This document shows positions 1-38,502 of a DNA stretch of 38,502 nucleotides, piece by piece. The stretch comes from Alphaproteobacteria bacterium (GTDB lineage Bacteria > Pseudomonadota > Alphaproteobacteria > TMED109), in the NCBI GenBank assembly GCA_029247025.1, contig JAQWLZ010000027.1:1-38502 (forward strand), in the 5' to 3' direction. A program made the position numbers and the translations under genes. Position 1 is the stretch's first letter. Each line of letters begins with the position of its first letter. Below the pieces are notes generated by a model. It saw nothing but the letters and a program-made list of their open reading frames with translations. It had not been told where the DNA came from and made no database searches.

Positions 1-1361
1 GTTAATCTATCAAAGCTAAAAACACCATCTGCTTTATTATATATTATTTTTTTATATTGGCTCGCAGGTTTAGTAGCTTTGTGATCTGCATGATTTAGCT
101 TTAACGTCCATGGTGCTTTCCCATTAAATATTTTTTGATCTAATGCTCCTAATATAGTTCCTAGTATTAATCCATATTTAAATCCAGGCCTAAAATTTCT
201 TGCATTTTTTAATTCTATTCCTGCCCATGAATTATAAAAACTATTCTCATATTCTTTTAATTCTAAATTAGTTTTTGAGTTTATATCTAATTTTTTTATA
301 ATTGTTTCTGCTGCAACTATTCCTGATTTCATAGCAGTGTGAGTTCCTTTTATTTTAGGAACATTTAATGTACCTGCTTCACATCCTATCAGTGCTCCAC
401 CTGGAAAATATAATTTTGGTAATGATTGATATCCTCCCTCATTTAGAGCTCTTGCCCCATATGCAATTCTTCTACCATTTTTAAGTATTTTTTTGATTTC
501 AGGATGGGTTTTAAATTTTTGGAATTCTTCATAAGGACTTAAATAAGGGTTTTTGTAATCAAGTCCCATAACAAAACCAATAGAAATTTGATTTTTATCC
601 ATATGATACAGAAATGATCCTCCATATATGTCATTAGAAAGAGGCCATCCTGCAGAATGCATAATACTTCCTTCTTTATGGTTTTCTTTATCTATTTCCC
701 AAATTTCTTTAAGCCCTATACCGTATGACTGAGGAGATTTTCTTTCGTCAAGATTATATTTTTTTATTAATTGTTTTCCTAGATGACCTCTGCATCCTTC
801 TGCAAATAATGTATATTTTCCTATCAATTCTATACCGGGTTCAAATGAAGAAGATTTAACAAAATCCTTATCAACTCCCATATCACCAGTTGCAATCCCA
901 ATTACAGAATCTTGTTCATCAAATAAAATTTCTTTAGCTGCGAATCCTGGATAAATCTCAACACCTAAATTTTCCGCTTCTTCTGATAACCATCTACACA
1001 TATTAGCGAGACTTATGATAAAATTATTATGATTTTTCATTGATTTAGGCAGTAAAAAATTAGGCAGCCTTATACTTTTATTTTTAGTTAGGAATATGAA
1101 CTTTTCTTGAGTAACAGCTGACATTGTTGGATGAGACATATCTTTCCAATTAGGAAAAAGTTCGTCCAAAGCTTTTGTTTCAAATACTGCACCAGATAAT
1201 ATATGTGCTCCTACCTCTGGCCCTTTTTCAACTATACAGACTGAAAGTTCTCTATTATTTATTTTAGCTAATTGCTTTAATTTTATTGCTGAAGATAGCC
1301 CAGCTGGACCTGCACCTACTATAACTACATCGTACTCCATTTTTTCTCTATCTGATCTCAT
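1..1361 (-). CDS. Electron transfer flavoprotein-ubiquinone oxidoreductase (partial, C-terminus outside window)
   Basis: This inner-membrane flavoprotein passes electrons from reduced ETF, generated by acyl-CoA and dimethylglycine-type dehydrogenases, to ubiquinone. The open frame runs off the left edge after 453 codons; the family is usually about 550 residues. A dinucleotide-binding GAGPAG sits at residues 16-21, followed by EKGPEVGAHILSGAV, typical of ETF-QO. The visible part ends in FSFDRL, just before the region that normally carries the C-terminal 4Fe-4S cysteines, so those cannot be checked. The start at 1361 has GAGG a few bases upstream; an internal ATG seven codons later is possible. 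It lies 28 bases downstream of the HisN-like gene on the same strand and is probably co-transcribed with it. Identification is strong. Confidence 0.93.
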   Translation of the reverse strand, partial: MRSDREKMEYDVVIVGAGPAGLSSAIKLKQLAKINNRELSVCIVEKGPEVGAHILSGAVFETKALDELFPNWKDMSHPTMSAVTQEKFIFLTKNKSIRLPNFLLPKSMKNHNNFIISLANMCRWLSEEAENLGVEIYPGFAAKEILFDEQDSVIGIATGDMGVDKDFVKSSSFEPGIELIGKYTLFAEGCRGHLGKQLIKKYNLDERKSPQSYGIGLKEIWEIDKENHKEGSIMHSAGWPLSNDIYGGSFLYHMDKNQISIGFVMGLDYKNPYLSPYEEFQKFKTHPEIKKILKNGRRIAYGARALNEGGYQSLPKLYFPGGALIGCEAGTLNVPKIKGTHTAMKSGIVAAETIIKKLDINSKTNLELKEYENSFYNSWAGIELKNARNFRPGFKYGLILGTILGALDQKIFNGKAPWTLKLNHADHKATKPASQYKKIIYNKADGVFSFDRL

Positions 1362-1389
1362 TTTAGCCTCATATAATTTGAATAAAATA

Positions 1390-2184
1390 TTATTTATAGT
1401 TTTCAATAATATCCGTAAAATAATTATAGGTTTCTATATTAGCTGCAGCTATTACTGATCTATCTGATGCTGCTTCCTTTTTATCCCAAGAAGTAATAAT
1501 TCCTCCTGCGGCTTCAATAATTGCTCTTGCTGCTGCAATATCCCATATTTCTAAGTCTTTTTCTATTACTAAGTCAATTGTTCCTGCCGCACACATAGCG
1601 TATCCCCAGCAGTCTGTTCCGTGACGAATAAATAATGTTTTATCAGACACTAAATCATATATAGCTTTATCTTTATCGTTTTCAATAAACATTGCAGGAT
1701 CTGTGACAGCACAAATAGTTTCCTTAATAGATTTAAATTGTTTAGTTTTTACAAGTTTATTATTTAAAAAACTTCCTTCTGAACTTCCCCAAATTCTATC
1801 TTTTGTAATGGGTTGGTCTATTAACCCTAATATAGGTTTTTTATCTTTAACTAAACCTATCATTGTTCCAAAAACAGGTAATCCAGATACAAAAGCTTTA
1901 GTTCCATCTATTGGATCAAGAATCCAGATATATTCTGCATTTTCATTTTCAGAGCCTAATTCTTCTCCAATTATACCATGATTAGGAAATGTTTTATTAA
2001 TTAATTTTCTCATTATTTTTTCTGATTCAGAATCTGCTTTTGTAACAATTTGTGGGCGTTTATTATTTTTAGTGGGCTTAATTTCCCAATTGCTTGTTTT
2101 ACGAAAAAAACTTTTTATTTCATCTTTAATAGAATCTGCTAATTCGTGAGCAAATTTCATATATATTTCATCATTACTTTTCAT
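1390..2184 (-). CDS. hisN: Inositol monophosphatase-family phosphatase, HisN-type histidinol-phosphatase
   Basis: A 264-residue Mg-dependent phosphatase. The metal-binding motifs of the inositol monophosphatase fold are all present: GEE at 73-75, DPIDGT at 90-95, and WDIAAA at 214-219. The wording DPIDGTKAFVSGLPVFGT is closer to the HisN branch (histidinol phosphate to histidinol, the penultimate step of histidine synthesis) than to SuhB or CysQ. Substrate assignment is by motif resemblance only; another small phosphate ester is possible. It is divergent from bamD across a 145-base gap and is the first gene of a leftward pair with ETF-ubiquinone oxidoreductase. No histidine gene is adjacent, so context neither supports nor contradicts the role. 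Confidence 0.8.
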   Translation of the reverse strand: MKSNDEIYMKFAHELADSIKDEIKSFFRKTSNWEIKPTKNNKRPQIVTKADSESEKIMRKLINKTFPNHGIIGEELGSENENAEYIWILDPIDGTKAFVSGLPVFGTMIGLVKDKKPILGLIDQPITKDRIWGSSEGSFLNNKLVKTKQFKSIKETICAVTDPAMFIENDKDKAIYDLVSDKTLFIRHGTDCWGYAMCAAGTIDLVIEKDLEIWDIAAARAIIEAAGGIITSWDKKEAASDRSVIAAANIETYNYFTDIIENYK

Positions 2185-2329
2185 TTTAATCCTAATTTAA
2201 ATATAATAATTTGGACATTTGCATGATATTATAATTATAACAAGTATGAAATTTAGGATATTTAATTTTTATTAAATTTTATGAATCTCTTATGTTATAA
2301 TTTTAAATAATAATAACTTGGATAATTAT

Positions 2330-3196
2330 ATGTATAATTTTTTTTCAATAATAAAATATTTAATTTTTATTTTATTATTTATTTTTGTTTCCTGTTCTTT
2401 TAATCCTTCTAAAAAAAATAAGGTGGAATATATAGAAAGAAGTGTAGATGAAATTTATAATTCAGCTATGCAATATATGGATGACAATAAATATATGAAA
2501 GCATACAAAGAATTTACAGAAGTAGAGAGACTTCATCCATATTCTATTTGGGCAACAAGGGCTCAATTGATGACCTCGTATGCAAATTATAAATTATATC
2601 TATATGAAGATTCTATATCTGGAGCAAAAAGATATATAGAGCTTCATCCAGGTGCTGCCGATATAGATTATGCTTTTTATCTAATTTCATTAAATTATTA
2701 TGAACAAATAAATGATTATAGAAGAGATCAATCTCTTACAAATAGAGCTAAAGAGGCATTTACTAATTTAATTAGAAGATTTCCTAATTCAGAATATGCT
2801 AGAGATGCAAAATTAAAATTAGATTTAGTGAATGATCATTTAGCAGCTAAAGAAATGGATGTAGGGCGAACATATCAGAATTCAGATAATTACATTGCGG
2901 CCTTAAATAGGTTTAAAAAAGTAGTTGATAGTTACTCAAAAACTAGTCATGTACCTGAAGCTCTAGCACGTTTAACAGAGACATATTTTAGGTTGGGATT
3001 ATATGAGGAAGCTAAAGTATACGCTTCAGTTTTAGGCCATAATTATCCTCAAAATAAATGGTACAAATATACATACACATTATTTGAAGATAAAAATAAT
3101 ATATTATTATCAGAGAAAACTGAAATTAATAAAAATGAAGGTTCATTTATCAATATTTTAAATGAATTTAAAGATATATTTGAAATTAAAAATTAA
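2330..3196 (+). CDS. bamD: Outer membrane protein assembly factor BamD (lipoprotein)
   Basis: Lipoprotein of the BAM complex, which folds beta-barrel proteins into the outer membrane. A hydrophobic signal ends in the lipobox FVSC with the lipid-attached cysteine at residue 22. Then come tandem TPR-like helices (YNSAMQYMDDNKYMKAYKEF; ALNRFKKVVDSY; EALARLTETYFRLGLYEEA), as in BamD/ComL. I chose ATG 2330; an in-frame TTG at 2318 would add four residues and is less convincing. Length (288 residues) is normal. A TATAAT at 2296-2301, with a CcrM-type GAATC at 2283-2287 just before it, could be part of its promoter, but no good -35 is seen. It precedes recN and ligA, the usual alphaproteobacterial order, although lpxC, a frequent upstream neighbour, is absent. 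Confidence 0.92.
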   Translation: MYNFFSIIKYLIFILLFIFVSCSFNPSKKNKVEYIERSVDEIYNSAMQYMDDNKYMKAYKEFTEVERLHPYSIWATRAQLMTSYANYKLYLYEDSISGAKRYIELHPGAADIDYAFYLISLNYYEQINDYRRDQSLTNRAKEAFTNLIRRFPNSEYARDAKLKLDLVNDHLAAKEMDVGRTYQNSDNYIAALNRFKKVVDSYSKTSHVPEALARLTETYFRLGLYEEAKVYASVLGHNYPQNKWYKYTYTLFEDKNNILLSEKTEINKNEGSFINILNEFKDIFEIKN

Positions 3197-3209
3197 CAGG
3201 TATTTTTTA

Positions 3210-4904
3210 ATGTTAAATTATATATCTATAAAAAATATAGTTTTGATAGAAAAATTAGAATTAAATTTCGAGGAAGGTTTTACTGTTCTTACTGGAGAAA
3301 CTGGTGCAGGAAAATCTATTATAGTAGATGCTATAAACTTAATACTTGGTAAGAGAGCGGAAAAAAGACTAATTAAAAAAGGTAAGGATGAAGCAACTGT
3401 ATCTGCTTCATTTACAGTAAATAAAGACCATGAAGTAATATGTCTAATAAAAAATAATGGCATATTTTTTGAAAATGAAATTCTTCTTAGAAGAAGAATT
3501 TTATCTAATGGTAGAAGCCAATCATTTTTAAATGATGAGCCAATATCCCTAAATTTTATGAAAGAAATTACTAATTATTTAATAGAAGTTAATGGCCAAA
3601 ATGACCAGTCAGGTTTATTAGAAAACTCAAACCACATAAATATTTTAGATAATTGGGGTAATTTATCAAAGTATACTCAAGATTTATCATTAGTATATAA
3701 TTTATATAAAGATAAAGTAAATTTGTATAATGAGCATAAAGAAAAAATTAAGATTTTCGAGAGTAATAAAAATCATTTAGAAGAAGATTTAGAAGAAATT
3801 ATTCAATTAGATCTGAAAGATGATGAAATTAATAAATTAATAGAAAGTAAAAATTATTTAATGTCTAGAGAAAAAATTAAGGAAAGCCTGACCCAGATTA
3901 ACTTTTTATTAAAGGGAGATACTGAATCAAATGGTATTTATGAAAGTTTAAGTCTTTCAAGAAAACAAATTTTAGCAATTATATCACTTAATAAAAAATT
4001 ATTTAATAAATTAGATGAAGCATTGGATAAAACTATTATAGAACTTAAAGAAACAGAATCTATTTTAGGTGAGTGTTTAGACAGTATTGATGAAACTAAT
4101 TTAAGTTTAGATGCAATAGATAATAGAATTTCTTTGATTAAAAGAATTGCTCGTAAGCATAATATAGATGAAATGGAGATTGCTTCTTATAAAGATAAGT
4201 TAGAAAATAAATTAAATAGTATAGTAAATTCAAATGAAGATTTAAAAAAAATTGAAGATGAAATTACTATATTAAGAAATGAATATAAATTAAGTGCTTT
4301 GAAATTATCTGAATTAAGAAATGAAGCATCAATAAAATTATCAAAATTTGTAAATAGTGAGTTACCTGTATTAAAGCTAGAAAGTGCTAGGTTTAACTCT
4401 TCATTAAATATTTTGGATGAAGATAATTGGAAGCCAAATGGAATAGATCAAGTTGTTTTTAAAATTGAAACAAATAAGGATTCAGGCTTTGATTTTATTT
4501 CTAAAATTGCCTCTGGAGGTGAATTATCAAGAATAGTACTTGCAATTAAAGTTTCTTTAATTTCAGAACATCAAAATATTAATTCAAAAACTTTAATATT
4601 TGATGAAGTTGACACAGGAGTAGGTGGGGCAGTAGCAGATGCAATTGGAAAAAGACTTGAGTTGCTAGGGCAGCATAATCAAGTTTTAGCAGTAACTCAT
4701 CATCCTCAAGTCGCTGCACGTTCAAGTAATCATTTTAAAGTTAATAAGAGTAATAAAAATAGTTATTCTTCTACTAGTATAAATAATTTAAATTATAATG
4801 AGCGTTTAGAAGAAATAGCAAGAATGTTATCTGGAGAAAGAATAACTGATGCTGCGCGAAAAGCTGCTGAAAGTTTATTTCAGCAAAATAAAAATTTTTA
4901 TTAA
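3210..4904 (+). CDS. recN: DNA repair protein RecN
   Basis: SMC-like ATPase of recombinational double-strand-break repair. Walker A GETGAGKS is at residues 29-36; the ABC signature ASGGELSR is near 434-441; Walker B LIFDEVDTGVGG is near 460-471, followed by the AVTHHPQVAA switch segment. Between the two ATPase halves lie coiled-coil segments rich in K, E, I and L. The start at ATG 3210 gives the conserved N-terminus MLNYISIKNIVLIE, with AGG about ten bases upstream; the frame stays open further upstream but overlaps bamD there. Length is 564 residues, normal for RecN. Only 13 bases separate it from bamD and 15 from ligA, so the three probably form one operon. Confidence 0.96.
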   Translation: MLNYISIKNIVLIEKLELNFEEGFTVLTGETGAGKSIIVDAINLILGKRAEKRLIKKGKDEATVSASFTVNKDHEVICLIKNNGIFFENEILLRRRILSNGRSQSFLNDEPISLNFMKEITNYLIEVNGQNDQSGLLENSNHINILDNWGNLSKYTQDLSLVYNLYKDKVNLYNEHKEKIKIFESNKNHLEEDLEEIIQLDLKDDEINKLIESKNYLMSREKIKESLTQINFLLKGDTESNGIYESLSLSRKQILAIISLNKKLFNKLDEALDKTIIELKETESILGECLDSIDETNLSLDAIDNRISLIKRIARKHNIDEMEIASYKDKLENKLNSIVNSNEDLKKIEDEITILRNEYKLSALKLSELRNEASIKLSKFVNSELPVLKLESARFNSSLNILDEDNWKPNGIDQVVFKIETNKDSGFDFISKIASGGELSRIVLAIKVSLISEHQNINSKTLIFDEVDTGVGGAVADAIGKRLELLGQHNQVLAVTHHPQVAARSSNHFKVNKSNKNSYSSTSINNLNYNERLEEIARMLSGERITDAARKAAESLFQQNKNFY

Positions 4905-4919
4905 TTTTGGGTTTATATA

Positions 4920-6983
4920 ATGAAAGAAGAAGTAATTAATAAGCTAAAAAAACTAGCTAGTCTTATAGAGTATCATAATAATTTATATTATAATGAGGAT
5001 AACCCTGAAATATCTGATGCTGAATATGATAATTTAAGAATTGAAAATATAAAATTAGAAAAGGAATTTCCAGACTTAGTTCTTTCAAATAGTCCAACTA
5101 AGAAAGTAGGTGCTGAATTAACTTCAGCTTTTAAAAAAGTTAAGCACTTAGTTCCAATGCTATCTCTAGGAAATACTTTTACAAAAAATGATGTGCAAGA
5201 TTATCTTGATAAAACTAGAAGATTTCTTCAAATAGATAATAATACTGACCTTGAATTTATTGCTGAACCAAAAATAGATGGTTTATCTGCAACTTTGATA
5301 TATAAAAATGGTCAATTAATAATCGGTGCTACTCGCGGAGATGGTAAACAAGGAGAAAACATAACTGAAAATATAAAAACAATAAAAGAAATTCCTCATT
5401 ATTTATCAGGTAAATTTCCTGATGAGTTGGAAATAAGAGGTGAAATATATATTTCTAATTCAGAATTTGAGAAGCTTAATTTTTCTAGAGTAAAAGATTC
5501 TCTACCGGTATTTGCAAATCCTAGAAATGCTGCTGCTGGATCTGTTAGGCAATTAGATTCTAGTATTACTGCATCTAGAAAGTTAAGTTTTTTCGCATAT
5601 AATTGGGGGCATATATCTGAACCTATAGGTAATACATTAGTTGAAATTAGAAAATTTATTTCAGAATTAGGTTTTAAGTTGAACCATCCAGTAGAATTGT
5701 GTTCTAATTTAGAACAAATGATAGAATTTTATAATAAATTATATCAAAATAGATCTAGTTTAGACTTTGATATAGATGGGATAGTATATAAATTAAATAA
5801 TATTAATTTTTATGATCGTCTTGGTTCTACTGACCACTCTCCCAGATTTGCTGTCTCACATAAATTTCCAGCAGAATTAGGAGTTACTACGCTAAATAAG
5901 GTGAAATTTCAGGTAGGAAGAACTGGTGCAGTTACTCCTGTTGCTGAATTAAAGCCTGTCACTATTGGAGGAGTTAGAATACAAAGAGCTAGTTTACATA
6001 ATAAAGATGAAATTCAGAGATTAGGCTTAGTTATAGGTGATACAGTTTCAGTTAAGAGAGCTGGTGATGTTATTCCTCAAATAGTAAGTTATAATCCTAA
6101 ATTAAGACCTAAAAAATACAAAAATATAATTTTTCCTCAACAGTGCCCGTCTTGTAATAATTATTTAGAATTTGAAAAAGAGGATACGATAATACGTTGT
6201 TTAAACCATACAAATTGTAAAGAGCAAATCATAGGACAATTAATTCATTTTGTCTCCAGAAATGCATTCAATATTGACGGTTTAGGAGAAAAACAGATTA
6301 TAGAATTATATAATAATAATTTAATCAGGGAGCCTGCTGATATATTCAGTCTTGCCTCTCCAACCGAACGTAAAAAACACGAATTAATAATTAAACTTCC
6401 TGGATGGGGAAAATTATCTTTATCTAACTTAATAGTTTCGATAAATAATTCTAAAGAGCAAACTATTGAAAAAGTTCTATATTCTCTTGGAATTCGTCAT
6501 CTAGGTTTAGGTACAGCTAAACTAATATCAAAAAACTTTAATACCTCAAAAGATCTAATAAATAGAATCTTAAATATTAATGAGGACAATAAAAAGTATT
6601 TAATTAATGATTTAAAAGTAATCAATGGAATTGGTGAAAAAGCAATCCAATCTTTTATTTCATATTTTGAAAATAGTAAATTATTATTTACGAATTTACT
6701 GGATCACATAAATATATCGGAATTTAAATTGAGGCAAGATACTTCACATTTTTTCTTTGGTAAAAGACTAGTTTTTACTGGAAAGTTTGAGAATTTATCT
6801 CGTACAGAAATAAAAAATAAATCCGAACAATTTGGAGCTTTAATTTCTTCGCAAATTTCTAGTAAAACAGATTTCCTAGTCGTAGGATTAAAGCCAGGAT
6901 CAAAAGTTACGAAAGCTAAAGAGCTTGATGTTGATATTATAAGTGAAAAAGATTTTTTATCATATTTTAATTCATTACTTTAA
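4920..6983 (+). CDS. ligA: NAD-dependent DNA ligase LigA
   Basis: Seals nicks in duplex DNA using NAD+, chiefly at Okazaki-fragment junctions. Adenylation domain: the AMP-accepting lysine is K118 in KIDG (118-121), followed by TRGDGKQGENITEN. OB-fold region: GRTGAVTPVAEL. A four-cysteine zinc finger C409-x2-C412-x14-C427-x5-C433 has the canonical spacing. Helix-hairpin-helix segments follow (LGIRHLGLGTAKLI, VINGIGEKAIQSF), then a C-terminal BRCT domain from about 607 to the end (LVFTGKFENLSR). All domains are present in 687 residues. It follows recN closely, and its last nine bases overlap the convergent aminopeptidase gene. Confidence 0.98.
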   Translation: MKEEVINKLKKLASLIEYHNNLYYNEDNPEISDAEYDNLRIENIKLEKEFPDLVLSNSPTKKVGAELTSAFKKVKHLVPMLSLGNTFTKNDVQDYLDKTRRFLQIDNNTDLEFIAEPKIDGLSATLIYKNGQLIIGATRGDGKQGENITENIKTIKEIPHYLSGKFPDELEIRGEIYISNSEFEKLNFSRVKDSLPVFANPRNAAAGSVRQLDSSITASRKLSFFAYNWGHISEPIGNTLVEIRKFISELGFKLNHPVELCSNLEQMIEFYNKLYQNRSSLDFDIDGIVYKLNNINFYDRLGSTDHSPRFAVSHKFPAELGVTTLNKVKFQVGRTGAVTPVAELKPVTIGGVRIQRASLHNKDEIQRLGLVIGDTVSVKRAGDVIPQIVSYNPKLRPKKYKNIIFPQQCPSCNNYLEFEKEDTIIRCLNHTNCKEQIIGQLIHFVSRNAFNIDGLGEKQIIELYNNNLIREPADIFSLASPTERKKHELIIKLPGWGKLSLSNLIVSINNSKEQTIEKVLYSLGIRHLGLGTAKLISKNFNTSKDLINRILNINEDNKKYLINDLKVINGIGEKAIQSFISYFENSKLLFTNLLDHINISEFKLRQDTSHFFFGKRLVFTGKFENLSRTEIKNKSEQFGALISSQISSKTDFLVVGLKPGSKVTKAKELDVDIISEKDFLSYFNSLL

Positions 6984-8768
6984 GTGAGGAGAGCATGCTT
7001 TTTTTAACCAGCTTCTTTCCTCTCTATCTAAATTATTAGATATTTTTTCATAAACTTTGTTATGATAATTATTTAACCAAAATATTTCTTCTTCAGTTAA
7101 TAAATTATAATTAATTAAATTAATATCAATAGGTGCTAGGGTAAGTGTTTCAAAAGTTAGCATATTTTTATTATTTTTATTTTTAATTTTTTGAACTAAC
7201 ATTAAATTTTCAATTCTAATTCCATATTTATTTGTTAAATAAAAACCTGGTTCATTAGAAGTTATCATTCCTGGCTCTAAAATTGTAAAAGAACCTTTGG
7301 ATATTCTGTGAGGACCTTCATGTACACTTAAACATGAACCTACGCCATGACCGGTACCGTGTCCATAGTTAAGATCTTTTTTCCAAAGTGGTAATCTTGC
7401 TAGTAAATCTAAATCATTTCCAGTAGTACCATATGGAAATATGGCGCTTGCTAGGGCTATATGTCCTTTTAAAACTGTACTAAAATGGTCTTTCATATTT
7501 TGAGTTGGCTTTCCAATTGCTACAGTTCTAGTAACATCAGTTGTACCTTCTAAATATTGGCCACCACTATCACACAGATAAATATTGTTATTAGTAAAAG
7601 TTTTATTACTTTTTTCTGTTACCCTATAATGAACTATTGCACCATTAGAGGCAAATCCACTAATTGTTTCAAACGAAGTACAGATAAAATTTTCTTGTTT
7701 GGACCTTAATTTATCTATTTTGTTTGAGGCAGCTAGTTCTGAATTAAGAGAACTTCTATATTTTTGTATCCAATATAAAAATTTAGCTAAGGCTTTTCCA
7801 TCTCTAATATGAGCAGAAATGGCTCCTTTAATTTCTATTTTATTTTTTATAGATTTCATTTTTTCAATTGGACATTTTTTTTCAATAAGATTAGTACTTT
7901 TAGACTTAATATTCTGTACCAATGCATAAGATACATTATCAGGATCAATAAGAATTTTATTATTATTTTTTGATATTTTAATAATTTCTTTAATAATACT
8001 ATCTTTAGGGTAAATTTTTATATTATTTTTTAAATGTCTTTGAATTTTTTTATCTATTCGTGAAGAGTCAATAAACAAAAATATACTGCCACTGCTAAAT
8101 ATAATTGCTCTTGTTAGTACAATAGGGGTGTGATTAAGATCCATACCTCTAATGTTTAAAAGCCATGCTATAGCATCTGGATGGTTTAAAATATATGCGT
8201 TAACATTTAATTCCTTCATATATAAACATAACTTTTTAATTTTACTTGTTGAGTGTATACCTGCGTATTTTATTGGGTGTATATTAATTTTAGAATTAGG
8301 AATTTTATTTCTATCTTTATTCCAAAATAAATCTATAGGATTTTCTTTTAATGATAAAAACTCAATATTATATTTTTTCCCAATATTTAATATCCCTTTG
8401 ATATATGAGTATGAGTGAAGCCATGGATCATAAGCAATTTTATTACATTTCTTTGCGTTAGATGCTATATACATTTCAAGTGACTGCTTGGATGATAAAA
8501 TAACTTTAATTCCTGTATTTTTTGTTTCATTTTTTGCTTGTATTGTATATCTACTATCTACAAATAAAACTACTTGATTACGAAGTATTAATATTACTCC
8601 AGCAGAACCAGTAAAACCACTTAACCACTTAAGCCTCGCATCACATTCAGGAACATACTCTCCTAAATAGCTATCCGCTCTTGGTTGAATATATCCATCC
8701 AACTTATTTTTAGTTATATAATTCTGGATAAATTTTATTCTTTTAACAGTAATTAAATTATTAATCAT
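6975..8768 (-). CDS. Xaa-Pro aminopeptidase (M24B, aminopeptidase P type)
   Basis: Cytosolic metallopeptidase that removes an N-terminal residue ahead of proline. It is the long form (597 residues) with two creatinase-like N-terminal domains (SGFTGSAGVILI and VLFVDSRYTIQA in the first) and a C-terminal pita-bread domain. All five metal ligands of the family can be placed: D410, D421, H484, E516 and E530, within YLCDSGGQY, TTDVTRTV, GHGTGHGVG, SNEPGFY and GIRIEN. It has no signal peptide. It ends convergently inside ligA. Upstream on its strand is the repeat-rich gap, where TTGTAA and TATATA elements about 16 bases apart could be its promoter. Confidence 0.93.
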   Translation of the reverse strand: MINNLITVKRIKFIQNYITKNKLDGYIQPRADSYLGEYVPECDARLKWLSGFTGSAGVILILRNQVVLFVDSRYTIQAKNETKNTGIKVILSSKQSLEMYIASNAKKCNKIAYDPWLHSYSYIKGILNIGKKYNIEFLSLKENPIDLFWNKDRNKIPNSKINIHPIKYAGIHSTSKIKKLCLYMKELNVNAYILNHPDAIAWLLNIRGMDLNHTPIVLTRAIIFSSGSIFLFIDSSRIDKKIQRHLKNNIKIYPKDSIIKEIIKISKNNNKILIDPDNVSYALVQNIKSKSTNLIEKKCPIEKMKSIKNKIEIKGAISAHIRDGKALAKFLYWIQKYRSSLNSELAASNKIDKLRSKQENFICTSFETISGFASNGAIVHYRVTEKSNKTFTNNNIYLCDSGGQYLEGTTDVTRTVAIGKPTQNMKDHFSTVLKGHIALASAIFPYGTTGNDLDLLARLPLWKKDLNYGHGTGHGVGSCLSVHEGPHRISKGSFTILEPGMITSNEPGFYLTNKYGIRIENLMLVQKIKNKNNKNMLTFETLTLAPIDINLINYNLLTEEEIFWLNNYHNKVYEKISNNLDREERSWLKKACSPHLK

Positions 8769-8827
8769 AATACTATAATATATAAGCGAATTTATATATT
8801 TTACAAAAAAATCTTAAATAATTTTAT

Positions 8828-8850
8828 AGTCATGCTAAGAAAACATGACT
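8828..8850. repeat. Short perfect inverted repeat in the 8769-9151 gap
   Basis: AGTCATG at 8828-8834 is the exact reverse complement of CATGACT at 8844-8850, with a nine-base A-rich loop. No T-run follows on either strand, so it is not a convincing terminator. It lies about 60 bases upstream of the aminopeptidase start and could be an operator or a structured RNA segment. Function unknown. Confidence 0.6.
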
Positions 8851-8889
8851 GTATTGATTTTTACAAGGCCAAATTTTATTTTTTTGAGC

Positions 8890-8946
8890 AAGGCATGCCT
8901 TTTTCTCTATAAAAAGTAATTTTTGCATGTGTTTTTTGCATGCCTT
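8890..8946. repeat. Nested inverted repeat with tandem 13-base direct repeat
   Basis: AAGGCATGC (8890-8898) is matched by GCATGCCTT (8938-8946). The left copy is also the core of a 12-base palindrome AAGGCATGCCTT (8890-8901). Inside the 39-base loop CTTTTT and AAAAAG can form a smaller hairpin. The right part is a contiguous direct repeat of period 13: TTTTGCATGTGTT (8921-8933) and TTTTGCATGCCTT (8934-8946), 11 of 13 bases identical. No terminator-like T-tract follows. The repeated TTTTGCATG boxes look more like protein sites than an RNA fold, but that is inference. Confidence 0.6.
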
Positions 8947-8950
8947 ATTT

Positions 8951-8966
8951 GTAACATTATTGTTAC
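8951..8966. promoter_or_regulatory. Candidate operator palindrome upstream of the twin-hairpin RNA
   Basis: GTAACATTATTGTTAC is a perfect inverted repeat with six-base arms and a four-base centre. Its centre is about 42 bases upstream of the predicted transcription start near 9001, where an activator or a repressor covering the -35 region would bind. No regulator family is assigned. Confidence 0.4.
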
Positions 8967-8988
8967 TATTTATATAAATTCTATTTTA

Positions 8989-8994
8989 TATAAT
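8989..8994 (+). promoter_or_regulatory. Predicted -10 element TATAAT for the 9001-9391 transcript
   Basis: A perfect TATAAT sits seven bases before 9001, where the first stem of the twin-hairpin RNA begins. The expected -35 position (8965-8971, CTATTT and neighbours) does not match consensus, which would fit a factor-dependent promoter using the palindrome at 8951-8966. In DNA this AT-rich a chance TATAAT is common, so the call rests on its position. Confidence 0.4.
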
Positions 8995-9000
8995 TATTAA

Positions 9001-9128
9001 AATAATGATGGTTTGATATTCCTCCCCTGATGATATTTTCATCTACATATTTCAAATTATTATTATTTTATAAACATAATGGCAGTTTGAGTATTATTCC
9101 TCCCCATATGAAATCCAAACTGCCATTA
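9001..9128 (+). ncRNA. Twin stem-loop RNA with identical TATTCCTCCCC loops (structured leader or small RNA)
   Basis: Two consecutive stem-loops are visible. SL1: AATAATGATGGTTTGA (9001-9016) pairs with 9052-9067 over 16 positions, 13 Watson-Crick and three G-U. SL2: 9077-9089 pairs perfectly with 9116-9128 (13 pairs, core GGCAGTTTG). Each loop carries the same 11 bases, TATTCCTCCCC, at 9017-9027 and 9095-9105. SL1 also has a small inner hairpin GATGA/TCATC (9029-9033, 9039-9043). The C-rich motif stands out in such AT-rich DNA. Its CCUCC core mimics the anti-Shine-Dalgarno end of 16S rRNA. Alphaproteobacterial sRNAs such as NfeR1/alpha-r14 and the Rhodobacter CcsR family use comparable loop motifs. 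No T-run terminator follows SL2 and the small gene at 9152 begins 24 bases later, so it may be a leader, possibly processed. UUCCU in each loop could pair with AGGAA at that gene's ribosome binding site. Confidence 0.55.
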
Positions 9129-9151
9129 AGTAAATCAAGGAAAAAAAACAC

Positions 9152-9391
9152 ATGAAATATGAGCTTTTAAACAAATCTTCATTTATTAAAATTAATAATT
9201 CACAAATTAGTAAATATACAAAATTTGAATATTCTATTGAGAAATTAAGTCTTGGAAAGAGAGCTCAAAGTAAATATATTATTAGAATAATAAGTTTTTT
9301 AATAAATAATAAATCTAAAAAAAGAAAAAATATTTTTTATAACAATAGTAATTCCTCAGAAATTTATTCAAAAGAATGGTGGTTGATTTAA
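9152..9391 (+). CDS. Small basic protein of unknown function
   Basis: A 79-codon frame beginning with ATG, preceded by AAGGA (9137-9141) ten bases away. The product is rich in K, N, S and I, has no signal peptide or clear membrane segment, and carries a basic centre (KRAQSKYIIRIISFL then KSKKRKN) and an acidic-aromatic end, SKEWWLI. I recognise no family. It lies directly behind the twin stem-loop RNA, an arrangement that loosely recalls small basic DUF1127-type proteins encoded next to anti-Shine-Dalgarno sRNAs in Rhodobacter, but I see no DUF1127 signature. An open frame this long is unlikely by chance in such AT-rich DNA, where stop codons are frequent, which supports it being real. Its stop overlaps that of convergent prmA by a few bases. 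Confidence 0.55.
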   Translation: MKYELLNKSSFIKINNSQISKYTKFEYSIEKLSLGKRAQSKYIIRIISFLINNKSKKRKNIFYNNSNSSEIYSKEWWLI

Positions 9392-10260
9392 TTTTTTTTA
9401 ATTAACAAAGATACCCAATTTTCTATTTTATATTCCATCTCTAATATTAGTCCCATTAATCTTAATTTATTAAGTATCATAAATTTTTGATCTTGAATTA
9501 AACCTGAAATAATTACCCTACCATTTTTATCCAATTTTTTACTTATTGATTTAATATTTGTCAGAATAGGTTTTGCTAAAATATTTATTACAATAATATC
9601 ATAGTTCAATTTATTAGTTTTATTTAATCCGTTCTCTATTTTAACATTAATAAATGAATCTAAAAAATTTAATTTTGCATTGGATACTGAAGTATTTATT
9701 GCCTGTTTATCTATATCAATTAATTCTACTTTTTTTTTCCATAATTTAGCCATAGTTATTCCTAGAATTCCTGATCCACATCCAATATCAATTAAATTAT
9801 TATTTTTAATATTTTTTTTAAAATAAATTTTATTTAGTAGATATAAAATACCTTTAGTGGAAGCATGATGGCCTGTACCAAAACCAAGGCCTGGAGGTAT
9901 TATAACATTTTTATAAATATTGAAATTTGTTAAGTTTTTGCTTTCTAAAAATGTAAACCGGCCGATAGTTATTGGATTTAGAGGTGTTATATTATTTTTA
10001 TAAATATCTTTTATTTTAATTTTTTTTAAAATAATTGTTTTTGGCTTAATTTTAAAATCTAGTAATAATTTTTTTATAAAAATATTTGATGGTTTTTTGA
10101 TGAAAAATGCAGAAGTGTCATAAGATTTTGGTTGTAATATATTAGATTTATTTTCTGAATCTAAAGATGTAATAGTAGCATTATGAGAAATAATAAATTC
10201 TTCAATACTTTCTCTCAATTCATTATCAAGTTTGAGTTTTAATACCCAAATAAATTTCAC
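9388..10260 (-). CDS. prmA: Ribosomal protein L11 methyltransferase PrmA
   Basis: SAM-dependent enzyme that methylates ribosomal protein L11. The C-terminal Rossmann methyltransferase domain is clear: IPPGLGFGTGHHAST at 121-135 is the PrmA family signature, motif I LIDIGCGSGILG covers about 156-167 with GCGSG at 160-164, and VINILAKPI corresponds to the N(I/V)LA motif at the active site. The N-terminal substrate-recognition domain is more diverged. Length (290) is normal. It is the last gene of a leftward run, only seven bases after the UvrD helicase, and ends convergently with the small gene at 9152. Confidence 0.93.
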   Translation of the reverse strand: MKFIWVLKLKLDNELRESIEEFIISHNATITSLDSENKSNILQPKSYDTSAFFIKKPSNIFIKKLLLDFKIKPKTIILKKIKIKDIYKNNITPLNPITIGRFTFLESKNLTNFNIYKNVIIPPGLGFGTGHHASTKGILYLLNKIYFKKNIKNNNLIDIGCGSGILGITMAKLWKKKVELIDIDKQAINTSVSNAKLNFLDSFINVKIENGLNKTNKLNYDIIVINILAKPILTNIKSISKKLDKNGRVIISGLIQDQKFMILNKLRLMGLILEMEYKIENWVSLLIKKN

Positions 10261-10267
10261 TGTATTT

Positions 10268-12451
10268 TTATATTTTTTCTATGAAAGTTAGCATTAATTT
10301 TTTTTCTCCTGCTTTTTCAAAATCTATAGTAACTTTATCTCCATCAATATCTATTATTTTTCCATAACCAAATTTTTGATGAAATATTCTTTCCATTAAT
10401 TTAAAATTAGAATCATTTATATCATATTTATTATCTTCATAGTGATTTATTACTTTTTTATTGTTTGCCATTAACCACTCAGAGGCTATTGAAGACTTAA
10501 AATTATAATTATTTGAATAAGAAGAAAACCTACTTATATTTTTTTCAGGAAGTTCATCCAAAAATCTTGAAGGAATACAGTCTATCCATTGACCATGAGT
10601 TAATCTAGAATTTGCATTAAATATCCATAAATCGCTTTTAGCACGAGTAATACCTACATATGCTAACCTTCTTTCTTCTTCTAAGCCACTTTCACCGTTT
10701 TCATCTATAGACCTTTGGTTAGGAAATAAACCTTCTTCCCAACCTGGTAAAAATACTAATGGAAATTCGAGACCTTTCGCTGCATGAAGAGTCATTATTT
10801 TAGCCGTTTCTATATCCTGATTATTAGCACCTTCCATTACAAGTTGAATATGTTCTAAAAAGTTTTGAAGTGATTCAAATTCATTTATTGCATTTACTAA
10901 TTCTTTAAGATTATCTAGCCTTCCTGGAGCTTCTATAGAACGATCTTTTTTTAGCATCTCTATGTAACCAGATTCTTCCAGTACAATTTCTACAAGTTCA
11001 CCTAATTTTTTACCTGCTAAGTCAATTCTCCATTTATCTAAATTTTTAGAAAATAATCTAATAGTTGAACTTGCTTTTGAGCTTAGTTCGTCTGTTTCAG
11101 ATAATTTTCTAGCTGCCATTTCTAAGTTTAATTTACTTGATCTAGAATATTGCTCTATATGTCTAATAGTTTTATCACCTAAACCTCTTTTAGGTTTATT
11201 AATTATTCGTTCAAAAGCTAACTGGTCATCAGATGAATTAATTAATCTTAAGTAAGCAATAGCATCTCTGATTTCTAGTCTTTCATAAAACCTTAAGCCT
11301 CCTACTACTTGATAAGGAAGACCTATTTTTAGAAATCTTTCTTCAAATGTTCTAGTTTGAAAACCAGCTCTTACTAATATTGCTACATTATTTATACTGT
11401 TATTATTTCTTTGATATGCTTCAATTTCATCACTGATAGACTCTGCTTCTTCTTTTCCGTCATATACAGTTCTAATATTGATTAGATTACCTATATCGCC
11501 CTCTGTCCATAAAGTTTTACCAAGTCTACTTTGGTTTTTAGATATCAGTCCAGAAGCTGCAGCAAGAATATTTCCAGTAGACCTATAATTTTCTTCAAGT
11601 CTAATAGTTTTAGTATTTTGAAAGTCTTTTTCAAAATTAAGTATATTACTTACATCAGCTCCTCTCCATGAATAAATAGATTGGTCATCATCACCTACGG
11701 CACATAAATTTTTGTGCTTTTCAGCTAGGCTTTTTAGCCAGTAGTACTGAGACGCATTTGTATCTTGAAATTCGTCTACTAAAATATATTTAAATTTATT
11801 TTGATATAAACTTTTAATATCGGAGTTTCTTTGGAAGATAGTAATCACATGAAGTAGAAGGTCACCAAAATCAGCAGCGTTAAGAGTTATTAAACGATTT
11901 TGATATAATTTATATAATTTAATAGCCTGATTATTTGCAAAGTCCGTACCACTATGAAATGCATCTTTTACGTCTATCGGGTTTAGACCCATATCTTTCC
12001 ATCTTTGAATTATAGATAATAAACTTCTAGCAGGCCATCTCTTCTCATCTATATTTTCGAGTGAAAGTAATTGTTTTATTAGTCTAATTTGATCATCTGT
12101 ATCAATAATAGTGAATGTATTTTTAAGATTAACTAGTTCGGCATTTGCTCTTAATATTCTTGCAGCTAAAGAATGGAAAGTTCCTAGCCACCAACCCGCA
12201 ATTGAATTTCCAATCATTTTTTCGACTCTCATTCTCATTTCATTTGCAGCCTTATTAGTAAACGTTACTGTACAAATCTCAGAAGGACGAGCTATGTTGT
12301 TTTGTAAAATATAAGATAGTCTTGAAGTTAGAACTCTTGTTTTGCCAGTTCCTGCTCCAGCTAAAACAAGAAGTGGGCCATTTACTGAACCGACGGCCTC
12401 TTTTTGGGCATCATTTAGTTCTGAAAGGTGATTTGTTTTTTTAATTGTCAT
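10268..12451 (-). CDS. uvrD: UvrD/PcrA-type superfamily 1A DNA helicase
   Basis: A 3'-5' DNA helicase of nucleotide-excision and mismatch repair and of replication-restart processes. SF1 motifs appear in order: LNDAQKEAV (Q-motif region, 12-20), Walker A AGAGTGKT (31-38), motif II VDEFQDT near 225, motif III GDDDQSIYSWRGAD, motif IV EENYRS, motif V TLHAAKGLEFPLVFLPG, and motif VI EERRLAYVGITRAK. The C-terminal tail GYGKIIDIDGDKVTIDFEKAG is the Tudor-like domain that binds RNA polymerase in UvrD/PcrA. All domains are present in 727 residues. It lies between an SDR oxidoreductase (15-base gap) and prmA (7-base gap). Confidence 0.95.
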   Translation of the reverse strand: MTIKKTNHLSELNDAQKEAVGSVNGPLLVLAGAGTGKTRVLTSRLSYILQNNIARPSEICTVTFTNKAANEMRMRVEKMIGNSIAGWWLGTFHSLAARILRANAELVNLKNTFTIIDTDDQIRLIKQLLSLENIDEKRWPARSLLSIIQRWKDMGLNPIDVKDAFHSGTDFANNQAIKLYKLYQNRLITLNAADFGDLLLHVITIFQRNSDIKSLYQNKFKYILVDEFQDTNASQYYWLKSLAEKHKNLCAVGDDDQSIYSWRGADVSNILNFEKDFQNTKTIRLEENYRSTGNILAAASGLISKNQSRLGKTLWTEGDIGNLINIRTVYDGKEEAESISDEIEAYQRNNNSINNVAILVRAGFQTRTFEERFLKIGLPYQVVGGLRFYERLEIRDAIAYLRLINSSDDQLAFERIINKPKRGLGDKTIRHIEQYSRSSKLNLEMAARKLSETDELSSKASSTIRLFSKNLDKWRIDLAGKKLGELVEIVLEESGYIEMLKKDRSIEAPGRLDNLKELVNAINEFESLQNFLEHIQLVMEGANNQDIETAKIMTLHAAKGLEFPLVFLPGWEEGLFPNQRSIDENGESGLEEERRLAYVGITRAKSDLWIFNANSRLTHGQWIDCIPSRFLDELPEKNISRFSSYSNNYNFKSSIASEWLMANNKKVINHYEDNKYDINDSNFKLMERIFHQKFGYGKIIDIDGDKVTIDFEKAGEKKLMLTFIEKI

Positions 12452-12466
12452 TAGTAACTGTATTTT

Positions 12467-13300
12467 CTATATTGCTGACCAACCGCCATCTAACATTAGA
12501 GTATGTCCAGTTACAATTGAAGATGCATCAGAGGCTAGAAATAAAATACCACCTGCCATTTCCGAAACTTCTGCTAATCTTTTCAAAGGAGTTCTATCAA
12601 TAATATGATTTAATTTCTCTTTATTTGCATTTAATTCCTTTATGAGTCTAGTTTTAGTGTAGGTTGGGCCTATAGAATTTACTCTTATACCTTTTACCCC
12701 CCATTCATTTGCAAGAGACCTAGTGAGATTTACAACTGCTCCTTTTGAAGCATGATAAGGAGAATTAGGAGCTGGACCGCCTCCTGTAACTCCCATAATT
12801 GAAGAGATATTTATAATAGAGCCTTTGTTATTTTTAAACATATATTTAGATGCCGTTCTACAACAAATAAAACTACTAGTTAAATTAAGTTTAATTATAT
12901 GTTCAAAATCTTCTGTTGTCATTTCTTCTGCAGGACTTCTATTAGCAGTCCCGGCATTATTTATAAGAACATCTAAAGATCCAAAATGAGAGAATATATT
13001 ATCAAATACTTCTATAATTTTATTTTCTATAATAACATCAAGTTCCCATGCTTTTGCTTTAATGCCTGCATCTCTTAACTCATTTTCTAGCTTTTTAGCA
13101 GATTTGAAATCTTTATCAGTAATAGCGATATTGCCACCTGCTTTTCCGCACGCTATGGCTGCTACTCTTCCAATTCCTTGTGCTGAACCAGTTATAACTA
13201 CAGTTCTATTCTTTAGGCTAAATAATTCAAAGACGTCAAATTTAGAAGCGGAAGGCATTGTAAAACCTGATATTTCATCAATTATTTCATTATTTTTCAT
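12467..13300 (-). CDS. Short-chain dehydrogenase/reductase (SDR), substrate unknown
   Basis: NAD(P)-dependent oxidoreductase of the classical SDR fold, 277 residues. The nucleotide-binding TGSAQGIG is at 37-44, the structural NNAG at 114-117, the catalytic serine in INISS at about 156-157, and the catalytic pair Y172-x3-K176 in YHASKG. TDKD after the second beta strand has an acidic residue where NAD-preferring enzymes usually do. A roughly 30-residue N-terminal extension precedes the fold. The C-terminal half (NSIGPTYTKTRL, GHTLMLDGGWSAI) resembles sugar and polyol dehydrogenases annotated as glucose or gluconate dehydrogenases. It follows the RraA-family gene by 18 bases, and the two may act on one carbohydrate or organic-acid route; the substrate cannot be read from sequence. 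Confidence 0.85.
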   Translation of the reverse strand: MKNNEIIDEISGFTMPSASKFDVFELFSLKNRTVVITGSAQGIGRVAAIACGKAGGNIAITDKDFKSAKKLENELRDAGIKAKAWELDVIIENKIIEVFDNIFSHFGSLDVLINNAGTANRSPAEEMTTEDFEHIIKLNLTSSFICCRTASKYMFKNNKGSIINISSIMGVTGGGPAPNSPYHASKGAVVNLTRSLANEWGVKGIRVNSIGPTYTKTRLIKELNANKEKLNHIIDRTPLKRLAEVSEMAGGILFLASDASSIVTGHTLMLDGGWSAI

Positions 13301-13318
13301 TTTAAAATCCTTAGTATA

Positions 13319-13978
13319 TTAAAATTTACCGTATTTTAAGTATGCTTCTTTAGGGTCTGTACCATTTAAAATAGCTTCACGCATTTTATTCTCTGAATTT
13401 AAATCATTTTTTGCTCTAATTATAATCTTATCAATTATATTATAGGGTATAATTACTATACCATCTTCGTCAGCTATAAGATAATCACCCGTAACAATTT
13501 TGACATCGCCAATTACAATTGAAGTTCCCATTTCTTCAACTATCCACCTACCAGCAACGTCTTTTGGAGTATTAAAACGACAATAAACAGGTAATTTAAT
13601 TTCTGACTTTATTCTTGTAACATCTCTACATCCTCCATCTGTAATATAGCCTCTAATATTCTTAAGTTTAAGTGTTTCTGCAGATAATTCCCCCATGAGA
13701 GCTATTTCATGGTTATTTGGTTGGCAAACTATAATTGAATTATCTTGTGCTTTAGATAGAAAATTAGTCCAAGATAGTAATGAGTCTGATTCTTTTATAT
13801 TTTTTTTAAGAGAACCTGATATAGTCCAAACTTTGCCAGCAATTGTATTTTCAAACTGTAAAGGTATTATTTCATTAGGAAGAGTTTGCTTTAAATAATT
13901 TTCAATTCTAAGTGCATCGTGGATTATTGAAGAGTTCAGTAATAATAATTCTTCTATGATTTGTTCTTCATTTAACAT
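13319..13978 (-). CDS. RraA-family protein (possible 4-hydroxy-4-methyl-2-oxoglutarate/oxaloacetate aldolase type)
   Basis: The RraA fold includes both RNase E activity regulators and divalent-metal class II pyruvate aldolases. GELSAETLKLKNIRGYITDG followed by CRD places the family's glycine-rich loop at about 96-100 and the active-site R118-D119 at the usual spacing, so a metal-dependent lyase function is plausible. The C-terminal GDVKIVTGDYLIADEDGIVIIP is also diagnostic. At 219 residues it is longer than E. coli RraA (about 160) and closer to the aldolase-like members. It lies directly before an SDR dehydrogenase, consistent with a small catabolic unit. RNase E inhibition is less likely but cannot be excluded. 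Confidence 0.8.
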   Translation of the reverse strand: MLNEEQIIEELLLLNSSIIHDALRIENYLKQTLPNEIIPLQFENTIAGKVWTISGSLKKNIKESDSLLSWTNFLSKAQDNSIIVCQPNNHEIALMGELSAETLKLKNIRGYITDGGCRDVTRIKSEIKLPVYCRFNTPKDVAGRWIVEEMGTSIVIGDVKIVTGDYLIADEDGIVIIPYNIIDKIIIRAKNDLNSENKMREAILNGTDPKEAYLKYGKF

Positions 13979-13996
13979 GCATAATCTACTAATAAA

Positions 13997-14191
13997 TTAT
14001 TTCTTGGTTGGGTCAGGAAAATCTGTTTCAATGCTACAGCTATTATTTTTAGAATCAAATTCGCCAGAGCATAACAGGTTGAAAGGATTCAACTCATTGA
14101 AAGAATAATCACTGCAACTTACTAAAAGAAGGATTGTAGCTAAAACAATAATTTTTTTTATTAAATATATTACTTTATTAATAATGAAGAT
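13997..14191 (-). pseudogene. Decayed small lipoprotein gene (two frameshifts, lost start codon)
   Basis: No intact frame exists, but three joined segments read as one 64-residue lipoprotein. An AAGGAG site lies seven bases before ATC (14189-14191), where an ATG would be expected. From there INKVIYLIKK is encoded up to the A-run of the coding strand near 14153-14160. One frame over, IIVLATILLLVSC forms a signal peptide with a lipobox cysteine codon at 14115-14117, then SDYSF. After a four-T run the next frame continues NELNPFNLLCSGEF to DPTKK and a TAA at 13997-13999. The two shifts compensate in length (65 codons overall). Both are in homopolymers, so sequencing error is possible, but the missing start argues for real decay. 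It sits between the subunit IV gene and the RraA-family gene on the same strand. Confidence 0.45.
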
Positions 14192-14213
14192 ACTTTGGCT
14201 CCTTAAAATAAAA

Positions 14214-14342
14214 TTAGACTAAAAAAATAGCCATTAATACAACTAGTGCAATAATCCCAATAGTCCCATACATGCTAAATTTAACAAAAGTTTTCCATGT
14301 GTTTATATGGTCTTGAAAATATTTTTCTTTATCGTAAGCCAT
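14214..14342 (-). CDS. aa3-type cytochrome c oxidase subunit IV (COX4_pro_2-like, 42 residues)
   Basis: A very short gene that encodes MAYDKEKYFQDHINTWKTFV followed by one hydrophobic helix ending MAIFLV. This is the pattern of the bacterial aa3-oxidase subunit IV: a short charged N-terminus with an H-x-x-T-W-x-x-F-x-K/R segment, then a single transmembrane helix that packs against subunits I and III. ATG 14342 has GGAG eight bases upstream. It lies divergently next to coxB, which strongly supports the assignment. It appears to head the leftward run with the broken lipoprotein, RraA, SDR, uvrD and prmA genes. Confidence 0.8.
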   Translation of the reverse strand: MAYDKEKYFQDHINTWKTFVKFSMYGTIGIIALVVLMAIFLV

Positions 14343-14365
14343 TAAATATACTCCGCAATTTATGT

Positions 14366-14396
14366 ATTATAAACAATGTTTATTATATAATATCAA
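14366..14396 (-). promoter_or_regulatory. Possible promoter of the leftward subunit IV run
   Basis: On the minus strand TTGATA (14391-14396) is followed, after 19 bases, by a perfect TATAAT (14366-14371). That would start transcription near 14359, giving a leader of under 20 bases with a good ribosome site. The spacer is longer than the ideal 17. An ATAAAC/GTTTAT inverted repeat (14369-14383) overlaps the -10 region. The rest of the 236-base gap to coxB is nearly pure A+T, and I see no clear rightward promoter in it. Confidence 0.35.
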
Positions 14397-14578
14397 ATAA
14401 AAAATAATAATACATTTTTATTTAAATTTAAATATAAATCTATTTTATATATTAATTAATTTAAATTTTATAATAACCTTGATTTAGGTGAAATAGATTG
14501 CTAAATGATTATGATAAATATTATTTATGTTATATTATTAAGTAATAAATAATTTAATTTTACTAAGAGGTTCTATAA

Positions 14579-15430
14579 ATGCGTATTGTTAACACTTTAA
14601 AAATCATCTTAAGCTCATTTTTTACAATATTTATTTCAAATCAGGCTTTATCAGAGGAAAATATGGGGGCAGCTCACCCATGGGGATTAAATCTAAGGGA
14701 AGCTTTTTCTCCAGTTATGGCAGATATGGTATCTTTTCATAATGGTTTGATTTGGCTCATTACTGCAATTTCATTATTTGTTTTAGTGTTAATAGCTATA
14801 ATTGTTGTTAAATTTAATACTAAAGCTAATCCAAAAGCTACTAAGACCACGCATAATACATTCTTAGAAATAGCATGGACAGCAATTCCAGTTTTAATTT
14901 TAGTTGTAATGGCTGTTCCATCTTTTAAGTTGCTTTATAAAGCTGATGTAGTTCCCGAAGCACATATGACATTAAAAGCAATAGGACATCAATGGTACTG
15001 GTCATATGAATACCCAGATCATGGTAATTTTACTTATGATGCTTGGTTGGTTCAAGATAAAGAAGATATTGAAGGCGAGGATAGGCCATATACGAGATTG
15101 TTAACGACCGATACAAGAGTCGTTGTCCCTGTTGGTAAAGTTATAAAAGTACAAGTGACTGCAACTGACGTATTACATAGTTGGGCTGTACCTTCATTAG
15201 GAGTCAAGAGAGATGCTATGCCGGGAAGATTAAATGAATTATGGTTTCAAGCTGATAGGGAAGGAATATTTTATGGTCAATGTTCTGAATTATGCGGAAC
15301 AAACCATGGTTATATGCCTATAGAGGTTCACGCAGTTTCAGAAGAAGAATTTTTAGCTTGGATAGAAGAGGCAAAAGAAAATTATGCTAAAGTGGGTGAA
15401 GACCTTAATTTAGCTAAAATAAAAGAATAG
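14579..15430 (+). CDS. coxB: Cytochrome c oxidase subunit II
   Basis: Subunit II of the aa3 oxidase receives electrons from cytochrome c at its binuclear CuA centre in the periplasm. An N-terminal signal-like helix (to about residue 25) is followed by the two transmembrane helices and a periplasmic cupredoxin domain. CuA ligands are visible: H200 in VLHSW, then C235, E237, C239, H243 and M246 in CSELCGTNHGYM. The aromatic electron-entry patch QWYWSYEYPD is conserved. A strong ribosome site (AAGAGG) precedes ATG 14579. It is the first gene of the oxidase operon, 30 bases before coxA. It has no C-terminal heme c domain. Confidence 0.97.
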   Translation: MRIVNTLKIILSSFFTIFISNQALSEENMGAAHPWGLNLREAFSPVMADMVSFHNGLIWLITAISLFVLVLIAIIVVKFNTKANPKATKTTHNTFLEIAWTAIPVLILVVMAVPSFKLLYKADVVPEAHMTLKAIGHQWYWSYEYPDHGNFTYDAWLVQDKEDIEGEDRPYTRLLTTDTRVVVPVGKVIKVQVTATDVLHSWAVPSLGVKRDAMPGRLNELWFQADREGIFYGQCSELCGTNHGYMPIEVHAVSEEEFLAWIEEAKENYAKVGEDLNLAKIKE

Positions 15431-15457
15431 TATTTTAATATAAAATAGAAGAGGTAA

Positions 15458-17044
<1,587 letters not shown>

Positions 17045-17099
17045 TTGAGAAAGATGTTTTGTATATATGGTTACCTGCAGTAGAGGTGAGAAACTAAAA

Positions 17100-17984
17100 A
17101 TGGACGTTAATCATTCAACTGCAGGAGTAGGGGACTATTTTGAATTGTTAAAGCCGAGGGTTATGTCCCTTGCTATATTTACTGCTATTATTGGTCTATT
17201 ACTCACCCCTAATCAAATACACCCTTTTTTAGCTATCTTTTCTATAATAGCTATTGGTGCTGGTGCTGGTGCTGCAGGTGCTATTAATATGTGGTACGAT
17301 AGAGATATTGATCTTATTATGGATAGAACTAAATCTAGACCGATTCCATCTGGAAGAGTCAAGCCAGAAGAAGCTCTTACACTAGGAATAGTATTATCAA
17401 TTTTTTCAATAATTTTACTTTTTGTTGCCTCAAATTATATTGCAGCAATATTTTTATTTATGTCGATAATATTTTATATTTTCATTTATACTGTATGGTT
17501 AAAAAGATACACCTCGCAGAATATTGTCATAGGAGGAGCAGCAGGAGCCTTACCTCCTGTTATTGGTTGGTTTGCAGTTTCACAAGATTTTAGTTACTTT
17601 CCAATTATTTTATTTATGATTATATTTATGTGGACTCCTCCTCATTTTTGGGCATTATCTTTATATAGATCTGAAGATTATGAAAAAGCAGGTATACCAA
17701 TGTTACCTGTAGCGAAAGGAAAAAGAATTACTAGAATTAATATTATACTGTATTCTTTATCATTAATAATAGTTTCTCCGTCTCCTTGGTACTTTGGATT
17801 TCTAGGTACTATTTACGGCTTAGCATCTAGTTTATTAACAATAGTTTTTATATATCTCTCATGGAATGTTTATAAAAAAAAAATTGGTTCTGAACCAATT
17901 TTATTTAAATATTCTATTTTATATTTGTTTTTATTATTTATGATAATGCCAATAGATAAATATACTTATATGTGGATAAATTAA
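17100..17984 (+). CDS. ctaB: Protoheme IX farnesyltransferase (heme O synthase)
   Basis: UbiA-family membrane prenyltransferase that adds a farnesyl group to heme b, giving heme O, the precursor of the heme A used by CoxA. The polyprenyl-diphosphate/Mg site N-x-x-x-D-x-x-x-D is in NMWYDRDID, followed by DRTKSRPIPSGRV, the CtaB signature. The second site is in LYRSEDYEKAGIPMLPV. Several hydrophobic helices follow in the family order. I chose ATG 17100 because GAGGTGAG lies just upstream and the protein then starts near the conserved DYFELLKPRVMSL; an ATG at 17067 would add 11 uncharacteristic residues. It is followed after one base by the coxF-like gene. Confidence 0.95.
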   Translation: MDVNHSTAGVGDYFELLKPRVMSLAIFTAIIGLLLTPNQIHPFLAIFSIIAIGAGAGAAGAINMWYDRDIDLIMDRTKSRPIPSGRVKPEEALTLGIVLSIFSIILLFVASNYIAAIFLFMSIIFYIFIYTVWLKRYTSQNIVIGGAAGALPPVIGWFAVSQDFSYFPIILFMIIFMWTPPHFWALSLYRSEDYEKAGIPMLPVAKGKRITRINIILYSLSLIIVSPSPWYFGFLGTIYGLASSLLTIVFIYLSWNVYKKKIGSEPILFKYSILYLFLLFMIMPIDKYTYMWIN

Positions 17985-17985
17985 T

Positions 17986-18111
17986 ATGAAAAATAAGCTT
18001 AAAGAAAAAAATAATTCTAAATTGAAAAAAAAGAACTGGATGATAGCTTCTTTAATAATATTTATAATTCTTAGTATCTATATAATTTCGTTTATAAAAA
18101 TTGGTGGTTAA
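17986..18111 (+). CDS. CoxF-like small single-helix protein of the oxidase cluster (41 residues)
   Basis: A mini-gene between ctaB and ctaG. It encodes a lysine/asparagine-rich cytoplasmic start (MKNKLKEKNNSKLKKKNW) and one hydrophobic helix ending SFIKIGG. Alphaproteobacterial oxidase operons commonly have a CoxF-type protein of 40-70 residues at exactly this place, with a basic N-terminus and one membrane helix ending in a K-x-G pattern, and this fits. Its precise role in oxidase assembly is not established. It starts one base after the ctaB stop, suggesting translational coupling, and ends five bases before ctaG. Confidence 0.7.
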   Translation: MKNKLKEKNNSKLKKKNWMIASLIIFIILSIYIISFIKIGG

Positions 18112-18116
18112 TATTA

Positions 18117-18695
18117 ATGAATAAGAATTCTAAATTTACCGCTATATTTGTAGTTTCTGTAGTATTAGGTATGATAGGTTTATCTTATGCTGCTGTTCCT
18201 TTATATGATTTGTTTTGTAGGACAACAGGTTTTGGAGGTACTCCTGTGGCAGTTAAAGAAGATAAGAATTTATCAAATTTTCCATTAGTGAATATTACAG
18301 TACAATTTAATTCAGACGTAGCTGGTGGATTGAAATGGAAATTTATGCCAGTAGAACGAGAAGTTATGGTAAAAACGGGCACTAATAATTTAGCTTTTTA
18401 TACAGCAAAAAATTTATCTGATTCAAAAATAACAGGAGTTGCCACTTTTAATGTAACTCCACCTAAAATAGGAAAATATTTTTCAAAAATAGATTGTTTT
18501 TGTTTTGAAGAACAAACATTAGAAAGCGGGGAAGAAGTAGAAATGCCAGTTAGTTTTTTTATAGATCCTGAAATAGCTACCGACCCCAACACTCAGGAGG
18601 TAAAAACTATAACTTTGTCTTATACTTTTTTTAATACAGGTGAAAAAAGTGAAAATAAAGGTAAAATAAATAAAAATTCTAGTGCAAAAAATTAA
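18117..18695 (+). CDS. ctaG: Cytochrome c oxidase assembly protein CtaG (Cox11 family)
   Basis: Membrane-anchored copper chaperone that supplies copper to the CuB site of CoxA. One N-terminal helix (about 8-28) anchors an immunoglobulin-like periplasmic domain. The copper-binding CFCF motif is present with C127 and C129 (KIDCFCFEEQ), and the family cysteine C34 in YDLFCRTTGFGG is kept. FFIDPEIATD and TLSYTFF are also characteristic. Length 192 with a lysine/asparagine-rich tail is normal. It sits between the CoxF-like gene and coxC, the standard alphaproteobacterial order. Confidence 0.96.
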   Translation: MNKNSKFTAIFVVSVVLGMIGLSYAAVPLYDLFCRTTGFGGTPVAVKEDKNLSNFPLVNITVQFNSDVAGGLKWKFMPVEREVMVKTGTNNLAFYTAKNLSDSKITGVATFNVTPPKIGKYFSKIDCFCFEEQTLESGEEVEMPVSFFIDPEIATDPNTQEVKTITLSYTFFNTGEKSENKGKINKNSSAKN

Positions 18696-18736
18696 TAAAT
18701 TAATATAATATATTAAAAAATATAGGGAGATAAATA

Positions 18737-19570
18737 ATGTCATCTAAAGCTAATCATCCATACCATCTAGTTGATCCTAGTCCTTGGCCTTTAGTAGGAG
18801 CTATATCTGCATTGGTATTAGCCGTAGGTGCAATTATGTATATGCATGAAATAGATAGTGGCATAGTTATGGGCATAGGTTTAATTATGTGTCTTGGAAC
18901 TATGGCTGTTTGGTGGAGAGATGTAATAAAAGAAGGTGAACATGGTGGACATCATACTACTACAGTACAATTAGGATTAAGATATGGAATGGTTCTATTT
19001 ATTGCATCTGAAGTTATGTTTTTTGTGGCCTGGTTCTGGGCTTTTTTTGATGCTAGTCTTTATGCAAATGAAGCAATTCAGGTAGCAAGAGTTGAGCATA
19101 CTGGAGGTACTTGGCCTCCTCAAGGAGTAGAAGTATTTGATCCTTGGCATTTGCCATTAATAAATACTATAATTTTATTAACTTCTGGAACCACTGTTAC
19201 ATGGGCTCATCATGCATTAAAAGAAAATAAAAGAGGTGGTTTGATCTGGGGGTTAGTCCTAACAGTTATTTTGGGTGTATGTTTTACTGCAGTACAAGCA
19301 TACGAATATGGGCATGCAGCTTTTGGTTTTACTGATGGTATTTATTCTTCAACTTTCTTTATGGCTACAGGTTTTCATGGTGCTCATGTACTTATTGGAT
19401 CTATATTTTTAATTGTTTGTTTAGGAAGAGCATTAGTAGGACATTTCAAGCCAGATCATCATTTTGGATTTGAAGCTGCTGCATGGTATTGGCACTTTGT
19501 TGATGTAGTATGGTTATTTTTGTTCTTTGCTATATACTGGTGGGGCGGTTTAGGTGGTACAGTCCACTAA
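18737..19570 (+). CDS. coxC: Cytochrome c oxidase subunit III
   Basis: Seven-helix subunit III, which stabilises CoxA during turnover. Signatures: NHPYHLVDPSPWPL at the N-terminus, LRYGMVLFIASEVMFFVAWFW carrying the conserved membrane glutamate, FHGAHVLIGS, and AAAWYWHFVDVVWLFLF near the end. The length of 277 includes a normal loop between helices 3 and 4. GGGAGA precedes the ATG. Its last 17 bases overlap the DUF983 gene, indicating coupled translation. Confidence 0.98.
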   Translation: MSSKANHPYHLVDPSPWPLVGAISALVLAVGAIMYMHEIDSGIVMGIGLIMCLGTMAVWWRDVIKEGEHGGHHTTTVQLGLRYGMVLFIASEVMFFVAWFWAFFDASLYANEAIQVARVEHTGGTWPPQGVEVFDPWHLPLINTIILLTSGTTVTWAHHALKENKRGGLIWGLVLTVILGVCFTAVQAYEYGHAAFGFTDGIYSSTFFMATGFHGAHVLIGSIFLIVCLGRALVGHFKPDHHFGFEAAAWYWHFVDVVWLFLFFAIYWWGGLGGTVH

Positions 19571-19931
19571 AGAATTAGGTATAAGTAGTAAACAAAAAAA
19601 AGCATCTTTATTTAAGAAGGTTATATATGGATTATGTCCAAATTGTGCTTCTACAAGTATTTTTAAATACTATATAAAGTTGCTAATCAAATGTCCAAAA
19701 TGTGGATATGAAATAAATACACATAAAATTGGAGATGGAGCGGCATGGTTTTCAATGCTTTTAACTAGTATATTAGTGGCTATTGGAGCTCTAGTATTAG
19801 AAGTCAATTTTCAACCTAAATTATGGGTACATGTAATAACTTGGTTTCCTATAATAATTGTTCTTTCAGTAGCTATTCTTAGACCTTTTAAAGCCTTGTT
19901 AATATGTATATCAACTGAAAAAAATAACTAA
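19554..19931 (+). CDS. DUF983 family membrane protein
   Basis: A 125-residue protein with a zinc-ribbon-like N-terminus, GLCPNCASTSIF then KCPKCGYEI (two CxxC pairs), followed by two membrane helices (about 65-85 and 92-112). The DUF983 family is almost always encoded between coxC and surf1 in alphaproteobacteria, as here. A role in oxidase biogenesis is assumed from context only. No ATG fits; the best start is GTG 19554 inside coxC, a 17-base overlap. SURF1 follows after four bases. Confidence 0.88.
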   Translation: MVQSTKELGISSKQKKASLFKKVIYGLCPNCASTSIFKYYIKLLIKCPKCGYEINTHKIGDGAAWFSMLLTSILVAIGALVLEVNFQPKLWVHVITWFPIIIVLSVAILRPFKALLICISTEKNN

Positions 19932-19935
19932 AATA

Positions 19936-20616
19936 ATGAGTAATAAAAAATTATTTTTATCATTAGTATATAGCTCTATAGCTATATTAATATTAGTTTC
20001 TTTAGGAATCTGGCAATTAGAAAGACTAAGATGGAAAACTAATATTTTATCTTCAATGAAATTAAGTTTATCAATGCCTCCAATCAAGATATCTAGTGAA
20101 ATTATAGATAATATTAACAAGTATAGCTATAGACGTATTGCATTAACGGGAAGTTATTTGAACGACAATCATTTTACAATTTATTCAAAAGTGTTAAATA
20201 AAAAAGTTGGTAAACATTTAGTTGTTCCTTTTAAAACGCAATATGGCACAATTTTAGTAAATAGAGGCTTTATTCCAAAAGATTTTAACCTCATAAGTGA
20301 AATTGAATCAGGACTAGTTACAATAAATGGCATAGTAAAATTTCAACAAAAAATTAATTATTTCACTCCTAAAAATAATATTTATAAAAATGAGTGGTAC
20401 TACATTAATATTAATGATTCTAGTGATTACCTATCAGCACAATTATTAAATTTTTATATAGTAGAAGAAAACAATATTGAAGAAGAATATCCAGTTGGAA
20501 GTCAATACAATATTAATATTCCAAATGATCATTTGCAATATGCAATTACGTGGTTTTCTTTAGCTTTAGCACTAAGTATATTTATGAATATATTTTGGAG
20601 AAAAAATGTTTCATAA
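19936..20616 (+). CDS. SURF1 family oxidase assembly protein
   Basis: SURF1/Shy1 homologue that helps deliver heme a to CoxA. The topology is typical: an N-terminal helix ending LGIWQLERLRWKTN, a periplasmic domain with YRRIALTGSY and GTILVNRGFIPKD, and a C-terminal helix preceded by NDHLQYAITWFSLA. These three segments are the family's most conserved parts, and all are present in 226 residues. Its last 11 bases overlap heme A synthase, so the two are probably translated together; functionally they also lie next to each other in heme a insertion. Confidence 0.92.
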   Translation: MSNKKLFLSLVYSSIAILILVSLGIWQLERLRWKTNILSSMKLSLSMPPIKISSEIIDNINKYSYRRIALTGSYLNDNHFTIYSKVLNKKVGKHLVVPFKTQYGTILVNRGFIPKDFNLISEIESGLVTINGIVKFQQKINYFTPKNNIYKNEWYYININDSSDYLSAQLLNFYIVEENNIEEEYPVGSQYNINIPNDHLQYAITWFSLALALSIFMNIFWRKNVS

Positions 20617-21559
20617 TATGTCTAAAGATAGAATAATTTCATTACTAAAGATATTATCTGGTTTGTTAATTATTGTAATATTTGCCCAAATATCTCTAGG
20701 TTCTGCTGTAAGATTGACTGGATCAGGCTTATCTTGTCCAGATTGGCCTTTATGCTACGGGTTATGGTTTCCTGATCAGAAAAAATTATCTGTAATTTCT
20801 GAAGTTAATTATGAATTTTACCAAATTATGCTTGAATGGATTCATAGATTTAATGCCGCAATATTTATTGCCCCACTTACATTTTTTGTTTTTATTATAG
20901 GCTTTAAATTGCATAATTCAGATATAAATAAAAAGACTCTTTATGCCATATTAGTATTTTTAGCATTACAAGGACTGATGGGGGGATTTACGGTATTCGA
21001 TCGTAATTCTCCTTGGTCTGTAGCTGTTCATCTAGGTTTAGCATTAATTTTATTATTACTAGTTATAAGAGTCTTTATGCAAAGTCTAAACTTAAATTTT
21101 GATATTTCTTTTCCAAATATTAAGCGTAAATTATCTACTTTAATCATCTCTATTATTTTTATAATATTTACTATGTTAATGGGCGCCATTGTTTCAAAAA
21201 GTGGGTCCTCTTTAGCTTGTGACATATGGCCACTATGTTCTAATGATAGTTTAAGTATCTTTCAGCATAATAAATTTATACATATTACACACAGGTTTTT
21301 AGCTATTATTTCTGCGATATGTATTTATTTTGTCTTTAAGTTTTATAAAGATTCTAGGCAATATAAATTAATTTATATATTACGAAATATGTTAATTACA
21401 GTGATAGTATTGCAAATATTAATTGGAGCTACAGTAATATTTACAGAATTAAATATGTATATTGCAATGTTTCATCAATCTTTAGCAGTTATATTATTTA
21501 TGATGCTTTCTTTTTTATTTTGGTTTACCTTACAAATAAATTATAAGATTAAATATTAA
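20606..21559 (+). CDS. ctaA: Heme A synthase, cysteine-pair type
   Basis: Oxidises the C8 methyl of heme O to the formyl group of heme A. It is a 317-residue, eight-helix protein built as two similar halves. Four heme-ligand histidines can be placed: H80 (EWIHRF), H142 (AVHLG), H229 (HITHR) and H290 (FHQS). Both halves carry a cysteine pair in the extracytoplasmic loop: C44/C50 in GLSCPDWPLC and C205/C211 in SLACDIWPLC. Such pairs mark the Bacillus/gammaproteobacterial-like classes; the common alphaproteobacterial and mitochondrial Cox15 class generally lacks them. ATG 20606 overlaps surf1 by 11 bases and has GGAG five bases upstream. It closes the oxidase operon. Confidence 0.9.
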   Translation: MFHNMSKDRIISLLKILSGLLIIVIFAQISLGSAVRLTGSGLSCPDWPLCYGLWFPDQKKLSVISEVNYEFYQIMLEWIHRFNAAIFIAPLTFFVFIIGFKLHNSDINKKTLYAILVFLALQGLMGGFTVFDRNSPWSVAVHLGLALILLLLVIRVFMQSLNLNFDISFPNIKRKLSTLIISIIFIIFTMLMGAIVSKSGSSLACDIWPLCSNDSLSIFQHNKFIHITHRFLAIISAICIYFVFKFYKDSRQYKLIYILRNMLITVIVLQILIGATVIFTELNMYIAMFHQSLAVILFMMLSFLFWFTLQINYKIKY

Positions 21560-21592
21560 AGATATTTTATTTAATGCATTTTGGGTAAATTA

Positions 21593-22993
21593 ATGAATTA
21601 TATTTCTACCAGAAATAAATATAATATTTCTGATAATAATTTTAGTAAAATTACTATGGAAGGCCTTGCACCTGATGGAGGTCTATATATACCTGATAAT
21701 TTTCCATCTTTAACTTCAAAAGAAATATATGAAATGACAAATTTAAGTTATTCAGAATTATTTACTGAAATAATTTATAAATTTTGTGGAAGTTGTGTAA
21801 ATAAGTCTGACATTTATAAAATTGCAGCAGATGCATATAAAGATTTTGGGAGTGAAGATTTAGCTCCACTAACAAATTATAATGATAATATAAAAATACT
21901 AGAACTATACCACGGCCCTACATTAGCTTTTAAAGATTTTGCATTACAGTTTTTAAGTAGAATTTTTAATTTATTTTTAGAGAGAGGTAATAAAAAAATA
22001 ACTATAATTGGAGCAACCTCAGGAGATACTGGCTCAGCTGCAATTGAAGCTTTTAAAAATAACCCAAGAGCTAATATAATCATAATACATCCTAAAGGTA
22101 AAGTTAGTGAATTTCAAAGAAGACAAATGACTACAATAAACGCTAATAATGTTTTTAATGTTGCTTTAGAGGGTAATTTTGATGATTGCCAAGCAGTTGT
22201 TAAAAAACTTTTAATTGATAAAGAATTTAATGATAAGCATTGTCTTGCATCAATTAACTCTATTAATTGGGGAAGAGTGTTGGCTCAAGTAGTATATTAT
22301 TTTTATTCTGTCTTTAAGGTCTTAAAGCATGATAATGGTCAATTTATTAATTTTTCTGTACCAACTGGAAATTTTGGTGATGCCTATGCAGGATATGTTG
22401 CTAAAAAAATGGGATTACCAATTAATAAAATTGTAATTGCTACAAACAGTAATGATATTTTATCAAAGTTTTTCCAATCTGGTATTTATAAAGTATCAGA
22501 AGTTATTCCTACTTTAAGTCCATCAATGGATATTCAAGTAGCTAGTAATTTTGAAAGACTTTTATTTGAATATCTTAATTTTAATTCAGCTTTAGTAACA
22601 GAATATATGACGAAGCTGAATACTCATGGTTCCTTCGAAATAAGTAAAGAAATATTATATGAATTAAATAAGACCTTTATTGGTGTTAGTGTAAATGATG
22701 AAATAACAATAGAACGCATTAGAAACTGTTATAGCAAAAAAAATATTGTCATTGATCCTCATACTTCTGTTGGGCTTGAGGCTGCCTGTAGTGCAAATCT
22801 AAAAGGTATAAACATCGTATTATCTACGGCGCATCCTGTAAAATTTTCTTCTGCTGTAAATCAAGCAATAGATACTATTCCTAGTTTACCTAATAAGTAT
22901 AAAAATATTTTTACTTTAAAGGAAAAATATCAATCTATGCCTAATGATATTAATGAGATTAAAAATTTTATATCTATTAACTCAAGTCTATAA
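21593..22993 (+). CDS. thrC: Threonine synthase
   Basis: PLP enzyme that converts O-phosphohomoserine to threonine, the last step of the pathway. The PLP lysine is K114 in LAFKDFALQ; the phosphate-binding loop is GATSGDTGSAAIEAF; YISTRNK and APDGGLYIP at the N-terminus are typical of the long ThrC form. Length from ATG 21593 is 466. An in-frame TTG twelve bases upstream is possible but adds only four residues. It follows heme A synthase by 33 bases. Homoserine kinase, which makes its substrate, lies 3.7 kb to the right on the opposite strand. Confidence 0.96.
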   Translation: MNYISTRNKYNISDNNFSKITMEGLAPDGGLYIPDNFPSLTSKEIYEMTNLSYSELFTEIIYKFCGSCVNKSDIYKIAADAYKDFGSEDLAPLTNYNDNIKILELYHGPTLAFKDFALQFLSRIFNLFLERGNKKITIIGATSGDTGSAAIEAFKNNPRANIIIIHPKGKVSEFQRRQMTTINANNVFNVALEGNFDDCQAVVKKLLIDKEFNDKHCLASINSINWGRVLAQVVYYFYSVFKVLKHDNGQFINFSVPTGNFGDAYAGYVAKKMGLPINKIVIATNSNDILSKFFQSGIYKVSEVIPTLSPSMDIQVASNFERLLFEYLNFNSALVTEYMTKLNTHGSFEISKEILYELNKTFIGVSVNDEITIERIRNCYSKKNIVIDPHTSVGLEAACSANLKGINIVLSTAHPVKFSSAVNQAIDTIPSLPNKYKNIFTLKEKYQSMPNDINEIKNFISINSSL

Positions 22994-23022
22994 TTACTTA
23001 AAACTAATATTGAGTATCTAAT

Positions 23023-23664
23023 ATGAGCAAATATAAATTTAAAGTCATAAAACCTAAATCATTTAAGGGTAACCGACTAAAAAAAATAGCTTATGCTTTT
23101 AAAGGCTACTTTCCTCATAATTATATTGAAAGCGATAGAATTATTATACGCCATCCTCGAAGAAGAGATTGGAAATCTTGGGTTAATTTAAGAAGAGAGT
23201 CATATAAATTTTTAAATAAATGGGAGCCTTATTGGAATATTGAAGATTGTAATAGAAGTAATTATATGAAGCAACTGAGATCACAAAGGTCAAAAGCTGC
23301 ATATGATCAAGCATATTCTTTTTTATGTTTTAAAAAAAATAATAAGGAATTAGTAGGTGGAATAAATATTTCTAATATTCAAAGAAGTGTAATGCAAACT
23401 TGTAATATTGGTTATTGGTTAGGTGAACCTAATATAAAAAAAGGGTATATGGAAGAGTCTATGCGAAGTATTATTCCGTATATCTTTAAGAACTTAAAAA
23501 TTAATAGGATTCAAGCATTCACTTTAAATAATAATATTAGCTCAAGAAACCTTTTAGAAAAATTGAATTTTAAACATGAAGGAGTATTAAGAGAAGCAAT
23601 GAAAATTAATAATGTATGGGAAGACCATATATTATATGCTCTTTTAAATAGTGATGATGGTTAG
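23023..23664 (+). CDS. GNAT-family N-acetyltransferase, RimJ/RimL type
   Basis: Acetyl-CoA-dependent N-acyltransferase, 213 residues. After a basic N-terminal tail, the GNAT fold begins at IESDRIIIRHPRRRDWKSWVNLRRESYKFLNKWEP cut short here to its core IIIRHPRRRDW. GYWLGEPNIKKGYMEESM marks motif A with the acetyl-CoA-binding turn, and NNISSRNLLEKLNFKHEG the C-terminal motif B. This wording matches proteins annotated as RimJ, which acetylate the N-terminus of ribosomal protein S5 in E. coli. In many alphaproteobacteria such a gene follows thrC and an M16 peptidase gene; here it follows thrC directly. The target protein is not determinable. Confidence 0.85.
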   Translation: MSKYKFKVIKPKSFKGNRLKKIAYAFKGYFPHNYIESDRIIIRHPRRRDWKSWVNLRRESYKFLNKWEPYWNIEDCNRSNYMKQLRSQRSKAAYDQAYSFLCFKKNNKELVGGINISNIQRSVMQTCNIGYWLGEPNIKKGYMEESMRSIIPYIFKNLKINRIQAFTLNNNISSRNLLEKLNFKHEGVLREAMKINNVWEDHILYALLNSDDG

Positions 23665-23692
23665 TTTTTATATTGCCTTATATTTGTATATT

Positions 23693-25735
23693 ATGAAAAT
23701 AATTTTTTATCCATTATTATATATTTTTCTCACTGCATTTATAAATTTATCTTATGCTCAAGATTATAATATTTTTAAAGAAGAAATGGTTGAAGTAAAA
23801 TTTATTTCATCCGTTACAAAAGTTCAAAAGGAAAATTTTTATATCGCTTTAGATTTTAATTTACAGCCAGGGTGGAAAATCTATTGGAGACAACCTGGAG
23901 ATTCAGGTATGCCTCCAAATCTAGATTATAAAAATTCTAAAAATTTAAAATCACTCGATTTAAAATGGCCATTTCCTAAAAAAGAATATGAAGCAGCAAG
24001 TTTATTAACAAATATATATAAAGATAATGTAATAATTCCAATTGCAATTACGGTTAAAGATCCTACTAAGCCTCTAAATTTGCAAACAGTTCTTAACTTT
24101 CAGGTCTGTAAAGATATATGCATACCATTTCAAACAAATTTGTCACTGCTCCTGGATACAGGAGAATCAAACTATACTAAATATCTCTATAAAATAGAAA
24201 GAGCTCTATCAAAAGTACCTATAGATTATAAAAAAGCTGGTATTGATAATATTACAGTTAGTAGGGATTCTGAAAACTCATTACTTTTTGTCTTAGAAAG
24301 TTTAGTTGATATTTCAGAAGGTGAGCTTGAAGTATTTTTAGAAAATAATGATGAATATATAAAAATAAATAATATTAAGATTATCGATAATATTAATAAT
24401 AAAATTTCTGCTAAACTTATATTAGATAGAAGTATAATTCATTTAAATGAATTAGATATAATATTTGTTATAGGGAATTTAGCTGCAAGTATTAAAGATA
24501 TCAAAATTGAAAAAAGTACTTCTAAAAGTATTTATTTAATATTATTAGCTGCATTAATGGGAGGTTTAATCTTAAACTTTATGCCGTGTGTACTTCCTGT
24601 CCTGATATTAAAGATTAATAGAATAATAAGTATTGAAGATAAAAATACTTATAATATAAGATTTAATTTTTTATTAACTATATTGGGTATTATTTCTTCT
24701 TTTATATTAGTAGCATTTATAACAGTTTTTATAAAAAATATTACAGGGCAGGTAGGATGGGGAATCCAATTCCAACAGCCTATATTTTTATTTTTTTTAA
24801 TTTTTATTTTAATTATATTTTCTATGAATTTATTTGGTAAAATACAATTTAATCTACCAAATAAATTTAATACCAATATTAATAAATATTTAGCTAAGAA
24901 GAGTAATGGAGTAGCTTTTTTTGAAGGCGCTTTAGCAACTTTATTAGCAACTCCTTGTTCAGCTCCTTTTTTAGGTACAGCTGTAAGTTTTGCATTATCA
25001 TCAAATTTCTATATTACATTATTAATTTTCATTTTTTTAGGAATAGGGATGTCACTTCCTTATTTTATATTTATATTTTTTCCATCATTAGTAAATTTTC
25101 TACCTAAACCTGGAAAATGGATGAATTATTTAAGGTACATACTTGGGCTTGGATTGCTTTTAACTGCTGTATGGTTAAGTTATGTCTGTGTATCTATTAT
25201 AGGGTTATCTATTTTTAGTTATTTTTTATCATCTCTAGTAGTTTTCTTACTAATTATCTATCGTATATATTTACGAAAAAAGTATCTAATTTTAATACTC
25301 ATTATACTTTTAGGTAATATATATATATCAAAGAATACTGGTTTTTTAGATTATGATTTTTCTTATAGTGAGCAAGAAGAATGGCTCAAATTTGATAATC
25401 AAGAATTACAAGAACTTATTAATCAAGGAAATACAGTATTTGTAGATATTACTGCTGATTGGTGCATCACTTGCAAAGCAAATAAGATATTAGTGTTAAA
25501 TAGTAAAGAATTTAAAAGCTTAATGAAGTTAAATAAAATAACATTAATGAAAGGTGACTGGACTAAGCCAAATGATGAAATTAATAAATTTTTACAAAAA
25601 GCAAATAGATATGGCATTCCATTTAATGCTTTATATAATTCTAATTTCTCTAATGGTTTAGTATATTCAGAAATATTATCATTAAAAGAAATAAGAGAAA
25701 GCCTCTTAAAATTGCATATTAGTAATGCAAGATAA
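23693..25735 (+). CDS. DsbD/ScsB-like thiol:disulfide interchange protein
   Basis: Membrane protein that carries reducing equivalents from cytoplasmic thioredoxin to periplasmic thiol proteins. Order from ATG 23693 (680 residues): signal peptide ending SYAQ; an N-terminal immunoglobulin-like DsbC/DsbD-N-type domain with GWKIYWRQPGDSG and the pair C139/C143 (VCKDIC); an eight-helix DsbD domain with the redox cysteines C299 (FMPCVLP) and C422 (TPCSAP); and a C-terminal thioredoxin domain with C591-x2-C594 (ADWCITCK). The large N-terminal domain places it with ScsB-like proteins rather than classical DsbD. An ATG at 23651 is in frame but would overlap the upstream gene and spoil the signal peptide. 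The peroxiredoxin that follows could be functionally linked. Confidence 0.9.
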   Translation: MKIIFYPLLYIFLTAFINLSYAQDYNIFKEEMVEVKFISSVTKVQKENFYIALDFNLQPGWKIYWRQPGDSGMPPNLDYKNSKNLKSLDLKWPFPKKEYEAASLLTNIYKDNVIIPIAITVKDPTKPLNLQTVLNFQVCKDICIPFQTNLSLLLDTGESNYTKYLYKIERALSKVPIDYKKAGIDNITVSRDSENSLLFVLESLVDISEGELEVFLENNDEYIKINNIKIIDNINNKISAKLILDRSIIHLNELDIIFVIGNLAASIKDIKIEKSTSKSIYLILLAALMGGLILNFMPCVLPVLILKINRIISIEDKNTYNIRFNFLLTILGIISSFILVAFITVFIKNITGQVGWGIQFQQPIFLFFLIFILIIFSMNLFGKIQFNLPNKFNTNINKYLAKKSNGVAFFEGALATLLATPCSAPFLGTAVSFALSSNFYITLLIFIFLGIGMSLPYFIFIFFPSLVNFLPKPGKWMNYLRYILGLGLLLTAVWLSYVCVSIIGLSIFSYFLSSLVVFLLIIYRIYLRKKYLILILIILLGNIYISKNTGFLDYDFSYSEQEEWLKFDNQELQELINQGNTVFVDITADWCITCKANKILVLNSKEFKSLMKLNKITLMKGDWTKPNDEINKFLQKANRYGIPFNALYNSNFSNGLVYSEILSLKEIRESLLKLHISNAR

Positions 25736-25808
25736 TTTAAAAATATTTATAGATATATTTGATTATATTTAGTAAAAGTAAGTATTAAAAATTTTAGGAG
25801 ATTAATAT

Positions 25809-26294
25809 ATGACTATTACAGTAGGAAGTGAAATGCCATCAGGCATATTAAGGGGTATGGACTCTAATGGAGTTTATACTATTAAAGTTGATGAATATTT
25901 TAAAAATAAAAAAATAGTCTTATTTTCTCTTCCTGGTGCATTTACACCCACATGCTCTGCAAAGCATTTACCGGGTTTTGTAGAATATTCTAATGATATT
26001 AAGAATAAAGGTGTAGATGAAATAATATGTATAGCTGTTAATGATCATTTTGTAATGAATGCCTGGGAAAAAGATCAGAATTCAAAAGGCAAGGTTACTT
26101 TATTAGCTGATGGAAATGGTGAATATACAGAAGCTATGGGCTTAGCTATGGACAGATCTAATTTTGGTTTAGGTCTTAGAGGTAAAAGGTTTGCTATGAT
26201 CGCTGAAAATAATGTAATTACTCATTTAGCTGTTGAAGAAGGTGGAGAATTTAATGTTTCAAGCGCTGAAAGTATATTAAAAGTCTTAGGCTAA
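25809..26294 (+). CDS. Peroxiredoxin, Prx5/AhpE-like thiol peroxidase
   Basis: A 161-residue thiol peroxidase that reduces hydrogen peroxide and alkyl hydroperoxides. The peroxidatic cysteine is C49 in PGAFTPTCSAKHLPGF, the Prx5 signature. ICIAVNDHFVMNAWEKDQ and GLGLRGKRFAMI support this subfamily, close to type II peroxiredoxins and the Prx domain of hybrid Prx-glutaredoxins. It has no fused glutaredoxin domain, so an external thiol donor is needed. A strong ribosome site (TAGGAGA) precedes the ATG. The 73-base gap after the DsbD-like gene could hold its own promoter (TTGATT 25759-25764, TATTAA at 25783). It converges with rnhA, five bases apart. Confidence 0.92.
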   Translation: MTITVGSEMPSGILRGMDSNGVYTIKVDEYFKNKKIVLFSLPGAFTPTCSAKHLPGFVEYSNDIKNKGVDEIICIAVNDHFVMNAWEKDQNSKGKVTLLADGNGEYTEAMGLAMDRSNFGLGLRGKRFAMIAENNVITHLAVEEGGEFNVSSAESILKVLG

Positions 26295-26299
26295 AATAT

Positions 26300-26740
26300 T
26301 TAAAGATCTTTAATTGCCTCTGTAGCAAGTTTATCAGCAATATCATTTTCAATATTACCAGAGTGTCCTTTCACCCAATTCCAGTTTATATTATGCTTTA
26401 GCGATAATGAATCTAATTCAACCCAAAGGTCTTTATTTTTAACATCCTTTTTTTGGCTATTTTTCCAATTTTTCTTCTTCCAATTATGAATCCATATTGT
26501 AGTCCCGTCTTTTACGTATTTACTATCAGTATATAGATTAATTGTTCGTCCTGCGTCTAAATATTTTAATGCTTTAATAACAGCCGTCATCTCCATTCTA
26601 TTGTTTGTTGTATTATATTCAGCGCCAGAAAGCTTTTTTATAGAATTTTTATACTTTATTAGAACTCCCCAGCCACCAGGTCCTGGATTGCCTGAACAGG
26701 CACCATCAGTCCATATATTAACAATATTTTCATTATGCAT
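26300..26740 (-). CDS. rnhA: Ribonuclease HI
   Basis: Cleaves the RNA strand of RNA-DNA hybrids. The catalytic carboxylates D12 (TDGACSGNPGPGGWG), E50 (NNRMEM), D72 (TDSKYV) and D136 (NDIADKLA) are all in place, with H126 in VKGHSG. Length 146 is normal for the bacterial type without an N-terminal hybrid-binding domain. It overlaps the end of thrB by eight bases. The thrB-rnhA-peroxiredoxin neighbourhood near an oxidase cluster is common in alphaproteobacteria. Confidence 0.97.
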   Translation of the reverse strand: MHNENIVNIWTDGACSGNPGPGGWGVLIKYKNSIKKLSGAEYNTTNNRMEMTAVIKALKYLDAGRTINLYTDSKYVKDGTTIWIHNWKKKNWKNSQKKDVKNKDLWVELDSLSLKHNINWNWVKGHSGNIENDIADKLATEAIKDL

Positions 26741-27713
26741 AATTAATATTCATTCTTAAATTGTTTGTATCGTTAAAATATAATAGTTTATCAATATATT
26801 CATGAGGATTTTTAGTGAAAATTCTTTTTTTATCATAATTACAATCCTTAGCAATAACTCGTGTAAACATAAAACGCATACAATATAATTTACATATAAT
26901 ATTTAATGCTGATATTTCTTCATTTGTAATTTTACGAATGCTGTTGTAGCTTTTTAATAAAACATTTACTTTATTAAAATTTAATACATAAGTATTATCC
27001 TGGTTAATGTAAAAACACCAAGATATTATAACTATTGCTAAGTCTGAAATCATATAATTATAGTCAGAAAAATAAAAATCTAGAAAGCCTGTAATTTTAT
27101 TATCATTATTAAATAAAACATTATCTGGAAAAAGATCGCCGTGAATAATAGCTTTCGGCAAGCCTTTTTCATATAAACTATTATAACTAATTAGCGTATC
27201 ATTAAATATATCATTTAAGTCAATATCAAGTTTTGAAAAAAATACCTTTTTCTTTTTTATAATATGATTGTAAAAATTAATATCAAAGCGTACTTTAATT
27301 TTTTCATTAAATTTATTAGTTATGATATGTAATTTTGCTAAATGAGTTCCAACATTTTTTATATTATGTTGAGAAGTTTCTTTACGAGATTCCCCTTCTA
27401 TAAAACTAAAAATACAACTTGGCTTTTTATTAATATAATTAACAGTATTATTATATTTATCTAATATAGGCATAGGACAAATAAAGTTATTTTTATTACA
27501 AAATGACAACAAGTTCAAAAAAAAATTAATGTTACTACTTACATAGCTATCCTCAAAAATTGTTAAAATATATTTTTTATTTACAGTATTTATAATGTAA
27601 TTACTATTTTGTATACCATCATATATTGGAGTATAATTTACATAATTTAATATGTTATAATTTAGTAATATGTAATCTATGTTTTTTTTTGATAAATTTG
27701 TTACATATGCCAT
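26733..27713 (-). CDS. thrB: Homoserine kinase, APH-fold type (ThrB2)
   Basis: Phosphorylates homoserine to O-phosphohomoserine. This is the aminoglycoside-phosphotransferase-fold kinase found in many alphaproteobacteria and pseudomonads, not the GHMP type of E. coli. Evidence: the P-loop equivalent YDGIQNSNYIINT, FSFIEGES, the catalytic loop IIHGDLFPDNVLF with D193, and the Mg-binding FLDFYFSDYN with D212. Length 326 is normal. It is translated just ahead of rnhA with an eight-base overlap. It provides the substrate for the threonine synthase gene 3.7 kb to the left on the other strand. Confidence 0.92.
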   Translation of the reverse strand: MAYVTNLSKKNIDYILLNYNILNYVNYTPIYDGIQNSNYIINTVNKKYILTIFEDSYVSSNINFFLNLLSFCNKNNFICPMPILDKYNNTVNYINKKPSCIFSFIEGESRKETSQHNIKNVGTHLAKLHIITNKFNEKIKVRFDINFYNHIIKKKKVFFSKLDIDLNDIFNDTLISYNSLYEKGLPKAIIHGDLFPDNVLFNNDNKITGFLDFYFSDYNYMISDLAIVIISWCFYINQDNTYVLNFNKVNVLLKSYNSIRKITNEEISALNIICKLYCMRFMFTRVIAKDCNYDKKRIFTKNPHEYIDKLLYFNDTNNLRMNINYA

Positions 27714-27778
27714 AAATATATAGTACTAGATATAATAATTTTAATAAATTAATTTAACTTAAAGCGTAGGTAAAATCT

Positions 27779-28297
27779 ATGTATATAAAACATTTACTAT
27801 TATTTATTTTATTTCTATTCACTATGTCTTGCAGTGGGCCTAGTTCTAAAATTATAGAATTACATGAAGAAGTATTTAATGATAAACAAAGTATATTATG
27901 TCCTAATATTAGTTTTATTGAAGGCCTTGATAAATTAATAGTAGCTCTTGAAAAGAAGGAAACTTATAAGATAAGATTTCATGAAGTAAAATGGATATGT
28001 TATACTAAACTTTCTGAAGATAGAAACCAAACTGATAATATTGATTTATCTGTTAGTTTTAAAGTAGATTATATTGATGATATAAATAATTACAAAGCAG
28101 AAAAATTTACCTTCATAGTAGCTTTATTAAATAAAAATAACGAAATAATTAGTAAGAAAAAATTTAGTCGGTCCTTTTTGAACAACTCTAAGTCAGAAAT
28201 AATCTCTAATAATGATACTTTAATTAATATCAAAGTCAATAATAGTAATGATGCAATATATGATCATAGATTATTATTAGGGTTTATGAAAAACTAA
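27779..28297 (+). CDS. Putative lipoprotein of unknown function
   Basis: A 172-residue protein with a short signal and lipobox TMSC, giving a lipid-attached cysteine at residue 18, followed by a low-complexity linker (SGPSS). The mature part is rich in I, N, K and D, has alternating beta-type patterns (LSVSFKVDYI, EKFTFIVALLNKNNEII), and contains two further cysteines (LCPNI and WICYT). I recognise no family. TAGGT upstream is a modest ribosome site. A TATAAT at 27731-27736 lies in the 65-base gap shared with divergent thrB. It ends seven bases from the convergent atpF stop. The outer or inner membrane destination is unknown. Confidence 0.75.
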   Translation: MYIKHLLLFILFLFTMSCSGPSSKIIELHEEVFNDKQSILCPNISFIEGLDKLIVALEKKETYKIRFHEVKWICYTKLSEDRNQTDNIDLSVSFKVDYIDDINNYKAEKFTFIVALLNKNNEIISKKKFSRSFLNNSKSEIISNNDTLINIKVNNSNDAIYDHRLLLGFMKN

Positions 28298-28303
28298 AAA
28301 ATA

Positions 28304-28894
28304 TTATGATTTTATAGCCTTAGGTATGTTGCTTATAAAATTCTCATAAATTGTATCTGATTTTGTATCTTTGAATTCATTTTTAGCAATCTCTTCAACT
28401 GTACTTAAAGTTATAATAGCTATTTTATTTTTAATAAGGCTAGTAGCTTCAGTATGTAAGTACTGTATCTCGCGATCTGCAGTAATATTTTTTCTTTTTA
28501 ATTCATCTGAAATTTTATCTGCATAGATACTTGCATTTTTTTCAGCAATTTCTTTTTGTTTATTTATTAAACTATTCACTTCATTTTTATGATCAGTTAG
28601 GGCTTGTTGACTATCTTTTAGTAACTGCTTAGCTTCTGTTAGAGTTGCTTCAGCACTACTAATCTTATCCTTAATAACATTCGATCTATTATCTAAAGCA
28701 GTGTTGGCTGCATTAGTAGCTTTTTTGCTAACTAAGATAATAAAAAGTATAAATGCTATTAGTACCCAAAACTTTTCATCTAGTGTAATTCCTAAAAAAC
28801 TCTTATAACTCATACCTTCAGCAGAAAATGCTGGTTGTGATATTAATATGAATATAAATACTGAATAGTAACTTTTAAATGGTAACTTAATCAT
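28304..28894 (-). CDS. atpF: ATP synthase F0 subunit b
   Basis: Peripheral-stalk subunit joining F0 to F1. A membrane helix (KFWVLIAFILFIILV, about 41-55) is followed by a long amphipathic, charged coiled coil (about 56-185), the b-subunit design. Ahead of the helix is an unusual hydrophobic N-terminus, FKSYYSVFIFILISQPAFSAE, that reads as a cleavable signal peptide with an AFSA cleavage-like site. It overlaps the upstream b' gene by eight bases. I assign b rather than b' by position (second of the pair, as in alphaproteobacterial atpI-B-E-F'-F operons); the two could be swapped. Confidence 0.88.
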   Translation of the reverse strand: MIKLPFKSYYSVFIFILISQPAFSAEGMSYKSFLGITLDEKFWVLIAFILFIILVSKKATNAANTALDNRSNVIKDKISSAEATLTEAKQLLKDSQQALTDHKNEVNSLINKQKEIAEKNASIYADKISDELKRKNITADREIQYLHTEATSLIKNKIAIITLSTVEEIAKNEFKDTKSDTIYENFISNIPKAIKS

Positions 28895-29471
28895 TATTAT
28901 AGCTCTCAGAATATTTATGAATAATACTTTTCATATTATTAGTATCTGGTTTTACATAGTAGATTTTTTCAATAATTTTTTCTACTGCTTCACTTGAAAT
29001 CATCTCTATATTTTTATTAAAAAGTTCAACCTCATTATCAAGTTTTATTTTTTCTTCTTCAATTTTCTTGTTAATATTTTCTTGGCACTCTTCTAATTTA
29101 ATTTCTGCCTCATGAATACTTTTTTGATTTATTTCATTAACTAGAATTTTGATTTTACTATTTGTATCTTCAATTGCCTCTTGATGTTCTTTATTAATTC
29201 TTTCAATTTGCTCTTTTATTTCCTCTGCCTTTTCTAAATCATTCACTATTTTTAAGTCTCTATTTGAAATTATTTCAGTTATTCTTGGAAGTGCAACATA
29301 TTTCATTGAAAAATAGAGTGTAGTAAATATTATTACTAACCAGACTAATTGAGGCATAAAATCAGGAATAACCATTTGAGGCATTCCTGAACCTTCAGCA
29401 CCCATAGAAGGAGAAACGATAAATGCTATATTAAATAATACTAATATTATGTATATAAGTTTATTAAACAT
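28887..29471 (-). CDS. atpF': ATP synthase F0 subunit b'
   Basis: Second peripheral-stalk subunit; b and b' form a heterodimer in alphaproteobacteria and photosynthetic bacteria. The segment MPQLVWLVIIFTTLYFSMKYVALPRI (shortened core VWLVIIFTTLYFSM) is the membrane helix with the family's ALPRI continuation, followed by a glutamate/lysine-rich coiled coil to the end. Like its partner, it has a signal-like N-terminus ending SMGAE, then a glycine/methionine-rich linker. Its end overlaps the start of the b gene by eight bases. It lies 42 bases after atpE. Confidence 0.9.
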   Translation of the reverse strand: MFNKLIYIILVLFNIAFIVSPSMGAEGSGMPQMVIPDFMPQLVWLVIIFTTLYFSMKYVALPRITEIISNRDLKIVNDLEKAEEIKEQIERINKEHQEAIEDTNSKIKILVNEINQKSIHEAEIKLEECQENINKKIEEEKIKLDNEVELFNKNIEMISSEAVEKIIEKIYYVKPDTNNMKSIIHKYSESYNND

Positions 29472-29513
29472 TTTGTTTTTAACCTTCTAAGTATTTAATT
29501 GAAATTTTTATTA

Positions 29514-29741
<228 letters not shown>

Positions 29742-29756
29742 TTATCTCCTTTTTTT

Positions 29757-30491
29757 TTAATGTTCTGGGTGAAATGAATCGCTTAAATATAAGCATGTTA
29801 AAACTGCAAACACATAAGCTTGCAAAAATGCAATTAATGTCTCTAAAATATATAGTAAAACTATAAATAAAAATGGTGCAATACCAAAAATTCCTAAAGC
29901 CACTACGAAACCTGCAAATACCTTTATCATAGTATGTCCAGCCATCATATTAGCAGCTAGTCTAACTGCAAGACTTATAGGTCTAGATATATATGAAACA
30001 ATTTCTATCGGCACTAATAAAGGAGCTAAAAAAATCGGAACTCCCTTAGGCAGAAAAAGCCTCAAATATTTATGACCATGAAGAATAAAGCCTAAAACTG
30101 TAGCTAAAAGAAAGATTCCAAAGGCTAGAGCAAAAGTTACAATTATATGACTAGTAACAGTAAAACTATAAGGAATTAGGCCTAACATATTACATAATAA
30201 AATAAACATAAATAAAGAGTAAACTAAAGGGAAAAATCTCACTCCTTCTTTCCCTAGATTATCTTTAGTTGTATTATAAATCATTTCATAGCTCATTTCA
30301 GCTAAAGATTGAAGTCTCCCTGGAATTACAGATTTTTTCTTCGTAGAATATATTAAAAATATATTTAATATAACTAAAACAGCTATCATCATTAATGATG
30401 AATTTGTAAGGGAAACATCTATATTCCCGATCTTCATCTCAAAGATTCTATGTATTGTAAACTGGTCTAATGGAGAGTGTTTTTCTGACAA
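29757..30491 (-). CDS. atpB: ATP synthase F0 subunit a
   Basis: Stator subunit with the two proton half-channels. The essential arginine is R177 in ISLAVRLAANMMAGH, the family signature. Other conserved parts are LGLIPYSFTVTSHI and LETLIAFLQAYVFAVLTCLYL. Five to six membrane helices, 244 residues. MSEKHSPLDQFTIHRIFEMKI at the start (core HSPLDQFTIHRI) is typical of alphaproteobacterial subunits a. It lies between atpI (43 bases) and atpE (18 bases). Confidence 0.98.
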   Translation of the reverse strand: MSEKHSPLDQFTIHRIFEMKIGNIDVSLTNSSLMMIAVLVILNIFLIYSTKKKSVIPGRLQSLAEMSYEMIYNTTKDNLGKEGVRFFPLVYSLFMFILLCNMLGLIPYSFTVTSHIIVTFALAFGIFLLATVLGFILHGHKYLRLFLPKGVPIFLAPLLVPIEIVSYISRPISLAVRLAANMMAGHTMIKVFAGFVVALGIFGIAPFLFIVLLYILETLIAFLQAYVFAVLTCLYLSDSFHPEH

Positions 30492-30534
30492 TTTAAATCC
30501 TTATAATATACTTAAAAAATTAATAATATGTTAT

Positions 30535-30846
30535 TCAATATTTTGCAAATTTTTTTGAAGATTTATATGAAGTGTAGATACCCGAAATAAATCCAATAAT
30601 CAAAAATAATATTAAAAATAGTGGTTTTGAGTTAAAAAAATAGTCTAATGACCAACCTATAGAACCTCCTACTATAATATTTGCAAACAATTCTGAAACA
30701 ATTTTAAATGCATGAGCAAAACCTGTAACTTTTTTATTTGTTTTATTAAAATCCTCACTAATTTTTTCTGCTTTAATACTATCTATCTTTTTAGATAAAG
30801 TATTTAAAGAATCATTTAAATCATTTACTTTTTTTTTCTTGGTCAT
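30535..30846 (-). CDS. atpI: AtpI-like protein of the F0 operon
   Basis: Small membrane protein (103 residues) linked to ATP-synthase assembly, often to c-ring formation or Mg uptake. A charged N-terminal half (KKKKVNDLNDSLNTL, KIDSIKAEK) is followed by two helices, the first around NIIVGGSIGWSLDYFF and the second LFLILFLIIGFISGIYTSY; the glycine-rich GGSIGW and GFISGIY patterns are typical of the AtpI/ATPase gene 1 family. The start at 30846 has GAGG eight bases upstream, whereas a longer frame upstream would run through the predicted promoter. First gene of the operon. Confidence 0.88.
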   Translation of the reverse strand: MTKKKKVNDLNDSLNTLSKKIDSIKAEKISEDFNKTNKKVTGFAHAFKIVSELFANIIVGGSIGWSLDYFFNSKPLFLILFLIIGFISGIYTSYKSSKKFAKY

Positions 30847-30860
30847 TATAAAAACCTCTA

Positions 30861-30876
30861 AAAAATCATGATTTTT
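30861..30876. promoter_or_regulatory. Perfect 16-base palindrome at the atp operon start
   Basis: AAAAATCATGATTTTT is fully self-complementary. It lies between the predicted -10 and the ribosome site of atpI, covering the expected transcription start near 30874. A second palindrome, TTTTGCAAAA (30873-30882), overlaps it and the -10. The position suits an operator, but AT-rich DNA gives palindromes easily and no regulator is assigned. Confidence 0.4.
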
Positions 30877-30880
30877 GCAA

Positions 30881-30909
30881 AACATAAAGTATACATACAT
30901 TACTGTCAA
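30881..30909 (-). promoter_or_regulatory. atpIp: Predicted sigma-70 promoter of the F0 operon
   Basis: On the minus strand a perfect -35 TTGACA (30904-30909) is followed after exactly 17 bases by TATGTT (30881-30886), four of six matching TATAAT. It lies in the 95-base gap between smc and atpI and would give a leader of about 28 bases. It is the best-matching promoter I could find in the window. Confidence 0.65.
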
Positions 30910-30941
30910 GAATGCTAAATAAATATAATAAATAAGTAAAT

Positions 30942-33900
30942 TTACCCAGCATTTTCAAACTTTTCTGCTTCTTTTAAAGATACAGAAACTAGTTGAGAAA
31001 CTCCTGGTTCTTGCATGGTAACGCCGTATAATCTATGCATTCTTGCCATAGTTAATCTATTATGGCTAACAACTAAAAATCTAGTTTTTGATTTTTCTGA
31101 AATCGATTCGATTAAATCTAAAAATCGATCAACATTTGATTCATCTAATGGTGCATCTACCTCATCTAGTATACAGATTGGTGAAGGTTTTGTTAAAAAA
31201 ACTGAAAAAATTAGTGCCATAGCTGTTAAAGCCTGCTCTCCACCTGATAATAGACTCATTTGCTGTAATTTTTTACCTGGAGGAGAAGCCATTAGTTCTA
31301 GTCCAGAATCTAAAGGATTTTCTGATTCAGTAAGAGCTAAGTATGCTTCTCCTCCTCCAAAAAGTTCTGTAAATAATATTTTAAAGTTTTTATTAACATT
31401 AGTAAAAGCCTCCATTAGCCTAATTTTAGCCTCTTTGTTTATTGACCTTATACTCGTTCTCAACTTGCTGACTGCATTTACTAAATCTTCTTTTTCATTT
31501 TGAATTTCTTTTAGTTTATCTATAAGTTTTTCTGAATCTTCTTCAGCAACTAAATTTACTGGACCGATTCTTTCTCTCTGTAGCAGTAATTTTTCTAAAA
31601 TTAGATTAGATTCTTCTAAATTAGGAATATCTTCATTAATTTCTATTAATTTAGGAAAATCTTTTGGGTATATATTAAGCTTCTCATATATTGTATTCTT
31701 ATCATCTTCTTGTTTTTCAGTAGCTTGTTGAAGCAATCCTTCAAGTCTAGCTTTATTTTCTCTTTGCTGAATTAATTCTTCATTAAGAGTTTTTAACTCA
31801 TTACTAATTTCTTTATTACTACTTTCTTTTATAGATAATTTATTTTCCACATTAACCAGTTTTTGTTTAATTTTATCCATTTGACTGAAAATATTAGACT
31901 TATTATCTTTTATTTTTTGGGGCTTTATTTTTATATCTTTTATATTTTTTTCTATTTCTAATTTTCTTTCTCTTAACGTATTTAACCTTTGTGAAATATT
32001 ATCTATTTGTAGAAATAATCTAGTTTTTTCGTTTGTAAGCTGAACTATTTGCTGTTCGATATTCTGAATAAAACTTAATTCTTTTTGGTAGCTAGATATT
32101 TGGTCAGTTAAATTATCTTTTTTATCTTTATTAGCTAAAGAAATTTTTTCAATATCATTTATTAAAATATTTTCTTTAACTAAAGATCTTTCTTTTTCTT
32201 TAAATTCATCAAGGGCTTCTAAAGTCATCTTAATTGTTTGTTTAACTTTTTCTATAGATGATTCTAGAATTGCAGTTTTTGTTCTTTCTTCGCTAGTATT
32301 TTCAATGTATGTGGAAAGATCAATTTGAGCTTGTTCAATATCATTTCGTAAATTTATTTTTTTTTCATTTATATTTAACTGTGAATTATTATGTTCTTTT
32401 ATACTTTTTTCTACACTTTGAATTTTAATTTCAATTTTTTCAATATCTTTTTTTTGTTTATCTATACTTACAAGTGTATTTTTTATTTTATGATTAATTT
32501 CTATAAGGTTAGTCTTATTTTGTAGTATTTGATTTGCAGGTGTTTTAGCTACTTCATTATGTGTGTAGCCATCCCAACGCCATAAACCTCCATTTTTTGT
32601 AACTAATTGTTGGCCAGGCTTAAGTTTATGTTGAAGCCTATCACCTTCTAAAGTTGATGTTACAATTCCAGTTAACTTCAATATATTTAATACTTCTGGT
32701 ACTCCTGTAGCATATTTAGATAAATTATTTATACCCTCAGGTAGTTTAAACAATGTTTCTTGTAAAATACTTCTCCATTCTATAGACGATTTTTCTAAAG
32801 AAGCCTTTAAACCATGACCTAAACAAGCTTCAATTGCTTTTTCATATCCTTTAGGAAATTTTAAAGCATTTATAACAATATTTTCTTCATCACTTTCAAA
32901 TAATCTTGTCAAAATATTTTTAGATGCATTAAGTTGCTCAAGACTTCTATAACTATTTTGTAAGCTTATATTTTGTCTATTTATATCATTCTGATAATTT
33001 TTTATTTGGTCACTTAAGTTATTCTCATTTTTGCGTATATTTTGTTCTTCAGAGTCTAGTTTTAGTAAGTTATTTTTTGATTTTTCTATCATTTTTATAT
33101 AAAGATTTTTATTATCTTGGTTTATATTTGATTCACTAAGCATATTTAATTCATTTTGAATGTTTTTTAGATAAGCTATATTTTCTTCTTTTTGTAATTC
33201 TAGTTTTTTAATTTCATTTTTAAAATTATCTCTTTGAGAAATATTGAGATTAAGTTTTCTTTCAGCTTCTTTTAGGTTTGCTAAAATAGAATTTTCTTCA
33301 TTTTTAGCATTTTCAAGGCTTTTATTAATTTTATCGAGGTTAGACTTAGAATCATTATTATTTAATTTTTCTATTTCTGCTGATATTCTATCTGCTTGTA
33401 TTTTTAATTCTTTAAGTAATTTTGTTTCACCCAAAATTTCTGTTTCTATATAGATTGCATTATTTTTTTGATTATTTTGTTCTACTAATAAGTTTTCTTC
33501 TTCATTAATGAGTACATTATATTCTACTTGTAGTTTATTTAATAAATTTAAATAATTTTGGTTTTCTGACCTTAAAAAAGGAAGATCGTTATCTATCTCT
33601 TGTTTAGTAAGATCTTTTTTCAATATTTTTCTAGTAATTTCACTTACTTTATCAGTGTATATTTGCAACTCTTCTTTATTTTTTTTTATATATTGAATAG
33701 AATTATTCCAGCGCTGATAGAAAATTATTGCTTCAGTTTTTCTAATATTTTCAGAAATATTTTTATATCTTTTAGCTTGGTTAGATTGCCTTGATAATTC
33801 TTTTAGTCTCAACTGATCATTAGAAATTATTTCTTCAAGTTTTTCTAAATTAGCTTCTGTAGATTTCAATTTTAATTCAGTTTCATGCTTTCTAGCATGA

Positions 33901-34415
33901 ATTCCAGATATACCTGCTGCTTCTTCTAAAATTTGTCTCCTATCTATCGCTTTAGAGTTTATTATTTTTCCTACTTGTCCTTGGTCTACTATAGCATTTG
34001 ATCTAGAGCCAATAGCTAAATCTGCAAATAAGATTTGAACATCTCTTTGTCTGACTTCTTTATTATTTATTGCATAGGTTGACCCTTCATCTTTTCCAAT
34101 TTTTCTGGAGACTTCTATTTCATCATTGTTTTTATATGATTGTAATAAATCACCACCATCTTCAATAGTTAATATAACTTCAGCAGAGTTACGAGAAGCT
34201 CTTCCTTTTGTCCCAGCAAATATTAAATCATTCATCTCTCCTGCTCTAAGTCTAGAAGGGCCAGCCTCGCCCATATTCCACTTAATTGCTTCAACAATAT
34301 TAGATTTGCCACATCCGTTGGGTCCTACTAAGCCTGTGAGACCTCCTTTGATATCCAATATAGTAGTATCAACAAAAGATTTAAAGCCAGTGATTTTAAG
34401 TTTAGTAAATTTCAT
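30942..34415 (-). CDS. smc: Chromosome segregation protein SMC
   Basis: Long condensin ATPase that compacts and separates chromosomes. N-terminal head: FKSFVD, Walker A GPNGCGKS (31-38), and the Q-loop region. Then a coiled coil (about 170-490), a hinge domain (about 500-650, with ALKFPKGYEKAIEACLGHGL), and a returning coiled coil. The C-terminal head has the signature LLSGGEQALTA near 1053 and Walker B ICILDEVDAPLDESN near 1078. The total of 1157 residues is normal. The kleisin partners ScpA and ScpB are not in the window. It lies 84 bases after the DsbA-like gene and before the atp promoter. Confidence 0.97.
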   Translation of the reverse strand: MKFTKLKITGFKSFVDTTILDIKGGLTGLVGPNGCGKSNIVEAIKWNMGEAGPSRLRAGEMNDLIFAGTKGRASRNSAEVILTIEDGGDLLQSYKNNDEIEVSRKIGKDEGSTYAINNKEVRQRDVQILFADLAIGSRSNAIVDQGQVGKIINSKAIDRRQILEEAAGISGIHARKHETELKLKSTEANLEKLEEIISNDQLRLKELSRQSNQAKRYKNISENIRKTEAIIFYQRWNNSIQYIKKNKEELQIYTDKVSEITRKILKKDLTKQEIDNDLPFLRSENQNYLNLLNKLQVEYNVLINEEENLLVEQNNQKNNAIYIETEILGETKLLKELKIQADRISAEIEKLNNNDSKSNLDKINKSLENAKNEENSILANLKEAERKLNLNISQRDNFKNEIKKLELQKEENIAYLKNIQNELNMLSESNINQDNKNLYIKMIEKSKNNLLKLDSEEQNIRKNENNLSDQIKNYQNDINRQNISLQNSYRSLEQLNASKNILTRLFESDEENIVINALKFPKGYEKAIEACLGHGLKASLEKSSIEWRSILQETLFKLPEGINNLSKYATGVPEVLNILKLTGIVTSTLEGDRLQHKLKPGQQLVTKNGGLWRWDGYTHNEVAKTPANQILQNKTNLIEINHKIKNTLVSIDKQKKDIEKIEIKIQSVEKSIKEHNNSQLNINEKKINLRNDIEQAQIDLSTYIENTSEERTKTAILESSIEKVKQTIKMTLEALDEFKEKERSLVKENILINDIEKISLANKDKKDNLTDQISSYQKELSFIQNIEQQIVQLTNEKTRLFLQIDNISQRLNTLRERKLEIEKNIKDIKIKPQKIKDNKSNIFSQMDKIKQKLVNVENKLSIKESSNKEISNELKTLNEELIQQRENKARLEGLLQQATEKQEDDKNTIYEKLNIYPKDFPKLIEINEDIPNLEESNLILEKLLLQRERIGPVNLVAEEDSEKLIDKLKEIQNEKEDLVNAVSKLRTSIRSINKEAKIRLMEAFTNVNKNFKILFTELFGGGEAYLALTESENPLDSGLELMASPPGKKLQQMSLLSGGEQALTAMALIFSVFLTKPSPICILDEVDAPLDESNVDRFLDLIESISEKSKTRFLVVSHNRLTMARMHRLYGVTMQEPGVSQLVSVSLKEAEKFENAG

Positions 34416-34499
34416 TAGAAGCCATAAATATTAGAATAATACTATATATTGTATGATATTATCTTTAATATACAAAATATTCTTTTCACTTATTTTAAT

Positions 34500-35093
34500 T
34501 TATTCTACTAGTTCTTTTAATTTTTTTATATCAAACTTACCTTCTACTTTTATTCCGTTTACAAAGAAAGTTGGTGTAGCCTCAACACCTTTGATATCAA
34601 TAGCATACTTTCTTCCTGCTAGTAATGATTTCCATCTATCTTGGTTAGCTTCATTTTCTTCCAGACAAGATAATATACGTGATTTATCTAATCCTAAAGG
34701 TGCCAAAATCTTATTAATTGCTTCTAAGAGATTATCGGCCTGAGTCCACTCTGTTTGTTTTTGAAAAAGCCTGTTTAATACTGGAAAAAATTGTTCATTA
34801 TTCATACATTGAGTGATCATAGAGCCAATCATTGCTCCTCTATCAAGTGGAAAATCGTAAAAAACTAATTTTGCTTTTCCTGTATCAATATATTCTTTTT
34901 TAATTTTATCTAACGCATTAATATGAAAACTTGCACAGTGTCCACAGGACATAGATGCGTACTCTTCAATTATTATTTGAGCTGATTCATTTCCTAGTAT
35001 TCTTCCTGGCAGCTGTTTGGCAGTATCTTCAGAAAATGACGATATAGGTAATATCATAGCTAAGAAAACTATTATACTGATTAATCTTTTCAT
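34500..35093 (-). CDS. DsbA-family periplasmic thiol oxidoreductase
   Basis: Thioredoxin-fold protein exported to the periplasm. A signal peptide (to about residue 21, ISSFSE) is followed by the strand IIIEEYASMSC and the active site C50-G-H-C53, a helical insertion, and the cis-proline loop in EATPTFFVNG. This is the compact DsbA/BdbD-like subtype widespread in alphaproteobacteria (thioredoxin_4 domain), often encoded next to smc, as here. It either introduces or isomerises disulfides; a reductase role in cytochrome assembly cannot be ruled out. DUF721 lies 17 bases upstream and smc 84 bases downstream. Confidence 0.9.
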   Translation of the reverse strand: MKRLISIIVFLAMILPISSFSEDTAKQLPGRILGNESAQIIIEEYASMSCGHCASFHINALDKIKKEYIDTGKAKLVFYDFPLDRGAMIGSMITQCMNNEQFFPVLNRLFQKQTEWTQADNLLEAINKILAPLGLDKSRILSCLEENEANQDRWKSLLAGRKYAIDIKGVEATPTFFVNGIKVEGKFDIKKLKELVE

Positions 35094-35110
35094 TTTTGGG
35101 CTCCTTAATT

Positions 35111-35575
35111 TTATTTATCTATATTTGAGAAAAAAGATTTAGAAAAGTTAATTAATTTCTTTTTTAAATTTTCATCATTTACCTTATTTAAAATACTATG
35201 TAGTTCTTCTTTATTCTTTTTAGATATGGCATTTTTTTTTATTTTTACAGCTTTATTTTTATTTTTAATATTTCCCTGTTTTATACGAATACTTTTAACA
35301 GCAGGATAACCCATCATTATTGTGATTCTTTCAATAATTTTTGGGATATGATATTGAAACTCTAAAGCATGTGAACTTTCGCATTTTATAGTAAGTAACT
35401 TATTATGCGTCAATGATTCTGGAATAGTATATATACTGATTTCATCTCCAACTATATCTTTCCAGTTTGTTATGACCTTATGTTCTTTAAAACCTCTTTT
35501 TTTAAAAATATCTTTAGTTATATTTCTTGATATAATACTTATTCTTTTTGGACTATTTGTTTTTCTTAAATTCAT
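35111..35575 (-). CDS. DUF721 (DciA-related) protein
   Basis: A 154-residue protein with the DUF721 core: WKDIVGDEISIYTIPESL, then LLTIKCESSHALEFQYHIPKII (core LTIKCESSHALEF) and MGYPAVKSIRI, corresponding to the W-x-x-(I/V)-VG, P-x-x-L and G-x-x-x-(I/V)-x-x-I pattern. DciA members of this family help load the replicative helicase DnaB. Alphaproteobacterial proteins at this locus, between mutY and dsbA, carry an extra lysine-rich C-terminal extension as seen here. A helicase-operator role is an inference from family membership. It is divergent from mutY across 54 bases. Confidence 0.8.
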   Translation of the reverse strand: MNLRKTNSPKRISIISRNITKDIFKKRGFKEHKVITNWKDIVGDEISIYTIPESLTHNKLLTIKCESSHALEFQYHIPKIIERITIMMGYPAVKSIRIKQGNIKNKNKAVKIKKNAISKKNKEELHSILNKVNDENLKKKLINFSKSFFSNIDK

Positions 35576-35629
35576 AACTATACTTTCTAAGTAAAGATTA
35601 TTTTAATATAATTATGAAAGATCTCATCA

Positions 35630-36652
35630 TTGGATACAAACAAAATAATTTTAAAATGGTATGATAAAGAAAAAAGAAATTTGCCTTGGAGGGAGTCAGA
35701 TAAAAATATTATTGATACTTATAAAGTTTGGATAAGTGAAATTATGCTTCAGCAAACAACTGTTTCAGTAGTTATTCCATATTTTCAAAGGTTTATTTTG
35801 CGATTTCCTGATATAAATATTTTAGCTAAAGCTAAAATAGAAGATGTATTAACCTATTGGGCGGGTTTAGGTTACTATTCAAGAGCAAGAAATCTTCATA
35901 AATGTGCTAAAAATATAGTTGAAAATTTTAATAGTATTTTTCCAGAACAATATGAAACTTTAATAAAGCTTCCAGGTATTGGAGATTATACTGCATCTGC
36001 TATTTGTGCTATCGCATATAATCAGTATGAAGTTGCTGTGGATGTAAATGTTAAAAGGGTTATTTCAAGAATTAATAATAAACAAAATTTAAGTAATATT
36101 GAGATTAAAAAACTTGCGAAAAAAATATTATCTCTTGAAAGGCCAGGAGATTTTAATGAGGCTATTATGGATTTAGGCTCAAAAATCTGTAAGGCTAAAG
36201 ACCCTAAATGCACAATTTGCCCATTAAATAAAATTTGTAGAGTTTTTAAATATAATAAAAAAGCTTTATTGAATATTAATAGTAAAAATATTTTTAAGAA
36301 AAAAATAATAAAATACGGTAATTGCTATGTTATTGGAAGAGAGAAAGATAATAAGTTATTTTTTGTAAGAAGACCAAATAAAGGCCTTCTTGGAGGCATG
36401 TTATCTTTTCCATCATCATTATGGGTTGAAGATAAAAACAATATACCAAATGATAATATTTTTAAAAATTTTATTCTTCATAAAAATATAAAAAATTGTG
36501 TTAATCACACTTTTAGCCATTTTAAATTAATTCTTAATATTTATGAAATTAATATAGATGAAGAAATTAATATAGAAGGAGATTGGATTAAATGCGAGGA
36601 TGCTATATACCAGTTGCCTTCTTTGATGAAGAAGGTTGCTAGTATAATTTAA
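35630..36652 (+). CDS. mutY: A/G-specific adenine glycosylase MutY
   Basis: Removes adenine mispaired with 8-oxoguanine. Residues match the E. coli numbering closely: E37 (SEIMLQQTTV) and D138 (AVDVNVKRV) are the catalytic pair, with the helix-hairpin-helix LPGIGDYTASAI at 114-125. The 4Fe-4S ligands C187-x6-C194-x2-C197-x5-C203 are intact. The C-terminal NUDIX-like 8-oxoG-recognition domain is present (FFVRRPNKGLLGGMLSFPSS, core GLLGGMLSFPSS, and NHTFSHFKLIL). No ATG fits the N-terminus; TTG 35630 gives the correct start MDTNKIILKWY, so initiation is probably weak. It ends convergently with ccrM, sharing four bases. Confidence 0.95.
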   Translation: MDTNKIILKWYDKEKRNLPWRESDKNIIDTYKVWISEIMLQQTTVSVVIPYFQRFILRFPDINILAKAKIEDVLTYWAGLGYYSRARNLHKCAKNIVENFNSIFPEQYETLIKLPGIGDYTASAICAIAYNQYEVAVDVNVKRVISRINNKQNLSNIEIKKLAKKILSLERPGDFNEAIMDLGSKICKAKDPKCTICPLNKICRVFKYNKKALLNINSKNIFKKKIIKYGNCYVIGREKDNKLFFVRRPNKGLLGGMLSFPSSLWVEDKNNIPNDNIFKNFILHKNIKNCVNHTFSHFKLILNIYEINIDEEINIEGDWIKCEDAIYQLPSLMKKVASII

Positions 36653-37725
36653 TTACTTTGTTTATTTTTATTGTTTCTGATTTTTTCTCGAAGTTTGTTG
36701 ATAGATACTAGTTCACCATTTTTTTCATAATGCCAGTACTGCCAACCATTACATGCATTATGCCCTTGAAGTTTTGCTCCAACAGTATGAATGGATCCTT
36801 CAAACTTTTTATCAGCAAATAAACTTCCATCAGCTCTAATTATGGCATTATGTTTTTTATTTATATCATGAAGCTTGCTGCCAATTTTTAACATCCCATT
36901 ATCTAGTAAATTACCAAAAGGAATTTTAATTTCAGTTTTAAGATTTTTAGTAATAGTAAGTTCATTATTATTAAGTGTTTTAGTATTTTTTATTCTATTC
37001 TTAGCATACTTCATATATTCTTTATTTTCTTCTATTCCTATAATTATTCTTCCTAGTCTTTTAGCAACTACACCAGTTGAACCTGTTCCAAGAAAGGGAT
37101 CTAAAATAGTATCTCCTTTCTTAGTAGAAGAGATTATAATTCTATTAAGTAAAGATTCAGGTTTTTGAGTGGGATGTAAAGTCTTTCCTAATTTTTTTAC
37201 TCTTTCATTTCCAGAGCAAATTGGTAAAGTCCTATCAGAACGCATTTGTTTATCTTCATTTGCTACTTTCATAGCTTTATAATTGAATGTATATTTTGAT
37301 TTTTTACTCTTACTAGCCCAAATTATAGTTTCATGAGCATTAGTGAACCTATTTCCTTTAAAATTAGGCATAGGGTTAGTTTTATTCCATATTATATCAT
37401 TCAGAATCCAAAAGCCTAAATTTTGAATTATAGATCCTACTCTAAAAATATTATGATAGGAACCTATTACCCATATTGTTCCATCATCTTTTAATACTCT
37501 TTTACATTGAGATAGCCATTTTGTTGTAAATTCATCATAAGCTTCAAAACTATTAAACTTATCCCAACTATGATTTACTCCTTTTACATTCGTTTGATCA
37601 GGTCTCAGTAAAGCTTTAGATAATTGAAGATTATATGGTGGATCTGCAAATATCATATCTACGGAATTATCTTTAATTTTAGAGATTTCTTTTATACAGT
37701 CGCCTGCTAATAGCTTTTCCATCAT
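36649..37725 (-). CDS. ccrM: CcrM-type adenine DNA methyltransferase (GANTC)
   Basis: Cell-cycle-regulated N6-adenine methyltransferase of alphaproteobacteria, modifying GANTC after replication. Beta-class order: catalytic DPPYNLQL first (28-35), SAM-binding DPFLGTGSTG later (209-218). NHSWDKFNSFEAYDEFT and NDIIWNKTNPMPNFKGNRF (core WNKTNPMPNFKG) are CcrM hallmarks. The C-terminal RAMA-type extension (about 265-345, with GSIHTVGAKLQGHNACNGW) that CcrM needs for DNA recognition is complete. There is no adjacent restriction enzyme, as expected of an orphan regulatory methylase. It lies 36 bases after rnhB on the same strand. GANTC specificity is inferred from the family. Confidence 0.95.
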   Translation of the reverse strand: MMEKLLAGDCIKEISKIKDNSVDMIFADPPYNLQLSKALLRPDQTNVKGVNHSWDKFNSFEAYDEFTTKWLSQCKRVLKDDGTIWVIGSYHNIFRVGSIIQNLGFWILNDIIWNKTNPMPNFKGNRFTNAHETIIWASKSKKSKYTFNYKAMKVANEDKQMRSDRTLPICSGNERVKKLGKTLHPTQKPESLLNRIIISSTKKGDTILDPFLGTGSTGVVAKRLGRIIIGIEENKEYMKYAKNRIKNTKTLNNNELTITKNLKTEIKIPFGNLLDNGMLKIGSKLHDINKKHNAIIRADGSLFADKKFEGSIHTVGAKLQGHNACNGWQYWHYEKNGELVSINKLREKIRNNKNKQSN

Positions 37726-37761
37726 GGTTGCTTTACCTTAAATACACATAAATATTTATTT

Positions 37762-38367
37762 TTATCTAAATAACTTAAAAGATTTTCTATGATACTTTGT
37801 TAATCCATTTAACTCTATTATTTTATAATGTTCCTTTGTACCATAGCCAGAATTATTTTTAAAATTATATTTTGGATATATAATTCCTATTTCTTTCATA
37901 ATATTATCTCTATATTGTTTTGCTATGATAGAAGCCGCTGCTATTGAAACACTTTTAGAATCACCTTTAATTATATTCTCAGTTTTACAAGTAATTACTG
38001 GAGAATAAGGACCATCTATTAGAGCAAGTCCAGTAGACATTTTCAAATTTTCATATGCTCGCTTCATTGCTAATAAACTTGCATTTAATATATTCATCTC
38101 ATCTATTTCTATATTGCTAGCCTCACCAATTGCTATCTCAATTGCTGTTTTTTTTAAAATATTACTAATTTCTTCTCTTTTAATTTTAGTTAACTTTTTT
38201 GAGTCATTTATCCCGGATGGTATTAGTTTAAAATCTATAATTATAGCTGCAGCTACAACTGGACCAGCTAAACATCCTCTTCCTACCTCATCAATTCCAC
38301 ATATATATCCTTTAATGTTATTTATATATGAGTTCTCTATTTCAAGATCAGGTTTAATATTACCCAT
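37762..38367 (-). CDS. rnhB: Ribonuclease HII
   Basis: Removes ribonucleotides from DNA and RNA from hybrids. The type 2 RNase H signature GIDEVGRGCLAGPVVAA carries the catalytic D26-E27; D118 in LIDGP and the KGDSKS-x-x-IAAASIIAK segment complete the site. Length 201 is normal. It precedes ccrM by 36 bases, a common alphaproteobacterial pairing, and starts ten bases after the stop of the partial membrane protein gene on the same strand. Confidence 0.96.
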   Translation of the reverse strand: MGNIKPDLEIENSYINNIKGYICGIDEVGRGCLAGPVVAAAIIIDFKLIPSGINDSKKLTKIKREEISNILKKTAIEIAIGEASNIEIDEMNILNASLLAMKRAYENLKMSTGLALIDGPYSPVITCKTENIIKGDSKSVSIAAASIIAKQYRDNIMKEIGIIYPKYNFKNNSGYGTKEHYKIIELNGLTKYHRKSFKLFR

Positions 38368-38376
38368 TTATAAAAC

Positions 38377-38502
38377 TTACTTTGTCTCTCTATACCATGA
38401 TAAGAAAAGAAGAATTAAACTAAATATCAGAATAAAATACCAAGGAGTTAAAGAAGACTGTTGAATATTTTTAACATAATATTTTTCATTTTTTATTAAT
38501 TG
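38377..38502 (-). CDS. C-terminal fragment of an unidentified membrane protein
   Basis: The last 41 codons of a gene entering from the right edge. They encode a polar stretch (QLIKNEKYYVKNIQQSSLT) followed by one strongly hydrophobic helix and the charged end SWYRETK. This suggests a protein with an extracytoplasmic domain and a C-terminal membrane anchor, or the last helix of a multi-spanning protein. Too little is present to name a family. The frame is open through the window edge and ends ten bases before rnhB, so the two are probably co-transcribed. Confidence 0.5.
   Translation of the reverse strand, partial: QLIKNEKYYVKNIQQSSLTPWYFILIFSLILLFLSWYRETK

Follow-up and report, generated by a model that had tools for sequence, protein, structure and literature searches.

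Twin hairpins with anti-Shine-Dalgarno-like loops in the leader of a small basic protein gene of AT-rich marine alphaproteobacteria

A structured and conserved leader was identified in the 38,502-nt stretch of DNA that was analyzed (hereafter the window), and it is most likely an anti-Shine-Dalgarno (anti-SD) RNA that is encoded together with a small basic protein. As judged from sequence comparison, two hairpins with open C-rich loops are conserved on the + strand, in leader position before a real protein gene. Both hairpins and both 11-base motifs described in a first-pass annotation were found at the coordinates it gave, and a conserved inner hairpin was added to them. The features of the locus are as follows.

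8951–8966, no strand assigned: palindrome GTAACATTATTGTTAC, a possible activator site centered about −42 from the putative transcript start.
8989–8994, + strand: TATAAT, the likely −10 element of a transcript presumed to start near 9001.
8998–9070, + strand: first hairpin (SL1) with an outer stem of 16–19 bp (core 9001–9016/9052–9067) and a C-rich loop, from the minimum-free-energy (MFE) fold, shuffles, and covariation.
9017–9027, + strand: loop copy 1, TATTCCTCCCC, in SL1 (core 9021–9027).
9029–9033/9039–9043, + strand: inner hairpin of SL1, beside the loop.
9077–9128, + strand: second hairpin (SL2) with a 13-bp stem (9077–9089/9116–9128), from the MFE fold and covariation.
9095–9105, + strand: loop copy 2, TATTCCTCCCC, in SL2 (core 9099–9105).
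9137–9141, + strand: AAGGA, the Shine-Dalgarno (SD) sequence of the small gene, 10 bases 5' of the ATG at 9152, with a predicted unpaired probability of 0.77.
9152–9391, + strand: small basic protein gene (79 aa), supported by homologs, dN/dS, and pI, without a family match.

The 151-base hairpin stretch folded with an MFE of −39.6 kcal/mol, compared with a shuffle mean of −18.8 (SD 3.25), which corresponded to a z-score of −6.4, and none of the 200 shuffles folded as well. In the 1.5-Mb genome, TATTCCTCCCC has three occurrences: the two hairpin loops and a site within a coding gene. When at most one mismatch was tolerated, the 11-mer was matched four times in the window against 0.27 expected. 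The two stems had been described as unrelated, which was partly wrong, as a loop-proximal GTTTG...CAAA is common to SL1 and SL2; in the relatives, this part of the stem tends to change alike in both hairpins (TTTGGTCTTTCCTCCCC and CTTGGTTTTTCCTCCCC in G001).

When 41 genomes were searched, five more of the same genus proved to contain the region, as did G007, which belongs to a second genus. The element is thus present as a single copy in each of six of the seven genomes of the genus and in one genome of the second, and these carriers are marine MAGs (e.g., TMED109 and MarineAlpha9_Bin3). Public sequences of carriers are NHFK01000026, PBIU01000003, and PTKH01000002. G003, the genome of the same genus without the element, is only 61% complete. 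When aligned with orientation corrected, all carriers displayed both hairpins, both C-rich loops, and the small ORF behind them. The covariance-model search that the first-pass annotation had proposed returned one copy per genome in seven of 28 family genomes, the weak second matches being the same places on the opposite strand. When the model was applied to 385 genomes drawn evenly from the class, all matches fell within the genus, and G007 was not among them. No match at the gathering score was obtained from Rfam 15, and the matches below it were at chance level, in line with the earlier suggestion that the hairpins may form a new family.

Loop copy 1 reads CCTCCCC in five of the seven homologs, CCTTCCC in G005, and CCTCTCC in G006, and loop copy 2 reads CCTCCCC in the SL2 of all seven (with a shift of 1–2 bases in the alignment allowed for G007). 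The predicted probability of being unpaired among the homologs was 0.79–1.0 for the first loop and 0.87–1.0 for the second, and the fold z-scores ranged from −3.8 to −6.2 in every homolog. For the named structure, 93.7% of the cells in the seven sequences were paired and six pairs were changed on both sides, compared with a shuffled mean of 1.8; one of 500 shuffles reached as high a count, and slid versions gave at most two. Four of these two-sided changes fell in the outer stem of SL1 (94.6% of cells paired) and two in SL2 (95.6%). Covariation among seven related sequences gives the structure moderate support. Stems and loop motif, whose absence from close relatives would have spoken against the earlier interpretation, are conserved across them. 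Chance hairpins or a mobile repeat could be suspected from the AT-rich stem of SL1 in a genome of approximately 29% GC; this explanation is most improbable in view of the covariation, the z-scores, and the constant location of the element before prmA in genomes that have diverged, and a mobile repeat family was ruled out by the single copy per genome.

The stems contain 19 G-U cells when read on the + strand against three A-C cells, which would be G-U on the minus strand, and the RNA is therefore most likely read on the + strand. The locus is flanked by a PrmA-like gene ending convergently at 9388 and a divergent aminopeptidase-P-like gene upstream (both named by eye from sequence). Since prmA and pepP both lie on the minus strand, on which the loops read GGGGAGGAATA, a minus-strand RNA with GGA loops (GGGGAGGA) could serve as a CsrA/RsmA-type decoy between them. 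This candidate was rejected on the G-U/A-C count and is very improbable; the promoter-like site and the ORF also lie on the + strand.

As TATATAAT, located just 5' of SL1, is conserved in six of the seven homologs, transcription probably begins near 9001, at the base of SL1. No canonical −35 element was found beside the TATAAT, and a consensus promoter scan did not return this promoter. The palindrome is conserved nearly letter for letter in five of six carriers of the genus and is weaker in G001 and G007. Neither in approximately 560 kb of G000 nor in 536 kb of G002 does its sequence GTAACATTATTGTTAC have a second exact copy. In the form GTAACATTAWTGTTAC, its center lies approximately 42 bases upstream of the putative transcript start. 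Class II activators bind approximately 42 bases upstream of the transcript start, and the palindrome is a possible site for such an activator. Upstream of the palindrome, positions 8899–8948 of the window contain GCATGCC-type inverted repeats (AAGGCATGCCTT and GCATG...GCATGC) conserved in the genus, one of which scores as terminator-like (8925–8943); they may be operators or the end of another RNA.

A scan behind SL2 revealed no terminator-like site and no U-tail. The hairpins are therefore a leader unless processed, and a free sRNA would need processing. The position of the unit before a small gene had been anticipated, and the gene itself is real. Homologs of the small ORF (79–88 aa) were found in exactly the seven hairpin genomes, and as their pairwise dN/dS was 0.22–0.62 and their length differences keep the frame, the ORF is considered to be a real protein gene. 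The protein has a pI of 9.4–10.0 across the homologs and a conserved SK-x-WW motif at its end. No convincing match was retrieved from Pfam or NCBIfam, and a phage origin was dropped for want of a match. The structure model consisted of one long helix and was of low confidence (mean pLDDT of 63.8 and pTM of 0.28).

In the alpha-r14/NfeR1 RNAs, the loops are identical although the stems diverge, and these RNAs silence mRNAs by covering the SD (PMC10746234, PMC3927594); NfeR1 is Hfq-independent (PMC10746234). The present element resembles this group (SmelA075 in the Rhizobiales survey) in having several hairpins with identical anti-SD loops on diverging stems, which is also the hallmark of the alpha-r14/cuckoo RNAs. 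As noted in the first-pass annotation, the loops are alike as well, the core UCCUCCC being contained in CCUCCUCCC, the motif of the alpha-r14/NfeR1 RNAs. The exact motif CCUCCUCCC is absent, the loop here being UAUUCCUCCCC with the seven-base core shared, and no curated RNA family was matched. NfeR1 is a separate sRNA of three hairpins, whereas the element here has two hairpins placed before a protein gene without a terminator. The other relevant system, ccaF1-CcsR1-4 of Rhodobacter sphaeroides (CIN1/cuckoo RNA), likewise co-encodes a CcsR-like RNA with a small protein, and CcaF1 shows that a small RNA-binding protein can be co-transcribed with such an RNA (PMC10253847). In ccaF1-CcsR1-4, the DUF1127 gene leads, the four RNAs follow in the 3' UTR, and transcription is from an RpoHI/RpoHII promoter; here, the order is the opposite, with hairpins 5' of the ORF in all seven genomes, and the small protein is unrelated to DUF1127 (no match to PF06568 or any other Pfam family). 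Because the exact motif, the DUF1127 partner, and the family model were all lacking, the element is regarded as the same kind as alpha-r14/CcsR and not as a member of those families. The principle is known from other alphaproteobacteria, and the element appears to be an independently assembled version of it whose parts are arranged differently.

From these likenesses, we infer a 5'-leader RNA whose loops mask the SD sites of other mRNAs and which is made together with the small basic protein, and we give this reading an even chance. The transcript from near 9001 would open with two hairpins, each presenting an unpaired UCCUCCC(C), and run into the small gene. By analogy with the alpha-r14/NfeR1 and CcsR loops, the loops would act in trans, as part of the mRNA or once released by cleavage behind SL2, by pairing with GGGAG/GGAGG-type SD sites of other mRNAs and lowering their translation. 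The two hairpins would provide two equivalent pairing sites, and, as suggested by ccaF1-CcsR, the basic protein may serve to bind the RNA, mature it, or protect it. Sister genera of the family have the canonical 16S end GGATCACCTCCTTTCT, and in the genes of carrier genomes, AGGA/GGAG SD words are most frequent at −13 to −10; thus, the loops could mask SDs. The genus's own 16S end is absent from the assemblies, and a pattern match to it in G001 was discarded because it lay inside a coding gene.

The hairpins could instead control the small gene only, by pairing of the loops with AAGGA, by slowed ribosome loading, or by protection of the 5' end. The element always lies directly 5' of the same gene, with no copy elsewhere, and UUCCU of the loop is complementary to AGGAA at the start of the gene and could pair with it, as the first-pass annotation had proposed. 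The SD was nevertheless predicted to be open (0.70–0.98) in five of the six homologs in which the motif is intact (the sixth, G006, gave 0.37, and G004 has an ambiguous base), and the loop and the SD showed no concerted changes. Pairing with the gene's own SD needs no CCC part, yet the fixed part is CCTCCCC, and any anti-SD-like loop would match any SD. The cis pairing was thus not sustained, and we regard a purely cis-acting leader as rather unlikely.

The same loop core also occurs in a second hairpin in the family. A scan of the retrieved parts of G010, a genome without the twin element, revealed a hairpin whose loop contains CTCCTCCC, directly 5' of a PsiE-family gene.

L200:4066–4127 (G010; homologs L221–L228): psiE-leader hairpin with UCCUCCC in an open loop.

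Eight genomes of the genera g3, g5, and g8 share this hairpin, with an invariant ATTACTCCTCCCTAGTAA stretch and covarying stem pairs; it is preceded by a promoter-like site, TTGATT-N17-TATTAT (TAATAT in G008 and G020), and by a gene for a short-chain fatty acyl-CoA regulator (ScfRs domain). As its stem is followed by a pyrimidine/U-rich stretch, the hairpin might be a small RNA of its own, of approximately 65 bases. No genome was found with both the twin element and the psiE hairpin, and G000 and G004 have psiE without the hairpin. Both elements present UCCUCCC in an open loop, at the putative transcript start and before a gene; the psiE leader differs in having one hairpin, another stem, and another gene. 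The occurrence of the same core on two unrelated stems at leader starts within one family supports selection on the loop.

A further alternative is a protein-binding or RNA-stability element. The C-rich loops might dock an RNA-binding protein, perhaps the encoded one in an autoregulatory manner, or stabilize the RNA, with SD pairing being irrelevant. A repeated loop with a shared loop-proximal stem resembles a recognition unit, and the encoded protein is basic; against this, the core coincides with a proven anti-SD seed, and the psiE hairpin carries the same core in genomes without the small protein detected. We consider protein docking improbable.

Hfq was matched in 10 of the 28 family genomes, and none was found in the eight g1/g2 genomes (G000–G007), even with a family-specific profile; one of these genomes is 96% complete. 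The lack of an Hfq match in the carriers counts against the anti-SD reading, although NfeR1 acts without Hfq (PMC10746234). The aminotransferase gene neighboring Hfq has another genomic context in the carriers, so that its surroundings do not bear on a loss of Hfq. The psiE-hairpin genomes G008, G013, G017, and G020 also lacked an Hfq match, and the contrast in Hfq between carriers and other genomes is therefore suggestive only. DUF1127 (PF06568) was not found in any of the 28 genomes. The anti-SD-loop principle is hereby extended to AT-rich marine alphaproteobacteria (TMED109/MarineAlpha9-type), in which neither Hfq nor DUF1127 was detected, and the findings suggest that the same loop core was mounted more than once, on unrelated stems and beside unrelated genes. 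A tentative and probably incorrect extension of the anti-SD reading is that a two-part regulator of RNA and protein arose separately from ccaF1-CcsR in a lineage in which no Hfq can be detected, with the basic protein as a dedicated partner of the tandem 5' hairpins, and with related genera using a single UCCUCCC hairpin before psiE instead. The element offers a concrete system for studying target choice by an anti-SD-imitating RNA and for asking whether a small co-encoded protein can replace Hfq.

GGGAG upstream of starts was enriched 5–8 fold in G000, G002, and G006. Since other SD words were likewise enriched, and since GGGAG was also enriched 3.7 fold in G010, a sister genome that lacks the element, this was rejected as a target signature for being non-specific. 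A target ranking by duplex energy gave no clear excess over a reversed-loop control. The capture of other mRNAs suggested in the first-pass annotation was thus not matched by a global excess of loop-complementary start regions over controls; that interpretation was partly supported, faring well on structure, strand, leader position, and loop likeness and poorly on mRNA capture, cis pairing, and unrelated stems. The best conserved target candidates were sodium-solute symporter-like, fumarylacetoacetase-like, and ilvE-like genes (named by eye), which are leads only. A cytochrome c oxidase subunit III-like gene in the window (18737–19570) has a GGGAG ribosome-binding site in G000 and G002 and is a possible loop target. 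A GGGAG ribosome-binding site also precedes L114 (G000:C29), whose first 110 aa match AmoC/PmoC (Pfam PF04896, E = 5e-12), a subunit of particulate ammonia/methane/hydrocarbon monooxygenase, in the AT-rich marine alphaproteobacterium G000.
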